64,000 bases of DNA, taken from the NCBI GenBank assembly GCA_020445335.1, contig JAGRGU010000001.1, forward strand, positions 1 through 64,000, in the 5' to 3' direction. The position numbers were made by a program, and so were the translations under genes. Position 1 is the first letter of the stretch. Each line of letters opens with the position of its first letter. This document shows, one piece after another, positions 1-64,000 of this stretch. Below the pieces are notes generated by a model. That model was not told the origin of the DNA. It did not search any database and worked only from the letters and a program-made list of their open reading frames with translations. This DNA is from Gammaproteobacteria bacterium. GTDB taxonomy: Bacteria > Pseudomonadota > Gammaproteobacteria > Chromatiales > Chromatiaceae.

Positions 1-3000
1 CGATGCCGCCGTTCCAGAGCAGATCCACCGGTGCCTTGAGCAGCGCGGTGATCACTTCGTTCGGCGTCATATGCTCCTGCTTCACCCCCAACATGGTACG
101 TGCCTGCGCGCTCAACGGTATCGACTTCAGGCTTCTGGAGAAGACGCCACCGCCGCTGGAGATCAGCTTCCTGTCATAGTCGCCCCAGCTCGAGCGGCTG
201 AGCGCGAAGAGCCGCGAACGCTCCGCGAAGGAGGCCTCCGCGTCCGGATCCGGATCGAGAAATATGTGCATATGGTTGAAGGCGCCGACCAGGCGGATAT
301 GGTGTGACAACAACATGCCGTTGCCGAACACGTCACCCGACATATCGCCGATGCCGACCACGCGGAAATCCCGGTTCTGGATATCTATACCGAGTTCACG
401 GAAGTTTCGTTTGACCGACTCCCAGGCACCGCGCGCAGTGATGGCCATACGTTTATGGTCGTATCCCACCGAGCCTCCGGAGGCGAACGCGTCGCCCAGC
501 CAGAAGCCATACTCCGCAGCCACGCCGTTGGCGATATCGGAGAAGGTCGCGGTGCCCTTGTCCGCCGCGATCACCAGGTAGGGATCGTCATCGTCATAGT
601 TTATCAGCGCATCCGGTCGATGCACCTTGCCGTCGATCAGATTGTCGGTGAGATCGAGCATACCGCTGAGAAAGGTCTTGTAGCAGGTGACCACCTCGGC
701 CGCCGTCGCCTCGCGATCACCCGATGGCGGCAGCCGCTTGGCAATGAAACCGCCTTTGGATCCGACCGGTACGATGACTGTGTTCTTGACCATCTGCGCC
801 TTCATCAGCCCCAGAACCTCTGTGCGGAAATCCTCCATCCGGTCCGACCAGCGCAGTCCGCCACGCGCCACCTTGCCGCCACGCAGATGCACGCCGGCCA
901 TACGCACCGAAAAGACGAAGATCTCGTACATCGGCCGCGGCAACGGCATGTTGCTGACCAGACTCGGGTCGATCTTGAACGACAGATAGGATTTCGGCTC
1001 ACCCTGCCCGTTGCGCTGATAGTAGTTGGTGCGAAGGGTCGCCATGAACAGATTGACGAAGCTGCGCAGGATGCGATCCTCGTCCAGGCTCGAAACCGAC
1101 TCCAGCAGGCTCTCGATACGGCTGAGCAGATCGGTCAACAACCGCTCCGTGCGCGCCACCGCGGGATCGAAACGATACTCGAACAGCTCGACCAGCAAGT
1201 GCGTCACCTTCGGGTTGCGCGCAAGCGTGCGGATGATGTAGGACTGGCTGAAGGGTGTCTTTATCTGCTGCAGATACTTGCTGTAGGCGCGCAGGATCAC
1301 CACTTGGCGCCAGCTCAGCGCCGCACCGAGAATCAGCTGATTGAATCCGTCACTGTCCGCCTCGCCTTCCCATATCCTGCGGAAAGCGCTCTGGAAACGG
1401 TCGCTGACCTCCTCGTTGAGCGCTTCGGCCATCTCTTCGTAGCGCATCGAGAAGTCGTGAATCCAGACCTCGCCCAAGGCATCGACGATCCGGTAGGGGC
1501 GTTCACCGAACACGCTCAACCCCATGTTTTCCAGAATCGGAATCGCCTCCGAGAGCGGAACCGGTTGCCGCAACGAATAGAGTCGGAAATGGACCCTGCT
1601 CTCGGCGTCGCTGAAGTGGCGATAGAAGTGCATCGCGAGCGAGCCGCTGGAGCGTGCCGCCTCGAAACGGGTGATATCAGCCGCAGCCGTGCGCGGCAGA
1701 AAGTCTTCACGATAGCCGCCGGGAAAACTGTGCCCGTACTGTTTCATCAGACGGGCGGTATCCGCCTCACCGTAACGCTCCTGAAGCGCTTCACGCAGGC
1801 CATCCTGCCAGGTCTTGGAGACCTCGACGACTCGGCTCTCCAGCTGCAGCGGATCGAAATCGATCGACTCGTCGGGTCTGGTATGGACGATGAAATGGAT
1901 GCGCGCCAACGTGGACTCCGAGAAGAGCGTGTCGAACTCGACACCGACTCCCCCAAGCTCGTCGATCAACACCTGCTGTAGCTGCAGCCGCAACTCTCGG
2001 TTGTATTTCTCCTTGGGCAGGTAGACCAGCACCGAGAAAAAACGGCTAAAGGTATCGCGAAACAGGAACAGACGCGTGCGGTGACGCTCCTGCAGTCCAA
2101 GAATTCCGAAGGCGATCTCCTGCAGCTTCTCCACCGGGATCTGAAACAGGTCATCGCGGGGAAAGGTCTGCAGTATCGTCTGCAGAACCTTGCTCGAAAA
2201 ACTGTGCGCGGCCAGCCTGGAGGCGGCCAACACCTCCGACACCTTGCTCCTCAATAGCGGAATGTCGGCAGGTGGACTGCTATAGGCGGCGATGGTGAAG
2301 AAACCGACGATACAGTGCAGCCCATCGACCTCACCCTTCGCGTCGTGGCGTTTTACACCGATGTAGTCCATATGCGCTGGGCGGTGCACCGTGGATTGTG
2401 TATTGGCTTTGGTGACCACCAGGGGGCAGGGAAAACCGGTGTAGCGGTCGCTCAGGACGGGTACGATCGCCTGCGGATCGTATCCCGACTCCATTCTGAA
2501 GAGGCCCAGCCTGGAGTTGTCATCTACTACCAGCCGCTGCCCCTGCGATCCCGTTTCGAGATCAAAGGTGCAGAAGGCGAGAAAGGTGAAGTGATCGTCT
2601 CCGGCCCAGTCCAGAAAAGCCTGGAACTCCGCATCTCCTTCGCCTCCGCCGCTCTCTCCGACAGAGAACGATTCGCTGATTTCGGCAACCCGGCGGCGCA
2701 TCAGGTTCCAGTCCTGATTGGCCAGCGCGACATCGCGCAAAACACCCTCTATCTTCTGCTTCAGAGTCCGCAACGCCTCTGCGGTCGGCTGCTTTTCGAT
2801 CTGCAGCGAGATGATGGACTCGGCGCGCTTCTGTTGGCCAGAGGGCTCTGCAATCTCCTCGAGTCGGCCCTGCTTGTCACGCAGCGTGGCCAATACCGGA
2901 TGGATCGTCAGATGAATCGTCACCCCGGCGCGGTTGAGCGCCATCGACAGCGAATCGACCAGGAAGGACATATCTTCGGTGACCGTTTCGATCACCGTAT

Positions 3001-3280
3001 GCGGACTCTGCCAGCCATGCTCTTCGAACGCCGGGTTATAGACCCTGACCGAAACCCGCCCCGCTCTGTGCTCTCTCAGCAGCTGCCAGTGGGCAACGAC
3101 CGCTCCCACCAGATCGACGATTTCACTCTCTTCCAGGTCCACCGCGGCGACGTGGCGGTAGTAGACCTCCAGCAACGTTCGGATCTGCCGGCACTCCAGC
3201 TCGTCGAAACGGGACTCGAGATGTTTCTCGAAATAGGCGATCAGTCGCTGCTGCAACTGTTGATCGATTTCACTTCTCAT
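1..3280 (-). CDS. gdhB: NAD-specific glutamate dehydrogenase, large ~180-kDa type (3' end outside window)
   Basis: The ATG is at 3278-3280 and the frame stays open for about 1,093 codons to the left edge, so the C-terminus is missing; family members are about 1,600 residues. The enzyme interconverts glutamate and 2-oxoglutarate with NAD in the cytoplasm and is usually catabolic. The long N-terminal regulatory part starts MRSEIDQQLQQ and contains TVTEDMSFLVDSL and RTRLFLFRDTFSRFFSVLVY. The start of the catalytic dehydrogenase domain is recognisable near residue 800 from RGGLRWSDRMEDFRTEV, KNTVIVPVGSKGGF and, later, the GIGDMSGDVFGNGM stretch. It appears monocistronic, with a 131-bp gap to the next minus-strand gene. 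The large open frames on the plus strand here are antisense shadows. Family identification is secure; the gene symbol follows Pseudomonas usage. Confidence 0.93.
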   Translation of the reverse strand, partial: MRSEIDQQLQQRLIAYFEKHLESRFDELECRQIRTLLEVYYRHVAAVDLEESEIVDLVGAVVAHWQLLREHRAGRVSVRVYNPAFEEHGWQSPHTVIETVTEDMSFLVDSLSMALNRAGVTIHLTIHPVLATLRDKQGRLEEIAEPSGQQKRAESIISLQIEKQPTAEALRTLKQKIEGVLRDVALANQDWNLMRRRVAEISESFSVGESGGGEGDAEFQAFLDWAGDDHFTFLAFCTFDLETGSQGQRLVVDDNSRLGLFRMESGYDPQAIVPVLSDRYTGFPCPLVVTKANTQSTVHRPAHMDYIGVKRHDAKGEVDGLHCIVGFFTIAAYSSPPADIPLLRSKVSEVLAASRLAAHSFSSKVLQTILQTFPRDDLFQIPVEKLQEIAFGILGLQERHRTRLFLFRDTFSRFFSVLVYLPKEKYNRELRLQLQQVLIDELGGVGVEFDTLFSESTLARIHFIVHTRPDESIDFDPLQLESRVVEVSKTWQDGLREALQERYGEADTARLMKQYGHSFPGGYREDFLPRTAAADITRFEAARSSGSLAMHFYRHFSDAESRVHFRLYSLRQPVPLSEAIPILENMGLSVFGERPYRIVDALGEVWIHDFSMRYEEMAEALNEEVSDRFQSAFRRIWEGEADSDGFNQLILGAALSWRQVVILRAYSKYLQQIKTPFSQSYIIRTLARNPKVTHLLVELFEYRFDPAVARTERLLTDLLSRIESLLESVSSLDEDRILRSFVNLFMATLRTNYYQRNGQGEPKSYLSFKIDPSLVSNMPLPRPMYEIFVFSVRMAGVHLRGGKVARGGLRWSDRMEDFRTEVLGLMKAQMVKNTVIVPVGSKGGFIAKRLPPSGDREATAAEVVTCYKTFLSGMLDLTDNLIDGKVHRPDALINYDDDDPYLVIAADKGTATFSDIANGVAAEYGFWLGDAFASGGSVGYDHKRMAITARGAWESVKRNFRELGIDIQNRDFRVVGIGDMSGDVFGNGMLLSHHIRLVGAFNHMHIFLDPDPDAEASFAERSRLFALSRSSWGDYDRKLISSGGGVFSRSLKSIPLSAQARTMLGVKQEHMTPNEVITALLKAPVDLLWNGGI

Positions 3281-3411
3281 TTGGATTATTCCGACGAAAA
3301 CAGGGGCGACCAAATAAAAAAATAGTCGCTGGCGATGCAATATGCCAGCGCATCCCGGCTGCTTGTTTCGACGGAAATTGGATTGGACGAAGTGCGCGAA
3401 AGCGTATTGTT

Positions 3412-3720
3412 TCAGGCGTATTCGTCGACGCCCAGCATCTGGCTCAACATCTCGTTGTGGTTGCTGTTGAGCATTGCGTCATAACTCTGCAGCGCGCGGC
3501 GGGTACGTGCGTCGCTACCGCCGTCATGGGTCACCCGATCCTGATGGCGCCGCAGCTGCTCCTCGAGCTGCGCGCTGATCGCCCGGGAGCGCGCGACCGG
3601 GAGCGGCGCCTCCGGTTTGTCGGTGATCGGCTGCTGCGGGCGGGTCGGCGTCCCCACCGGCAGCTGATCGTTCCGGTTGAGCGACTGCGGCAGTCTGAGC
3701 GAAAGTCCGACGGAATTCAT
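3412..3720 (-). CDS. Small conserved-looking protein of unknown function
   Basis: This 102-residue frame begins MNSVGLSLRLPQSLNR and ends MLSQMLGVDEYA. It is soluble, with no signal peptide or membrane segment. A Pro/Arg-rich N-terminal half (TPTRPQQPITDKPEAPLP) is followed by a predicted helical, charged second half. It lies between recR and the glutamate dehydrogenase on the same strand, 78 bp downstream of recR. I recognise no domain. It is kept because the position and composition are gene-like and no better frame overlaps it on either strand; the plus-strand frame over it runs across recR and is a shadow. Confidence 0.5.
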   Translation of the reverse strand: MNSVGLSLRLPQSLNRNDQLPVGTPTRPQQPITDKPEAPLPVARSRAISAQLEEQLRRHQDRVTHDGGSDARTRRALQSYDAMLNSNHNEMLSQMLGVDEYA

Positions 3721-3798
3721 ACCCTACTCTTGGATAACCGGATCTCTGTACGGTGTCGACCGGCGCCGGCGGTCATCGTCAGCGGATGCGCCAGCCTG

Positions 3799-4398
3799 TT
3801 ACTGGATTTCGCGACGCCCTGCAAATGCATGCGAGAGTGTACCGCCATCGACATACTCCAGTTCGCCACCGAGCGGCACCCCATGCGCGATACGGGTGAC
3901 GCGGATGGCGCCGGCGCGCGCCATCTCTCCAATATAGTGCGCGGTCGCCTCCCCTTCAACGGTCGGGTTGGTGGCCAGAATCACCTCCTCGATCGTCTCG
4001 TGATCCAGCAGCGCCTGCAGGCGGTCGAGCCCGATCTCACGCGGTCCGATACCATCCAGCGGCGAGAGCCTGCCACCCAGTACGAAATAACGGCCGTCGT
4101 ACCCGGTCGCATGCTCCAGCGCAGCCACCTCCGCCGGAGTTTCGACCACGCAGAGCAGCGCATTGTTGCGGCGCGGATTGGCGCAGATGTTACACAACTC
4201 GGCCTCAGTCAACGTGCGACAACGCTTGCAGTGACCGATGCGCTGCATCGATTCGGCCAGCACCCCCGCCAGCCTGACCCCCCCTTCCCGATCGCGTTCG
4301 AGCAGGTGGAAGGCCATGCGCTGAGCGGACTTGGGACCAACACCCGGCAGACAACGCAGCGCCTCCATCAGCTGCTCCAGCAGCGCCTTTTCTGTCAT
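3799..4398 (-). CDS. recR: Recombination mediator protein RecR
   Basis: RecR works with RecF and RecO to load RecA onto gapped single-stranded DNA. From the ATG at 4396-4398 ([11 protein letters not shown]) the product is 199 residues, the usual length; a TTG five codons upstream is possible but unnecessary. Visible in order are the helix-hairpin-helix [17 protein letters not shown] near residue 17, the C4 zinc finger CKRC...CNIC near residue 57, and the Toprim domain with [13 protein letters not shown] and the long [14 protein letters not shown] segment. It is the last gene of the conserved dnaX-ybaB-recR group and starts 20 bp after ybaB. Confidence 0.96.
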
Positions 4399-4418
4399 GG
4401 GAGAGCCTCGCAATCAGA

Positions 4419-4742
4419 TCAGAACGGCAGTTTCATCCCCGGAGGGAGTCCCATCCCGGCGGTCAGTCCCGACATGCTCTCCTGCGTCTTCTCCGCGATC
4501 TTGTGCACCACGTCGTTCACCGCTGCGGCGACCAGATCCTCGAGCATCTCCTTGTCGTCCTCCATCAGCGAGGCGTCGATCTCGACCTTGCGCACTTCGT
4601 GCTTGCCGTTCATCGTAACCTTGACCAGCCCGCCGCCCGACTCGCCGGTGATCTCCTCGCGTGCCAGCTGCTCCTGGGCCTTTTGCAGATCGGCCTGCAT
4701 CTTCTGGGCCTGCTTCATCAGGTTGCCGATAGCACCTTTCAT
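4419..4742 (-). CDS. ybaB: Nucleoid-associated protein, YbaB/EbfC family
   Basis: A 107-residue protein starting [20 protein letters not shown]. It has the family's N-terminal amphipathic helix, the short beta region [20 protein letters not shown], and a Gly/Met/Pro-rich tail ([11 protein letters not shown]). Members form dimers that bind DNA non-specifically and condense the nucleoid. It sits between dnaX (41 bp upstream) and recR (20 bp downstream), the standard arrangement in Gammaproteobacteria, and is presumably co-transcribed with both. Confidence 0.96.
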
Positions 4743-4783
4743 ATACTGTTCCTCTGTGTAAATCGCACTTTTGAATAAATATA

Positions 4784-6403
4784 CTATTCGTCCACCGGGC
4801 GAACACTGCCGGGCAGAACCTGGGCGGCGAAGCGATCCTTGACCGCGGTTACGAATGGATCGCTGTCGATCCGATGCTCCGCCTGCTGCTGCCGCTGCTG
4901 CTGTGCAATAGCCGCCCGCTGTGCCGGCGTATCTGCCTCGGACCGGGTCAAATCAGTGACCTCGATCTCCAGTTCTACATCGGCGCCGGACGCCTGCTGC
5001 AACGCCTTGCCGAGCCGCTGCTCGGAACTCGCCACCCGCATATGACGATGGCGGGCATCCAACTGCAAGCTCAGCCGCTTGCCATCCCAATGCCTGAACA
5101 CGCAATTCTCCGCCAGTTGCCTTGCAACCCCGCCGAGCCCAAGCCCCGCAACCACCTGATGCCAATGGCTGAAGTCGACCCTGGCCTCCCTGCTTGCAAC
5201 GGATACGGGGCTATCATCGCCGACGCGTAACGTTGCGGCCGCCAAGCCGCCTTTGCTGGCGGGCACAGCTGCCGCCCCGGTAGCGGTAGTGCCGCTCTCC
5301 CCGCAGGAGACCAATGCCGCGGCGGGGCGGAACGCGATCATCCGCAGCAGTATCATCTCGAAACCGGAGCGTGGATCGGGTGCCAGCGGAAGATCCCGCT
5401 GACCGAGCAGCGCGATCTGGTAATAGAGCTGCACATCGGCCGCGTCGAGCTCCACGGCAAGCTGAACCAGCATCTCCCGGTCGCCGGCGCTGTTGTCCAA
5501 CGCGTCGGGCACGGCCTGAAGCAGCGCGATGCGATGAAGCAGCGCAAGCAGCTCTTTCAGGGCCGCGGAGAAATCGATCGCCAGCGCGGCCAGCTCCGCG
5601 ACCTGATCCAGCAACCCTTTGGCATCCCCCGCACCGAGCAGGTGCAGCAGCTGGTGGATGCGCTCACCCGCCAGCGTTCCCAGCATTGCGCGGACATCGG
5701 TCTCAACCACGCTGCCACCACCGAAGGCGATTGCCTGATCCATCAGGCTCAGCGCATCACGCATGCTGCCATCCGCCCCCCGCGCCAGCAGTTCCACCGC
5801 CGCCGGTTCGAAGGTGAGTTGCTCCCGTTGCAGAATCGACTGCAGATGTCCGTCGATCTGCTCGAACGGCAGGCGTTTGAGATTGAACTGCAGGCAGCGC
5901 GATAGCACGGTCACGGGGACCTTCTGCGGGTCGGTGGTGGCGAGCAGGAACTTGACGTGGGGAGGCGGCTCTTCCAGCGTCTTCAACAGCGCGTTGAAGC
6001 TGCCTCCGGAAAACATGTGCACCTCGTCGATCAGGTATACCTTGTAGCGGCCTCTGACCGGGGCGTAGGGGACATTTTCCAGCAGCTCGCGGGTCTGGTC
6101 GACCTTGGTACGCGATGCGGCATCGACCTCGAGCAGATCGATAAAACGCCCCTCGTCGACTTCTCGGCACACGGCGCACTCGCCGCACGGAGTGGAGCTG
6201 ACCCCCGCCTCGCAGTTGACCGACTTGGCGAATATCCGTGCGATCGTCGTTTTACCGACGCCGCGTGTGCCGGTGAAGAGGTATGCGTGGTGTAAGCGGT
6301 CGTTATCCAGCGCATTGCTGAGCGCCCGTACGACATGCTCCTGGCCAACCAGCTCGGAGAATATACGGGGTCGCCATTTGCGTGCGAGTACCTGGTAACT
6401 CAT
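4784..6403 (-). CDS. dnaX: DNA polymerase III subunit tau (DnaX)
   Basis: The clamp-loader ATPase of the replicative polymerase, 539 residues. The N-terminus [12 protein letters not shown] is canonical. The Walker A motif GTRGVGKTT lies near residue 45, the four-cysteine zinc module with CGECAVC near residue 73, Walker [11 protein letters not shown] near residue 126, and the SRC sensor 1 motif ([13 protein letters not shown]) follows. The C-terminal third is diverged and Ala/Gln-rich, ending in the polymerase-binding region. It is shorter than the E. coli tau (643). I saw no A-rich slippery heptamer, so a separate gamma product made by frameshifting is not supported here. The SRP RNA lies about 480 bp upstream on the same strand. 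Confidence 0.96.
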
Positions 6404-6883
6404 CTGCGATCGAGAACGCCTGGTGATGCCTGGGAGGCGCCATTCTACGCGCTTGGGGTTCGAGTGCCTATAGCACCTGGCGGGCCATAGGCTGATGCGG
6501 TCGATTGAAACGCAACCGTTTCAGACCTTGAAATATTTTAGATTAAAATATAATGAAATTTCTTTTACTGATTGATTGTATTTCATATTATTGACTTAGC
6601 CCCCACCGTCAGCGGATATAACCGCGTGCCGCTCCCGATTACCCCCGCAGTGTCTCGACAAGTAGAAACATTTGACCATTGTTTTTACTTAATTTCATAT
6701 ACTTACAATCCATTCCTTCTATTTGACCCGAAGAATAGCCTGTTACTACCCGATAGCCTTGTGACGCCCAGGGTATCGTAATTCAGCTCAGGCGCCGCAT
6801 GGTCAGGCTTGCCATCACCGTCAAGAAGCGGCCGACGGAGATAAGACGCGGAAATCGGGAAGATGAGGATAGAGGGATATGGA
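6404..6883. other. Intergenic region between the SRP RNA and dnaX
   Basis: About 480 bp with no convincing gene. It is markedly AT-richer around 6520-6600 and 6660-6730 than the rest of the window, which fits a dnaX promoter or the SRP RNA terminator on the minus strand. Short plus-strand frames here lack a ribosome-binding site. No tRNA fold was seen. Confidence 0.5.
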
Positions 6884-6999
6884 GGGTGGCGACCCGACCC
6901 AGCCACACCCCGGCACACGAGACCACTGCTGCGGCTGCTCCCTTCCAGGCCTGACCGGGTTCACAGTTTTTCGTTGCGAGGGGACCGCGCCGGGCCACC
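6884..6999 (-). ncRNA. ffs: Signal recognition particle 4.5S RNA
   Basis: Read on the minus strand, the region carries the SRP core: GTCAGGCCTGGAAGG, then GAGCAGCCGCAGCAG, and, on the returning strand, GTGCCGGGGTGTGGCTGGG. The ends pair: GGTGGCCCGG at 6990-6999 with GGGTCGCCACC at 6884-6894, closing the long hairpin. The RNA forms the targeting ribonucleoprotein with Ffh for co-translational membrane insertion. Its place upstream of dnaX-ybaB-recR is the usual one in this class. The exact termini are set from the helix ends and may be off by several bases. Confidence 0.93.
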
Positions 7000-7194
7000 A
7001 TAAACTATCGCTGCCGAACAACCCTCGAATCGGAGACCGGACGAAGTGGGTTGAGATACCGGCAAGCCGGGGAATTATGCTGGGCAGCTGATTTCGGGTC
7101 AACCGCATTCCATTTGATTGAGCGCACGCCGGCCACTTCCGATCGCGATCGTGCAAGCAGAAATCGCCGGGCACGAAGCGTCAGGGAGTCGTCG

Positions 7195-7683
7195 CTATGT
7201 CATGGGTTTGGACTCGAAACGGTTTTCGGCCACGTTCTTGAAGCTGGTCCTGGGGTCGAACAGAGTGCCGTTCATCGCGATATAGACCCCCTCCGGCAGC
7301 AGTTGAACTGCGGAGATCGCGAAACCGATATTGAACACAGCATCGCTGATGCGAAGTCTTGCAGGCTGCATGGAGCCGGTCAGCACGATCGTTTTACCTT
7401 CGATTCCAACCAACGCAAGTGCGGTTGTGATCATCGTATCGGTGCCATGCGTAATCACAATTCTCCCGCCATCGGCCGCGACCACTTGTCGCCGAATCTC
7501 CGCCCTGTCCCGGTCGTCCATCTCCAGACTATCCTTGCGAAAAAGCGGATGTATGGAAAATTCCACCGTCACATTCGCCTCCCGCAGAAGCTCGCCGATC
7601 TGTGGCGTACCCACCTGAAACTCGCTTTTTGCGTCAAAATAGACCTTGTCTATCGTTCCACCAGTGGTAAATATGTCGATCAT
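7195..7683 (-). CDS. Single-domain asparaginase-family protein
   Basis: This 162-residue protein matches only the N-terminal catalytic domain of bacterial L-asparaginases, which are about 330 residues. Both active-site threonine motifs are present: TGGTIDKVYFD at residue 7 and VITHGTDTMI near residue 76, followed by the ASP-family segment KTIVLTGSMQPAR. Ser, Asp and Lys positions around these motifs look intact, so amidase activity is possible, but the missing C-terminal domain normally contributes to the dimer-interface active site. Short stand-alone members of this family do exist, so this is not necessarily a broken gene. It has no operon partner; the upstream 550 bp lack a clear gene. Confidence 0.82.
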   Translation of the reverse strand: MIDIFTTGGTIDKVYFDAKSEFQVGTPQIGELLREANVTVEFSIHPLFRKDSLEMDDRDRAEIRRQVVAADGGRIVITHGTDTMITTALALVGIEGKTIVLTGSMQPARLRISDAVFNIGFAISAVQLLPEGVYIAMNGTLFDPRTSFKNVAENRFESKPMT

Positions 7684-8234
7684 CGTCTCAGTTTTCTCGT
7701 CGACCTGCGCCGGTCTGCCATGAATAATCGGGAAGAGCTGAGGTTCGGCAACTCTGTTCAGTGTGACAGCTCCATCTGCTCCCGCTGCAAGGTAGCATCA
7801 TCACACAACCTCCATTCAACGCTCCCGGTGCGGGAGCCACCAACATATCGCAGGGAAGCAATTATGTCAGACAATTCGGTTGCCGTTTCCGGCATTCAAC
7901 CGAAACCCGATGTCGGAGGATTCGGGGCAATCAGCATCGTTGACTCTCCAAATGGGTGTTGTGTAGCAACTTCACAGCGAAATCGCATTCACCACCGTCG
8001 ACACTATCTACGATTGGCCGCGGCAAGAGACTGATTGACTATCATACGAGGCCGGGGTTGCAACTTTCCTTAAAGCCGTTACCCTTTAAAAGGTACTGAT
8101 TCGTTGCGACTGAAAGTACTATCGAAACGAGTGGCGGCCCCGGCACGGAGTAATCGCCAGCGGGCATTTCGAATCATCCCAAACCGGTGCCAGACCGGTA
8201 TTCCAATTACCGATACTCAAGCAGGAGGAACAAG
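7684..8234. other. Gene-poor region upstream of the TRAP transporter
   Basis: 550 bp without a supported gene. It holds a perfect 7-bp hairpin (GCTCCCG/CGGGAGC, 7821-7837) and a near-palindrome around the sequence TACCCTTTAAAAGGTA near 8088. An ATG at 7864 opens a 56-codon frame starting MSDNSVAVSGIQPKP, preceded by a weak GGGAAG. I do not call it a gene because its second half is low-quality and Arg/His-rich. The 3' part must contain the promoter of the TRAP operon. Confidence 0.4.
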
Positions 8235-9206
8235 ATGTTCAATAAAAAGAGCCTGACAAGCGCCCTCGTCGTGGCCGGCATTACCCTGGGCGCAGCCTCG
8301 CTGGCAAGCGCGAACTCTTTCATTACCATCGGCACCGGTGGCGTTACGGGCGTCTACTATCCAACGGGCGGCGCGATCTGCAGGCTGGTCAACAAGGGGC
8401 GCAAACAGCATGGCGTACGCTGTTCGGTAGAGTCGACCGGCGGCTCGGTGTATAACCTGAACACCATCCGCGCCGGCGAACTGGACATGGGGGTCGCGCA
8501 GTCCGACTGGCAGTATCACGCCTATCACGGCAGCAGCAAATTCGAGGATCAGGGGCCCAACAAGGATCTACGTGCCGTCTTCTCCGTGCATGCAGAACCT
8601 TTCACGGTGGTAGCGCGAGCGGACGCCGGCATCAAGACCTTCGCCGACCTGAAAGGCAAGCGGGTCAATATCGGCAATCCGGGTTCCGGCCAGCGCGGAA
8701 CCATGGAAGTACTGCTTGAGGCGATGGGCTGGACCAAGGATGATTTTGCCCTGGCAGCCGAGCTGAAAGCAGCCGAGCAATCCAAAGCACTGTGCGATAA
8801 CAAAATCGATGCGATGGTCTATACCGTTGGCCATCCGGCCGGTTCGATCAAGGAAGCCACCACCTCCTGTGATTCGGTACTGGTATCGGTCACCGGACCG
8901 GTCGTCGATAAACTGGTCAGCGCCAACGACTACTACCGCAAGGCAACAATTCCGGGCGGCATGTATCGCGGCAACCCAGATGATGTCGAAACCTTCGGCG
9001 TCGGCGCCACCTTCGTCAGTTCGACCAATGTTCCGGCCGAAACTGTCTATGTAGTGGTCAAATCTGTTTTCGAGAACTTCGACAGCTTCCGCAAGCTTCA
9101 TCCCGCTTTCAACCATCTGCAGAAAGAACAGATGGTGAAAGACGGTCTCTCTGCGCCGCTGCACGATGGCGCCCAGAAATACTATAAAGAAGCCGGTCTG
9201 ATGTAG
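8235..9206 (+). CDS. TAXI-family TRAP transporter substrate-binding protein
   Basis: Periplasmic receptor of a tripartite ATP-independent transporter of the TAXI type; the substrate cannot be read from sequence, though family members often bind dicarboxylates or glutamate. The ATG at 8235 is chosen because AGGAGGA lies 8 bases upstream and a clean signal peptide follows ([15 protein letters not shown]...ASLASA), giving 323 residues. The TAXI signature [20 protein letters not shown] follows cleavage directly, and the lobe segment [18 protein letters not shown] is near residue 130. The permease gene follows 250 bp downstream, separated by a strong hairpin. Confidence 0.93.
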
Positions 9207-9213
9207 TTTGGTG

Positions 9214-9240
9214 GGAACGGACGGCACTGCCGTCCGTTCC
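9214..9240 (+). terminator. Strong hairpin between TRAP receptor and permease
   Basis: A perfect 13-bp inverted repeat (GGAACGGACGGCA and its complement) starts 7 bases after the stop codon. There is no T-run, so it is more likely to protect the receptor mRNA or cause partial termination, keeping the receptor in excess of the permease, than to be a full terminator. A second weaker repeat (GAAAGGGG/CCCCTTTC) lies near 9268-9299. Confidence 0.65.
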
Positions 9241-9455
9241 GGTTGCCAATCCGATTCGATACCCGGAAAGGGGCGGTTTACATCCCACACCCCTTTCGCC
9301 GTTGCTTAGTGCGCGGCCGCCATTCGTTGCATGCAGATCCGGAGAAAACGTCGCACAGCCACTAGCTGGCCGACTCCGGTCACGCTACCGATTTGCGCGC
9401 CAAGCGCTCATCAGCCGCCGAGGTCCATCGGTGAATTAGTTGGGGAGTAAAAACA

Positions 9456-12047
9456 ATGAGTGAAGATAAAGATCTTCAGGAGCAAATCAGCGACGACGAA
9501 CTGCAGGAAATGGTGGCCAAGACTGATACCGGCGCCCGCAAACCTGCTGGAATTCCAGGGAAGATACTCTTCGGCGTCCCTTTGGCCTGGTCTCTGTTTC
9601 AACTCTGGTACGCCTCCCCGCTTCCTTTCGCACTCGGCTTCGGCGTCTTCAACGATACCGAAGCACGCTCGATACACCTTGCATTTGCGATATTTCTCGC
9701 TTTCACCGCATACCCCGCTTTCAGTCGCTCTCCGCGTGACAGAATTCCCCTGCAGGATTGGATATTTGCCGCTCTGGGGACGGCCAGCGCCGCCTATCTC
9801 TATCTTTTCTATGAACAGATTTCAGGCCGCTCCGGCGCACCCACCGAACTCGATCTGATCACCGGCATTTTCGGTATGGTGCTGCTGCTCGAGGCAACCC
9901 GCCGCGCTCTGGGGCCGCCATTGATGGTGGTGGCGATCGTATTCCTGATCTACACCTTTGGCGGACCATACATGCCGGATGTCATCGCCCACAAAGGTCA
10001 GAGTCTATCGAAGGTGATGTCGCATCAGTGGCTGACCACCGAGGGCGTATTCGGTGTCGCGCTGGGAGTGTCGACCAGCTTCGTCTTCCTGTTTGTGCTC
10101 TTCGGGGCGATGCTGGAACAGGCTGGCGCGGGCAACTACTTCATCAAGATGGCCTTTGCCCTGCTCGGCCATATGAAAGGTGGGCCGGCAAAGGCGGCGG
10201 TGGTCGCGTCGGCAACTACCGGTCTGATCTCGGGTTCCTCGATCGCCAACGTCGCCACCACCGGGACCTTCACCATCCCCTTGATGAAACGCGTCGGATT
10301 CCCCGGCACCAAAGCCGGAGCGGTGGAAGTTGCTGGCTCGACCAACGGACAGCTGACCCCTCCGGTAATGGGTGCCGCGGCTTTTCTGATGATCGAATAT
10401 GTCGGCATCTCGTATATCGAGGTGATCAAGCATGCCTTCCTACCGGCGATCATCTCCTATATCGCACTGGTTTATATCGTCCACCTGGAGGCTTTGAAGG
10501 CGGGCATGCAGGGGCTGAAGAAGCGTACCCAGAGCACACTGGCCCAAAAGCTGATGACCTTCGCCGCAGTTGTCACCGGCACCTGCCTTATCGGGCTCGC
10601 CGTCTACTATGGAATCGGCTGGATAAAAACCTATGCTGGTGACGCGGCAATCTACATCGTCTCGGCTCTGGTGCTCTGCACCTATATCGCACTTTTGAAG
10701 TTCTCCTCCAGATACCCGGAACTGGAGATGGATGACCCCGACGATCCGCTGCTTGAACTTCCGGAGACAGGACCAACCGTGAAAGTCGGCCTCTACTTTC
10801 TGCTGCCGATCGTGGTACTGATGTGGTGCCTGGTGGTCGAGCGTTTTTCGCCGGGCCTCTCGGCCTTCTGGGCCACGCTGTTCATGATCTTCATCGTCCT
10901 GACCCAACGTCCCTTGCTGGCACTGTTCCGCGGACATTCGGGTGACGGCGCCTGGATGCAGGGGGTCAACGAATGCATTCATGGACTGGTCAACGGTGCC
11001 AGAAACATGATCGGCATCGGTGTCGCGACCGCTGCCGCCGGCATCGTGGTCGGCACCATCACGCTGACCGGCATCGGCCAGGTGATGGTCGAATTCGTCG
11101 AGTTCATCTCCGGCGGCAATCTGATGATGGCGCTGATCTTCACCGCGATGATCTGCATCATTCTCGGCATGGGCCTTCCGACCACCGCCAACTACATCGT
11201 CGTCTCGAGCCTGATGGCGCCGGTGGTCGTGGCACTGGCCGCATCCAACGGTCTGATCGTGCCACTCGTGGCGGTGCACATGTTCGTCTTCTACTTCGGC
11301 ATCCTGGCAGACGATACGCCGCCGGTCGGGTTGGCGGCGTTCGCCGCGGCCGCAATCGCCAAGAGCGACCCGATCAAGACCGGTATCCAGGGATTTGCCT
11401 ACGATATCAGAACAGCGATCCTGCCCTTCCTGTTCATCTTCAACACGCAACTGTTGATGATTGGTATCGACAGCTGGTTGGAACTGATCCTGGTCATCGC
11501 CAGCGCGGTTGTCGCCATGTTGCTGTTCGCGGCCGCAACCCAGGGCTACTGGCTGACTAAGAGCCGTATCTGGGAGTCGCTGATGCTGCTGCTGGTCGCA
11601 TTCACGCTCTTCAGGCCAGGCTACTGGTGGGATATGATCTACGACCCGGTCACAACCCTCAGCCCGCTGCAGATCGAGGAGACGGCCACCAAGGTGCGGA
11701 ACCAGGGAAATCTGCAAATGATGGTCGCCGGCGAAAATATTGATGGAAAATTTATCGAGAAGATCGTGTTGATGCCGATGGGACCTTCGGGCACAGGGAA
11801 GGAGCGCCTGGCCAGCGCCGGAATGGAGGTCCGTACCGAGGAGGGCAAGGTATTTGTCGACAACATCGTCTTTGGCAGTGCGGCGGAGAGTGCCGGGCTG
11901 GACTTCGATTGGGAGATCATCAGCTTGCAGACCGATGCCGAACGACCTCCCAAGCAGTTGATGTTCATTCCCGCTCTGCTTTTGCTGGGCCTTCTGGCGA
12001 TGAACCAGAGGCGTCGAATCAGAGTACTTGAAACTGCCACCGCCTAG
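9456..12047 (+). CDS. TRAP transporter permease, fused small and large subunits
   Basis: An 863-residue inner-membrane protein that joins the DctQ-like 4-helix subunit to the DctM-like 12-helix subunit, as is usual for TAXI systems. It imports substrate delivered by the upstream receptor using an ion gradient. The N-terminal 45 residues are charged and cytoplasmic, then come hydrophobic helices. DctM motifs include ASATTGLISGSSIANVATTG near residue 250, a repeat-related segment ANYIVVSSLMAPVVVALA, and VHMFVFYFGILADDTPPVGL. After the last helices there is an approximately 100-residue soluble piece (MPMGPSGTGKERLASAG...) before a final hydrophobic segment. GGGGAG upstream supports the ATG at 9456. 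Confidence 0.94.
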   Translation: MSEDKDLQEQISDDELQEMVAKTDTGARKPAGIPGKILFGVPLAWSLFQLWYASPLPFALGFGVFNDTEARSIHLAFAIFLAFTAYPAFSRSPRDRIPLQDWIFAALGTASAAYLYLFYEQISGRSGAPTELDLITGIFGMVLLLEATRRALGPPLMVVAIVFLIYTFGGPYMPDVIAHKGQSLSKVMSHQWLTTEGVFGVALGVSTSFVFLFVLFGAMLEQAGAGNYFIKMAFALLGHMKGGPAKAAVVASATTGLISGSSIANVATTGTFTIPLMKRVGFPGTKAGAVEVAGSTNGQLTPPVMGAAAFLMIEYVGISYIEVIKHAFLPAIISYIALVYIVHLEALKAGMQGLKKRTQSTLAQKLMTFAAVVTGTCLIGLAVYYGIGWIKTYAGDAAIYIVSALVLCTYIALLKFSSRYPELEMDDPDDPLLELPETGPTVKVGLYFLLPIVVLMWCLVVERFSPGLSAFWATLFMIFIVLTQRPLLALFRGHSGDGAWMQGVNECIHGLVNGARNMIGIGVATAAAGIVVGTITLTGIGQVMVEFVEFISGGNLMMALIFTAMICIILGMGLPTTANYIVVSSLMAPVVVALAASNGLIVPLVAVHMFVFYFGILADDTPPVGLAAFAAAAIAKSDPIKTGIQGFAYDIRTAILPFLFIFNTQLLMIGIDSWLELILVIASAVVAMLLFAAATQGYWLTKSRIWESLMLLLVAFTLFRPGYWWDMIYDPVTTLSPLQIEETATKVRNQGNLQMMVAGENIDGKFIEKIVLMPMGPSGTGKERLASAGMEVRTEEGKVFVDNIVFGSAAESAGLDFDWEIISLQTDAERPPKQLMFIPALLLLGLLAMNQRRRIRVLETATA

Positions 12048-12156
12048 AGCCTCAATACCGTCAACGCAATCCTAACAGGACCAGCCCCTGTTGAATGAAG
12101 GCTTCCTGGCACGCATATAGACAATAAGCGGAATTAGCTGCTCAAGGAGAACGGGG

Positions 12157-12585
12157 ATGTTCAAGAAAATCCTGATGCCGATCGATCTGCAGGAGACGCA
12201 TCTTGCCGTCAAGGCAGTCGCCATTGCTATCGACGAGGCCCGCAAACACGGGGCCGAGATAACGGTGATGACGGTCATGCCGGGATTTGGCATGCCGCTG
12301 GTCGCAACTTTTTTCCCCGACGACACTATGCGCCAGGCGATGCGGGAGATCGGTACCGAACTGAAACGCTATATCGCGGCCAACTTCCCCAAGGACATCA
12401 CCATTCATCCGGTGATCACCGAAGGTAATCCCGCGGAACGCATTCTCGCCCAACGCGATGCGATCGACGCCGACCTGATCATCATTCCGTCACACGCCCA
12501 GAGCCTGCGTCAGGTCTTTCTCGGCTCCTGCGCAGCGCGCGTGGTGGAACACGCGACCTGTTCGGTAATGGTGATAAAAGCGTAA
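12157..12585 (+). CDS. Universal stress protein UspA family
   Basis: 142 residues starting MFKKILMPIDLQETH. It shows the Usp alpha/beta fold with the C-terminal nucleotide-binding segment IIPSHAQ...FLGSCAARVVEHATCSVMVIKA. It directly follows the TRAP permease by 109 bp with its own ribosome-binding site (AAGGAGA). TRAP operons often carry such a protein; in Halomonas TeaD it binds ATP and regulates the transporter. A similar regulatory role here is inference from that precedent. Confidence 0.9.
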   Translation: MFKKILMPIDLQETHLAVKAVAIAIDEARKHGAEITVMTVMPGFGMPLVATFFPDDTMRQAMREIGTELKRYIAANFPKDITIHPVITEGNPAERILAQRDAIDADLIIIPSHAQSLRQVFLGSCAARVVEHATCSVMVIKA

Positions 12586-12624
12586 CCCCATCCCCCCTCG
12601 GGAGTGTCGGGCTGAGGCTTGTCG

Positions 12625-13272
12625 ATGAGGAAATTACGCGGCAAACGCTCACCGCTGATGAAGTTGCTCTTCTTCGTCATCGGCTTGGCTACACTCTATG
12701 GGGGATACTATGCCGGCAATCGCTACGCCCCCGTCAAATCCGAATATTTCAACCTGCACGCACTGGCCCAACCCGCCATACTAGACCTGAGTCTGACCGA
12801 TCATTACGGCAGACCCTTCGACAACTCAGACTTTGCAGGGCACTGGAACCTGATTCTGTTTGGTTACCTGCAGGAACCCGATGCCGCCAGGTCCGGCCTG
12901 GCGCTCGCCACTCAGGTTAAAAACCGACTGGCGGCCGAACCTGGGCTTCAGCAGATGACCAGGGCCCTGCTGATAACGGTCGATCCGACGGTCGACACCC
13001 CGGAAAAGCTGCGCCGGTTTCTCTCTCCATACAGCCCCGATTTCGTCGGTTTGACCGGCAGTAGCGAACGGATCGCGGCAGCAGCCGGAGCGCTCGGCGT
13101 GAAGATCAGACCTCTTCCCGCCACCCAGGAGGAACCCTACCGCATTGATCACGGCACCAGCATCGGGTTGGCAGGTCCCCAGGGTAGACTTCTCGGGCTG
13201 TTTACCGGGGTCGTCGATGCCGTTAGTATCGCCGCGGATATACAGAAGCTTGCGCTGGACCACCAAAAATGA
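12625..13272 (+). CDS. SCO1/SenC-fold protein lacking the copper-binding CxxxC
   Basis: From the ATG at 12625 the product is 215 residues with a basic N-terminus and one membrane anchor (MKLLFFVIGLATLYGGYYAG). The thioredoxin-like SCO fold is visible in GHWNLILFGYLQEPDAAR, LLITVDPTVDTPEKLRRFL and the late histidine segment YRIDHGTSIGLAGPQGRLLG. Normal SCO proteins carry CxxxC after the FGY strand; here that site reads GYLQEPDAARSG with no cysteine, while the distal histidine is kept. Copper delivery to cytochrome oxidase is therefore unlikely by the usual mechanism. Its stop overlaps the psd start by 4 bases. Confidence 0.82.
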   Translation: MRKLRGKRSPLMKLLFFVIGLATLYGGYYAGNRYAPVKSEYFNLHALAQPAILDLSLTDHYGRPFDNSDFAGHWNLILFGYLQEPDAARSGLALATQVKNRLAAEPGLQQMTRALLITVDPTVDTPEKLRRFLSPYSPDFVGLTGSSERIAAAAGALGVKIRPLPATQEEPYRIDHGTSIGLAGPQGRLLGLFTGVVDAVSIAADIQKLALDHQK

Positions 13273-14165
13273 ACACCTCCCCCCCTTTCATATCAATCCG
13301 CGACAGACTCTTTGCGCTGCTGCTCCGACTGCTGCCACACCACCTGCTCTCATCGGTAATGCATGCGGTAGCACGCAGCCAGTGGCCGCCATTGAAAAGA
13401 GCGCTGATCGGCCAGGCGATTCGTAGCTACGACATCGATCTTTCGGTCGCCGCTGAGCCCGACCCCGAGGCCTACCCCAGCTTCAATGCCTTCTTCACCC
13501 GCGCCCTCAAAGCGACAGCACGGCCGTTGGCCACCGAAGCAGGTGCAATCGTCTCGCCGGTCGACGGCGCGGTGAGTCAGGCGCAAGCGATTCAAAATGG
13601 CCGCCTGTTCCAGGCCAAGGGACAGGATTATTCGTTGCTAGAGTTGCTTGGCGGCGATAGAGAGAGCAGTGCAATGTTCGAAGAGGGGTTATTCGCCACC
13701 ATCTATCTCTCACCGCGGGACTATCATCGGATCCATATGCCGCTTACAGGGCGGCTGCTGAAGATGACGCATGTACCCGGTCGCCTGTTCAGCGTAAACG
13801 ACGCCTGCGCCAGGAGCGTACCCAGGCTTTTCAGCCGCAATGAGCGGATAGTCAATCTGTTCGCAACAGAGGCCGGCCCGATGGCGGTCATCATGGTCGG
13901 AGCGATTTTTGTTTCCAGCATGGATACGGTATGGGCGGGATGCGTAACGCCCGCTTCGCAGCGGGTCAGCGAGTGGCGCTACGATGCTGGGACGCCGCAA
14001 GAGGTGACGCTGGAACGGGGCCAGGAGATGGGTCGCTTCAACATGGGTTCCACGGTGATTCTGCTGTTCGCCAAAGATGCCGTCAACTGGGTTCCCAATC
14101 TGCTTCCACGGGCCCAGGTCACCATGGGGGAGAAGATCGGTGAACTCGCCGCCGCTAGCGGTTAA
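13269..14165 (+). CDS. psd: Phosphatidylserine decarboxylase proenzyme
   Basis: Makes phosphatidylethanolamine at the inner membrane. 298 residues with the type-I bacterial features: YPSFNAFFTRALK near residue 70, the SPVDGAV segment near residue 97, the histidine-rich SPRDYHRIHMPLTGRL near residue 150, and the self-cleavage site FNMGSTVILLF near residue 261. Cleavage between Gly and Ser produces the pyruvoyl cofactor; the common LGST reads MGST here, which keeps the cleaved pair. The ATG overlaps the end of the SCO-like gene (ATGA), so the two are translationally coupled. It converges with epmA, 24 bp apart. Confidence 0.95.
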   Translation: MNTSPPFISIRDRLFALLLRLLPHHLLSSVMHAVARSQWPPLKRALIGQAIRSYDIDLSVAAEPDPEAYPSFNAFFTRALKATARPLATEAGAIVSPVDGAVSQAQAIQNGRLFQAKGQDYSLLELLGGDRESSAMFEEGLFATIYLSPRDYHRIHMPLTGRLLKMTHVPGRLFSVNDACARSVPRLFSRNERIVNLFATEAGPMAVIMVGAIFVSSMDTVWAGCVTPASQRVSEWRYDAGTPQEVTLERGQEMGRFNMGSTVILLFAKDAVNWVPNLLPRAQVTMGEKIGELAAASG

Positions 14166-14189
14166 GCGAGGGGCAGAAGGTCGACCACG

Positions 14190-15164
14190 CTAGCTGCGCG
14201 AAAGCGGAAAGGCAAGCACCTGGTCGATGTGCGTACAGTCGGTCACCCGAATCAGCAACCTGTCGATACCGAGCGCAACTCCGGCACAGGCCGGCAAACC
14301 TGCTTCCAGCGCCGCGAGAAACCGTTCGTCGATCGGCACCTGGATCTGTCCGGATGCCTGCCGTTTCTCCAGATCCAGCTCGAAACGGGAGCGCTGCTCG
14401 GCAGCATCGGTCAATTCATGGAAGCCGTTGGCCAGCTCGACGCCGTCCAGGTAGAGTTCGAAGCGCTCAGCCACGGGCGTCTCCTGCTCGCGGATCCGCG
14501 CCAGCGATGCCTGGCTGGGGGGATAGTCATAGACAAGAACGATTCCCGCACCCAGCTGCGGTTCGATCGCCTGGCAGAGGAGCAGATCCAGCCACCCGTC
14601 GATTTCGTGCATATCCAGATGCAAGGCGCCCGCGATGCGGTGCTCGATGGCACAACGGCGAAGTTGCTCCAGCGAAGCGGTCCACGGGTTCAGTCCGAGA
14701 TAGTGCTGGAAGAGTTCCATATAGCTGAAACGGTTGACCGCGAGCGGCCGGGGAACCACCGTCCGCACGAGGTCGACCAGCTCATCCATGAGCCGGTGAT
14801 GATCGTAACCCGGCCGATACCACTCCAGCAGCGAGAACTCGGGGTTGTGCAACCGTCCCGCCTCGCCATCGCGGAAGACATGGCATATCTGGTAGATGGC
14901 TCCACTGCCCGCTGCCAGCAGGCGCTTCATCGCGAACTCTGGCGAAGTATGCAGATATAGCGGCACGCCAGCTGCCCCGCCGGGTCCGGTGAAGCGCGTA
15001 ACCATGCTTTCGAGCGCAGGATCCGTCACTGCCGCAGCGGAACAGACTGGGGTCTCCACCTCCATCACCCCCCGTCGGGTGAAAAAGGTGCGGATATCTG
15101 CCAGCAGCCTGGCGCGTTGCCGGAGTAGCTCGATAGAGGCAGCTGGTTGCCAATCCTGTTGCAG
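14190..15164 (-). CDS. epmA: EF-P beta-lysylation ligase EpmA, probable CTG start
   Basis: A class II lysyl-tRNA-synthetase paralog that attaches beta-lysine to the conserved EF-P lysine. Family motifs are present: FFTRRGVMEVETP, TSPEFAMKRLLAAG, QICHVFRDGEAGRLHNPEFSLLEWYRPG, ELANGFHELTDA and GVALGIDRLLI. The first in-frame ATG (15068) would remove the first 33 residues including conserved sequence. Homology continues upstream through DWQPAASIELLRQR, but no ATG, GTG or TTG occurs before an in-frame stop. A CTG at 15162-15164, seven bases after AGGAG, gives 324 residues, almost the E. coli length (325). The ribosome-binding site lies inside the last codons of efp. A sequencing error is the alternative. 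Confidence 0.88.
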   Translation of the reverse strand: MQQDWQPAASIELLRQRARLLADIRTFFTRRGVMEVETPVCSAAAVTDPALESMVTRFTGPGGAAGVPLYLHTSPEFAMKRLLAAGSGAIYQICHVFRDGEAGRLHNPEFSLLEWYRPGYDHHRLMDELVDLVRTVVPRPLAVNRFSYMELFQHYLGLNPWTASLEQLRRCAIEHRIAGALHLDMHEIDGWLDLLLCQAIEPQLGAGIVLVYDYPPSQASLARIREQETPVAERFELYLDGVELANGFHELTDAAEQRSRFELDLEKRQASGQIQVPIDERFLAALEAGLPACAGVALGIDRLLIRVTDCTHIDQVLAFPLSRS

Positions 15165-15168
15165 AAGA

Positions 15169-15741
15169 TCACTCCTCTTTGGCGCGCGAGACGTACTCCC
15201 CGGTGCGGGTATCCACCTTGATCAGCTCACCGGTCTGGACAAACAACGGCACCCGAACCACAGCCCCTGTCTCCAGCGTCGCCGGCTTGCCACCGCCGCC
15301 TGAGGTGTCGCCTTTGAGTCCCGGATCGGTTTCGGTGATTGCCAATACCACGAAATTGGGCGCCGCAACGCTCAATGGGCTACCATTCCACAGCGTGACC
15401 GTGCATACGTCCTGATCTTTCAACCACTTCTGGCTGTCGCCGACCGCGTTTGCGTCGGCCGAGCACTGTTCGAAAGTCTGCTGGTCCATAAAATGCCAGA
15501 ATTCACCGTCGTTATAGAGATACTGGAGTTCGGTCTCCAATACGTCGGCAGCTTCCACCGACTCACCCGACTTGAAGGTGCGCTCTATGACCCGTCCTGT
15601 TTTCAGATTCCGAATCTTTACCCGATTGAAGGCCTGCCCCTTGCCCGGTTTTACAAACTCGTTCTCGATGATCGAACATGGATCGCCATCGAGCATGATT
15701 TTTAGTCCACCCTTGAAATCGTTGGTGCTGTAACTGGCCAT
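15169..15741 (-). CDS. efp: Translation elongation factor P
   Basis: EF-P relieves ribosomes stalled at polyproline. The ATG at 15741 ([17 protein letters not shown]) gives 190 residues, the normal size; the longer frame upstream is not family-like. The modified lysine is in [18 protein letters not shown] near residue 34, so this is the E. coli type that EpmA and EpmB modify. The C-terminal OB domain ends with [13 protein letters not shown]. Gene order efp-epmA with epmB divergent, 35 bp away, places substrate and two modification enzymes together. With so small a gap, the two divergent promoters must overlap the coding starts. Confidence 0.97.
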
Positions 15742-15776
15742 TCTCTTCTCACTCAGCAAAAAATCAGTAGGCGGCA

Positions 15777-16805
15777 ATGATACCTCGAACCGACCCGACG
15801 TTGCAGACTCTCTCCTGGCAACAACAGCTTGCCGATGGCTTCGCTCACCCCGACGAGCTGCTGAAGTATCTGGGAATCGATTCGCGCCAGCTGCAGGCAA
15901 ACTCAGGGGCCCATGCGGAATTCAGGCTACGCCTTCCCCGTTGGTTCGCAGACCGCATGGAACGGGGCAACCCCGCCGATCCGCTGCTGCGACAGTTCCT
16001 GCCAATTGAGGATGAGTTACAGGAATATGCGGGCTTCGTCGCTGATCCGGTGCGTGACCTCGCTCAATCACCGCTTCCGGGCCTGATACAGAAATACCGG
16101 GGTCGCGCGTTACTGATTGCCACCGGAGCCTGTGCCGTCAACTGTCGCTACTGCTTCCGGCGTCACTATCCCTACCAGGAGAAACAGCTTGGGGGCGACA
16201 ACTGGGACCGGGCGCGTACCTATCTGGCTGCGCACAGTGGGATCCATGAAGTGATTCTAAGCGGCGGAGATCCATTGATGCTCTCCGACGACCGCCTTGC
16301 AAGGCTGGTTACAGCGCTCGCCGATATTCCCCATGTCAGGCGACTGCGACTGCACACCCGTCTTCCTGTGGTACTGCCGAGCCGCATTACCAGTCGGCTG
16401 ATCTCTATTATGGATAGCTGTCGATTGGATGTCACATGGGTGCTTCATGCCAACCATCCGCGAGAGCTATCGAGCGATCTGAAAGTGGTCCTGCAGCGCG
16501 TGCGCGATGCACGGATAACGCTGTTGAATCAGTCGGTACTCCTCAAAGGTGTCAACGATTGTGCCGATACCCTGACAGTTCTCAGCGAAAAGCTGTTTTC
16601 GATGGGTGTGCTGCCCTACTACCTGCATCAACTGGACCGGGTCAGCGGCGCTGCGCACTTCGAGGTTTCCCACGCCAGAGCCCTTGAGCTGAAACAGGAG
16701 CTTCGTGGCAGACTGCCCGGCTATCTGGTACCACGCCTGGTACGGGAGGTTGCGGGAAGGGAAGCCAAGATAGAGCTCAGTGATGAGGCATGCAAAGATC
16801 TTTGA
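15777..16805 (+). CDS. epmB: EF-P (R)-beta-lysine 2,3-aminomutase EpmB
   Basis: A 342-residue radical SAM, PLP-dependent enzyme that converts lysine to (R)-beta-lysine for EF-P modification. The radical SAM cluster motif [15 protein letters not shown] is near residue 120, followed by the SAM-binding [12 protein letters not shown] segment and the PLP region near [12 protein letters not shown]. It is shorter than clostridial lysine aminomutases, as EpmB proteins are. It is transcribed away from efp; AGGCGG lies six bases before the ATG. Confidence 0.95.
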
Positions 16806-16856
16806 GCATAACTTGACCGATCTCGGACTATGAAAGAAAACACCTTACAATCAAGT

Positions 16857-16875
16857 AGATGCTATAGTAGCATCT
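16857..16875 (+). terminator. Possible terminator hairpin after epmB
   Basis: An 8-bp perfect inverted repeat, AGATGCTA and its complement around TAG, lies 52 bases after the epmB stop. It is AT-rich and followed only by TAAACTACCTTAATTT, so termination strength is doubtful. Confidence 0.35.
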
Positions 16876-16988
16876 TAAACTACCTTAATTTGATGTGGAG
16901 TGAGTGTCTGGTGTCCGGATATTGTGGTCAAGCGTGGTTACCAACCATCAGCCAGTAGATACGACCGATAGGGTTTACAGAACTATCC

Positions 16989-18830
16989 ATGGAGAACAAG
17001 AACACGCTCATTCTCGATCTTCCTGAACGCACACCTCCTCCTGCCGGCTCTCTGCTGCAGGATCCGCGTGAAGTCGAGAGATGGATATCCGGGCTGCCGA
17101 TGGCGAACATCGGTGAAACCTCGCGGCAGATTTTCAAAACCCTGGTCGAGATCAATCGGGTCGATATCCCGAACCTCGCACGCATCAAGACAATCGAACT
17201 GTTCCGGGTACCCATCGGCTACATCACCCACAATCTGAAAAAGTACTACTTCGACTCCGCCTTTCCGCTGTCTGCAAAGAATAGAAAAATTGCCGTACTC
17301 AGTCGTGAGCTCTACAGCGAACTCGCTATCGCCTACAAGATAGTCATTCAGGATATGGTATCAGGCGACCCGCGCAAGCTGGACCGCAAGATTCTGGTGA
17401 TCTCGATGCAGCGCACCATGAGCACGCTGCTGCACGTCCTCTATCAGTCAGCCGTCGTGTACGATCCATTTCCGGCAAATGTCTGGAGGGAGCTCCATCG
17501 CCTTTATGCCTACGCGGAGCGCCAGCAACTGCATGAAATCACGGTCAAGGATTCACAAAGAAACAACAGCCATGGCAGTATCAAAGAGAGCTATACCCAG
17601 GCGCTGCTGTTCGCCGTTCTCTCTCCCTACCGCCTGCGTCCTCGTGAGATCGAACAGTGCTTCCAGCATATAGACTCCTGGAGCGGTTTTTGTCGCCTGA
17701 GCACACCGGAGCGCGTCTCATCCTCACCCACGCTGTTCATCTCCCGCCTGAATTCCAATGCGCCACCAATGCATATCGAACTGCAGGACGCACCGGTCGA
17801 TCGCTATTGCAGGCAGCTAAACACTGGCCAACTGGTCGCCGAACTTCAGGACCAGGTCAACGATTCGCAGGCCGATGAGGAGCGGGACCCCGTGACGGAA
17901 GCGGAGAATCCCCTCTCCGCACAATTGCTCGATCGGCTGATCCAGGTTCTGAGCACGGTACAGAAGCGGAAGTATGTCCGCACGAATCTGAATTTCGAGC
18001 TTAATATCGCCGTCGGTCTCTCCGATATCCACACACTTCTAAAGAGGCCGGCAAGGAGCGAAGAGAGAGCGGCCACTCCGGAACCCAAGGAGGGCGAAAT
18101 CGACTGGTTCCAGCCCAACGAGAAACGTCCGCTGGTCAACTCTCCAAGCTTTGTGTTGGATGGTGCGTCAGGGTTCCAGGTCAAATCACTCGAGGGAGCC
18201 GACCTCGAGGAGACGATCTACGCCACCGGCATTCAGGGCTCCACCGCGAGCGATGGAGTCCTTCCCGCTTGGGTGACCGCGCGTGAAAATGAAGTGACAG
18301 AGCCCTTCTCCTGCATCACTGACAACGAAAGCGCATGGGGTTACTGTATTGTGTGGCCCGGTCCCAACACCCCCAAAATAAGGGTTGGTGAAGTGCTCGG
18401 AATCCAGGTCTCGGCCAATGAGGGCAGAGGTTTCCGCATCGGCCTGAGCCGCTGGCTGCGAAACATCCCAGGGGATTCCCTTCAGGTAGGCCTCGAGATA
18501 ATCGGTCTGGCATCGAGCGCGGTAGATCTGAAAAAACTGGCCGATACCGGTTCGGTTCCAGTTTCCACTAAAGGCATACTGATCCCACAGATGCCCGCTT
18601 CGGGCAAGCGCGCGACACTGATCACTCCCTCCATGCCCTTTTCTGTCGGTGATCGTCTATTGCTAATGGAGAGTGACCGATCAACGGAGGTACAGTTGAC
18701 CAGGTTACTGGAGTCGACCGGCGCATTCTCACAGTTCCAGTTCTCCTATGGCTCAAACCAATCGCCTGAAGAGAGGAGCAAAGCGCAGAACACCTCAAAC
18801 GACTTTGATAGTCTATGGTCTACGCTCTAG
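16989..18830 (+). CDS. Uncharacterised protein with a PilZ-like C-terminal domain
   Basis: A 613-residue cytoplasmic protein with no signal peptide or membrane helix. The first 300 residues are alpha-helical (LEINRVDIPNLARIKTIELF, YITHNLKKYYFDSAFPLS) and resemble nothing I can name. Residues 430-600 look like a beta barrel of PilZ type: EPFSCITDNESAWGYCIVW, IRVGEVLGIQV, FRIGLSRWLRNIPGD, LQVGLEIIG. The usual RxxxR c-di-GMP motif is not evident, so binding is unproven. It is followed 82 bp later on the same strand by a FimX-like protein, which suggests a shared c-di-GMP or type IV pilus pathway. The domain call is by pattern only. Confidence 0.6.
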   Translation: MENKNTLILDLPERTPPPAGSLLQDPREVERWISGLPMANIGETSRQIFKTLVEINRVDIPNLARIKTIELFRVPIGYITHNLKKYYFDSAFPLSAKNRKIAVLSRELYSELAIAYKIVIQDMVSGDPRKLDRKILVISMQRTMSTLLHVLYQSAVVYDPFPANVWRELHRLYAYAERQQLHEITVKDSQRNNSHGSIKESYTQALLFAVLSPYRLRPREIEQCFQHIDSWSGFCRLSTPERVSSSPTLFISRLNSNAPPMHIELQDAPVDRYCRQLNTGQLVAELQDQVNDSQADEERDPVTEAENPLSAQLLDRLIQVLSTVQKRKYVRTNLNFELNIAVGLSDIHTLLKRPARSEERAATPEPKEGEIDWFQPNEKRPLVNSPSFVLDGASGFQVKSLEGADLEETIYATGIQGSTASDGVLPAWVTARENEVTEPFSCITDNESAWGYCIVWPGPNTPKIRVGEVLGIQVSANEGRGFRIGLSRWLRNIPGDSLQVGLEIIGLASSAVDLKKLADTGSVPVSTKGILIPQMPASGKRATLITPSMPFSVGDRLLLMESDRSTEVQLTRLLESTGAFSQFQFSYGSNQSPEERSKAQNTSNDFDSLWSTL

Positions 18831-18912
18831 AGAGCAGCTTGGAACTGAAGGCATACATGGCGTTTGAATCGACCTTGACCCTCTCTTTTTGTTCAGCGCC
18901 TCAGGATCATCT

Positions 18913-20988
18913 ATGAACAACCCGGATCGTGCAATTGAACTCCTGATCATCGATCGTTCGTATGATTCAGCCGAGGAACTGAGTGCAGCACTGCGAAACG
19001 CCGGCTTGGCGATACATCCAAAGCGTGTTGATGGAGAGGAAGGAATACGCTCCGTTCTAAACGACCGGCACTTGGATATCATTCTCTGTTCCGCCGACGT
19101 CGACAGCGGTGAACTGGAGAGAAATATAGAACTGTGCCACGCCGCTGACGGTGACAAGGCACTGATCGTTATCTACAAGGAGCAGGAGTCCGGCCCACTG
19201 TTGCAAGCATTGCAAGCAGGTGCGCGCGACGTTGTATCGATCAACGATACGGAGCACCTGCAGTTTGTCGTCAAACGGGAGTTCAGCGACCTGCAGTTGC
19301 GCCGCGAACTCGCCGCAACGCGTCGAAGCCTGCAGGACGCGGAAGCGCGCTGCAGCATGCTGGTGGAACACTCCAGAGACGCCATCGCCTATATCCATGA
19401 AGGGATGCACGTTCTCGCCAACCCGGTATATCTGTCCCTGTTCGGCTATGTCGACATGGAGGAGTTGGAAGGCCTGCCGATTCTCGACATGATCGCACCG
19501 GATGACCTAAGTCAGTTCAAAAAATTTATTCGCGGTGGGAATCCGAAACAGGGCGAGCTTGAAATCAACTGCCAGAATAGTGAAGGCAAAGCCTTCAAGG
19601 CGCTTCTTGAGTTCTCCGGCGCAACTATCGATGGCGAGCCTTGTACTCAGATAATCATCCGGGACCGCTCTTCCAGTAAAAAGCTGGAGATGAAACTGGA
19701 AGAGGTCAGCAGTCACGATCCACAGACTGGCCTCTACAATCGTCAGTTCCTCAGCAACCGCCTCGATCAGGCCATTGCAACCCAGGAGTACAATGAGAGT
19801 TCGCTGGCCCTGCTCTACATCACCATCGATGAATTTCAGAAGATCCGTAACGAAACCGGGATTGCCGCAAGTGACTCGCTGTTGCAACAGTTCGCTCAGC
19901 TATTGAGCGAAAACTTTGGCGATCAGGAGGTGCTCGCCCGCTTTGGCGATCACAGCTTCACGCTCCTTTTTCGAGGCGACCACGAAGGGGCCACTACACT
20001 CGCAAAATCAATTCACGAGGCCGTCGCCGCTCATCTTTTCAAAACAGAGAAAGATCTGCTTGAGCCACGTTGCAATATTGGTATCGCATTGCTGAGTGAA
20101 GCAACCCCCAGCAGCCAGGAGTTCATCAACAACGCTTACAGCGCCTCCGGCAGCGCACGGGGTAATGGTAATGACGGGACAGCGTTCTATAACGCCGAAG
20201 AGATGCAACCGGAATTCGGTGGTGACGCGAACGAGACCAGGCTCAATGAGCTGATCGAGTCGGCATTGCAAAATGACGGCTTTAAAATGGTGTTTCAGCC
20301 TGTTGTCAGCTTGCAGGGCGAGAGTCGTGAATTCTACGCGGTACTTACACGCCTTATCGATGAGAATGGCGATGAGATCCGGCCAAACCATTTCATGGAT
20401 GCCGCCGTACACGCCAATCAGATGGCCAGAATTGATCGTTGGATCATCAAGAATGCGGTAAAGGAGCTCGTCGCCCAGCGCAGCAAGGGGCAGAAGGTAC
20501 ATTTTTTTGTAACGCTCTCGGCAGACTCCCTGGAAGACAAGGAGACGCTGCTTTGGATATGCGAATGTCTCCGGGAACAGCAAGCGAAAGGCGCTTGGCT
20601 GATTTTCCAGATCAGGGAAGCAGATCTGCGCTCCCACCTCTCGGAGGCCAAGGAACTCCTTGAAGGGTTGAAGAAAATAAAATGTCAGGTAGCCATCGAC
20701 AAATATGGGGTGCTGTCAAAGTCCGACACACTACTGAAGCACCTGCCGATTGACTACGTCAAGTTCGCCCCCGAGCTGGTGGAGGAGATTGCGGTCAATC
20801 AGGAGCGCCAGAACCATCTTGTGCAGCTAAATACCGATACGCAGGAGCATGGGATCAAGACAATTGTAATGGGTGTTGAGGATGCTAACAGCCTGGCGGT
20901 ACTCTGGACGCTGGGTGTCAACTATATCCAGGGCTACTTCCTGCAGGAGCCCTCGGAGAGTATCTCCTACGACTTCGGCAGTGGTTGA
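18913..20988 (+). CDS. FimX-like c-di-GMP protein: receiver-like, PAS, degenerate GGDEF and EAL
   Basis: From the ATG at 18913 the protein is 691 residues, the same length and domain order as Pseudomonas FimX. An N-terminal receiver-like domain (LLIIDRSYDSAEELSAAL) is followed by a PAS domain near residues 150-260, GGDEF near 270-430 and EAL near 450-690. The GGDEF signature reads RFGDHSFTLLF and cannot be catalytic. In the EAL domain the E-x-L signature reads EFYAVLTRL, so the catalytic glutamate is gone. The ligand-binding edges remain: MVFQPVVSL, RIDRWIIKNAV and IQGYFLQEP. This pattern fits a c-di-GMP sensor rather than an enzyme; FimX controls type IV pilus assembly. Confidence 0.85.
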   Translation: MNNPDRAIELLIIDRSYDSAEELSAALRNAGLAIHPKRVDGEEGIRSVLNDRHLDIILCSADVDSGELERNIELCHAADGDKALIVIYKEQESGPLLQALQAGARDVVSINDTEHLQFVVKREFSDLQLRRELAATRRSLQDAEARCSMLVEHSRDAIAYIHEGMHVLANPVYLSLFGYVDMEELEGLPILDMIAPDDLSQFKKFIRGGNPKQGELEINCQNSEGKAFKALLEFSGATIDGEPCTQIIIRDRSSSKKLEMKLEEVSSHDPQTGLYNRQFLSNRLDQAIATQEYNESSLALLYITIDEFQKIRNETGIAASDSLLQQFAQLLSENFGDQEVLARFGDHSFTLLFRGDHEGATTLAKSIHEAVAAHLFKTEKDLLEPRCNIGIALLSEATPSSQEFINNAYSASGSARGNGNDGTAFYNAEEMQPEFGGDANETRLNELIESALQNDGFKMVFQPVVSLQGESREFYAVLTRLIDENGDEIRPNHFMDAAVHANQMARIDRWIIKNAVKELVAQRSKGQKVHFFVTLSADSLEDKETLLWICECLREQQAKGAWLIFQIREADLRSHLSEAKELLEGLKKIKCQVAIDKYGVLSKSDTLLKHLPIDYVKFAPELVEEIAVNQERQNHLVQLNTDTQEHGIKTIVMGVEDANSLAVLWTLGVNYIQGYFLQEPSESISYDFGSG

Positions 20989-21022
20989 TCGGTTTCTAAA
21001 TCGTTCACGTCCCAGGCAATCG

Positions 21023-21544
21023 CTACCAAGGCATAAAGGTATTCATGAACGACATTGGCCGCGAGATACTGTGGTTGATATTTGACATGTCGGAACGCAT
21101 GTATTGTGTGGTATAAGTAATCGACTTTATCGCCCGATCCATCGAATCCATCGTCTGATCCATTGAGTCGATACTCGTCAGCATGGGCTCCAGTGTGCTG
21201 ATATTCTGATTTATATCTTCCATGTTGGCCGCCATGGCCCTGACGTTGGCGGTAAGGTGATTCATATTGTCCGACACCGCCTGAAAGTTGCTTGCCATGA
21301 CCGTCATGTTAGAGTCGACGCTGATGGCAAGATAGTGGATATCCCGGGTCAGACTGTAGATCAGGAAAAAACCGTAACCTGCCAGCAGAATAAAGCCAAA
21401 CAGCGAGGGGTAGACAATCAACTCCCAGCGTCTGGCGCTCGTCTCGAAGGCTTCGGAAAGCCTGTCGAACGATTTATCCACACTATCCTGCCTCACCTGA
21501 TCGGCTCTTGAGGCTTGGCTTTCGTTCATTGACTTCTCAATCAT
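21023..21544 (-). CDS. Single-pass membrane protein with periplasmic coiled coil, unknown
   Basis: 173 residues. A charged cytoplasmic N-terminus of about 40 residues (RLSEAFETSARRWE) is followed by one hydrophobic helix (LIVYPSLFGFILLAGYGFFLIYSL) and then about 105 residues rich in Met, Asn, Ser and Asp arranged like the stalk of a chemoreceptor (FQAVSDNMNHLTANVRAMAANMEDINQNISTLEPML). No enzymatic motif is visible. It lies downstream of the DUF302 gene, beyond a hairpin, and converges with the FimX-like gene. A second in-frame ATG at 21529 is an equally good start. It may be part of the cluster upstream. Confidence 0.7.
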   Translation of the reverse strand: MIEKSMNESQASRADQVRQDSVDKSFDRLSEAFETSARRWELIVYPSLFGFILLAGYGFFLIYSLTRDIHYLAISVDSNMTVMASNFQAVSDNMNHLTANVRAMAANMEDINQNISTLEPMLTSIDSMDQTMDSMDRAIKSITYTTQYMRSDMSNINHSISRPMSFMNTFMPW

Positions 21545-21778
21545 CTCGATTCAGCCTGCTTCAAACTTCCTGACTAAATTATATCGGCACAAGCATAGCA
21601 TAGTTCAGCGCGTAGTGATCCATCGGATGGCAACTGAGGAAACACTCTATCTATCTGTTTAAAAAGGGTTTTAACAGATCTGGCATTTGCACTGAGCGTG
21701 TTCGGGAGATCGATACCGACGGAAGGAAGCGTCGTGGGGAAGAGAAATAGGAACCAGAAACCGACAAAGGAACCTAGT

Positions 21779-21812
21779 GGAACTCGCTCACCAGGCACGG
21801 TGAACGAGTTCC
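21779..21812 (-). terminator. Hairpin terminator of the DUF302/ParA gene group
   Basis: A 14-bp inverted repeat with one mismatch (GGAACTCG-C-TCACC against GGTGA-A-CGAGTTCC) begins 21 bases after the DUF302 stop codon on the minus strand. The following minus-strand bases ACTAGGTTCCTTTG give only a weak T-run, so some read-through into the downstream membrane-protein gene is plausible. Confidence 0.6.
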
Positions 21813-21832
21813 GCTAAATGCGGGGAAACCTG

Positions 21833-22411
21833 CTAAAACTCTCCTTCTGCGCCTCGATGCATAATCTGCAGGATGTGCTCTTTGACCTGTATCGCCTTCG
21901 CTTTCAGTTCAGGAGGCAGGGGTTCACCACCATAGATCATCAGATCCATGTTGAGCGTATAAAGCCACAGCTTGCCCTCCCCGTCCTCAACCATGGTAAT
22001 GCGACATGGCAGATAAGCGGAGAAGGCATCGTTATAGTCGAGCATCTCTTTTGCAATCAGAGAGTTGCAAAACATGTAAATCTTGACGAAACGGTAGGCA
22101 TTGCCACTCTTGGCCTCTACATCCTTGTACAACGGCAACTCCCCAACATTGGACATGTTCAGTTCGTTGGCGACGAACTTCATCGTCTCCTCCACATCGT
22201 CTGCCGACAAGTCCGGATTTACCGGCACCCGCCAAACCGTCGCTTCCGCTCCATTTCCAGAATTCAGGACATTCTGCGCCAGCTCCATGTATACCTTTCC
22301 GGCTTCCGGGTCGAATCGGCCCAAATTATCTTTGTGTTGGACAAACAGGCCAGCCAGAACCACGACCACAGCCAAGCCAACCAAAGCCAACAGGTTTCTA
22401 ATCAACCCCAT
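21833..22411 (-). CDS. Membrane-anchored DUF302 protein
   Basis: 192 residues: an N-terminal membrane helix (LLALVGLAVVVVLAGLFV) and a periplasmic domain of DUF302 type (NAYRFVKIYMFCNSLIAKEMLDY and ITMVEDGEGKLWLYTLNMDLMI). The family is widespread in sulfur- and metal-oxidising bacteria; its biochemical role is unknown, and proposals include ligand binding. GGAGGGAT lies upstream of the ATG. It follows the ParA gene by 39 bp and precedes a terminator hairpin, so it looks like the last gene of the RND-ParA transcription unit. Confidence 0.82.
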   Translation of the reverse strand: MGLIRNLLALVGLAVVVVLAGLFVQHKDNLGRFDPEAGKVYMELAQNVLNSGNGAEATVWRVPVNPDLSADDVEETMKFVANELNMSNVGELPLYKDVEAKSGNAYRFVKIYMFCNSLIAKEMLDYNDAFSAYLPCRITMVEDGEGKLWLYTLNMDLMIYGGEPLPPELKAKAIQVKEHILQIMHRGAEGEF

Positions 22412-22450
22412 TACCTGATCCCTCCTTTGGGAAATTTGTAGTGACTACTC

Positions 22451-23086
22451 TCACTCTTTGACAAGTTCCGGATAGAGCTTCGCGCAGAGCGCATTGAATT
22501 CCGTGGTGCCCTTGGACTTGGTACTCAGTTCAAAAACCGCCAATCCTTCGCTGAACGAGCGCCTGAAAATGGTACGCTGAGAGAGACGTGGCTTGAGAAA
22601 CCGAATCCCCGGAAGTGAAACCAGCGCGGCGGCCGCCTCATCCGTTTCCCGAACCGCGTGATGTGTATCCCCTCGATTTATAAAACCCAGAATCTGGATC
22701 TCTGTTTCACGACCAAGAGAGTTGGCAAACTGGATAAAGCGCTGCGTGGACCAGATGTCTGCCTGAGACGGAGGTACTGGAACCACGATCCGGTCGGCTA
22801 TTCTTATCGCCTGTTTCATCATCTCCAGATCCGCGGTTCCGATATCGATCAACGCCTCGTCTGCCTTGCGCAGCTTCTGTTCATCAAGATATTTTTTCCC
22901 TCGCACCGTTATTGATGGTCGGTACCCCTCCTCCTCCCTGACTTCCGCCACGTCTCTCAGCGTCGCCTGTGGATCCAGATCGATCACCTCGACATTGCAC
23001 TCGGCCCGCGTAAGCCAAACTGCCAGATTGAAGGTGACCGTACTTTTTCCAGAGCCACCTTTCAGACTCCCGACTACCGTTATCAT
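22451..23086 (-). CDS. Orphan ParA-family ATPase
   Basis: 211 residues starting MITVVGSLKGGSGKSTVTFNLA, which is the deviant Walker A motif of ParA/MinD proteins, with VEVIDLDPQAT as Walker A' and EALIDIGTADLEMM as the switch region. There is no parB or parS-like neighbour and the protein lacks the long N-terminal DNA-binding domain of plasmid ParAs, so it belongs to the short class that positions cargo (chemoreceptor clusters, carboxysomes, plasmids). It sits 10 bp after the large secreted-protein gene and before DUF302, so its cargo could be this envelope system; that is inference. Confidence 0.88.
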   Translation of the reverse strand: MITVVGSLKGGSGKSTVTFNLAVWLTRAECNVEVIDLDPQATLRDVAEVREEEGYRPSITVRGKKYLDEQKLRKADEALIDIGTADLEMMKQAIRIADRIVVPVPPSQADIWSTQRFIQFANSLGRETEIQILGFINRGDTHHAVRETDEAAAALVSLPGIRFLKPRLSQRTIFRRSFSEGLAVFELSTKSKGTTEFNALCAKLYPELVKE

Positions 23087-23096
23087 TGTGCCGCCC

Positions 23097-24350
23097 CTAT
23101 CGAAGAACTTCTTTGTCGGCTAACAAGGAAAAGCGCGAGGCTCCCTGTCCAGGAATAGAGGGGCTCACCCCGGTCATCGCAAGTATCGAGGCGTCCTCGC
23201 TTCTACTAGATCGAATCTGGGCATTTGAACCGGCCGGCGTGTAGGCGTTCGCATCCCGCTCCCCGGCTGGTGCCCGCATTGATCGGGAGTGCTGCACTCC
23301 GCCGCTCAACCTGGCGTCCGGTCTGAATCTGTATCGATTCTGATGCACCGCCCGCTGAGCCCGATGCATCAGGTTCGAACGAGAAGTCTCCGCCAACCTA
23401 TAGGTGGCTCTGTCGACTCTCGGGTCATGACGTACTGCAAAATCGGACGGATACTCCCGCCTTGGGCCAGGAATACCGACGAGCGGAGCAACCCGGGCCA
23501 ATTGCCTTAGGCGCTTGTGAGGGCGAGGCGATTTCAGCCCGGCAACCAGCCCCTGTAATGCCCGGCTCGGCCCAAGTGACGGATAAGGTACTGCGTTTGT
23601 TATCGGCCGGAACGCTTTCGTGGGCGTATGGTTTGCGATCGGCGGCCCACCGATTCTGAAAGCAGGACTGGCAGCATACGTACGGGGGCGGAAATCTGCG
23701 AATTTCCGCTTGCGCTCCATCAGTGGCTGAAATGTCGCAGGCCTAAAGCTACTGGCAAACTTTCCGTCCCTCTGCCAGTTACGTTCAGCATAACGAACTC
23801 GGGGTTGCATAAAAGCCGCAGGAGCATAGCGCCCCCTATTGTTCAAAGGGCGGTATCGATAGGCCGTAACATAACCCTGAGTCCTGGCAAACTGCCGGCT
23901 CCAGGGTGCCACCGGCCGGGCGGAAGATGGCCTGTTCGACACCATCGCCTGATACGGGGCTGAATACGGGTACGGCCCCGCGACCTGCTGGGGAAGCGGA
24001 TAACCACGAGGGTGCCAGACACCGACATATCTCTGATCCCCCTCGCTCATCGGGCGAAACCTAAATCTCTGCTGAGCAACGGGCATTGGCATCTGCCTAT
24101 ACGGACGCAGATAGCCGTATCCAACAGCAAACGGCGGCGGGGCGTAATAGAAACCGGGATGTCGGTTGCGCATGGGGCGATAGTTGTACCTTGGGGTAAA
24201 GCTGACAATCTGATGTGACGGAGTCGCCGGTACCACGATGGGCAGGTAACTATGCGGCAACTGTACCGGAGATGCGTTTACCGACTGCGCAGAGAAGCTG
24301 CCAATCAGTGCCAATAGGCCGACTACAATATTTCGTCTGGTATCTTTCAT
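23097..24350 (-). CDS. Secreted Arg/Pro/Tyr-rich protein with repeated F/Y-R-P motifs, unknown
   Basis: 417 residues beginning with a signal peptide (MKDTRRNIVVGLLALIGSF...VNA) preceded by AAGGAAAG. The mature part is low-complexity and strongly basic, rich in Arg, Pro, Tyr, Phe and Ala, with few acidic residues and no cysteine. The tripeptide F/Y-R-P recurs seven times: NYRPM, RFRPM, RYRPL, SFRPA, DFRPR, AFRPI and RFRPD, spread through residues 55-345. Aromatic blocks such as PGFYYAPPPF resemble structural surface or granule-coat proteins. It is 26 bp from another protein with the same motif and 10 bp from ParA. Nothing in it predicts enzymatic activity. Confidence 0.8.
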   Translation of the reverse strand: MKDTRRNIVVGLLALIGSFSAQSVNASPVQLPHSYLPIVVPATPSHQIVSFTPRYNYRPMRNRHPGFYYAPPPFAVGYGYLRPYRQMPMPVAQQRFRFRPMSEGDQRYVGVWHPRGYPLPQQVAGPYPYSAPYQAMVSNRPSSARPVAPWSRQFARTQGYVTAYRYRPLNNRGRYAPAAFMQPRVRYAERNWQRDGKFASSFRPATFQPLMERKRKFADFRPRTYAASPAFRIGGPPIANHTPTKAFRPITNAVPYPSLGPSRALQGLVAGLKSPRPHKRLRQLARVAPLVGIPGPRREYPSDFAVRHDPRVDRATYRLAETSRSNLMHRAQRAVHQNRYRFRPDARLSGGVQHSRSMRAPAGERDANAYTPAGSNAQIRSSRSEDASILAMTGVSPSIPGQGASRFSLLADKEVLR

Positions 24351-24376
24351 AGTGCTTTCCTTAATTTTGCCGTCGC

Positions 24377-24976
24377 CTAGGGTATCGGTCTGAATTTTGG
24401 AGCAACTGGTGCAAAACTGGGCAAATAGCCCACTCCTGCGTCCGGAATTGGAACTTGGTAGTGAGGAGGTTCTGGTGGCCGTTCTCTGCTCCTGGAGTAG
24501 GGCCTTTGTGCCTCACCATTCATTGGCCTGAATACCGGTGCCGGGCCGATGGAGCCATCATCGGCGCGCCAGGAGTAATCGGAACGCCCGATTCTGGATC
24601 GCGGCCGGAAAACCGGATAGGGATCGACTGCCTGAGTCGGAGTATCGCGGAACTTGTAGGACTGCCCGACTTCGGGGAAACGCGATGGAGACCAACTATG
24701 TGAAGGAGGGTTCTCGGAAAGCTGTCCCGGATCCTCCAGCTGAGCAGCGACAGGGGGCCTGAATACGTACCCCCCGACATGGTTTGGCTGTTCGAAGGAG
24801 TGCAATCCCGGCTGCTGGTAGTTGTTGGGATAGCGGCCGGCACCGTAGCCGAAGTCTGCTGCCTCAGAGAGAGTCGGCAACGCCAGGGCCACCACTAACA
24901 TCATCTTTTTCCCGGTAACCCTGATAATTTTACTTCTCCCCAAGAAGTCAATCACTCCACCTTCGATGGCGAGCAT
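24377..24976 (-). CDS. Secreted proline-rich protein with F-R-P motifs, unknown
   Basis: About 175-199 residues. The annotated ATG gives a long N-terminus; a TTG giving MGRSKIIRVTGKKMML as the start of the signal peptide (ending PTLSEAA) is a better fit. The mature part is Pro/Gly/Tyr/Arg-rich and disordered, with four V/K-F-R-P motifs (YVFRPP, PVFRPR, PVFRPM, and KFRPIP at the very C-terminus). The motif is the same as in the downstream 417-residue protein, though overall sequence is not obviously alignable. Both genes are on the same strand as the RND pump 68 bp upstream. No known family is recognised. Confidence 0.75.
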   Translation of the reverse strand: MLAIEGGVIDFLGRSKIIRVTGKKMMLVVALALPTLSEAADFGYGAGRYPNNYQQPGLHSFEQPNHVGGYVFRPPVAAQLEDPGQLSENPPSHSWSPSRFPEVGQSYKFRDTPTQAVDPYPVFRPRSRIGRSDYSWRADDGSIGPAPVFRPMNGEAQRPYSRSRERPPEPPHYQVPIPDAGVGYLPSFAPVAPKFRPIP

Positions 24977-25044
24977 TCAGTTGCTGCAAAGATCATTGCA
25001 AAGGCCGCACAGGGGACACGCCGTCCCACAAGCGTTACCGTTGC

Positions 25045-28000
25045 CTAGGACTCTATGCCGCCAGTATCACTTAGCTTCAGACGTATCCCCCTCCTACCCT
25101 CTTTCTTCGTGGCACCTACTCCGTTTCTCACCATGTCTCCCTGATCCGATTCTGGTTCTTTCGTAGTCGCCTTTGCGCTGGACGGAGTAGACTTCGTATT
25201 CTTAACCACAGCTGCGGCAGACGCGGATTTGTTCCCCGAGCTGCTCGAAGCGCGCTTTTTGGGTGAGATTTTCCGTTTCGTGGCTGCGTTACGCGCTTTG
25301 GATTTTTTGGAACCTGCACCCTCGATGGCTTGTGACCCCGCCTGTGTGCCGGTGGATGCGGCTTCGGTCTTCACTTCAGCGGCTACTGGAGTCTCGACTA
25401 TCTCTGGCTCAGTTCGCTGATCTACCCGCGTTGCAGGTTCCGCGTGCCGCTGCTGCACATCGGAATCTTGGCTTGCAGAGGTTGTCGACGTTATAACCGG
25501 GTCGCTGCCAGCTCCATCGGCAGAAGCGATTGTGCTACCACCGCTACCGCCAGGTGGCGATGAAGGGGGCGTCTGACCACTTTTCGGCGGTACAGCAGGG
25601 GGGGGTTGCTGCGGTTTCGGCTTCCGCTTGAACAGCTGACCCAGCAGCAGAAAAATGCCACGCACCGCATAAAACAGCATCAGCAGAACCGATGCGAACT
25701 TGCTCCAAATCCTGAGAAGCAATGGAGTGGCCTGTACGACGGGCGGGCTTTTTGGGGTCTCGGGCGAGGAATCAAGTGCCGACAACGAACCGTCACCTCC
25801 AATCGCCGCAACCTCAAGCAAGGCCTTGCTCGACTTGATGCATCCCAACGGTATTACGATCAACGTCAGGATAGTGGAGACCATGACACCGGACGCCAAG
25901 GAGATTGCCATTCCCTGAAAAATTGGATCGGTAAAAATAACACTGGAACCGCAGACCAGGGCCAGAGCAGTAATCATGATCGGCCGTGTACGCGTCTTAC
26001 AGGCCCTGATAACCGCCTCGGCAACGGGAATGCCTCGCTGCACTTCGTGGACCGAAAAATCGACCAGCAAAATCGAGTTACGCACGATGATTCCAGCCAA
26101 TGCAATCCAGCCGATCATCGAGGTCGCGGTGAACTCGGCCCCCATGATCGCATGCATCGGGATGATTCCCAGCAGCGTCAAGGGAATCGGCGCCATAATC
26201 AACGCCGGGATGCGGAAGTTGCCGAACTCCCAGACCACCAACATATAGATGAGCACCAGCGCAACCATGAAAGCCGCGCCCATGTCGCGGAAGGTCTCGA
26301 AGGTTACGGTCCACTCTCCGGTCCACTCGAAAGAAGAGACCCTGTCGTCCGCAGGCGGCCCGAACCAATAGGCATCAAGTTTCACGCCATCCGGCGCCGT
26401 GTACTTCTCCTCCAACAGATCCTGGACCTGGAACATTCCATAAACAGGTGCGGCCAGCTCACCACCGACATCCGCCACAACATACTCGATGGAACGCAAA
26501 TCTTTGTGATAGATAATGCCCTCTTCGGGTACCTGTTCGAACCGTCCCAGCTCTCGAAGCGGTATGGCTGCTCCGCTCTGCGATATTATCGGCAAGTCGC
26601 CTAGACGGGTCACCTGCGAACGTTCCGCCAGCGGGACCTGAATGATGATATTCACGGGCTCATGGCCGGCGCGTTGCTTTACGTCCCCAAGCTTCATGCC
26701 GCCAAGCGCCATCGACAGATTCCGGTTGATGGTATCGACCGATATTCCACGACGACGCGACTTCTCCGTATCGACATGGAAGCGCCAGTACTGATAGGGG
26801 TCGCGCATGTAGTTGTCGACATCCCTCAGACTATCAGTCTGAGAGAAAATCTCGGTCAAGTCACTGGCCACCTGCCGCCGCGTTCTATCATTTGGACCAT
26901 GCACTTCTGCAACTACAGACTGCAGAACCGGTGGACCGGGTGGCATCTCCACGATCGAGAAACGGGCGCCCGAGCCTTTTAACACCTCTCCTATATCACT
27001 GCGCGCCTGCACCGCCAACTCGTGACTGCTGCGGTCTCGTTTGCTCTTGTGCAGCAACTGCACCTGAATTTCACCTTGCCAGGGATCCTGACGCAGGTAG
27101 TAGTGGCGCACCATGCCGTTGAAATCGAAAGGCCGTGCCGTTCCCGCGTATACCTGAACCGCAGTGACTTCCGGCATTTTCCGCACCGTTTCCGCCACTC
27201 GGTGCGCGGTATTGACCGTGACCGGAAGCGCTGTCCCCTCCGGCATATCCAGGACCACGGCGAACTCAGGCTTGTTGTCCAGTGGCAACATTTTCACCGC
27301 AACCCACTTGGTATAGAACATGGAACAGGCGAACATAAAGCTGCCCCATAGCACCACCCGGAATATATAGCGCTTGCGCGGATACTCAATCATCGGCGTG
27401 AGGATCCTCCGATAGAGGCCCTCCAGCCACTCCGCCTCCCGATGTTCCCTCTTCTCCGCTGTCGAGAGATACGACATCGTCGGCCGCAGCCAGTTGGAGA
27501 TGGTCAACCAGGGAGTAAATACAAAAGCCGCGAACAGTGATATCAGCATGGCGGCCGAACCCAAAGCGGGAATCGGTTCCATGTACGGCCCCATCATGCC
27601 ACTGACAAAACCCATCGGCAGCAGCGCCGCAATTACCGTGAACGTTGCCAGGATCGTCGGGTTGCCGACCTCGGCTACCGCGTCGATAGCGGTTTCCATG
27701 TCGGTCTTGCCCTCTTCCAGCCAACGTCGATAGATGTTCTCTACCACGACGATCGCATCGTCAACCAGGATGCCGATAGAGAAGATCAATGCAAAAAGAC
27801 TGACCCGGTCGATGGTGTAGCCGGTGATAAAGGCAAAAAAGATCGTCATCAACAACACGACGGGAATGACCAGCACCACGACAATTGCCGGCCGCAATGC
27901 CCTGAAAGCCAGCAACACAAGCAGAAATACAAACCCTGTGGCCACAAAAAGTTTGAAAATCAGTTCGTTAACCTTGTCGTTTGCCGTTTCACCGTAATCG

Positions 28001-29091
28001 CGGGTGATACTGACTTCAACATTGGCCGGAATCCTGTTTCCCTTCAGGTCATGCACGCGCTGGATAATATTGTTGGCCACGGTAACGCCGTTGACACCCG
28101 CTTTTTTGGCCACTGCTATGGTCACGGCCGGCGAACCGGAGACATTGCGTTCGTAACCACCAGCGGGGCCGGTATAAAAGGTGACCATCTGCGTTGCATC
28201 ACCAGGCCCCTGCATAACGCGGGCGACATCGTGAACGTAAACCGGTACATCGTTATGGGTGCCAACGATTAGACTGTTTACATCGTCGAGCGTCTTCAAA
28301 AAGGAACCGGTGGTGACCGTAAAGTGGGTATTACCCGATTCAACTCCACCGGCCTGTTGTTCACTGTTGGCCGAACGTATGGTGTTGGCTACCTGGTCGA
28401 GACTGATGCCATAGCCCGCGAGTCGCTCTGGGTACACCTCGATCGTGACCTGTTCGGAACGGCCGCCGACCACGAAACCGTTGCCGGTGTCGGGAATCTC
28501 CTTGATGCTCTGCAATACATCCTGCGCCAGCATGCGCAGCTGGCCGTCGTCGACATCCGCAATACCGTTGTTGTCGAGATCCTTCGACCAGAGCGTGATA
28601 TTGACGACTGGAACGTCATCGATGCCCTTTGACTTGACCAGTGGCGGGGAGACGCCAGGCGGCATCATGTCCATATTGGTCGCAAGTTTGTCGTTTACTT
28701 TGACCAGGGAGGGACCCATCTGTTGCCCCACATCGAACTCGATGGTCACCATGCCCGAGCCGCGCTGAGTCGCCGAGTAGACATGCTTGACACCGGGAAT
28801 CTCGCTCATTATCCGCTCCAGCGGCTCGATTGCGAGGTTGGCAACCTGCCCAGCCGAAGCGCCGGCGTACTGGACGAAAATGTCGACCATGGGGACCGAA
28901 ATCTGCGGATCTTCCTGCCGAGGGGTCATGACTAGACCAAGCAGCCCCATCAGCATCATCGCGATGAACAGCAACGGCGAAAGAGGGGAGTTGATGAAGA
29001 ACCGGGCGGTGCGTCCAGCCAGTCCCAGTTCCTCATCTGTCAAAGAAACTGCTCGTTGCTCTTCATCGACCTTCGCGTCTTCCTGGTTCAT
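25045..29091 (-). CDS. RND-family efflux permease with long C-terminal extension
   Basis: 1,348 residues. Residues 1-1,080 form a normal RND inner-membrane pump: TM1 after a charged 30-residue leader, porter domain with VPMVDIFVQYAGASAGQV, TM4 with the proton-relay aspartates in GILVDDAIVVVENIYRRW, and the second half with IGWIALAGIIVRNSILLVDF. The remaining 266 residues are unusual: an extra hydrophobic segment (FASVLLMLFYAVRGIFLLLG), then about 195 residues of Pro/Ser/Thr/Ala/Lys-rich disorder with a histone-like basic block (KKSKARNAATKRKISPKKR). If the extra segment spans the membrane, this tail is periplasmic. The adaptor gene lies upstream; no TolC-type gene is nearby. Substrate unknown. 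Confidence 0.9.
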   Translation of the reverse strand: MNQEDAKVDEEQRAVSLTDEELGLAGRTARFFINSPLSPLLFIAMMLMGLLGLVMTPRQEDPQISVPMVDIFVQYAGASAGQVANLAIEPLERIMSEIPGVKHVYSATQRGSGMVTIEFDVGQQMGPSLVKVNDKLATNMDMMPPGVSPPLVKSKGIDDVPVVNITLWSKDLDNNGIADVDDGQLRMLAQDVLQSIKEIPDTGNGFVVGGRSEQVTIEVYPERLAGYGISLDQVANTIRSANSEQQAGGVESGNTHFTVTTGSFLKTLDDVNSLIVGTHNDVPVYVHDVARVMQGPGDATQMVTFYTGPAGGYERNVSGSPAVTIAVAKKAGVNGVTVANNIIQRVHDLKGNRIPANVEVSITRDYGETANDKVNELIFKLFVATGFVFLLVLLAFRALRPAIVVVLVIPVVLLMTIFFAFITGYTIDRVSLFALIFSIGILVDDAIVVVENIYRRWLEEGKTDMETAIDAVAEVGNPTILATFTVIAALLPMGFVSGMMGPYMEPIPALGSAAMLISLFAAFVFTPWLTISNWLRPTMSYLSTAEKREHREAEWLEGLYRRILTPMIEYPRKRYIFRVVLWGSFMFACSMFYTKWVAVKMLPLDNKPEFAVVLDMPEGTALPVTVNTAHRVAETVRKMPEVTAVQVYAGTARPFDFNGMVRHYYLRQDPWQGEIQVQLLHKSKRDRSSHELAVQARSDIGEVLKGSGARFSIVEMPPGPPVLQSVVAEVHGPNDRTRRQVASDLTEIFSQTDSLRDVDNYMRDPYQYWRFHVDTEKSRRRGISVDTINRNLSMALGGMKLGDVKQRAGHEPVNIIIQVPLAERSQVTRLGDLPIISQSGAAIPLRELGRFEQVPEEGIIYHKDLRSIEYVVADVGGELAAPVYGMFQVQDLLEEKYTAPDGVKLDAYWFGPPADDRVSSFEWTGEWTVTFETFRDMGAAFMVALVLIYMLVVWEFGNFRIPALIMAPIPLTLLGIIPMHAIMGAEFTATSMIGWIALAGIIVRNSILLVDFSVHEVQRGIPVAEAVIRACKTRTRPIMITALALVCGSSVIFTDPIFQGMAISLASGVMVSTILTLIVIPLGCIKSSKALLEVAAIGGDGSLSALDSSPETPKSPPVVQATPLLLRIWSKFASVLLMLFYAVRGIFLLLGQLFKRKPKPQQPPPAVPPKSGQTPPSSPPGGSGGSTIASADGAGSDPVITSTTSASQDSDVQQRHAEPATRVDQRTEPEIVETPVAAEVKTEAASTGTQAGSQAIEGAGSKKSKARNAATKRKISPKKRASSSSGNKSASAAAVVKNTKSTPSSAKATTKEPESDQGDMVRNGVGATKKEGRRGIRLKLSDTGGIES

Positions 29092-29190
29092 TTGATTCGT
29101 TTTTTATAGTAAATGAAGCACCAAACGTGCCCGAGGAGACCGCCGCGTCATGCGGCGGGATTCATGTCCCACCGACCACCCTGACCGGCA

Positions 29191-30342
29191 TCAGCTACCA
29201 GGGGCCGAAGTCCACCCCGAAGCGACCCCCTGCCCTGGACTACGAAGTACCCTTTCGCCCTCGCTTAACCCGGAGAGCACACTGGTATAACCCCCATCGA
29301 GATTTTCTCCGACACGGATCAGACGCAGCTCAGGCCTGCCGTCCGTTCCAAGCACGTAGACACCGGGAAGGCTGCCGTTATAGCGGATCGCGCTGGTTGG
29401 AATGACAGGGTAGTTGCGTGCCGGTGCGGTGAAATCGGGGACAAGTACCTTGGTATACATGCCCGGTGCAGAGACCCCCTGGGGCAGATCGAACTTCACT
29501 TTGACGGTATGGCGTTGCGCATCCGCCATCGGGAAGATCTGCGCCACTCTGACCGGCACCACCTGATCGCCCACATCGAGTTGCGCCTGTAACATCATGC
29601 CCTCGCTCAGCCCTGGTCGCAGGCGAGCTGGAACATCGACCGAAACCTGCAGATACTCGACATCCGCAAACACCAGGAGTGGCTGGCCGGGCTGCATGGT
29701 GTCACCCTCTTCGATGTACTTCTTCATGATGACACCGTCGAAAGGGGCTAGACTCCTGGCATCTCGGAGCTTTGCATCGATCGCTTCGATCTGTGAACGA
29801 GCTGCCATCACCGAATTGCGAGCCTGGTTGATCTGTATCCCCGAAGAGTAGAGATCCGCCCTGCGCTCCACTCCGCGATGCCGCGTCCCGGAGAAACTCT
29901 CCATCGGTTGGGTAAACATTTGATCGAACAAGTTGGGAATGCCCATGCCCCCGGGCGCTGCCTCGGATTGCGGAGACCAAAGCTCACGATCGTACTTGAT
30001 CCCAGCGGCGCGCAATTGGGAGTCCGCATTGGCGAGTTGAGCAATGGCAGAGTTTCGTTTCGCGAGCAACTCGCTGTCATCCAGCGCAACCAGTAGCGTT
30101 CCCTCGCTGAACGAGTCACCCTCGATTCCGGCCAGGTATTTGACCCGGCCAGGCAGCTGTGCAGCAAGTGTGACCTCTTTGTAGGGGATTACGGTACCGC
30201 CCAGTGCGACCGTGGGAGCACCCCGCGCCTGCTGCACCGTAAAGAAATCACCGCCCGCTGCCTGCGACCAAACCTGGCCCGGCGACGCTGCGACAACGGC
30301 TAGACTTACTGCCAAAGCGAGCGCTTGAACATTGTATCCCAT
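29191..30342 (-). CDS. RND periplasmic adaptor (membrane fusion protein)
   Basis: 383 residues from the ATG at 30342; a TTG four codons upstream is possible. The signal peptide (MGYNVQALALAVSLAVVAA...WSQA) is not followed by a lipobox cysteine. The adaptor layout is visible: a barrel segment (GTVIPYKEVTLAAQLPGRVKYL), a lipoyl-like region (GDSFSEGTLLVALDDSELLAKR), a helical hairpin interrupted by a Pro/Gly-rich insert (EAAPGGMGIPNLFDQMF), the returning SLAPFDGVIMKKYIEEGDTM, and C-terminal barrel YPVIPTSAIRYNG. It would link the RND pump to an outer-membrane channel encoded elsewhere. The RND gene follows after 99 bp. Confidence 0.9.
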   Translation of the reverse strand: MGYNVQALALAVSLAVVAASPGQVWSQAAGGDFFTVQQARGAPTVALGGTVIPYKEVTLAAQLPGRVKYLAGIEGDSFSEGTLLVALDDSELLAKRNSAIAQLANADSQLRAAGIKYDRELWSPQSEAAPGGMGIPNLFDQMFTQPMESFSGTRHRGVERRADLYSSGIQINQARNSVMAARSQIEAIDAKLRDARSLAPFDGVIMKKYIEEGDTMQPGQPLLVFADVEYLQVSVDVPARLRPGLSEGMMLQAQLDVGDQVVPVRVAQIFPMADAQRHTVKVKFDLPQGVSAPGMYTKVLVPDFTAPARNYPVIPTSAIRYNGSLPGVYVLGTDGRPELRLIRVGENLDGGYTSVLSGLSEGERVLRSPGQGVASGWTSAPGS

Positions 30343-30424
30343 CGCAATTCTCAACCTGACTAAGATATGCTTCTTAAAGAAAATTTTTCAAAGAGAGCCT
30401 TCATACCACCGGGGTGGAGATGGC

Positions 30425-30455
30425 AAAGGCCGCCCGGTCTGCCCGGGCGGCCTTT
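30425..30455 (-). terminator. Strong terminator after the SCP2 gene
   Basis: A perfect 13-bp GC-rich stem (AAAGGCCGCCCGG and its complement, five-base loop) with A and T flanks on both sides. On the minus strand it lies 15 bases after the SCP2 stop, isolating that gene from the RND operon. Confidence 0.88.
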
Positions 30456-30469
30456 CAGGCAAAGAACAG

Positions 30470-30865
30470 CTACACTTTACCCATGACCGAGAAGGTCTTG
30501 ATGAACGGACCCGCCATACGCGGATCTTTCAGCATTGCACCGTAATCGCCGACTTTGAACTTCATCTTGCCGGACGTGAACGCCATCCCGAGACCCATCA
30601 TACCCGGCGGTTTGCTGATCCATTTATTCCATTGAGCCTCGGCACAACGGATGTCCCAATTCAACGTCTCCCCGTTGTAACCACCGGCAGAGATCGCCTG
30701 ACCGTTCTCAACGGTTATAACGCCTCTCGGTTTGTCCTCACCGTCGATACCGTAACCGATTACACTGCCGAAACCGATCTGGGCCAGTGAACCGGTCAAG
30801 TCGGAATCCGCGTTCCATTGCGCCATAAAACCCTTCATCCACTCATCGGAAAAAAGATCCGCCAT
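30470..30865 (-). CDS. SCP2 sterol/lipid-binding-domain protein
   Basis: 131 residues from the ATG at 30865, chosen because GGAGG lies ten bases upstream (MADLFSDEWMKGFMAQWN). The SCP2-type lipid-binding domain covers the whole protein, including the late segment MGLGMAFTSGKMKFKVGDYGAML. There is no signal peptide, so it acts in the cytoplasm, plausibly as a carrier of lipid or other hydrophobic ligand. It is separated from the RND operon by a strong terminator but is transcribed in the same direction just ahead of it. Confidence 0.82.
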   Translation of the reverse strand: MADLFSDEWMKGFMAQWNADSDLTGSLAQIGFGSVIGYGIDGEDKPRGVITVENGQAISAGGYNGETLNWDIRCAEAQWNKWISKPPGMMGLGMAFTSGKMKFKVGDYGAMLKDPRMAGPFIKTFSVMGKV

Positions 30866-31294
30866 CACAAACCTCCGAAAGTTCAATAGTTTTTTGTCGA
30901 GTTATGCAGGCTTCCCGTTTGTTGTCATCTAGGATGGGAAACGCCTTGTTTTAAGCCGCATCAGTATCCCTTAACCCCCCTGTATTTGCAACAAAGCAGA
31001 GGCTTCGGAATAAAGTAAAAAACGCTTAATCAGAATATTTTAATATTATACTTTATATTCGCCCCGGATGTCCAGATTCTTTGCCTATCTATTTACAAAT
31101 TAAAGATTTTTTTATCAATCACAATGCGTTGCATTTTTGGGCTGTTCGCGGGCAATGAAGACGGGGTACTATTATTGTCATGCCACATAGGCGCCCGGGA
31201 AATCACTCCGCCCAACGTTAAAAAGCGAGTGCTCTCAAACGATACCAAGACGATACTAAAACACTCAGGTTCGACCCTAGCTTTCGGAGCCAAC
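30866..31294. other. Divergent intergenic region
   Basis: About 430 bp between the SCP2 gene and the dynamin-like gene. The stretch 31010-31130 is very AT-rich, with a near-palindromic AATATTTTAATATT at 31034-31047 and further TATA-like hexamers, and probably carries promoters for one or both genes. The dynamin-like frame stays open upstream to 31124, but that part lacks family sequence. No RNA gene was recognised. Confidence 0.45.
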
Positions 31295-32791
31295 ATGACC
31301 AGTGCAGGAAAACTGATTGAAGGACGCCTCAAACATCTGGAAACCCATCTTGAGCAGGAGAATCCGGTCCTGCTGAGCACGGTACAGAGTTTCAGAAAGC
31401 TGGACAGGGTGGCGCGGAAGATGGGTCTGCTGAATTCCGCGGACTCCTATGCCACGCAGATTCCCTGGTGGCCATTGATCTCCATCCTGGGTACATTTTC
31501 TGCGGGAAAATCGACTTTTATCAATCATTATCTCGGACACAAACTACAACGTACCGGAAATCAAGCGGTCGATGACCGCTTCAGCGTCATCTGCTATAGC
31601 CGTGAAGAGAACTCACACGCCCTACCGGGAGTGGCACTGGATGCCGATCCCCGTTTTCCTTTCTATCAAATGAGCGATGAGATCGAACGGGTGGCCAAGG
31701 GTGAGGGTCGCAGAATCGACGCTTACCTGCAGCTCAAGACCTGTCCGAGTGAACAATTGCGAGGTAAAATTCTCATCGATTCACCCGGCTTCGACGCCGA
31801 TGCACAGCGTACTTCCACGCTGCGCATCACCGATCACATAATCGGTCTTTCCGACTTGGTACTGGTGCTATTCGATGCTAGGCATCCGGAACCGGGTGCA
31901 ATGAAGGATACGCTCGACCATTTGGTCAGCAATACCATCAATCGCCCTGATTCAGGGAAATTTCTCTACATTCTCAACCAAATCGATGCAACCGCACGGG
32001 AGGACAATCCAGAAGAGGTTGTAGCCGCCTGGCAGCGCGCCATGGGCGATCGCGGCTTGACTGCAGGGCGTTTTTACACCATCTACAATCCGGATCTGGC
32101 TCTGCCCATTGACGACGAAAATCTCAAGGAACGCTTCGAGCGCAAGCGTGATGAGGATCTGCAGGAGATTCACGGTCGCATGCAGGAAGTCGAGGTGGAA
32201 CGAGCCTACCGCATCGTCGGCGCCTTGGAAAAAACTGCTCGCGATATAGAAGAGAAGGCGGTTCCGGAGTTGAGTGCTGCTCTCGGACGGTGGAAAAAAC
32301 GCGTGCTTTGGGGCGATGGGATTGCATTCGGACTGTTACTGATTGGAGCCATCTTCCTTAGCGTCAAGCTCGATTACTGGCAGGGATTCAGTTTCTCCCC
32401 GCCATGGCTGGCATCGCCGACCGCGCCCCCCTGGGCTCTCTTCGGGGGGCTCGGCATGCTGGCTATTTTTCTGCTCGGTGTGCACTACCTGGTCCGTTCG
32501 CTCACTGCTCGAGGTATCGTCAGCAGCCTGAGAAACCGCGCTGCTGCGCTTGGCATAAAGGGTGACCTCTCCAACGCATTCCTGCGCAACATCAAACCCT
32601 GGCGCACTATTTTCAGCAAATCCCCTGCGGGTTGGGGAAGAGGCGCAAGAAAGCGGTTGAGCCAGGTCACCCAAGATGCGGACAGTTATGTCCAGATTCT
32701 GAACGACAGGTTCACCAACCCGTCCGGAGAAGCTTCCAAAACGCAGACCAAGGGAGCTGAGCCCACAACCCAGCCTGCCGATAACCAGTAA
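31295..32791 (+). CDS. Dynamin/EHD-like membrane GTPase
   Basis: 498 residues from the ATG at 31295, six bases after GGAG. The large GTPase domain shows G1 GTFSAGKSTFINHYLG near residue 67, G3 IDSPGFDADAQR near residue 155, and G4 as NQID near residue 220. Two C-terminal hydrophobic segments (GIAFGLLLIGAIFLSV and LFGGLGMLAIFLLGVHYLV) anchor it, followed by an Arg/Lys-rich tail. Bacterial dynamins remodel or repair membranes; the specific role here is unknown. It is a single gene without a partner dynamin, between oppositely oriented genes. Confidence 0.85.
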   Translation: MTSAGKLIEGRLKHLETHLEQENPVLLSTVQSFRKLDRVARKMGLLNSADSYATQIPWWPLISILGTFSAGKSTFINHYLGHKLQRTGNQAVDDRFSVICYSREENSHALPGVALDADPRFPFYQMSDEIERVAKGEGRRIDAYLQLKTCPSEQLRGKILIDSPGFDADAQRTSTLRITDHIIGLSDLVLVLFDARHPEPGAMKDTLDHLVSNTINRPDSGKFLYILNQIDATAREDNPEEVVAAWQRAMGDRGLTAGRFYTIYNPDLALPIDDENLKERFERKRDEDLQEIHGRMQEVEVERAYRIVGALEKTARDIEEKAVPELSAALGRWKKRVLWGDGIAFGLLLIGAIFLSVKLDYWQGFSFSPPWLASPTAPPWALFGGLGMLAIFLLGVHYLVRSLTARGIVSSLRNRAAALGIKGDLSNAFLRNIKPWRTIFSKSPAGWGRGARKRLSQVTQDADSYVQILNDRFTNPSGEASKTQTKGAEPTTQPADNQ

Positions 32792-32839
32792 CTGTAGTTC
32801 CCGGCGAGGCAGTACGGAGGAATCCGGCTTCCTCCTACC

Positions 32840-34021
32840 TCAAGAAGCGGTCTGTTCCATATTCGGCGAATAGAACATCCGCCGGTCGCGTCCTTCAGAT
32901 TTGCAGCTGTACATCGCGCAATCCGCCATCTTGTACAACTGCTGAAGTTTATCGGTCAGGTCGTCACTGCTGTAGTTTTGCATGGAGGTCATCCCTATGC
33001 TGGCGGTCAACGCATATCCCGTCATGATGCCGCCAAGGTCCAGTCCTGCGATACTCTCCTGAACTCGCTTCGCCATCAGATCAGCACCCACCGGACCGGT
33101 ATTCGGCAACAGCAGCACAAACTCCTCCCCACCAAGCCGAGCGATCAGATCGCCTGCTCGGGCCTGCGAGCGCAAAGCATCGGCAATCAGGCGCAGCACC
33201 CGATCACCCGTCGTATGTCCCCAGGTATCATTTATCTGCTTGAAATGATCGATATCTATCAACAGCATGCTTACCGGCGCCTTGTCTCTGGTGGCGCGCG
33301 CAAGCATGGACTCACCCTCGATGAAGAAGTAACGCCGGTTGTGCAGATTGGTCAGATCATCGGTAGTCGACAGTCGCTGATATCGCTGGCGCAGATCTTC
33401 CGATTCGGTCAGCGCATCTTCCAGTTCCAGTGTTCTTTGCGTCACCATTCTTTCGAGATTGTGCAGCAATCTGTGGTTGTTGAGGAATCGCCCCAGACAG
33501 TTACCAAACAGTGCCAGAAAGTGCTGATGCCAGTACTCGAAAAAGTCGGTAGATGAGTGGACGACATTAATCACACCCAGCACTGCATCACCCGATTTCA
33601 GTGGCACGGATATGAACGATCCGACCTCGCCAAACAGACCGGAATCCACAAACGGGCGAAATCTCTCATCACTCATGCAGTCACTGCAGTGCTGTATGCT
33701 CGCCGTGGTGAACGCGGCCCCGACCACCCCTTCGTCAACCGAGACTCTGATCTCCCCCAATTGGTCGGTTTTCAGCACAACCGGCTGCAGTCTCGACTCA
33801 CCGGTGTGTTTTGCCAATGCGACACAGACCAGTTGATTGTCCTGCAGAAGAAAGATCGAGCAATTCTCCAGGTCCTGATGCTTGACCAGTGACATCAAAG
33901 CCTTCTGTAGTAGTTCGATCTCTGTTATCCCCTCAAGATCGAACTCCGAGAGCTGATGCACCGCCGAGAGCGCATCAACCAATGAAAGATAGCTGGCTGC
34001 GAGGCTGACGTTTTTCATCAT
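32840..34021 (-). CDS. GAF-GGDEF diguanylate cyclase
   Basis: 393 residues. A GAF-like sensory domain covers residues 20-180 (LENCSIFLLQDNQLVCVAL, DEGVVGAAFTTASIQHC, ISVPLKSGDAVLGVINVVHS), a short coiled linker follows, and the GGDEF domain occupies 215-385. The active site reads RLGGEEFVLLLP and the inhibitory RxxD (RAGD) lies five residues before it, so an active, product-inhibited cyclase is predicted. It makes c-di-GMP, which could be the signal read by the FimX-like protein 12 kb away. It follows the HDOD gene by 18 bp and the two are probably co-transcribed. Confidence 0.92.
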   Translation of the reverse strand: MMKNVSLAASYLSLVDALSAVHQLSEFDLEGITEIELLQKALMSLVKHQDLENCSIFLLQDNQLVCVALAKHTGESRLQPVVLKTDQLGEIRVSVDEGVVGAAFTTASIQHCSDCMSDERFRPFVDSGLFGEVGSFISVPLKSGDAVLGVINVVHSSTDFFEYWHQHFLALFGNCLGRFLNNHRLLHNLERMVTQRTLELEDALTESEDLRQRYQRLSTTDDLTNLHNRRYFFIEGESMLARATRDKAPVSMLLIDIDHFKQINDTWGHTTGDRVLRLIADALRSQARAGDLIARLGGEEFVLLLPNTGPVGADLMAKRVQESIAGLDLGGIMTGYALTASIGMTSMQNYSSDDLTDKLQQLYKMADCAMYSCKSEGRDRRMFYSPNMEQTAS

Positions 34022-34039
34022 TTCACCTGCCGGTTCCGG

Positions 34040-34909
34040 TCACTCCAGGACTTGCGCTACCGCACGCAAGGCTTCAGTCTGTGCCGAATATCTTTGCGTG
34101 ATCTCATCACAAAGTATTTCATCCAGTTCCAGAACACGCGCGACACTGTTGTTCGCCGGAAAAGCCACTGCGTCTCCGGCTGATTCGAATGTCACGAATT
34201 CAACTGCGGTGCGTACGGAACTCCACTCCCCCAAGTACACTCCCTGGTACACGACATCGCCCAGATGACCGACCACCTCAACCACGACGTCGGGAAGGTG
34301 CCAACGCTGTAGCAGCCATTCACCCGCGGCAAAGTGATCGACGCCAAGACATTCACGCTCGATACCGAGAAGATCCAGACCCGGGTCCTGTCTATGCCGC
34401 TCCAGCGCCTGCGACATTTCCTCCGGGGAGATACTCGCCAGCAGCAGCATCCCGAGATTGTGAAGCAATGCCGCCAGATAGGCCTGATCAGCGGCCCCGT
34501 TTTTCAGTACTGGCGAGTGCTGTACGATCATGCGCGCCAAAGATGCGCTACCGAGTGCGGTGTACCAGTACTCTGCCACGTTGAACCCCCGGCAGGCCTT
34601 GGTATCGAAAACCCCTGCCAATGAAATGCTCAACGCAAGGCTCTTTACCAGGTTTATTCCCAGCACTCGGATAATCGCCTGACGAACTCCGGTTATAGCT
34701 TTCGCCTGGCCAAAATAAGCGGAATTTGCCAGTCCCAGGATGCGTGCCACCAACGCTGGATCCTGCTCGATGATCACCGCAATCTCATCGATGTCGACCT
34801 CTGGATCCCCAAGCACGCTCAACAGCTGAGTGGCCGTCCTAGGTAGTGGCGGAAGCGTGCTTATTCGGTTAAATTTACGCCTGATACTCTCCACAGATGC
34901 CTCTGGCAT
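34040..34909 (-). CDS. HDOD-domain signalling protein
   Basis: 289 residues from the ATG at 34909 (MPEASVESIRRKF), which has GGGGAG seven bases upstream; the ATG at 34924 lacks one. The HDOD fold is seen from LPPLPRTATQLLSVLGDPEVDIDEIAVIIEQDPALVARILGLANSAYFG onward with helices IIRVLGINLVKSLALSIS and AYLAALLHNLGMLLLAS; the HD metal-binding residues are not complete, as usual for HDOD. Such proteins act in signalling, often next to GGDEF proteins. It is the first gene of a likely pair with the diguanylate cyclase. Confidence 0.9.
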   Translation of the reverse strand: MPEASVESIRRKFNRISTLPPLPRTATQLLSVLGDPEVDIDEIAVIIEQDPALVARILGLANSAYFGQAKAITGVRQAIIRVLGINLVKSLALSISLAGVFDTKACRGFNVAEYWYTALGSASLARMIVQHSPVLKNGAADQAYLAALLHNLGMLLLASISPEEMSQALERHRQDPGLDLLGIERECLGVDHFAAGEWLLQRWHLPDVVVEVVGHLGDVVYQGVYLGEWSSVRTAVEFVTFESAGDAVAFPANNSVARVLELDEILCDEITQRYSAQTEALRAVAQVLE

Positions 34910-35051
34910 AACGCTGCTCCCCATTGTTATTTTGGCCAAATGCCCCAAGTTTTCACTTACCGCCCCTCCGCGTTGGGGACATTTCGAGAACCTCGGCATA
35001 ACTATCGACTAAGGCATTTAATTCTTTAACTTTTTTTGAGTTATCCATTCC

Positions 35052-36101
35052 ATGATCGAATCGAGCCAGCCAATCGACATCAGCCGGATGCGTATCGAAG
35101 TGCCTCCTCACCCCCAGTGGCCCCCGCTCAACGACCGGCAACTGCGACAGGCCAAGTCGCGCATCAGGGAACTTTTGCAGGCGCAAAATGCGGTATTGGT
35201 GGCACACTACTACACCGCTGCCGAGTTGCAGGAGTTGGCGGAAGAGACAGGTGGATGCGTCGCGGACTCTCTGGAGATGGCCCGCTTTGGCGCCGCCCAG
35301 GAGGCGGAGACGCTCGTCGTCTGCGGCGTGAAGTTCATGGGCGAGACTGCCAAGATTCTCAACCCTGAAAAACGAGTGCTGATGCCCGACCTCAATGCCA
35401 CCTGCTCGCTGGATGAGGGCTGTCCAGCGGATGAATTCTCGCGTTTCTGCGATCAGCATCCCGACCACACGGTAGTGGTTTATGCCAATACCAGCGCCGA
35501 AGTCAAAGCCCGCTCGGACTGGGTGGTAACCTCTGGCATAGCACTCCCGATAGTGAAGTATCTAGCTGATCGAAAAGAAAAAATCCTGTGGGCTCCCGAC
35601 AAGCATCTGGGTCGCTACGTGCAACGCCTGACCGGTGTCGAGATGCTCTTGTGGCAGGGGTCGTGCGTAGTACACGAAGAGTTCAAATCCGTCGCTTTGG
35701 AACGTCTGCGCAGACTCCACCCTGATGCAGCGGTGCTGGTGCATCCGGAATCCCCCGAATCGGTCATCGAACAGGCAGACGTGGTCGGTTCGACCACTGC
35801 CCTGATCCGAGCCGTGGAGGAGATGAAGAACGATACCTTCATCGTCGCTACAGATGGCGGGATCTTTCATAAAATGCGGCAGCTCGCGCCGCAGAAAAAC
35901 CTGATCGAGGCCCCAACGGCCGGAGAAGGCGCGACCTGTCAGAGTTGCGCGCACTGTCCCTGGATGGGTATGAATGCGATTCAAAATCTTGAGCAGGTAC
36001 TGCTCTCGGGGGGCAACGAAATAACGATCGAGCCTGCGATCAGGGAACGCGCGGTAGTCCCGATTCAGCGAATGCTCGATTTTGCCAGCACACACATGTA
36101 A
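35052..36101 (+). CDS. nadA: Quinolinate synthase A
   Basis: 349 residues. NadA condenses iminoaspartate and dihydroxyacetone phosphate to quinolinate in NAD biosynthesis, using a 4Fe-4S cluster. The sequence shows [30 protein letters not shown] near residue 60, [20 protein letters not shown] near 100, and the C-terminal [13 protein letters not shown] near residue 297, which supplies a cluster cysteine in the E. coli type. A stand-alone gene between the HDOD and dnr genes, convergent with the latter. Confidence 0.96.
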
Positions 36102-36128
36102 GCGGCACCCGGGCGATATCCGACAGCG

Positions 36129-36851
36129 TTACGGCGACGGTTTCTCGTTTACCGAGGGGGGACCTACGCTCTGTCCGCAGATACCGGCGGACTCCGCCTT
36201 GGCACGTAGCCCCGCGAGGTCGAGCACTTCGATATGCCCCCCTTTGACGCGTACCAGACCCTGGGTGGTGAAATTATTGAGGATTCGGGAAAAAGTCTCG
36301 GGCTTTACCGACAACCTGGAGGCCAGAACACCCTTGGGAGTCTCCAGATCGAACTCTACTCTGGTCTGCTGCCGATGGGCTTTTCCACAGAGATAACCGG
36401 CCACTCGACCGCTAGCGCTCTGCAGCGTCAGATCATCGATCTCCTTGATCAATCTGCGCAGTCGTTGACCCATATCGCCCATTACTCTGAAACAGGTGTC
36501 AACTGACTCGCGAAGCAGAGCTAGAAACGCCCTGTTGTCGATCGCAAGCAGCCGTGTACTGCCGAGCGCAACGGCTCTCACCGGATAGTTGGGTCGATCC
36601 AGGAACATCAGCGCCTCAGCGAAAGTGTGGCCGGCTGAAACCACTTCGATTACTTTTTCATTGCCATTGAGTGACAAACGTGAAAGTTTTATCTGCCCAT
36701 CTATTACCATGAAAAACCGCCGTGCTTCGTCGCCGGCTTCGAACAGTGCAGCCCCGTCATCGAGATTGACCGGCTGACTGAAAGATCTGACTCTGTCGAG
36801 CTGTGCATCATCCAGCTGTGAAAACAGATAAGTGTCTTTTAAATCGGGCAT
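36129..36851 (-). CDS. dnr: Crp/Fnr-family regulator, Dnr-like (NO-responsive)
   Basis: 240 residues from the ATG at 36851. An N-terminal cyclic-nucleotide-binding-type barrel (LFEAGDEARRFFMVIDGQIKLSRLSLNGNEKVIEVVS) lacks the cysteine cluster of Fnr, which points to the Dnr/Nnr type that senses NO through heme. A long dimer helix follows, then the C-terminal helix-turn-helix LASRLSVKPETFSRILNNF, whose E-x-x-S-R recognition residues match those that read TTGAT half-sites. It is near the nir and nor genes, and six TTGAY-N4-RTCAA-type boxes stand before them. A TATACT hexamer at 36882-36887 (minus) is a candidate -10 element. Confidence 0.85.
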   Translation of the reverse strand: MPDLKDTYLFSQLDDAQLDRVRSFSQPVNLDDGAALFEAGDEARRFFMVIDGQIKLSRLSLNGNEKVIEVVSAGHTFAEALMFLDRPNYPVRAVALGSTRLLAIDNRAFLALLRESVDTCFRVMGDMGQRLRRLIKEIDDLTLQSASGRVAGYLCGKAHRQQTRVEFDLETPKGVLASRLSVKPETFSRILNNFTTQGLVRVKGGHIEVLDLAGLRAKAESAGICGQSVGPPSVNEKPSP

Positions 36852-37202
36852 GGTACAGGATTTTCCCAATTATTTCAGTCTAGTATAGCCAAAATGACAA
36901 GTTGCTGGCGGATTCTACCCTATCGTTGGCAAGCCGCAAACCACCACCCGAGTTTGAGCAGGCATAGCGGGATCAAACGTATGTACCAGCCGGAGTCTGT
37001 GGTCTAAGTAGCAAAAGGAGCTTCAGAGTCCCGGGAATCGTCTGCTATATCGAGAAAGCAACGATCGTACAACGGATAGACAGCAATGTTTAACTGCTGT
37101 TTTCACTCTCCGGGAGATCCAAAAAGTCACACCAAGTTATACCATCAAAATCGTCGTATAACCCCGCTCGGAACCGGCGACGGGCGTTGTAGCAGGTGAG
37201 GA
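36852..37202. other. Intergenic region upstream of dnr
   Basis: 350 bp between dnr and the NnrS-like gene, both on the minus strand. Apart from the candidate dnr -10 element at 36882-36887 and a weak CCCG/CGGG hairpin near 37160-37185 that may end the NnrS-like transcript, I see nothing. No Dnr box was found before dnr itself. Confidence 0.4.
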
Positions 37203-38522
37203 TCAACTTTTCTGCGCAAGAAGCAACGAGGTTTTACGAAATCGCCAGACGGCGATCCAGAGATTGGCCCCAAGCAGCAGGTTGCTCGCCAGAAAAAGAA
37301 AAGCGGCGGGTCGCACAAGATTGTGGGAGTAGAGTACTGCCGCGGCCATGGCTACGGTCGCGAGTAGGTGCAACACAAACTGCACCCTTGCGGCACGATC
37401 AGAGATGAACGCCTTCATATGAGGAATCGCAACCGACATTCTCATCTGTGCCATCTGTCGATTCTGGAGATGAAACCACGAGAGGAAGGGGACGATCTTG
37501 TAGAGCATTCCGTTGACGATTGAGAGTGAGAAACCAAGCAGCAGCCCGATACCCCACAGCGCACCCATACCTCGCCAGCTCGCCAACCAAGGAAGCAGTT
37601 GGCTGCAGACCCAGAGGACTGCGCAACAGATAAGTGAGACCAATCCCGTCACCCAAAACAGCAGCGTGATATCGGGGACTTTGCGTTTACGTCGACGTTG
37701 CAGGTCGAGGGTAATGAAAGCAAACAGAAGATAAAGAACAACGACCGGCACAAGCGAGAATTTTCTTCCTCCCTCCCAGAAAGCCCCCTCCCCGAACTGC
37801 AATAGAGACCATCCGACCAAGGCCAGTAGAATCAACCAAGGGAGGTGGCGTTTCATCCATTGCGGATATTCCGGGGTGACATTGAACATCGGAACCAGCT
37901 GAAACGCGACACTGGACAGCAGCAATCCAACCCACCCGGCCAACCCCCAGCCGAGGTGGATATCGGTCACCACGGCAAGCTCCCTGATCACCAGCCTGCC
38001 GTCGTATCCCAATGACGCAACCACACCCAGCAGTACCGTCACCAGCAAAGACACGAGCGCCAATTGCATCCCCCCGGCCGGCGATCCCCGCGCGACCACA
38101 CCGCGTCGCCAGATTGCCACGACTGTGGCGATGAGGAAAATTGAGAAGCCGGCAACGAGTAGAATCAATGCTGGCGGGAGCGGGCCTGAGCCAAGGAACC
38201 AAGCCACCAGAAACAGCGTCCCCAGCGAGAGTAACAGGTGAACTGCTCCACCAACCACAACCACTCCCGGAACGGGCGCGCCTGCCATCACCGGCAGCAT
38301 CTGCAGCAAGGCGCCGCACATCACCATGGCCAGAAATCCCAATGTCAGCAAATGAGTGAAACCTAACGTCACCGGTAGCCAGCGCGAAACCAGAATCTCC
38401 TCTCCGGCAAGCAACAGTTGCACTGCGGCCAGAATGGAGAAGAGTGGCGCTGTCAGAAAAAAACGGAAGGGGATCGAAATCGGTGGAGCCTGCTGCAGAG
38501 AGAGACTGGCAGTATTGAGCAT
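37203..38522 (-). CDS. NnrS-like polytopic membrane protein
   Basis: 439 residues and about 12 predicted membrane helices filling the whole protein. Segments such as LGFTHLLTLGFLAMVMCGALLQMLP near residue 55 and DIHLGWGLAGWVGLLLSSVAFQLVPMF near 190, with His followed by Met/Gly-rich helices, recall NnrS and the heme-copper oxidase subunit-I fold. Such proteins occur beside NO-responsive genes and protect against NO or its iron complexes. Specific heme or copper ligation cannot be shown here. It is the third gene after a hemerythrin and a DUF2249 gene (18 bp gap), under a Dnr box at 39310. Confidence 0.7.
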   Translation of the reverse strand: MLNTASLSLQQAPPISIPFRFFLTAPLFSILAAVQLLLAGEEILVSRWLPVTLGFTHLLTLGFLAMVMCGALLQMLPVMAGAPVPGVVVVGGAVHLLLSLGTLFLVAWFLGSGPLPPALILLVAGFSIFLIATVVAIWRRGVVARGSPAGGMQLALVSLLVTVLLGVVASLGYDGRLVIRELAVVTDIHLGWGLAGWVGLLLSSVAFQLVPMFNVTPEYPQWMKRHLPWLILLALVGWSLLQFGEGAFWEGGRKFSLVPVVVLYLLFAFITLDLQRRRKRKVPDITLLFWVTGLVSLICCAVLWVCSQLLPWLASWRGMGALWGIGLLLGFSLSIVNGMLYKIVPFLSWFHLQNRQMAQMRMSVAIPHMKAFISDRAARVQFVLHLLATVAMAAAVLYSHNLVRPAAFLFLASNLLLGANLWIAVWRFRKTSLLLAQKS

Positions 38523-38540
38523 AGGGGGCGCCGCTCGACC

Positions 38541-38786
38541 CTAACCGTCACTGACCGCAGGTCCACTCTCCTCTGAATGCCAGATGCGAATGACGAACTG
38601 CGTCCCCTCGCCACCCTGCACCGACCAACGGAAACCCTGCTCCGCCAGAATAGGGTACAACAGCCGGGGTTCACGGCGATGCATCACTTTGAGACTGTCA
38701 CCCCTCTGCAGCGTTTGCAGAGCGGTAAGCACACGCTCCATCGGCTCGCAGGGCTCAAGCTCACTCACATCCAGCAGGTGTTCCAT
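38541..38786 (-). CDS. DUF2249 (TusA/SirA-like) small protein
   Basis: 81 residues starting MEHLLDVSELEPCEPMERVLTAL. The segment LQTLQRGDSLKVMHRREPRLLYPILAEQGF and the final strand VIRIWH are typical of DUF2249, a TusA-like fold that lacks the TusA cysteine in CPxP; here the position reads EPCEPMER. DUF2249 proteins co-occur with hemerythrins and NO-reducing oxidases. It lies 22 bp after the hemerythrin gene and 18 bp before the NnrS-like gene. Confidence 0.85.
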   Translation of the reverse strand: MEHLLDVSELEPCEPMERVLTALQTLQRGDSLKVMHRREPRLLYPILAEQGFRWSVQGGEGTQFVIRIWHSEESGPAVSDG

Positions 38787-38808
38787 GCCAAATCGCTCCC
38801 GACGCTGA

Positions 38809-39243
38809 CTAGACGGGAACCAGCTCGCTTGCTATTGACGCCCCGGCCTGGCCCAAGGCCTGATCCATCATTGGATAGAGCATCTGCTCCTCCTTCATAT
38901 TGTGCTGTTGCATGATCATCATCAAGGTCTCAGACCGCCCGAGATAACCCGCCTTGTCCTGCGCTTTCAGCGATACCGCCATCTCATCCACCAGCTGGCG
39001 CATCTGATTATGCTCCATGCGCATGATCTGTGTCGGCCCCATCGTATGGCCGACATGCCCCTCGAACGCGGGGAACAGGCGCTCCTCCTCCATCGCGAAG
39101 TGATTGAGCGTCGCCTCCCGAAACAGCTTGAACAGATGCTCCCCCTTTATCCACTCCCCTGCGGATATGGCAGCTTCGGTCTCACTGAAGTATTCATCGC
39201 AGTGACGATGGTCTGCAGTCATGGTTCCGGCGATAGTCGACAT
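38809..39243 (-). CDS. Hemerythrin-domain protein
   Basis: 144 residues forming a single hemerythrin HHE domain. Likely di-iron ligands are the histidines in ADHRHCDEYF (residue ~12), HFAMEEERLFP (~55), and HNQM and HNMKEEQMLYP in the second helix pair. It is soluble and cytoplasmic. First gene of an apparent operon with DUF2249 and the NnrS-like gene, preceded by a perfect Dnr box 67 bp upstream with a GATAGT hexamer at the right distance. Likely role: NO or oxygen binding and repair during denitrification, as for related Ric/YtfE-type proteins; the exact function is inferred. Confidence 0.87.
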   Translation of the reverse strand: MSTIAGTMTADHRHCDEYFSETEAAISAGEWIKGEHLFKLFREATLNHFAMEEERLFPAFEGHVGHTMGPTQIMRMEHNQMRQLVDEMAVSLKAQDKAGYLGRSETLMMIMQQHNMKEEQMLYPMMDQALGQAGASIASELVPV

Positions 39244-39309
39244 GGTCCGTTCCGTATGAATCTCTTTTTACTTGGCGGATGAAACTATCACCCCGCATCT
39301 GGAGCAACA

Positions 39310-39323
39310 TTGACATCCATCAA
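39310..39323 (-). promoter_or_regulatory. Dnr/Fnr box, hemerythrin operon
   Basis: TTGACATCCATCAA, a perfect TTGAC-N4-ATCAA dyad. Its centre is 30 bases from a GATAGT hexamer (39284-39289, minus strand), the spacing of a class II activated promoter reading toward the hemerythrin gene. Confidence 0.78.
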
Positions 39324-39421
39324 ACACCGGAAAGAGTCATATTTTCTAATTTAATTAATTGAACACTTTAGAAAACTACATTTTTCGAACCTTTTTCCGC
39401 ACCAAATCAATGCGGATTCTC

Positions 39422-39435
39422 TTGATCTGAGTCAA
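39422..39435 (+). promoter_or_regulatory. Dnr/Fnr box, octaheme cytochrome gene
   Basis: TTGATCTGAGTCAA, a perfect dyad. A TTTATT hexamer at 39455-39460 lies about 29 bases downstream of the centre, predicting a start near 39470 and an unusually long leader before the GTG at 39647. Confidence 0.75.
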
Positions 39436-39646
39436 GGATTCATCCACTCCAATCTTTATTGTTAGAGGCGCTCAAAACGGGTTCGTCAGAAAACCCGTAA
39501 TAGCGAACAGCAGTTGCGTTAAGAATCAATAATACCGGCGGAACCCGGCAGTATCCGCACCATAGCAAGCGACCAGATCCCAATCGGTCGCTTATGGCTG
39601 TTGTCGTTCGAAACAAAACTATAAATTCATACAAGGAGAGATCGAA
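39436..39646 (+). other. Structured 5' leader of the octaheme cytochrome gene
   Basis: About 175 untranslated bases are predicted after the promoter. They contain two clear hairpins: ACGGGTT/AACCCGT at 39476-39497, and AAGCGACC/GGTCGCTT near 39568-39594, extended by CCATA/TATGG flanks, plus a smaller GCCGG-type helix between them. The ribosome-binding site AAGGAGAG follows at about 39634. The pattern suggests a regulatory leader, but it does not match the c-di-GMP (GEMM) or other riboswitch consensus that I know. Confidence 0.45.
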
Positions 39647-41101
39647 GTGAAACTCCATAGAGTTCTGAAGCTAGGAATTCTTGGCTTTGCGCTGATCGTG
39701 GGGCATGTAGGAGCCGTTGCCGCGACTGAGGGTGAAGCCAAGAAGCGTTTGGACGAAGACCAGATGGCCCATAAGGACTGCCTGGGATGCCACGTCAATG
39801 TAACACCGGGAATCGTTACCCAGCATCTTGACAGTCCACACGCGAACACCAAACAGAAAGAGCAGGAAGTTCGTTGCCATGATTGCCACGGCACCAACCA
39901 CAATTCGATGGATGACTGGGCCAAGGCCGCGATGCCCACGGCAGAAACCTGCGGTGAGTGCCACAAAAAGCAGATGAAACAACACCAGGCAGGCAAGCAC
40001 AACCTCGGCTGGATGGTGATGAAGTCCCAGATCGCATGGCACGGCCAGCCTGGCTCCATCACCGAACAGGGATACCGCGGCTGCTCGGGCTGCCACAAGA
40101 TCGGCGACAAAGGTTTGATCGGCGTCACCGGTGGAAACATGGGCGAAGTCAAGCATGATGGCGGCAAAGAAGCCTCCGCCTATCGTTACGGCAATGCGCA
40201 ATGCGACGCCTGCCATACCCGTCACAGCTTCAAGACCTCGGAAGCCAAAGACCCGAGAGCCTGCTCAAACTGCCACATGGGCTTCGATCACCCGCAGTGG
40301 GAGATGTATACCTCCTCCAAGCACGGCGTGATTTGGGGCATCGAGGGACATGAAGAGGATGCGCGTGCTCCCACCTGCCAGACTTGCCATATCATGGAGG
40401 GCGATCACGAGGTCAGAACGCCGTGGGGCTTCCTCGGTCTGCGCATTCCCACCAAGGCCAACGTCCTGGCATTGATCGACGTCGCACCTTCGCTCGAAGA
40501 ACCGCTGAGAAAGCTCGCCGCGGCGTTGCCGGAAGGTAACTATATGGATGTTGACGACGATCCGCAGTGGACTTTTGACCGAGCGCTCATTCTGCAGGCA
40601 GCCGGCGTGCTTGATGACGCTCTGCAACCCACTGAGCGCTTCGTGGAGATTGTGGTACAGGCGCAGGCCGCACGTGGCCCCGATGAGTTCAACCAGATTC
40701 GCAAGGCGATGAAAACCAACTGCAACAAATGCCATGCGAAAGGCTTTATTGACGAGCACTTCAAAGCATCGGACGAAATCGTCAAAGCGGCAGACCATGA
40801 ATTCGCCAAAGCCATTCAAGCGGTTCAGGGACTCTATCGCGACGGCATTCTGAAAAAACCGGAGGGGTGGAAATACGCACCCGACCTGCTGCAGTACTAT
40901 GACGCGAAAACCAAGGTCGAGCAGGAACTCTATCTGATCATGCTCGAATATCGCCAGCGCACCTTCCAGGGCGCTTTCCATGTCAGCAATGACTATATGC
41001 ACTGGTATGGCTGGGCTCCGCTGAAAACCGCCGTCAACACGATCCTGGAAGAGGCGAAGAAAATGCGAGCCGAGCACGAGAACAAGATGGCGGCCAAGTA
41101 G
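39647..41101 (+). CDS. Octaheme cytochrome c, hydroxylamine oxidoreductase family
   Basis: 484 residues, GTG start after AAGGAG, with signal peptide (MKLHRVLKLGILGFALIVG...AVAA). There are eight CxxCH motifs: CLGCH, CHDCH, CGECH, CSGCH, CDACH, CSNCH, CQTCH and, after a 110-residue gap, CNKCH. The segment CDACHTRHSF and SSKHGVIWGIEG are HAO-family marks around the catalytic heme. The C-terminal DYMHWYGWAPL region corresponds to where ammonia oxidisers carry the tyrosine cross-linked to heme P460; whether that tyrosine is kept cannot be judged without alignment. Under a Dnr box it may oxidise hydroxylamine/NO or reduce nitrite or NO. haoB and cytochrome partner genes are absent next to it. Confidence 0.85.
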   Translation: MKLHRVLKLGILGFALIVGHVGAVAATEGEAKKRLDEDQMAHKDCLGCHVNVTPGIVTQHLDSPHANTKQKEQEVRCHDCHGTNHNSMDDWAKAAMPTAETCGECHKKQMKQHQAGKHNLGWMVMKSQIAWHGQPGSITEQGYRGCSGCHKIGDKGLIGVTGGNMGEVKHDGGKEASAYRYGNAQCDACHTRHSFKTSEAKDPRACSNCHMGFDHPQWEMYTSSKHGVIWGIEGHEEDARAPTCQTCHIMEGDHEVRTPWGFLGLRIPTKANVLALIDVAPSLEEPLRKLAAALPEGNYMDVDDDPQWTFDRALILQAAGVLDDALQPTERFVEIVVQAQAARGPDEFNQIRKAMKTNCNKCHAKGFIDEHFKASDEIVKAADHEFAKAIQAVQGLYRDGILKKPEGWKYAPDLLQYYDAKTKVEQELYLIMLEYRQRTFQGAFHVSNDYMHWYGWAPLKTAVNTILEEAKKMRAEHENKMAAK

Positions 41102-41140
41102 CAACAAACGCCAGCCTGTAATCAACTGCTGCAACCTTGC

Positions 41141-41171
41141 AAAGGGGGTAGTCTTGATGGCTACCCCCTTT
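41141..41171 (+). terminator. Terminator after octaheme cytochrome gene
   Basis: Perfect 11-bp stem AAAGGGGGTAG/CTACCCCCTTT with a nine-base loop, followed by CTTTATTCTT, 40 bases past the stop codon. Confidence 0.85.
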
Positions 41172-41519
41172 CTTTATTCTTAATAAAGTACGCCGAGAGA
41201 GACGGCCGCGCTGCGAACCTTCTTCGAGCTTTTGCCCGGCCACCCATCGATCGTAAACTGCGAAGAGGACGATCTCTCCGCACGGAAAAATCCACGAATA
41301 CCGCAACAAGAAGCCGTACCGGAAACGGTCTCCTCCACCCGATCCCGAGCGGTCACGATTCTTTTGGGAGTTTCTGACCGGTCAATCGGGTCAACGTCAG
41401 CGTATCGGGACGGGGTCGACATCCTTGCGCCCCTCTCTACTTGCCTGAGGGAACCCTGCGCAGTTCCGTGTTAAATATACGACGAATGCACTCGCACCTT
41501 TGCAGGGCGTCGGAAAAAA
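41172..41519. other. Intergenic region without recognised gene
   Basis: About 350 bp between the octaheme cytochrome terminator and the 3' end of the bacteriohemerythrin gene. Two 80-codon frames overlap on opposite strands here, neither with a ribosome-binding site or any motif. Nothing else was seen. Confidence 0.4.
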
Positions 41520-42083
41520 TCAGGCCTGGTGCCGTTTGATATACGGACCGTAGTGTTTGTCAGTAACGTTGATGTGTTCTATCAGCCAGTCGCTCAGGTA
41601 GTTGGCAACGCCGTCGAGCGCTTCGTGGCCGAGTTGCTTATACTCTTCCCGGAAACCTTCCACCTTGTCGATCATGCTGCGGTGGATCTCTTTGTGCGCG
41701 GCCAGGTCCGGATACCCGGCCGCCTCCATCATCTGCTCTTCGCGTTCAAAGTGATACTTGGTGTAGTCTACGAGTTCGTCGAGCGTCTTCCGCTCAAACT
41801 CCTCTCCGGTATGGTAGCGAAAGGCGACCTGGAACCGGTTGAGCAAGTCGATCAGTCGCTTGTGGTCGTCATCCAACTGGCCAACGCCCACGCTATAGGA
41901 CTCCTTCCAAACCACTTGGTCCCGTGAGGACACCCAGCGGTAGGCAATGACGATGACGACCAGCAGTGCGATCAATACCCAGGGAACCGGATTGGTCGGC
42001 CCAAAAAGAAATCCCAGGCCGATAGCGACGATCAGCAGCCCGATCACTGCCGCCAAAACCAAAGCATTCAAATTTCTTTTCAT
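41520..42083 (-). CDS. Membrane-anchored bacteriohemerythrin
   Basis: 187 residues: two N-terminal membrane helices (LVLAAVIGLLIVAIGLGFLF and VPWVLIALLVVIVIAYRWV) and a cytoplasmic bacteriohemerythrin domain. The di-iron ligands follow the classic pattern: H in DDDHKRLIDLLN, HTGEE, YHFEREE, HKEIH and HINVTDKHY. The protein probably binds oxygen or NO next to the inner membrane; membrane forms are less common than soluble ones. An imperfect Dnr box with a perfect TATAAT at good spacing lies upstream, so anaerobic or NO induction is likely. Confidence 0.9.
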   Translation of the reverse strand: MKRNLNALVLAAVIGLLIVAIGLGFLFGPTNPVPWVLIALLVVIVIAYRWVSSRDQVVWKESYSVGVGQLDDDHKRLIDLLNRFQVAFRYHTGEEFERKTLDELVDYTKYHFEREEQMMEAAGYPDLAAHKEIHRSMIDKVEGFREEYKQLGHEALDGVANYLSDWLIEHINVTDKHYGPYIKRHQA

Positions 42084-42203
42084 AACTTTCTAAGGTCCGA
42101 CAGCCAGTTTGCACCTTGGTCGTCCAAGCTGACCGTTAAGGTTACCCGCTCAACAAACGGAAAAACCGGATTGTATTATAGTTAACCGCTGAAACCGTCA
42201 TAG

Positions 42204-42217
42204 CTGACTTGGATCAA
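42204..42217 (-). promoter_or_regulatory. Imperfect Dnr/Fnr box, bacteriohemerythrin gene
   Basis: CTGACTTGGATCAA matches TTGAY-N4-RTCAA with one mismatch at the first base. TATAAT on the minus strand (42175-42180) lies 33 bases away, centre to centre. The 200-bp stretch from here to the nirS box holds a small UUCG-loop hairpin (AAAACC/GGTTTT near 42389-42404) and no gene. Confidence 0.55.
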
Positions 42218-42436
42218 CTATTGACCAACGCCGGCGCTCCCTGGGCGATTGCAAATTTTCCAACAGTAACATTGTTGTCATGTAACCCAGTTCAATTCAG
42301 AAAGCATCCGTATTTACTAATTTTCTGATAACTACCCACTATTGGGTATTGGTAAACACGATATGCGACGGAGCAATCATCAAAGCCTAAAAACCTTCGG
42401 TTTTCATAGAATATTAAACGAAAGTTCCCCCTTACT

Positions 42437-42450
42437 TTGATGTAAATCAA
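42437..42450 (+). promoter_or_regulatory. Dnr/Fnr box, nirS promoter
   Basis: TTGATGTAAATCAA, a perfect dyad, with TACGAT/GATGTT hexamers 29-32 bases downstream of its centre and the nirS ATG about 107 bases downstream. This is the expected architecture of an activator at -41.5. Confidence 0.83.
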
Positions 42451-42556
42451 AGACGTTCTCTACCGCCTGTACGATGTTATCGGCTCCGGTGAATGAGCTT
42501 TAAAAAGTCGTTTGCCAGCTTCTCTCTGCAACAGCAATTGATTGGGGATTGTCTTG

Positions 42557-44185
42557 ATGAAAAAAATGAAATTCAGTCTGTCTGCTCTTGGAGTGGCAGT
42601 CGGTCTGGCAGCTTCCGGTATCGCCGTGAATGTCTCCGCCGCCGAGCCCACCCTCTCCGAGGCGGCTTTTGAAAATGCCAAAACCATCTACTTCCAGCGC
42701 TGCGCCGGTTGCCACGGTACCCTGCGTAAAGGTGCCACGGGTAAGAACCTCGAACCCAAGAACACCATGAAGCTGGGGCAGGAGCGTCTCGAGAAGATCA
42801 TCACCTACGGTACAGAAGGCGGCATGAACAACTTCGATGACATCCTGTCGGCCGACGAGATAAAGCTGATGGCCACCTATGTCCAGATGGAGCCGCCGAT
42901 TCCGCCTGAGATGAGCCTGGAACTGATGAAGGAGCGCTGGAAAACCTTCGTCGATCCCAAGGACTACCCGACCAAGCCTCTGCATGGCCGCAATGTGGAT
43001 AACTTCTTCCTGGTCATCGAGCGTGATGTCGGCAAGGTGGCGGTTATCGACGGCGACAAGAAAGAGGTCGTTGCCCACATACCCACGGGCTACGCGGTAC
43101 ACGTATTGAAATCCGCCGAGCACCACAATAAGCTGCACTCAGAAAACCCGGGGCGCTTCTGGTACACCCAGGGACGTGACGGCAAACTGACCAAGATCGA
43201 CCTGTGGCAGACTCCAGACAAGATGAAGGTTGCCGAAGTGCAGATCGCCTATGACGCGCGTGACGTCGCCGTCTCTGGCGACGGCAAATACGTTGTAGGC
43301 GGCGGCTACTGGCCACCTCACTTCGTTATCGCCGACGCTATGACGATGGAACCACTGAAAGTAGTCTCTGCCCGCGGCGTAAATGTCGACGGCAACTACG
43401 TCAACGAGTCGCGTGTCGCCGCGATCTACGACACCCCCCATCAATCGAGCTGGCTGGTCTCCATGAAGGAGCTGGGGCAGATGTGGCAGGTTCACTACGA
43501 CGACATCGACAATCTGAAGATCACTAAGATGGATACCGCCAAGTTCCTGCATGACGGTTTCTATGATCCCACCGGTCGCTACTTCCAGATCGCCGCCAAC
43601 GCCTCAAACAAGATGGTTGTAGTGGATACCGAAACAGAGAAACTGGAGGCTTTGATCGATACCGACAAGCTGCCGCATCCGGGGCCTGGTGCCAACTGGA
43701 TGGACCCGAAGTGCGGTCCGGTCGGTGGCACCACCCACCTGGGTGTAGGCAAAGTCACCGTCTGGGGCAACGACCCGGCCGGTCACAAGGATCAGGCCTG
43801 GAAGATCTGCTACGAAGTGGAAACCGACGGTCCCGGTGTCTTCATTCGCACGCATCCGAAGAGCAAATACTTCTGGGCTGATCAGACCAAGCATCCGGAA
43901 CCTGAGGTACAGCAGTCGATTCAGGTTATCTCCAAGGATACCCACGAGATCGTCAAGACCCTCCGTCTGACCGACAAACCCGGCTATGCCGCGGTCCATA
44001 TCGAGTTCAACAACGATGGCTCTGAAGTCTGGACCTCAGTCTGGAACCGTAAAGACAGTAAAGAGCCCAATGGCGAGATCATTATCTTCGACGCCAATAC
44101 CCTCGAAGAGAAGGCTCGCGTAAAAGGTCTGTATGCTCCTACCGGCAAATTCAATGTTCACAACCGCATCAACCACGTGACCTGA
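42557..44185 (+). CDS. nirS: Cytochrome cd1 nitrite reductase
   Basis: 542 residues from the ATG at 42557. Reduces nitrite to nitric oxide in the periplasm, the key step of denitrification. After the signal peptide (MKKMKFSLSALGVAVGLAASGIAVNVSA) comes the cytochrome c domain with CAGCHGTLRKGATGKNLEP near residue 50, then the eight-bladed heme-d1 propeller. Its active-site histidines are seen in FLHDGFYDP and LPHPGPGANW; TGYAVHVLKSA matches the d1 ligand segment. A terminator 31 bases after the stop ends the transcript, so the rest of the nir genes have a separate promoter. Confidence 0.97.
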   Translation: MKKMKFSLSALGVAVGLAASGIAVNVSAAEPTLSEAAFENAKTIYFQRCAGCHGTLRKGATGKNLEPKNTMKLGQERLEKIITYGTEGGMNNFDDILSADEIKLMATYVQMEPPIPPEMSLELMKERWKTFVDPKDYPTKPLHGRNVDNFFLVIERDVGKVAVIDGDKKEVVAHIPTGYAVHVLKSAEHHNKLHSENPGRFWYTQGRDGKLTKIDLWQTPDKMKVAEVQIAYDARDVAVSGDGKYVVGGGYWPPHFVIADAMTMEPLKVVSARGVNVDGNYVNESRVAAIYDTPHQSSWLVSMKELGQMWQVHYDDIDNLKITKMDTAKFLHDGFYDPTGRYFQIAANASNKMVVVDTETEKLEALIDTDKLPHPGPGANWMDPKCGPVGGTTHLGVGKVTVWGNDPAGHKDQAWKICYEVETDGPGVFIRTHPKSKYFWADQTKHPEPEVQQSIQVISKDTHEIVKTLRLTDKPGYAAVHIEFNNDGSEVWTSVWNRKDSKEPNGEIIIFDANTLEEKARVKGLYAPTGKFNVHNRINHVT

Positions 44186-44215
44186 TTGTCGGAGCCTGGC
44201 AGCAAGTAGTAACCA

Positions 44216-44248
44216 GCGGGCATGGACACACTCCATGCCCGCTTTTTT
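44216..44248 (+). terminator. Terminator after nirS
   Basis: Perfect 11-bp stem GCGGGCATGGA/TCCATGCCCGC followed by six Ts. Confidence 0.92.
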
Positions 44249-44295
44249 AATCTCAATATTGATCAGATTCGTTCTTTAGATTAAGGGCAGGAACC

Positions 44296-47127
44296 ATGTC
44301 GGACCTCCACTTCAAGAAACCGGGCTTAATGTCCCGCCGAATCATTCTCGGTACGACGATCGGTGGCGGCGTTGCGTTTTTCATCTTTGGTATCCTTTTC
44401 TGGGGCGGCTTCAACACCGCGATGGAAGCCACCAACCAGATGGACTTCTGTATCAGTTGCCACGAGATGGAGGAGAATGTCTTTCAGGAGTACAAACCGA
44501 CCATCCACTACTCCAATCGCACGGGTGTACGGGCCACCTGCCCCGACTGTCACGTACCCCGCCCCTGGATTCATAAAATGGTCCGCAAGATCCAGGCCAG
44601 TAACGAGGTCTTCCACAAGATCATGGGCACCGTGGATACCCCGGAAAAGTTCGACCAGCACCGCCTGACAATGGCCAAGCGCGTCTGGAACGCAATGAAG
44701 AACACCGACTCGCGTGAATGCCGCAACTGCCACAATTTCGAGTCGATGAATCCTGAATTCCAACGGCCGCGGGCACGTAAACAACACCTCAACGCATTCG
44801 AGACCGGCCAGACCTGTATCGACTGCCACAAAGGCATTGCCCACAAGAGCGTCCGTAAACTGTTGAGCGACGAAGAGCTGGAACAGCTGGAGAAGCCCGA
44901 TCCACGCTATGTGCGCCAGATCCCGGAGATGTACAAGATTGGACTCGAGCGTGTAGAGGCGAAAGAAGCTGAAATGGCCGCCAACGAGCAGGCCGAGAAA
45001 GAGAAGGAGCGCGCCGCCAGGCAGGCCGCCAAAGCGGCCGAAAAAGTCAGAATCGAACAGGCTGTAGACGCGGCACTGCAAAACTACAAGGCGCAGATGA
45101 GCGGTGCTGCGGTTGCGGCGGCCGCAGGCGCTGGCGCGGCCCGTGGATATGGTATCGACTGGGACGGTGTTCCCTCCCGCCAGGTCACTATATTCTATCC
45201 CGGTGAAACCTCCATGGAGTGGGTATTGACCGGTAAGGATCACGGCGGTGCGCGCCCCCTGACCATCGGCGGTGACCGCTGCGTCACTTGTCACGACAAA
45301 GAGACCGCCTCCATGGGAAATAAAATGGTGACCGGCGCCAAGGCCGAATCCAAACCCATCGAAGGCAAGCGCCCGGCCATTCCGGTAGCGGTCCAGGCGG
45401 CTCACGACGATACCAACCTCTTTTTACGCTTCGAATGGGATACCGTCGATCATGTGCCGGTGCCTTTCATCGATGGCGGCAAGATGGATCCGGAAAATCC
45501 GATGAAACTGGCGGTGATGCTGGCCACCGACGATGTCGAGTACGCCGACCGTTCAGGCTGCTGGCAGACCTGTCACCACGACGTGCGCACGATGCCCGAC
45601 ACACCGGAAGATGCAGCCAGCAACGAAGCAGCCAAACGTCTGGATCTCTCCGTTGGCATCACCAAGTATCTGAAGGAGAGTCGCACCAAGGTGGAGGTCA
45701 AGGGCAGACGCGGCAAAAAGCGCGGTGGCTGGGACCAGCTGAAATCCGCAGATGAAATCAGTGCTGCGCTGGCGGGCAACCAGTTCATGGATCTGCTGCG
45801 CTACAAATCCGGCAAGGGTGTGACCGAGGATGGCTACATCCTGGACCAGCGCTACCTGACCGGCGGCCAGGGCTTCGAAGTCGACGCCAGGGAAGAGGGC
45901 GGAAAATGGATAGTCGTGATGAAGCGTCAGCTGAAATCGGACAAGCCGGGTGACATATCGCTGGAAGCCGGCAAGCTCTACAATTTCGGCTTCGCCATCC
46001 ATGACGACTTCACCAACGCCCGTTTCCATCACGTGAGCCTCGGTTACAAGCTCGGACTGGACAACGATACAGCCGAAATCAACGCCGTGAAACGCGAAGC
46101 ATCCGCCGCGCCCGCGGCAACCGTCGCTCCCACGGCCATGGTTCCGATCGCGGCGGCCGCCAGCACCACCATCAACGTCGACTGGAGCAAAGCGGGAAAT
46201 CGGGACATCACCCTGTTCTACCCCGGTGAAACCTCGATGGAGTGGGTATTGACCGGCAAGGATCACGGCGGTGCCCGGCCACTGACCATCGGCGGCGACC
46301 GATGCGTCACCTGCCACGACAAGGAGACCGCGGCCATGGGTAAAAAGATGGTTACCGGGGCGAAAGCTGAATCCACTCCCATAGAGGGCAAGCGTGGCTC
46401 TATTCCGGTATCGGTCGAATCGACCCATGATGGAGAGAACCTCTATCTACGATTCAGTTGGCCTGAAGGTGATCACGTACCCGTTCCGTTTGTCGATGGC
46501 GGCAAGATGGACCCAGCCAATCCGATAAAGCTGGCCGTCATGCTTACCACCGATGACGTCGAGTTCGCCGATCGTTCTGGCTGCTGGCAAACTTGCCACC
46601 ACGACAATCGCACGATGCCGGATACCCCGGAGGCGGGTGATGCAACTGCCAACGAAGCCGCCAAGCGCCTGGAACTCAGCAAAGGTGTCACCAAATACCT
46701 GCAGGAGAGCCGCAGCAAAATCGAAGTAAAAGGGAGGAGGGGCAAGAAGCGTGGCGGCTGGGACCAGCTGAAGTCCGTGGACGAAGTCAGTGCCGCGCTG
46801 GCGGGGAACCAGTTCATGGACCTGCTACGCTACAAGTCGGGCAAGGGCGAAACCGAGGACGGTTATATCCTGGATCAGCGTTACATGACCGGCGGCCAGG
46901 GTTTCGAAGCAAGCGCTGCGCAGGAGGCAGGCAAATGGGTGGTCACGATGAAGCGCAGGCTGAAATCCGACCACCCTGGCGATATCTCGATCGAGGCGGG
47001 CAAACTCTATAACTTCGGTTTTGCAATCCACGATGACTTCAGCATTGCCCGCTTCCACCACGTCAGCCTGGGCTATAAACTGGGACTGGACAGTACGGAT
47101 GCCGAAGTAAACGCCATGGCACAGTGA
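44296..47127 (+). CDS. NapC/NirT tetraheme cytochrome fused to two tandem diheme-type domains
   Basis: A 943-residue protein. Residues 1-190 are a NapC/NirT quinol dehydrogenase: one membrane helix (17-38) and four CxxCH sites at about 52, 82, 142 and 174. A 100-residue Glu/Lys/Ala helix (residues 195-290) acts as a spacer. Then come two copies, 341 residues apart, of a domain with CVTCHDKE and GCWQTCHHD (a CX3CH site), ending in GKLYNFGFAIHDDF...RFHHVSLGYKLGL, which resembles the heme-binding ethylbenzene dehydrogenase/DMSO-reductase gamma family. Total: up to eight covalent hemes. It likely carries electrons from quinol to nirS in place of nirT-nirM, an inference from position between nirS and nirC. 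Confidence 0.85.
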   Translation: MSDLHFKKPGLMSRRIILGTTIGGGVAFFIFGILFWGGFNTAMEATNQMDFCISCHEMEENVFQEYKPTIHYSNRTGVRATCPDCHVPRPWIHKMVRKIQASNEVFHKIMGTVDTPEKFDQHRLTMAKRVWNAMKNTDSRECRNCHNFESMNPEFQRPRARKQHLNAFETGQTCIDCHKGIAHKSVRKLLSDEELEQLEKPDPRYVRQIPEMYKIGLERVEAKEAEMAANEQAEKEKERAARQAAKAAEKVRIEQAVDAALQNYKAQMSGAAVAAAAGAGAARGYGIDWDGVPSRQVTIFYPGETSMEWVLTGKDHGGARPLTIGGDRCVTCHDKETASMGNKMVTGAKAESKPIEGKRPAIPVAVQAAHDDTNLFLRFEWDTVDHVPVPFIDGGKMDPENPMKLAVMLATDDVEYADRSGCWQTCHHDVRTMPDTPEDAASNEAAKRLDLSVGITKYLKESRTKVEVKGRRGKKRGGWDQLKSADEISAALAGNQFMDLLRYKSGKGVTEDGYILDQRYLTGGQGFEVDAREEGGKWIVVMKRQLKSDKPGDISLEAGKLYNFGFAIHDDFTNARFHHVSLGYKLGLDNDTAEINAVKREASAAPAATVAPTAMVPIAAAASTTINVDWSKAGNRDITLFYPGETSMEWVLTGKDHGGARPLTIGGDRCVTCHDKETAAMGKKMVTGAKAESTPIEGKRGSIPVSVESTHDGENLYLRFSWPEGDHVPVPFVDGGKMDPANPIKLAVMLTTDDVEFADRSGCWQTCHHDNRTMPDTPEAGDATANEAAKRLELSKGVTKYLQESRSKIEVKGRRGKKRGGWDQLKSVDEVSAALAGNQFMDLLRYKSGKGETEDGYILDQRYMTGGQGFEASAAQEAGKWVVTMKRRLKSDHPGDISIEAGKLYNFGFAIHDDFSIARFHHVSLGYKLGLDSTDAEVNAMAQ
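45178..46086 (+). repeat. Internal repeat unit 1 of the NapC fusion gene
   Basis: First copy of a tandem domain duplication; its partner begins exactly 1,023 bp (341 codons) downstream. DNA around TGAAACCTC-ATGGAGTGGG and the coding for GKDHGGARPLTIGGDRCVTCHDKE is nearly identical between copies. Confidence 0.9.
46201..47115 (+). repeat. Internal repeat unit 2 of the NapC fusion gene
   Basis: Second copy of the same domain. It differs mainly by a two-residue insertion (PEAGDATANEAA for PEDAASNEAA) and scattered substitutions. A linker of about 35 Ala/Pro-rich residues (APAATVAPTAMVPIAAAAS) joins the copies. Confidence 0.9.
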
Positions 47128-47160
47128 ATTATCGCTGAACTTTAAAGTCCAATGGAGTGT

Positions 47161-47192
47161 GCGATGGCCCTGTCATGGGCCATTGCATTTTA
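47161..47192 (+). terminator. Terminator after the NapC fusion gene
   Basis: Ten-base stem GCGATGGCCC/GGGCCATTGC with one G-U pair, followed by ATTTTAT, 33 bases after the stop codon. Confidence 0.75.
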
Positions 47193-47234
47193 TACAGGCC
47201 GAAAAATGCCTTCTGAATTTTCGAGAGTGCCGCA

Positions 47235-47573
47235 ATGACCAAGTCCGCCGTTAAAAACCTCGCTCCACTGCTGTTGATCACCACTTTGGCTCATGGCGGT
47301 GCGTGGGCTGCGGAAGCCCCTGCCGCTGAAGTGGAAATATACAAGTTTGCTTTCATCCCGCAGGAGATCACCGTCAAGGTGGGCGATACCGTGCGCTGGA
47401 GCAATAAAGAGAAGCGCCAATACCACAGCGTGTGGTTCAAGCAGGCGGGCGATCCGGAACCAGACTACTTTTTCCCCGGTGAAAGTTTCTCTAAAACCTT
47501 CACCCAACCAGGCAGCTTCCCCTATCGGTGCGGCCCGCACCCACAGATGACGGGCATCGTGCATGTCCGATGA
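47235..47573 (+). CDS. Small periplasmic cupredoxin (plastocyanin-like)
   Basis: 112 residues with a signal peptide (LLLITTLAHGGAWA). The mature protein is a type-1 copper domain: YHSVWF supplies the first histidine and the C-terminal YRCGPHPQMTG supplies Cys, His and Met. Such proteins carry electrons in the periplasm, so it is a good candidate donor to NirS or partner of the NapC fusion protein. It sits between them and nirC. No separate promoter box was identified; a weak AGAGTG is the only ribosome-binding sequence near the ATG. Confidence 0.9.
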   Translation: MTKSAVKNLAPLLLITTLAHGGAWAAEAPAAEVEIYKFAFIPQEITVKVGDTVRWSNKEKRQYHSVWFKQAGDPEPDYFFPGESFSKTFTQPGSFPYRCGPHPQMTGIVHVR

Positions 47574-47650
47574 GTTCCAGCGATCGACCGCTATTACATT
47601 GAATCTCAAGTGGTTTTAGCCCGTGCTTTTTTTCGGGCGGCGGCCACTGT

Positions 47651-47664
47651 TTGATTGAGGTCAA
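47651..47664 (+). promoter_or_regulatory. Dnr/Fnr box, nirC operon
   Basis: TTGATTGAGGTCAA, a perfect dyad 70 bp before nirC. A weak GGTAAC hexamer lies 31 bases downstream of the centre. It would drive the whole nirCFDLGHJ heme-d1 operon. Confidence 0.75.
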
Positions 47665-47734
47665 TGCCGGCGCAAGCGACAAACTGGTAACTTCTCACTC
47701 ATCCAGCGCCTGGGCCAGATAGAACGGGAAACAG

Positions 47735-48061
47735 TTGAAGTCTCTGCTTACAACCACGCTATTAACAATGCTTGCGACGGTTCCAACGGTCGCGACTGCG
47801 ATGGAGATTGCGCCCCACAGGCAGGCGGAGTTGATCTACCTGTTACGGCATGACTGCGGCTCCTGCCACGGTATGCGTCTGGAGGGGGGGCTTGGCCCGG
47901 CGCTGATGCCGGAGAGACTCAGCGACTGGAACAGTGAACAGCTGGCACTAACGATTCTGTACGGAAGACCCGGCACGCCAATGCCACCCTGGAGACCCTT
48001 TCTGACCGATAAAGAGGCTTACTGGCTCGCGGCCCGACTCAAGGCGGGTCTGCAACCATGA
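47735..48061 (+). CDS. nirC: Cytochrome c NirC
   Basis: 108 residues. The start is TTG at 47735, because only this start yields a full signal peptide (MKSLLTTTLLTMLATVPTVATA); an ATG 11 codons later would cut it. One heme c site, RHDCGSCHGMRLEGGLGPAL, is near residue 44. NirC supports nitrite reductase maturation or electron delivery. Its stop overlaps the nirF start as ATGA. Confidence 0.88.
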   Translation: MKSLLTTTLLTMLATVPTVATAMEIAPHRQAELIYLLRHDCGSCHGMRLEGGLGPALMPERLSDWNSEQLALTILYGRPGTPMPPWRPFLTDKEAYWLAARLKAGLQP

Positions 48062-49254
48062 AGCTATTGCGATATCTGTTGTTGTCCGCATCAGCGCTGG
48101 TACCGTTACAGCCTGTCGCCGCGGAGTGCCTTACCCGGGGCACCGGTGACATGGGAATTGTCATTGAGCGCGCCGCCGGCAGCCTGAAAGTTGTCGATAC
48201 TAGCAACCACTCCGAACTATTCCGGGTAACGGGTCTCGGGGATCTCTCCCATGCATCTGCCGTCTATTCGCGCGATGGCCGCTACGCGTTCGTTTTTGGC
48301 CGGGACGGCGGTCTGACCAAAGTCGATATTCTCTGCGGAAACATTGTCAAACGACTCATTCAGAGTGGCAATAGTATTGGCGGCGCGATCTCGCAGGACG
48401 GTTCGCTGATCGCGGTATCCAACTACGAGCCCGGAGGCGTCAAGATCTTCTCCTCCACCGCTCTGGATCTGGTCGCGGATATCCCTGCAACCGAGATCAA
48501 AGACCGCGAGGGCAAGCTGAAAGGCTCGAAGACGGTCGGACTGGTGGACGCCCCAGGCAACAGATTCGCGGTAAGCCTGTTTGAAAGCGGTGAAGCATGG
48601 GTCATCGACATGAAGCAGCAGGATGCACCGAAGATCATCAAGCATACCGGCATCGGCAGCCTGCCTTACGATGCGCTGGTCACCCCAGATGGCCGCTTCT
48701 ATCTCAGCGGACTGTTCGGCGAGGATGGCCTTTCGCTGCTTGATCTCTGGCACCCGGAAACACCCGCGCGAAAGATCCTGCAGGAGTACGGCCGCGGCGA
48801 GCAGAAACTGCCCGTCTACAAAATGCCCCATCTCGAGGGTTGGGCAATGGCAGGTGATCGCGCCTTTCTCCCTGCCGTCGGCAGGCACGAGGTACTGATT
48901 GTAAAACGGGGTGAGTGGCAGGAAGAGGCTCGGATCAAAGTGCACAGCCAACCGGTCTTCGTCATGGCACGCCCCGACGGTCGCCAGGTGTGGGTCAACT
49001 TCGCCTTTCCCGACAACGACACGATCCAGGTTATCGACACCGAATCGTTCGAGATCATCAAGACCTTAAAGACCGGCAAGGGAACGCTGCACATGGAGTT
49101 CACACCCCGTGGTGAGGAGGTCTGGATATCCGTGCGCGACAGTGACGAGGTGCAGATCTACGATACAGACAGTCTGGAACTGCTGCATAGGCTTCCGGCG
49201 GATAAACCCTCCGGCATCTTTTTCACCTCACGCGCACACCAAACCGGGCTCTGA
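48058..49254 (+). CDS. nirF: Heme d1 biosynthesis protein NirF
   Basis: 398 residues with a signal peptide (MKLLRYLLLSASALVPLQPVAA). It shows the beta-propeller sequence related to the NirS d1 domain (GIVIERAAGSLKVVDTSNHSELF, GRYAFVFGRDGGLTKVDI). NirF acts in the periplasm late in heme d1 synthesis, binding the tetrapyrrole precursor. It is translationally coupled to nirC and nirD follows one base after its stop. Confidence 0.95.
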   Translation: MKLLRYLLLSASALVPLQPVAAECLTRGTGDMGIVIERAAGSLKVVDTSNHSELFRVTGLGDLSHASAVYSRDGRYAFVFGRDGGLTKVDILCGNIVKRLIQSGNSIGGAISQDGSLIAVSNYEPGGVKIFSSTALDLVADIPATEIKDREGKLKGSKTVGLVDAPGNRFAVSLFESGEAWVIDMKQQDAPKIIKHTGIGSLPYDALVTPDGRFYLSGLFGEDGLSLLDLWHPETPARKILQEYGRGEQKLPVYKMPHLEGWAMAGDRAFLPAVGRHEVLIVKRGEWQEEARIKVHSQPVFVMARPDGRQVWVNFAFPDNDTIQVIDTESFEIIKTLKTGKGTLHMEFTPRGEEVWISVRDSDEVQIYDTDSLELLHRLPADKPSGIFFTSRAHQTGL

Positions 49255-49255
49255 A

Positions 49256-49768
49256 ATGGCATCCACGGCACAACAGGTCGAAGCTGAAATGCGGACCATC
49301 GACCGCGACGGTGACCTGCGCCTGAGTGGATTGGAGCGGCGGCTGTTGAACGAGTTCCAAAACGGACTTCCGCTCTCCCCCACACCCTACCGCGATATTG
49401 CGCAGAAGCTCGGAACCAGCGAAGCATTGGTACTGCAGATTCTTGCTCGACTTCGGCAACAGGGGGTCATCAGTCGTGTCGGGCCAGTGTTCAAACCCAA
49501 ACGCATCGGCGCCAGTACACTTGCAGCAATCGCGGTACCGCCGGAGCAGCTCGACCAGGTAGCCGCTGTGATCAGCAGTTACGCGGAGGTAAATCACAAC
49601 TACGAACGCGAAGACCGCTACAACCTCTGGTTTGTCATCACTGCACAGAGTCAACAGCGGCTCGACGCGGTGATGCGGCGAATGGAGCGACAAACCGGCT
49701 ACAAAATTCTCAACCTGCCGTTGATAAAACAGCACCATATCGATCTCGGTTTTCCTCTATGGTGCTGA
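49256..49768 (+). CDS. nirD: Siroheme decarboxylase subunit NirD
   Basis: 170 residues from the ATG at 49256. An Lrp/AsnC-like fold: helix-turn-helix LSPTPYRDIAQKLGTSEALVLQILARLR and the C-terminal half with VNHNYEREDRYNLWFVITA. NirD/L/G/H together remove two acetate carboxyl groups from siroheme to give 12,18-didecarboxysiroheme in heme d1 synthesis. The ORF is open upstream in the same frame but that sequence overlaps nirF. It overlaps nirL by 10 bases. Confidence 0.93.
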   Translation: MASTAQQVEAEMRTIDRDGDLRLSGLERRLLNEFQNGLPLSPTPYRDIAQKLGTSEALVLQILARLRQQGVISRVGPVFKPKRIGASTLAAIAVPPEQLDQVAAVISSYAEVNHNYEREDRYNLWFVITAQSQQRLDAVMRRMERQTGYKILNLPLIKQHHIDLGFPLWC

Positions 49769-50235
49769 GTGACGACGACTTTCGGCTGATCGCGGAGATC
49801 CAGCAGGGGCTGCCGATATCCAGCCGACCCTATGCGGAAGTTGGCGAGCGACTCGGGATGAGCGAATCAGAAGTGATTTCGCGCATCGAGGCACTGCAAA
49901 ACAGCGGTATCATCAAACGGCTCGGCATCGTCGTTCGTCACCACGAACTCGGCTACACCGCCAACGCGATGGTGGTCTGGGACGTACCCGACGAGCAGGT
50001 CGACCAGGTGGGCGAAAGACTCGGTTCGCAACCGTGCGTCACCCTCTGTTACCAACGGCCACGCAGATTGCCCGAATGGCGTTACAATCTCTTTTGCATG
50101 ATTCACGGACGCGAGCGCAGCAAGGTGCTGGAGCACATCGACAACATCATCGTCGCACATAACCTCCAGCATATCCCCCATAAAGTGCTCTTCAGCGGCA
50201 CGCGCTACAAACAGCGCGGCGCGAAGTACCAGTAA
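49759..50235 (+). CDS. nirL: Siroheme decarboxylase subunit NirL
   Basis: 158 residues with the same Lrp-like fold. The pair YQRPRRLPEWRYNLFCMIHG marks the NirL/NirH type, as opposed to NirD/NirG. Position second in the series agrees with the order known from Pseudomonas (nirDLGH). The stop overlaps the nirG start by one base (TAATG). Confidence 0.92.
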   Translation: MVLSDDDFRLIAEIQQGLPISSRPYAEVGERLGMSESEVISRIEALQNSGIIKRLGIVVRHHELGYTANAMVVWDVPDEQVDQVGERLGSQPCVTLCYQRPRRLPEWRYNLFCMIHGRERSKVLEHIDNIIVAHNLQHIPHKVLFSGTRYKQRGAKYQ

Positions 50236-50678
50236 TGGACGCTACCGATCGCGCCATCATAAACCGCCTGCAACTGAGCTTTCCCATTTGCGAACGACCC
50301 TTTCGACAGGTGGCGGCGGAACTGGGCATTGAGGAGTCCGACCTGATCGCGCGTCTGGAGTCCATGCTGGCGCGCAAGCAGTTGTCACGGTTTGGACCCA
50401 TGTATCATGCCGAGCGCCTTGGAGGCGGACTAAGTCTGTGTGCGATACGCGTTCCGGAAGCGGATTTCGAGCGTGTCAATACAGTGGTAAACGGCTTCCC
50501 TGAGGTTGCTCACAACTACGCGCGCGACCATGAATTCAGTATGTGGTTCGTGCTCGCAACCGAAACACCGGATAGGGTGGATGAAGTACTGCGGGAGATC
50601 GAACAGGCCACCGGTTATCAGGTCTACAACATGCCCAAGCAGCGGGAGTTTTTCGTTGGACTCAGATTCGACCTCTGA
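50235..50678 (+). CDS. nirG: Siroheme decarboxylase subunit NirG
   Basis: 147 residues, starting directly at the end of nirL. The C-terminal VAHNYARDHEFSMWFVLATETPDRV segment is of the NirD/NirG type. It ends 23 bases beyond the probable TTG start of nirH. Confidence 0.92.
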   Translation: MDATDRAIINRLQLSFPICERPFRQVAAELGIEESDLIARLESMLARKQLSRFGPMYHAERLGGGLSLCAIRVPEADFERVNTVVNGFPEVAHNYARDHEFSMWFVLATETPDRVDEVLREIEQATGYQVYNMPKQREFFVGLRFDL

Positions 50679-51162
50679 TCAGAGTCGCGCACTGGACCAG
50701 CTGGACCGCCAAATCGTCAGGGCGACCCAGGGAGGCCTGCCTCTGGTCGAGAGGCCCTACGCTGAAGTGGCAAGGCGGCTGGGCGTCAGCGCCGACGATG
50801 TGATCAGGCGCATGCAGAGAATGCTGGACAGCGGCATCATACGCCGTATCGGTGCGGTTCCGAATCACTACACGCTCGGCTTCCGTGGCAACGGCATGAG
50901 CGTCTGGGATGTCGATGACGCCAAGGCTGATGAACTCGGCCGCAAAATCGGGGCATTCGACTTCGTCAGCCACGCCTATCGCCGTCCGCGCTATCTGCCC
51001 GAGTGGCGCTACAACCTGTTTGCAATGGTGCACGGCAAAGACCGTGACGAGGTTATGGAAAAAGTCGCGCTGATCGCTGCTATGCTGGGTGACCAAGACC
51101 GTGGTCACGAGGTTCTGTTCAGTACCCGCATCCTAAAAAAGACCGGCTTGAGAATCGCATAA
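50656..51162 (+). CDS. nirH: Siroheme decarboxylase subunit NirH, TTG start
   Basis: 168 residues if it begins at TTG 50656 (GGGAG seven bases before it); the coding frame reaches upstream only through nirG. The NirL/NirH-type segment YRRPRYLPEWRYNLFAMVHG is present. No ATG occurs at the start of family homology (RALDQLDRQIVRATQGGLPLVERPYAEVA), so a rare start within nirG is required. Fourth of four decarboxylase genes, followed by nirJ 18 bp later. Confidence 0.87.
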   Translation: MDSDSTSDQSRALDQLDRQIVRATQGGLPLVERPYAEVARRLGVSADDVIRRMQRMLDSGIIRRIGAVPNHYTLGFRGNGMSVWDVDDAKADELGRKIGAFDFVSHAYRRPRYLPEWRYNLFAMVHGKDRDEVMEKVALIAAMLGDQDRGHEVLFSTRILKKTGLRIA

Positions 51163-51180
51163 CCAGAGAACGCTCCGCAC

Positions 51181-52377
51181 ATGTTCCGTATCTCCCAATT
51201 CATGCACGAACTGCTCGCCCCGACGCCGCTGGGACCGAAGCGAAATCCGCCTGGACCTGTCGTCATCTGGAATCTTGTGCGACGCTGCAATTTGACCTGC
51301 AAGCACTGCTATTCGATCTCGGCTGACAAGGATTTCCCAAACGAGCTGACCACCGAGCAGGTCTTCTCTGTCATGGACGACCTCAAGCAGTTCCGGGTTC
51401 CCGTGCTGATACTCTCTGGTGGCGAGCCGCTGTTGCGTCCCGACATCTTCGAAATCGCTCACCGCGCCAAGGCAATGGGCTTCTATACCGCCCTCTCGAC
51501 CAACGGAACGCTGATCGATGCATCCAACATCGACAGGATCGCGGAGGTTGGCTTCGACTACCTGGGCATCAGCATAGACGGCATCGAGGCGACCCACGAC
51601 AAGTTCAGGCGCATGCAGGGCGCGTTCGACGCTTCGCTGAAAGGTCTGCGTCTGTGCCGCGATCGCAACATCAAAGTGGGCCTGCGCTTCACGATGACGC
51701 AGGACAACGCCGACGAACTACCGCAGTTGCTACAGTTGATGGATGACGAACGGATCGACAAATTCTACTTCTCACACCTGAACTATGCCGGCCGTGGCAA
51801 TAAGAACCGCAAGGACGATGTCTTTCTGCAGACCACACGCTGGGCAATGGATCTATTGCTCGACCGTGCGCTCGCGGACGCCCGCAGCGGGCGCAAGACC
51901 GAATTCGTCACCGGAAACAACGATGCCGACGGTGTCTACATGCTGCAATGGGTCGCAAAGCACTTTCCTGAACGCAAAGCCCATATCCAGGCGAAACTGG
52001 AACAGTGGGGAGGAAACAGTTCCGGGGTCAACATCTCCAATATCGATAACCAGGGTTACGTCCATCCGGACACCATGTGGTGGAACTATAATCTGGGCAA
52101 CGTCAAGGAGCGCCCCTTTTCGGAGATCTGGCAGGATACCTCGGATCCCATCATGGCTGGATTGAAGGTGAGCCCGCGTTCTATCGGGGGACGCTGCGGT
52201 GAATGCCGCCACTTCAACATCTGCGGCGGCAATACACGCGTGCGCGCGATGCAGCTGACCGGAGACGCCTGGGCTGAAGATCCTGCCTGCTATCTGAGCG
52301 ACGATGAGATCGGTATCGGAGGCGCGGCTGAACGGACCGTCCCGGAATCTCCTGCCGGCTATGTGGCCGCCAAATGA
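51181..52377 (+). CDS. nirJ: Heme d1 biosynthesis radical SAM protein NirJ
   Basis: 398 residues. The radical SAM motif is CNLTCKHCYS near residue 38, followed by ILSGGEPLLRPD and ISIDGIEATHD. The C-terminal auxiliary cluster region has CGECRHFNICGGNTRVRA. NirJ replaces the propionate side chains of didecarboxysiroheme by oxo groups. It follows nirH closely and is the last gene before nirN, with a gap of about 140 bp. Confidence 0.95.
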   Translation: MFRISQFMHELLAPTPLGPKRNPPGPVVIWNLVRRCNLTCKHCYSISADKDFPNELTTEQVFSVMDDLKQFRVPVLILSGGEPLLRPDIFEIAHRAKAMGFYTALSTNGTLIDASNIDRIAEVGFDYLGISIDGIEATHDKFRRMQGAFDASLKGLRLCRDRNIKVGLRFTMTQDNADELPQLLQLMDDERIDKFYFSHLNYAGRGNKNRKDDVFLQTTRWAMDLLLDRALADARSGRKTEFVTGNNDADGVYMLQWVAKHFPERKAHIQAKLEQWGGNSSGVNISNIDNQGYVHPDTMWWNYNLGNVKERPFSEIWQDTSDPIMAGLKVSPRSIGGRCGECRHFNICGGNTRVRAMQLTGDAWAEDPACYLSDDEIGIGGAAERTVPESPAGYVAAK

Positions 52378-52516
52378 GTGAGCCTGACAACACCTGCGGA
52401 GAGTACCCCAGGTCGATATCGCGACTCCGGTCAGCATGCGGCTCCCGACATTAGCTGAACGGACACACTCCCCCTGACCTTTAACCGCTTTCACCCTTCC
52501 GACGAACAGCCACCAA

Positions 52517-54091
52517 ATGTCTCGCCTCTCACCCCTTCTCAGATCGGTACTGACGATATCCCTGCTGGCAGCCGCCGGCGACAGTTTCGCCAACGATGCG
52601 CAACAGCTCTACAAGCAGCATTGTGCCGAGTGCCACGCGGAAAACAGACTTGGTGCCATCGGTCCTGCATTGCTGCCGCAAAACCTGACAAGACTGAAAC
52701 CGAAGGCTGCGTACTCGGTCATAGAGAACAGTCGCCCCGCGGTGCAGATGCCGCCCTTCAAAGGGGTACTCAATGCGCAACAGATCCAGTCGCTGGTCGA
52801 CCTGATCTATACCCCGCTCGAGACCATTCCACGCTGGGGCATGGAGCAGATCGAGGCCAGCCGGATCACCCACCATAAACCGCAATCACTGCCGGACAAA
52901 CCGCTCTTCGATGCCGATATCGAAAATCTTTTCATGGTCGTGGAACTGGGCGACCATCACGCCACGCTGCTGGACGGCGATCGTTTCGTACCGATTCACC
53001 GTTTCCCAACCCGCTTCGCGCTGCACGGCGGTCCGAAATGGTCGGAGGGCGGCCGCTACATCTACTTCGCCTCCAGGGATGGTTGGATCAGCAAATTTGA
53101 CGCCTTCAACCTGACCTACACTGCAGAGGTCCGCGCCGGAATCAACACCCGCAATCTCGCGGTATCGCACGACGGCCGCTATATCCTGGTGGCCAACTAC
53201 CTGCCACATACGCTGACGTTGCTCGATGCGCGGGACCTGCGGCCGATTCGCGTCATCGACGTCAAGGACGACCAGGGCAACAGCTCTCGTGTCAGCGCGG
53301 TCTACACCGCCGACCCCAGAAGCAGCTTCGTGGTTGCGTTGAAGGATATTCCGGAGGTTTGGGAGATCAACTACGAAGATCAGCCACCTGCAGGTTTTTC
53401 CGGTTGGGTCCACGACTATCGCGAAGAGTCGAGCGACGCGGAGAGCGAGCGTTTTCCGATCAGGCGCATCGCGGTGAAGGGGTATCTGGACGACTTCTTC
53501 CTCACCCAGAGCTACGATCAGGTAGTCGGAACCTCACGCGGACTCACCAAAGATGCCGGATTCACCGGGCAGGTCGTCGATCTGGACCTGAAGCGAGCCG
53601 TGGCGCAGGTAGCACTGCCGGGAATGCCGCATCTGAGTTCCGCCATCACCTGGCAGCTGAACGGCAAAACCATACTGGCGACACCGAACATCCGTGACTC
53701 GGCTGTCACTATCATCGATATGGAGAACTGGGAGGTGATCAGGCAGATCCCGACTGAAGGCCCGGGCTTTTTCATGCGCAGCCACGAACAGAGCCCCTAC
53801 GCCTGGGTAGATGTCTTTTTCGGTCCCAACAAGGATCTGATGCACGTCATCGACAAGCAGTCGCTGGAGATCGTAAAGACGCTGCGACCGGCCCCCGGAA
53901 AGACCTCGGCGCACGTCGAGTTCACCAAGGACGGACGCTTTGCGCTGGTCAGCATCTGGGAGATGGACGGCGCACTGGTCGTCTACGATGCCAACACGCT
54001 GGAGGAGGTCAAGCGACTACCGATGAAAAAACCCTCCGGCAAGTACAATGTACACAACAAGCTGACCCGCTCCAGCGGCACCAGCCATTGA
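52517..54091 (+). CDS. nirN: Dihydro-heme d1 dehydrogenase NirN
   Basis: 524 residues, periplasmic, with a signal peptide (LLRSVLTISLLAAAGDSFA). Layout parallels NirS: an N-terminal cytochrome c domain with QHCAECHAENRLGAIGPALLP near residue 35 and a heme-d1 propeller ending NTLEEVKRLPMKKPSGKYNVHNK. NirN performs the final double-bond formation of heme d1. It differs from NirS in the N-terminal cytochrome part, which argues against a second nitrite reductase. Confidence 0.9.
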   Translation: MSRLSPLLRSVLTISLLAAAGDSFANDAQQLYKQHCAECHAENRLGAIGPALLPQNLTRLKPKAAYSVIENSRPAVQMPPFKGVLNAQQIQSLVDLIYTPLETIPRWGMEQIEASRITHHKPQSLPDKPLFDADIENLFMVVELGDHHATLLDGDRFVPIHRFPTRFALHGGPKWSEGGRYIYFASRDGWISKFDAFNLTYTAEVRAGINTRNLAVSHDGRYILVANYLPHTLTLLDARDLRPIRVIDVKDDQGNSSRVSAVYTADPRSSFVVALKDIPEVWEINYEDQPPAGFSGWVHDYREESSDAESERFPIRRIAVKGYLDDFFLTQSYDQVVGTSRGLTKDAGFTGQVVDLDLKRAVAQVALPGMPHLSSAITWQLNGKTILATPNIRDSAVTIIDMENWEVIRQIPTEGPGFFMRSHEQSPYAWVDVFFGPNKDLMHVIDKQSLEIVKTLRPAPGKTSAHVEFTKDGRFALVSIWEMDGALVVYDANTLEEVKRLPMKKPSGKYNVHNKLTRSSGTSH

Positions 54092-54110
54092 TCAGCCCAG
54101 GGCGCAGAGA

Positions 54111-54299
54111 GTGGAAAAAGTCGACTGTCTCTATTGTGGCAAAAAGATCGACGCCGATCAGGCGCACTGCCCACACTGCGGTGCCGTTTCGCACTACCAG
54201 AAACGGGGCTATCGTGCTGGAGAGCGCCGGCGTTTCGCGCTACTCTTCGTCGCTCTCACCCTGATCTGCATTTTTTTCGCCTTCTGGCTGCCGCGCTGA
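54111..54299 (+). CDS. Zinc-ribbon single-pass membrane micro-protein
   Basis: 62 residues, GTG start 19 bases after nirN. A four-cysteine zinc ribbon (CLYCGKKIDADQAHCPHCG) is followed by a basic linker and one membrane helix (FALLFVALTLICIFFAFWLP). Not among the known nir genes; co-transcription with nirN is likely. Cytoplasmic zinc ribbon with a C-terminal anchor. Function unknown. Confidence 0.75.
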   Translation: MEKVDCLYCGKKIDADQAHCPHCGAVSHYQKRGYRAGERRRFALLFVALTLICIFFAFWLPR

Positions 54300-54318
54300 C
54301 AACCACCAACGACCCATC

Positions 54319-54867
54319 ATGTACCGATCTCTGCTAGCTGTTCCACTACTGATCTCCTCACTCAACGCAACCGCGGCCGATCAGGTTTACCGACTGCTGC
54401 AGGTCGAGGATGGCGACACGCTGTTGGTGGAGATCGCCGGCCAGCCGGTGCGTGTGCAACTGGCGGAGATCGACGCTCCCGAAGATGTCGCAAACCCAAA
54501 ACTCGCGAAGGATTCCCAACGGACCGGTAACAGCACCGACGAGCTGCTGCGCCTGGGCCGGGCGTCGACAGACCATCTCAAGCGCATGCTTCCTGTCGGA
54601 TCGGGCGTCCATCTGCAGGGAGAACTGAAACGCAAGGACAAGTACGGCAGAGTTCCGGCCTTTGTCAGATCTCTCTCCGGTGCCCCACTCAATGCCAGAA
54701 TGGTTCGTGATGGATACGCCGTCGTGCTGCACGGTTACCCGCCGGATACATCCCCAAAGGAGGTCTTGCTGGAGGCCGAAGCAGCCGCCATCGCAGAGAA
54801 CGCCGGGCTCTGGGGCAGCGACTCCCAGCTGATGCAGGCGTGGTCCGGCAGAAACGCACCGAATTGA
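54319..54867 (+). CDS. Staphylococcal-nuclease-like (TNase) secreted protein
   Basis: 182 residues with a signal peptide (SLLAVPLLISSLNATA). The thermonuclease OB-fold is seen from DGDTLLVEIAGQPVRVQLAEIDAPEDV through YGRVPAFVRS, with catalytic-type arginine and acidic residues near DAPE and YGRV. A putative periplasmic nuclease with no clear link to denitrification; it closes the nirN group by position 20 bp after the zinc-ribbon gene. Confidence 0.88.
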   Translation: MYRSLLAVPLLISSLNATAADQVYRLLQVEDGDTLLVEIAGQPVRVQLAEIDAPEDVANPKLAKDSQRTGNSTDELLRLGRASTDHLKRMLPVGSGVHLQGELKRKDKYGRVPAFVRSLSGAPLNARMVRDGYAVVLHGYPPDTSPKEVLLEAEAAAIAENAGLWGSDSQLMQAWSGRNAPN

Positions 54868-54895
54868 GCCTCGCGCAAAGCGCGCCTCCCCCCGT

Positions 54896-55942
54896 CTAAC
54901 CTGCCGGGTTTCGCCGCAACAACCCCTGATTCAGATAGAGTGTCAGGGTGAACAGCAGCAGCGCGGTCCCTTGGTGGGCGGCTGCCAGTGGTAAAGGCAC
55001 CCGCGCCAGCAGCGTCGCCACCCCGAGCGTGATCTGAATCAGCAGCACCAGCAACAGCAGATAGCAACCAATGCGAAGACGCCTCTCGATAGGCCGACGC
55101 AATGCGAGAAAGCAGCAAAGGGATACCAGCAGGAACTGAAGCAGCGCAAACAGCCTGTGATCAAACTGTATCGTCGTGACATTCTCGAACGGATTCACCC
55201 AGACCGGCTTCAAAGTCAACAATCCCTCTGGGATCAACTGACCATCCATCAATGGAAAACTGTTGTAGGCCAACCCCGCCTTGGTACCCGCCATCAGCCC
55301 ACCCGAAAGCACGGCGAGGAAAACAACGATGCTGACAACGCTGGAGAGCCAGCGCAGCCCGCGATCGCCCCTCTCCATCACAGTCGCGCGCGGATAGAAG
55401 AGATCGAGCGCACTCCAGAAGATCAATGCAAAGATCAGAAATGCCAGCCCGAGGTGCGCGGTCAGACGATACTGGCTGACGTGCGGATCGTTGACCAGAC
55501 CGCTCTTGACCATGTACCAGCCGAGCAGTCCCTGCAATCCGCCAAGCAGAAACATAAACAGCAATCGCGGCAGATACCCCCTGCCGACGCGCCTGGTGAC
55601 AGCGAAATAAATCAGCGGCAACAGAAAAATGACGCCGATTGCGCGACCCAGAAGGCGGTGCAGATACTCCATCCAGAAGATGCTTTTGAACCCATCGAGA
55701 TCCATGTGGCTGTTCTTCAGGCGGAACTCCGGGGATTGCTGGTAGAGCTGAAACTGCGCCTCCCACTCGGTCTGCGTCACTGGCGGCAAGAGACCGGTTA
55801 TGGGTTTCCACTCGACCATCGACAGACCGGAACCACTCAGGCGCGTCACGCCGCCAAGCAGCACCATGGCGAAAACCGCAACACAGCAGACCAGCAACCA
55901 GGTACCGACCATGCGCCTTGAATCATGAGCCACACCGTTCAT
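54896..55942 (-). CDS. ctaA: Heme A synthase, COX15/CtaA family
   Basis: 348 residues, eight predicted membrane helices. The family marks are LLGGVTRLSGSGLSMVEWKPITGLLPP at the N-terminus, the EYLHRLLGRAIG heme ligand histidine near residue 95, and TIQFDHRLFALLQF near residue 260. The enzyme makes heme A for aa3-type oxidases. It is transcribed divergently from norC, sharing the region with the Dnr box at 56085. Confidence 0.94.
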   Translation of the reverse strand: MNGVAHDSRRMVGTWLLVCCVAVFAMVLLGGVTRLSGSGLSMVEWKPITGLLPPVTQTEWEAQFQLYQQSPEFRLKNSHMDLDGFKSIFWMEYLHRLLGRAIGVIFLLPLIYFAVTRRVGRGYLPRLLFMFLLGGLQGLLGWYMVKSGLVNDPHVSQYRLTAHLGLAFLIFALIFWSALDLFYPRATVMERGDRGLRWLSSVVSIVVFLAVLSGGLMAGTKAGLAYNSFPLMDGQLIPEGLLTLKPVWVNPFENVTTIQFDHRLFALLQFLLVSLCCFLALRRPIERRLRIGCYLLLLVLLIQITLGVATLLARVPLPLAAAHQGTALLLFTLTLYLNQGLLRRNPAG

Positions 55943-56084
55943 CGATACCGCGCCCCGCAGAGTCGGATTCGCACAAAAAGAGAGATTTCCACACTAACTC
56001 CCGCCAAATTCAAACGCTCAGTCGCGATTCGCTCACGCAGTAGAGCAAAAAGTTCCATTCTCTTGATCTAACCGGACCCTATGC

Positions 56085-56098
56085 TTGATCAATATCAA
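56085..56098 (+). promoter_or_regulatory. Dnr/Fnr box, norCB promoter
   Basis: TTGATCAATATCAA, a perfect dyad. TATTAG (56119-56124) lies 30 bases downstream of the centre and norC starts at 56169. Confidence 0.83.
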
Positions 56099-56168
56099 AG
56101 ATCCAAAAGGAGACACATATTAGCGTATCACCCTCCTGGGTCTCTATCCTGTTCGAGGAGCGGTAACA

Positions 56169-56615
56169 ATGAGTGGCGCGTTTACTAAAACCATGGCGCG
56201 AAACATCTTTTATGGTGGATCCGCCTTCTTTTTTCTGCTGTTTCTGGCATTGACATTCGACTCTATGGGGCAGCTTCCGAGTCGCGACAACCGGGCTGCG
56301 TTGAGCGGTCCAATGGGCCCGCAGATCGCCAAAGGCAAGATGCTGTGGGAGGAGAACGACTGCATCGGCTGTCATACGCTGCTGGGCGAAGGCGCCTATT
56401 TCGCGCCCGAACTGGGCAACGTCTACGTCCGTTTCGGCAAATCAACCGACGCGATAAAAGGCTTCATCGCCAGTCGTCCGGCCAATGGTATTCCTGGCCG
56501 TCGCAGCATGCCTCAGTTCAACTTCAATGACGAGGAGCTGACCGCCCTCGCGGAGTTCCTGAAGTATGTATCCGAAATCAACTCGGCCGGTTGGCCGCCG
56601 AACGACCAGGGTTAA
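56169..56615 (+). CDS. norC: Nitric oxide reductase subunit C
   Basis: 148 residues: one N-terminal membrane helix (IFYGGSAFFFLLFLALTF) and a periplasmic cytochrome c domain with CIGCHTLLGEGAYFAPELGNVYVRFG near residue 59. NorC passes electrons to NorB for reduction of NO to N2O. norB follows after 15 bases. Confidence 0.97.
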   Translation: MSGAFTKTMARNIFYGGSAFFFLLFLALTFDSMGQLPSRDNRAALSGPMGPQIAKGKMLWEENDCIGCHTLLGEGAYFAPELGNVYVRFGKSTDAIKGFIASRPANGIPGRRSMPQFNFNDEELTALAEFLKYVSEINSAGWPPNDQG

Positions 56616-58022
<1,407 letters not shown>

Positions 58023-58055
58023 CAAGCTGACTTGTCTATAGTCCTCTCTTGATTG

Positions 58056-58082
58056 AGGCCGGCATCTTGCCGGCCTTTTTTT
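58056..58082 (+). terminator. Terminator after norB
   Basis: Eight-bp perfect stem AGGCCGGC/GCCGGCCT with a five-base loop, followed by seven Ts. Confidence 0.93.
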
Positions 58083-58334
58083 GCTCACGCAGTTGGCACA
58101 GGACACGAACAGACAGGCAGCCGGTAGCGATCATTTCACCGTTCGGGACAGGCGGCAGCAGAGCCCCGTACTCCCCGACAGCGGCATCTCCGAACAAAAT
58201 GATCGGAATTAACATTTGTCAACGCCACCGGAAAGCCGATCTGATATTGTATATGCCATATAAGCTCATGATTTAGAGTTATATTTTACATGGTATAAGT
58301 GCGGTTTAGCCCTCTCCAACGAAGCAGATATTCC

Positions 58335-58928
58335 ATGACAGCAGCAACCCATTCCGAACCATTGCAGCAGTACCAGCGCCACCCGCCGGGAGACCTGGCG
58401 ATCTGGATTTTCATTCTTGCCGAACTTCTGGTGTTCGCGGTCTTTTTCGCCGCTTACGCCTTTACCCGCATGAGCAATGTCGAACTGTTCAACGAGTTTC
58501 AGCTGACGCTGGATCGTGAAGCGGCGATGTACAACACCCTGGCACTGATCACCAGTTCCTACTTCGTCGTCCGCGCCGTGGCGGCGATCCTTGAAGGTAA
58601 TGACCGACACTGCGCCAACTGGCTTTGGGCCGCAATCGGAATGGGTGCCCTTTTCGTGCTGATCAAGGGATCTGAGTATGCGCACCACTTCAGTGAAGGG
58701 ATCAATCTCAGCACCAACACCTTCTACATGTTCTACCTCTCGCTGACCTTCTTTCACTTCATGCACGTCATCATGGGAATGGTGATTCTCGCCGCAGTGG
58801 CGCTCAAGGCGAGGCGTGGCGGCTACTCCGTCGACGACCATACCGGCGTCGAAACCGGCGCTTCCTACTGGCACATGGTCGATCTGGTCTGGCTGATCCT
58901 CTTCCCGCTGGTCTATATAATGCGGTAG
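58335..58928 (+). CDS. norE: NorE-like cytochrome c oxidase subunit III-family protein
   Basis: 197 residues from the ATG at 58335. Five membrane helices with subunit III-like segments: WIFILAELLVFAVFFAAYAFTR, MYNTLALITSSYFVVRAVAA, and SLTFFHFMHVIMGMVILA plus the final WHMVDLVWLILFPLVYIMR. NorE assists maturation or membrane insertion of NO reductase; the gene is not essential for activity in known cases. No Dnr box was found in the 250 bp before it. Stop overlaps norF start. Confidence 0.9.
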   Translation: MTAATHSEPLQQYQRHPPGDLAIWIFILAELLVFAVFFAAYAFTRMSNVELFNEFQLTLDREAAMYNTLALITSSYFVVRAVAAILEGNDRHCANWLWAAIGMGALFVLIKGSEYAHHFSEGINLSTNTFYMFYLSLTFFHFMHVIMGMVILAAVALKARRGGYSVDDHTGVETGASYWHMVDLVWLILFPLVYIMR

Positions 58929-59215
58929 TGGCAAACATGAACGACTACAAATCCCGTTTCGGTATCCGTCCCTGCACCTGGGTCTACCTGATCCTGATGC
59001 TGCTGACCCTGGTAACCTATCTGGTCGGAAAAGCCGGCTTGAGCGGCCTGACCATAGCCCTGCTGGTGCTTTTTCTGGCGCTGGTCAAGGGGCAGCTCGT
59101 CGGCTACTTCTTCATGGGCCTGGGACGAATCAGGGGACTCTGGCACTGGCCGGTCTTCGTCTGGCTCTTCATTCCCGGCGCATTGATCGGCACCGCCTTC
59201 TATCTATCCGCCTAG
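58928..59215 (+). CDS. norF: NorF-like small membrane protein (subunit IV-type)
   Basis: 95 residues, GTG start sharing one base with the norE stop. Three membrane helices (WVYLILMLLTLVTYLVG, LTIALLVLFLALVKGQLVGYFFMGL, WPVFVWLFIPGALIGTAFYL). The cytochrome oxidase subunit IV-like pattern KGQLVGYFFMGL is recognisable. It is the partner of NorE. Confidence 0.85.
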   Translation: MANMNDYKSRFGIRPCTWVYLILMLLTLVTYLVGKAGLSGLTIALLVLFLALVKGQLVGYFFMGLGRIRGLWHWPVFVWLFIPGALIGTAFYLSA

Positions 59216-59228
59216 GACAAATATCACC

Positions 59229-60044
59229 ATGACCAGCGCCGCCAGCCCTTCCGAGGAGAAGCAACCGGAGGTCCCCTTCTACAAGCCACAGCACAATGAG
59301 GTTGCGCTGTTCGAACACGCTTACAGGCACCAACTGCCGATGCTGATCAAGGGCCCGACCGGTTGCGGCAAGACCCGCTTCGTCAACTACATGGCGTCAC
59401 GTCTTGGCCGTCCGGTCTACACGGTGGCCTGCCACGACGACCTGACTGCGGCCGATCTGGTCGGCAGGCACTTGATCGGGGACCACGGAACCTACTGGAG
59501 CGACGGCCCCCTTACCCGGGCGGTCAGAGAGGGCGCGATCTGTTATCTCGACGAGGTGGTCGAGGCGCGTAAGGACACTACCGTGGTGCTTCACCCGCTT
59601 ACAGACGACAGAAGAATCCTGCCCATCGACCGAACCGGCGAAACGCTGCACGCTCCGCCAGAGTTCATGCTTGTGGTCTCCTACAACCCAGGCTACCAGA
59701 ATCTGCTGAAGGGCATGAAGCCGAGTACCCGGCAGCGCTTTGTCGCCTCCCGCTTCGACTTCCCCAGACCCGATCTCGAACTGGAGATCCTGGTCGGCGA
59801 AACGGGCTTAGACGCAACCATGGCCAAACGCCTCGTCAATCTCGCCAACGCGCTGCGCGCTTTGAAAGACCACGACCTGGAAGAGGCTGCGTCAACCCGC
59901 CTGCTTGTATACACGGCGACGCTGATATTGGGTGGCTACGATCCGCTTGAAGCCTGTCGCGCCGCACTGGTTGAACCCCTGACCGACGACGAGGAGACCA
60001 CCACGGCATTGATGGAGGTTGTGGAGATCACCTTTGGCATCTGA
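59229..60044 (+). CDS. norQ: NorQ, MoxR/CbbQ-family AAA+ ATPase
   Basis: 271 residues. Walker A is IKGPTGCGKTRFVNYMASRL near residue 40, Walker B CYLDEVVEARKD near residue 105, sensor 1 region VVSYNPGYQN. NorQ with NorD inserts or activates the iron centre in NorB. norD follows 33 bases later. Confidence 0.96.
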   Translation: MTSAASPSEEKQPEVPFYKPQHNEVALFEHAYRHQLPMLIKGPTGCGKTRFVNYMASRLGRPVYTVACHDDLTAADLVGRHLIGDHGTYWSDGPLTRAVREGAICYLDEVVEARKDTTVVLHPLTDDRRILPIDRTGETLHAPPEFMLVVSYNPGYQNLLKGMKPSTRQRFVASRFDFPRPDLELEILVGETGLDATMAKRLVNLANALRALKDHDLEEAASTRLLVYTATLILGGYDPLEACRAALVEPLTDDEETTTALMEVVEITFGI

Positions 60045-60077
60045 TGCTTTGGGGCCGATCGTCGGGGGAGGCCGCTG

Positions 60078-61913
60078 ATGGAAGAGAAGGTCGGAGAGAT
60101 CTGGCACCGCCTTATTACGCGTGCTGCGGATCAACGCCATCCCGAAGCGGCGGTATCGCTGAAATCGGTCGAGAGAAGCGTCAGCCTGCTGTTTCGTGCA
60201 CTTGGTGGCGACGGCGGACTGGAAGTCAAAACCACCAGTAGCGACGAGCACGGAGCAAGGCGCTCGCTGCTGCAACGCATTGCCGGTAGTAACAAGACGG
60301 TGGAACTGGCCTGGCGGGACGAACATTCTCTGCGCCTTCCTGCGATCGTGGACTGGTTCCCGGAGAGCCGGCTCAATCGCGATCTATACATCTGGCTGGC
60401 AGCGCTCGCGGTGGGCGAGCCGAGGCATGAAGAGCCCTGGTTCTCCCGCAACCAGCGCCTGACCGCGGCAACGTTGACGCGCTATCCGGCGTTGAGGCCA
60501 CGCTATCTGCGGCTGGTGGAGGCCCACCTGATGCAGCGAATCCCGTTGGCGAAACTTCCCGCAGCGGAAAAGTCGCAGGAGCGGGCGATCCGTAATGCGT
60601 TGCTGCAACCGGGCAGCGAACCCCGCCTGCCGCCGGCAGACCGTCCGCCACAGGCGGTACCACTCTGGCTCCACCCCGCCCCACCGTTGGCCGTCGCCGA
60701 ACGACAGAGCGGCGACGACCCCGACGGCAAGGGTGATCGCGGCAACCGACTGCAACTCGAAGACGAGCATCACCGTAAGGGTGAACGCGCCAAAAAACCC
60801 GAAGCGCAGGACAAGGGGCTGATCACCATCCGCATGGAGAACATCTTCACTTGGGGAGGTTTTTTAAATCTGGATCGCGGTTCGGAAGAGAATGATGATC
60901 TCGACAGCGCCGCCGATGCTGCCAGGGATATGAACACGATGAGCGTCAGTCGCGACGCCAGGGCTTCCGGCGGAAAACTTCGATTCGATCTCGATCTGCC
61001 CTCCGAGGCGAACGATGATCTGGTATTGAGCGAAGGGATACTGCTGCCCGAGTGGGACTTCAAGAAACAGCAGATGCAGGATAAACACTGCAGGGTGGTG
61101 CCGATGCTGGCGGCCGATGCGGCGCCCTGCCCGCTGCCGGCACAACTGCGCCGCACAGCCAACAAGCTGCGCGCCCAGTTTCAACAGCTGGCACCGGCCA
61201 GATGCTGGCAGTATCAACAGCAGGACGGGTGCGAGATCGATCTGGAGGCCTATCTTCGCTATCGCACCGACCGCGCCTCGGGTCGCGTCGCCAGCGCGGA
61301 TGGCCTCTACAAGGATCTGCGCGTCGGTGAGCGCGATCTCGCTTGTCTGTTACTTGCCGACCTGTCGCTCTCGACGGATACCTGGGTCAACAATGAGGCA
61401 CGCGTGATCGACGTAATCCGCGACAGTCTCTATCTCTTCGCAGAGAGTCTCTCCGCCACCGGCGATCAATTTGCGATGTACGGTTTTTCATCACGCAAAC
61501 GCGACCCGGTCCGACTACACCAGCTGAAAAGTTTCGACGAGCGCTATGGCGGGGTTGTTCGTGGGCGTATCGATGCCATCAAACCCGGCTACTACACTCG
61601 CATGGGCGCTGCCATTCGCTACAGCCTCCGGTTGCTCGAGATGCAGCCATCGCAGCGACGCCTGCTACTGATACTTACCGATGGCAAACCCAACGATCTC
61701 GACAAATATGAGGGGCGCTACGGCATCGAAGATACCCGGCGTGCGGTACACGAGGCCCGCCAGGCAGGACTCCAGCCCTTCTGTGTCACCATCGACAATC
61801 GCGCCAACGACTATCTCCCGCACCTCTTCGGTACCGGTAATTACGTCGTCATCCACAAGCCCACGCAGCTGCCAAAAGAGCTGCCGCTGCTCTACGCCCG
61901 TCTGACCGCCTGA
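60078..61913 (+). CDS. norD: NorD, VWA-domain activator of NO reductase
   Basis: 611 residues, cytoplasmic. The first half is variable and helical with a charged insertion (QSGDDPDGKGDRGNRLQLEDE). The C-terminal von Willebrand A domain has the metal-site motif LLADLSLSTDTWV near residue 430 and TDGKPNDLD near 530. GGGGGAGG precedes the ATG. Acts with NorQ in NO reductase assembly; an ATPase-VWA pair as in CbbQ/CbbO. Confidence 0.95.
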   Translation: MEEKVGEIWHRLITRAADQRHPEAAVSLKSVERSVSLLFRALGGDGGLEVKTTSSDEHGARRSLLQRIAGSNKTVELAWRDEHSLRLPAIVDWFPESRLNRDLYIWLAALAVGEPRHEEPWFSRNQRLTAATLTRYPALRPRYLRLVEAHLMQRIPLAKLPAAEKSQERAIRNALLQPGSEPRLPPADRPPQAVPLWLHPAPPLAVAERQSGDDPDGKGDRGNRLQLEDEHHRKGERAKKPEAQDKGLITIRMENIFTWGGFLNLDRGSEENDDLDSAADAARDMNTMSVSRDARASGGKLRFDLDLPSEANDDLVLSEGILLPEWDFKKQQMQDKHCRVVPMLAADAAPCPLPAQLRRTANKLRAQFQQLAPARCWQYQQQDGCEIDLEAYLRYRTDRASGRVASADGLYKDLRVGERDLACLLLADLSLSTDTWVNNEARVIDVIRDSLYLFAESLSATGDQFAMYGFSSRKRDPVRLHQLKSFDERYGGVVRGRIDAIKPGYYTRMGAAIRYSLRLLEMQPSQRRLLLILTDGKPNDLDKYEGRYGIEDTRRAVHEARQAGLQPFCVTIDNRANDYLPHLFGTGNYVVIHKPTQLPKELPLLYARLTA

Positions 61914-61931
61914 TCCGCGATCCACAGCCTG

Positions 61932-63521
61932 TCAGGTGTGGAACGCCCGTACCTGCTCTTCCAGATGCGCCGCAACCGCCGACAACTCCTCAACAGAGCA
62001 GACATTGCCATCGACGTCGGTCGCCGTCTGTTCGGAAAAGTGATCGATGCGAACGATATTGCGGTTGATCTCCTCGGCCACCCCCGCCTGCTCCTTGACG
62101 CTCAACGCAATCTGGTCGGTCATCCTGGTAATCGAGACCACAGAGGCTTCGATCGCGTCGAGCGACTCTCCCGCGGCAACCGCGTGCTCGACCGCCACCT
62201 TAACCTGGTCGAGCTCCCGTCGGGAAGCCACGCTTACCTCTGATGCGCCTGCCTGCAGTCTCTCGATCATCTGCCGGATCTCTTCCGTCGCCTGCTGGGT
62301 TCTGCTTGCCAATCCACGCACCTCATCCGCCACCACGGCAAACCCCCTGCCGCTTTCACCGGCCCTGGCCGCTTCGATCGCCGCGTTGAGCGCGAGCAGA
62401 TTGGTCTGTTCGGCGATACCGCGAATCACCTCCAGCACACCGCCGACATTCTCCGCCTCCACACTCAGTTGCTGCACATCCTCGAAAGCACCTTGGGCAT
62501 CCTTCGCCAAGCGCTCGATCACGTCGACGGCCCGCTCGACCACCTGCTTGCCGACGTTGACCTGCTCATCGGCGTTGCGCGCCGATTCCGCCACCGCCCC
62601 GGCGTTCTGCGCCATCTCCTCCGCGACCGCGGTCATCTCGCTCATCGCGGTTGCGACCATCGCGGTTTCGGATTTCTGCTGCTGGATGCGCTGGTTGACG
62701 CTGTGCGCCGTGTTGTCGAGATTGCCGACGGCGGTCGAAACCCTCGCCGTCGAAGAGTCGACCTCGCCGATTAGCCCTTGCAGTTTTTCAACCAGCAGGT
62801 TGAAGGCTGCCGCCATTTCACCCACCTCGTTCTTCCTCCTGACGTCGACTCTGCGACTGAGATCCAGACTGTCGCTGACCTCGCGGATCTGCGTTGCGAT
62901 CGCAATCACCGGGCGCGATATCAAGCGCCCGATAAAGAGCGCCGCCAGCAGCATGACCAACAGCATGACCAGGCTGGTTATGGCCAACGATTTTACCGTC
63001 CGAACCACTGCACCCTGTAGCGAATCGGCCGAGAAAACGGTGATCATGCGCCCGCCGTTGGTCACCTCGGGCAGAGTCGTGGCGACCGCGTACAACCAGC
63101 TCTCGCTATCGACGCGTTTGCCCACCAGAGCCCCAAACTGCCTGCGCATTGCGGAGGCGTCGATCCCCTCGGCGGCGAACTCATACTCGATCGGGCGCGG
63201 TGGCAGAGCTGCGGAGAAAGCCGTTTTCGGCGATCCCTTCGACACCCCCTCGATCAGCAGATATCTGACACCCGACGAGAGGTACAAATCCGTCGAATCG
63301 CTGCTGCGGAGCTTCATCAGATTACCCCCGTTGACACTGCGGGTGGCCAGATTGGAAATGGGGCGAATCACCGCGGCAGAGGTGTGCTCGAGCTTGTCGA
63401 GTTCACTCACGTCCAGCAGACGATAGAACGCCGTACCGTACCCCAAGGCGACGATCAATCCGGTCCCCAGCATCGCCAACAGAAGACTGAACCCCAGACT
63501 GCGAAAATTCCACTTTTTCAT
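61932..63521 (-). CDS. Methyl-accepting chemotaxis protein
   Basis: 529 residues. TM1 ([24 protein letters not shown]) and TM2 ([22 protein letters not shown]) enclose a periplasmic domain of about 150 residues with no recognised sensor fold. HAMP ([23 protein letters not shown]) and the signalling domain follow, with the hairpin tip [31 protein letters not shown]. The CheR-binding C-terminal pentapeptide is absent. It is 24 bp downstream of a P460-type cytochrome gene on the same strand, so the two are likely co-transcribed. Confidence 0.93.
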
Positions 63522-63545
63522 TAGTTCATTCCATTGCGGGTTCCG

Positions 63546-64000
63546 TTATTGCGCATTCCCACACTGTCCGCTGATACAGAACGCGGCGTATCCGCTATGG
63601 CAGACACGGCAGGTATTGACGCCCAGTATTCCATCCGGGTTGGCATCGGTGAGATCCGTACCATCCTCCTTGTAGACGCTGTAGAGCGCCGCGCCTTCCT
63701 GGTTACCGGTCACAAACAGTAGCTGTAGATCCTTCAGGTGCAGAATCATGTTGCTGCCGTCAGCAAACTTGCCGCTTCTGGTGTTGTAGGTGGCAACCTG
63801 ATCCGGTTTCACCAATACCGACACCGCGCCCGGTCCCTCGGGACGAACGGCGCAATAGATCTCCACCGTCTCTCTATAGATAGCTGGTAAGGCACTGACG
63901 TCGGCATCGCACCCCGGCAGGGCTCCGATGGTGGTCAGGGGAGTCGTAACGGCACTCCAGCTCCTCCAGTCTGCCGGAAAAGGCGTCTCTCCACCCGCGT
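63546..64000 (-). CDS. Probable cytochrome P460-family heme protein (5' end outside window)
   Basis: An open frame from the right edge to 63546, at least 150 codons. Visible sequence: GETPFPADWRSWSAV, then VLVKPDQVATYNTRSGKFADGSNMILHLKDL, and a single C-terminal CRVCHSGY heme site. The order and spacing resemble cytochrome P460 (WxxW start, Y-x-x-x-G-x-F-x-D-G segment, late CxxCH). The lysine that is cross-linked to heme in Nitrosomonas P460 seems to be replaced at the aligned position, so it may not have P460 chemistry. It has no internal start within the window, so the N-terminus and signal peptide are unseen. Confidence 0.6.
   Translation of the reverse strand, partial: AGGETPFPADWRSWSAVTTPLTTIGALPGCDADVSALPAIYRETVEIYCAVRPEGPGAVSVLVKPDQVATYNTRSGKFADGSNMILHLKDLQLLFVTGNQEGAALYSVYKEDGTDLTDANPDGILGVNTCRVCHSGYAAFCISGQCGNAQ

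Follow-up and report, generated by a model that had tools for sequence, protein, structure and literature searches.

A block of closely spaced envelope genes, lying within the 64,000-nucleotide stretch of gammaproteobacterial DNA that we analyzed (hereafter the window), keeps its gene order across its home family of Chromatiaceae/Sedimenticola-type sulfur oxidizers and across the class, and its ParA-family ATPase is tightly associated with sulfur globule proteins. Both the conservation of the block and its link to sulfur storage are well supported. Our reading, to which we assign a probability of roughly 50%, is that the block encodes an inner-membrane envelope machine linked to sulfur globules, which ParA would position through the tail of an RND pump.

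On the minus strand, the block runs in the order SCP2-fold protein, adaptor, RND pump, FRP1, FRP2, ParA, DUF302 protein, and transmembrane/coiled-coil protein, with intergenic gaps of 118, 99, 68, 26, 10, 39, and 288 bp. The first gene (30473–30865) encodes a 131-amino-acid, lipid-carrier-like protein whose AlphaFold model (pLDDT 87) best matched sterol carrier protein 2 in the PDB (2cx7, E 3e-8, TM 0.76), and which had no sequence match to the SCP2 family in Pfam. There follow a periplasmic adaptor (MFP; HlyD/RND_mfp; 29191–30354; TIGR01730, 152 bits versus a cut-off of 94.9) and an HAE1-like RND pump with a C-terminal extension of ~265 residues (25045–29091; ACR_tran, E 8e-148), so that permease, DD proton-relay motif, and cognate adaptor are all present. 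ORF translation and motif enrichment then identified two secreted proteins, the low-complexity FRP1 with its repeated FRP motifs (24377–24976) and the Pro/Arg/Tyr-rich FRP2 (23097–24350), beyond which lie the 211-amino-acid ParA (22451–23086; CbiA/MipZ/ParA matches), a DUF302 protein with an N-terminal transmembrane segment (21833–22411; PF03625, E 1e-11), and CC173 (21023–21544), which combines a transmembrane segment with a coiled coil and has a C-terminal RPM...F.PW motif that is invariant in an alignment of homologs. The block reaches further, to a plus-strand gene for a 555-amino-acid dynamin-like GTPase with a C-terminal transmembrane hairpin (31124–32791; Dynamin_N, E 9e-14, 52 bits versus a cut-off of 27; EHD-like by PDB sequence search), and its wider membership includes a LolA-like DUF4412 protein (Foldseek to LolA/RseB, E about 1e-6, but with weak TM scores of 0.2–0.4) and a membrane TPR protein. 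ORF and family checks agreed with the original prediction of minus-strand adaptor, RND, two F/Y-R-P proteins, ParA, DUF302, and coiled-coil parts, and the measured gaps (99, 68, 26, 10, and 39 bp) bore out its 10–100 bp spacing from adaptor to DUF302. Its SCP2 label held for the predicted fold and not for Pfam, and the coiled-coil protein that it had called nearby is present as a core member, CC173.

The same ParA was found in 65 of the 369 sampled Gammaproteobacteria genomes, and 30 ParA families were kept once two divergent ones (f85 and f117) had been removed because no block was recognizable around either. CC173 lies downstream of ParA at most block loci. The dynamin gene, divergently oriented in the window, lay within the block in 19 of the 31 families examined, and in many other families it is co-directional and directly follows the coiled-coil gene. 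Its product has the Dynamin_N GTPase domain and predicted membrane association of bacterial dynamin-like and EHD proteins, but is set apart from them by its place in a conserved RND–ParA block. Conserved order in the home family and in many others rules out that these genes are neighbors by chance. A degenerate FimX-like GGDEF/EAL gene also adjoins the block in the home family; because this arrangement is largely confined to that family, we rejected the gene as a core member.

The link to sulfur storage comes from co-occurrence. Pfam sulfur globule proteins were present in 49 of 65 ParA-positive genomes versus 6 of 304 ParA-negative ones (OR 152, p 4e-40), and the association persisted within SoxB-positive genomes (OR 50, p 6e-20), within genomes carrying SoxB or DsrA (OR 51, p 2e-21), and when counted by family (p 9e-20), with co-occurrence in 23 families. 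The block is not a mere marker of sulfur oxidation, as SoxB (150 of 369 genomes) and DsrA (117 of 369) occur far more broadly. In 12 genomes from nine families, compared with 0.19 expected, a globule gene matching PF17228 preceded ParA on the same strand, at a distance of 81–2689 bp. In the strict set, ParA was found in 56 of 163 sulfur oxidizers versus 4 of 206 others, two of which (the home genome and G282) carry dsrB. No Pfam globule protein was detected at the threshold used in 11 of the 56 block-positive sulfur oxidizers; in G182, a Gly-rich block protein matches PF17228 (34.4 bits versus a cut-off of 26.7). Sulfur-excreting phototrophs, which could serve as a natural control, did not occur among the genomes sampled. 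These results support the original prediction in part: a multi-gene system that recurs in sulfur oxidizers fits the conserved order, the presence of the block throughout the home family, and the tie between ParA and globule proteins, and the last of these also supports its guess of a sulfur granule, whereas the export function and the common transcript that it envisaged are putative. Adjacency in a single genome or an unrelated partner for ParA/DUF302, either of which it had said would count against it, was not what we found. It had overlooked the tail of the pump, three members of the block (dynamin, DUF4412, and TPR), and the globule genes embedded there in other families.

FRP1 and FRP2 are candidates for a coat-like role. 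The motif [FYW]RP occurs four times in FRP1 (0.3 expected) and seven times in FRP2 (0.7 expected; shuffle p ~0.001), and this enrichment over shuffled sequence shows that it is non-random. Like SgpA/B/C/D of Allochromatium vinosum (PF17228), both are secreted, repetitive, and of low complexity, and PF17228-type genes stand in the block of other families; unlike them, neither matched the PF17228 sulfur-globule model in a Pfam profile search, and we rejected their assignment to that family. In A. vinosum, sgpD adjoins a gene for an exporter of hydrophobes or amphiphiles and lies beside a two-component regulator (PMC10386293); the identity of our block with the sgpD locus is not established. Published work on Sgp is confined to coat proteins, and the papers searched name neither a ParA nor a dynamin, tailed RND, or TPR partner.

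The pump resembles HAE1 RND pumps of the AcrB/MexB/MdtBC type in its ACR_tran core, DD proton-relay motif, and dedicated adaptor; it differs in its tail and in the co-inheritance of that tail with ParA, as well as in having no adjoining outer-membrane channel gene, none being present among the block genes of the window. Among the about 10 RNDs of the home genome only this one is tailed, the tail being basic, of low complexity, and terminated by RRGIRLK (25075–25095, minus strand, as read from the translation). This type of motif, near-invariant in ParA-positive genomes, was found in 30 of 30 block RNDs from the home family, in 64 of 64 named genomes, and in 28 of 29 block RNDs from other families, and also in unlinked RNDs where the ParA locus lacks a pump. 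A more distant tail-less RND (about 38–46% identity), present in both ParA-positive and ParA-negative genomes, never carried it. The motif is co-inherited with ParA and was lost or eroded in two lineages that have lost ParA: G010, which partly retains the block, has RKSVRIK instead, and G125, a complete chromosome, has a tail-less RND in an otherwise full block that includes a sulfur globule gene. Conversely, G133 (an 88%-complete genome) kept the motif with no ParA found, and G198 has ParA together with a pump copy lacking the motif. G018, G019, and G025 also seem to have lost ParA, but we did not count these cases, as their contigs stop beside the RND.

ParA itself is 60–85% identical across the family alignment, with KGGSGKST, a deviant Walker A (KGGxGK[ST]) with the signature lysine, invariant in 23 aligned homologs; its nearest solved relatives are ParF (4dzz) and a ParA (5u1g). 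As the original prediction had noted, no ParB-like gene stands beside it in the window block, which argues against an ordinary ParABS DNA-partition system. The partners of ParA proteins generally bind via a basic disordered terminus (PMC10241942, PMC12204374), and in ParB the contact involves aliphatic and basic residues (PMC12462528). ParF–ParG and ParA–ParB are related both through the closest solved structure and through the aliphatic and basic character of the partner peptides (PMC12462528), but we noticed no ParG- or ParB-like neighbor, and here ParA is co-inherited with a membrane pump. McdA–McdB carboxysome positioning, like other ParA/MinD cargo systems, shares an orphan ParA with a deviant Walker A and no adjoining ParB, a basic, low-complexity terminus in the (here candidate) partner, and a link to an inclusion that serves storage or resembles an organelle (PMC12204374, PMC10241942); it differs in that the partner proposed here is an integral RND pump with a C-terminal motif, the proposed cargo lies across a membrane in the periplasm, and many extra envelope genes are present.

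We therefore propose a machine tied to sulfur storage in the periplasmic globules of sulfur-oxidizing Gammaproteobacteria. Its core would comprise the proton-driven RND pump and adaptor, a secreted coat-like part (FRP1/FRP2 in the window and, in other families, sulfur globule proteins), the lipid-carrier-like SCP2 and DUF4412 proteins, the membrane-anchored coiled-coil and TPR proteins, and the dynamin-like GTPase, and any substrate assigned to the pump is putative. ParA would be an accessory that positions the machine: the pump's flexible basic tail, presumably cytoplasmic and in contact with ParA, may engage nucleoid-bound ParA-ATP through RRGIRLK, by analogy with the terminal peptides of ParB and McdB, making the globule assembly site the putative cargo and distributing the machines through the cell along with the globules that they build. 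That nucleoid ParA positions a periplasmic globule across the inner membrane by gripping this tail is a step we put forward tentatively. Globule placement has often been described as random, and globule formation and number are normal in A. vinosum without SgpD (PMC10386293), from which we expect that any positioning effect may be subtle.

Three other explanations have to be weighed. The block might export lipid or other hydrophobic compounds, or maintain the outer membrane, in ways that sulfur storers need (e.g., to handle polysulfide or membrane stress), with ParA spacing pumps and having no part in building or positioning globules. RND–lipid pairings such as HpnN are known, and an RND and adaptor without an adjoining TolC gene, an SCP2 fold, a LolA-like protein (at weak TM scores), and a dynamin-like GTPase would all fit; we nevertheless consider this unlikely, because the block itself contains globule genes, placed immediately before ParA in several families, and the association between ParA and globule proteins persists among sulfur oxidizers alone. 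A surface-layer, biofilm, or sheath system that has nothing to do with sulfur and simply follows how sulfur oxidizers live and are related seems highly improbable on similar grounds: the secreted low-complexity proteins do look like surface proteins, and the FimX-like neighbor would suit such a role, but that neighbor is rare beyond the home family, several families have globule genes within the block, and the association holds both within sulfur oxidizers and at the family level.

The third explanation concerns topology. An extra hydrophobic helix ahead of the tail has a mean Kyte-Doolittle score of 2.18, like that of TM12; should this helix cross the membrane, the tail would lie in the periplasm, out of reach of ParA. 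RRGIRLK would then bind coat proteins, peptidoglycan, or the globule, and the partner of ParA would be either the dynamin or the N-terminus, in the cytosol, of the coiled-coil protein, in which a basic stretch (RRWE) next to the transmembrane segment is nearly invariant. We regard this arrangement as rather doubtful, since 89 of 92 tails carry a net positive charge, which disfavors translocation, the motif erodes without ParA even though coat-like genes stay, and the coiled-coil protein is retained where ParA has been lost.

In purple sulfur bacteria, sulfur globules can account for up to one-third of the dry mass of the cell (PMC10386293). For their building, placing, and inheritance, we found no described machinery beyond a few coat proteins. 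The conserved envelope gene set offers concrete targets for knock-out and localization. If our reading of a machine positioned by ParA is correct, ParA would here have a membrane pump as its partner and a cargo that lies in the periplasm, and if the RND tail is the partner of ParA, membrane pumps would join the class of ParA cargos.

Each gene of the block was checked individually in the window, and the full parts list of the original prediction, which had proposed a candidate envelope system at 21023–30865, was recovered. Reading downstream on the minus strand, the genes encode an SCP2-fold protein; the adaptor and the permease (1348 aa) of an RND pump; FRP1 and FRP2, both secreted and of low complexity; the ParA ATPase; a membrane protein of the DUF302 family; and CC173, a TM plus coiled-coil protein. 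The F/Y/W-R-P motif lies above compositional expectation in both secreted proteins. The intergenic distances from adaptor to DUF302, given there as 10–100 bp, measured 99, 68, 26, 10 and 39 bp (followed by 288 bp from DUF302 to CC173), a spacing consistent with, but short of proof of, co-transcription; the number of sites found by promoter and terminator scans was close to that in shuffled sequence.

The block ParA is present in most same-family genomes sampled (60–85% identity), and a scan of named genomes found 283 relatives, the best 80 of which belong to Chromatiaceae, Sedimenticola, Thiodiazotropha, Thiosymbion and related or unclassified gammaproteobacteria. Within 20-kb neighbourhoods of the home family, the recurrent order is adaptor-RND-secreted-(DUF4412)-ParA-(TPR)-(DUF302)-CC173-(5′-nucleotidase), in which Pfam assigned DUF4412 (PF14371), TPR and 5′-nucleotidase (PF06189, E 2e-132), the three genes that the window locus lacks relative to this order. 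Many of these neighbourhoods also have a dynamin-like GTPase gene upstream and divergent, and a GGDEF/EAL gene downstream and convergent. In Chromatiaceae, the gene for the PF06189 protein (~300–325 aa) regularly flanks the block on its 3′ side, after the coiled-coil gene (loci L049, L064, L066 and others). In the window, plus-strand positions 18889–20988 encode a 699-aa FimX-like PAS-GGDEF-EAL protein with degenerate sites (RFGDHSF for GGDEF, AVL for EAL); its gene and the block converge in many genomes of the home family. The adjoining gene (16989–18830, plus strand) encodes a 613-aa protein that is kept in part of the home family and matched nothing in Pfam or NCBIfam. A second ParA in the home genome (G000:C128:4904-5518, locus L075) is 52% identical to the block ParA and has no recognised block genes around it; genome G001 has a 53% one.

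When conserved gene order was looked for across Gammaproteobacteria, it recurred in the home family and in other families. The ParA profile matched 65 of 369 sampled genomes, in 32 families, two of which were set aside as having divergent ParAs with the block unrecognisable nearby, leaving 30. Neighbourhoods beyond the home family contain the same parts, and because the dynamin gene there often lies directly 3′ of CC173 on the same strand, we count it as a block member. Among 31 families (taking in the two with divergent ParAs), TPR, CC173 and RND were each found in 20, dynamin in 19, and DUF302 and DUF4412 each in 13, which are lower bounds because many contigs end early. A sulfur-globule-like secreted protein was found in 16 of the 31, likewise a lower bound, the class being 23 members chosen by sequence features that we selected, one of which (a 75-aa ORF in locus L206) looks spurious. 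The block is almost certainly a conserved multi-gene system. In family f133 (loci L214, L219, L231), a ~520-aa co-directional gene without a match to the dynamin profile follows the coiled-coil gene at dynamin's usual place. In family f85, genomes G129 and G252 encode sulfur globule proteins together with a ParA of the divergent kind; one of the two was examined, and no block was recognised around its ParA.

The Pfam family Sulphur globule protein (PF17228) had matches in 55/369 genomes and in 0/14 control genomes. It was present in 49/65 ParA-positive versus 6/304 ParA-negative genomes (OR 152, p 4e-40), and the association held among SoxB- or DsrA-bearing genomes only (OR 51, p 2e-21) and with families as units (p 9e-20), tests that account for phylogeny at the family level and no further. 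A strictly defined ParA occurred in 56/163 sulfur oxidisers versus 4/206 others, and two of those four (the home genome and G282) carry dsrB. Upstream of ParA, at a distance of 81 to 2689 bp and on the same strand in every case, 12 genomes from 9 families have a PF17228 gene (~0.19 expected); the home genome has six matches, none on the window's contig. We put the probability that the block is functionally linked to sulfur storage at roughly 0.85.

Outside the home family, the secreted proteins separating RND and ParA include Gly/Trp/Tyr-rich proteins, of which two of four tested matched PF17228, one above the curated cut-off. More unnamed secreted low-complexity families occupy this position at loci L199, L201, L207, L209, L212, L217, L219–L221, L223, L224 and L227, one with PPPPGPY/F motifs and one with NPW/RPWG motifs. 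The membrane TPR protein downstream of ParA often has one or two F/Y-R-P motifs, as in the secreted FRPs (L042, L043, L046, L048, L049, L060), exceeding shuffles at p < 0.05 only in L042, L046 and L048; a short binding motif may be common to both kinds of protein.

Beyond its conserved core, the block RND has a tail made up of a hydrophobic helix, a stretch rich in Lys, Ala and Pro, and the motif RRGIRLK, a median of 16 residues before the C-terminus. Admitting GI[RKQ]L[KR] variants, the motif occurs in 30/30 home-family genomes, in 64/64 named genomes (a set overlapping the former in species) and in 28/29 RNDs of other families, the remaining one having RGIRIK. The home genome has ~10 RNDs, and only the block RND carries the motif; a second one without it (G000:C101:10643-13774, L249) has an end resembling those of tail-less copies in other home-family genomes (copies with 59–65% identity to the block RND).

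Where good assemblies show no ParA, the tail motif has largely been lost along with it. G010, of the home family, keeps adaptor-RND-CC173-SCP2, with an RND ending in RKSVRIK and no ParA or remnant found; the complete chromosome of G125 has a tail-less RND and no ParA found, with the rest of the block present (sulfur globule-like gene, DUF4412, TPR, CC173, dynamin); and G249, G270 and G348 have neither ParA nor motif. In G013 and G035, neither ParA nor an orthologue of the RND is present. Conversely, genomes whose pump is missing at the ParA locus carry a motif-bearing tailed RND elsewhere (G020, G034, G060, G077, G093, G112, G195, G221, G327). The exceptions are G133 (88% complete), which keeps the motif with no ParA found, and G198, which has ParA and one pump copy without the motif. 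Motif and ParA are therefore largely co-inherited, with ParA accessory to the other block genes.

In partners of ParA/MinD the active part is a terminus that is disordered and carries positive charge (PMC10241942, PMC12204374), and ParB uses a short motif combining aliphatic with basic residues (PMC12462528), descriptions with which RRGIRLK agrees. We lean towards the RND tail being the ParA partner. The weak point of this predicted contact is topology: the helix preceding the tail equals TM12 in hydrophobicity, so that, judged from sequence, the tail could be periplasmic, whereas its net charge, positive in 89/92, favours a cytoplasmic tail. The RND complex is the putative cargo of ParA.

In the literature searched, in which subscription journals were thinly covered, we found no described system in which ParA, an RND pump or a dynamin is combined with sulfur globules. 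The sgpD gene adjoins a hydrophobe/amphiphile exporter gene (PMC10386293), a hint that agrees with an RND–sulfur globule link. The SCP2 fold and a weakly LolA-like DUF4412 point to hydrophobic or lipid cargo, and the dynamin-like GTPase points to membrane remodelling; coat protein, lipid and sulfur species are all possible pump substrates. The odds are about even that the block serves in the assembly or positioning of sulfur globules.
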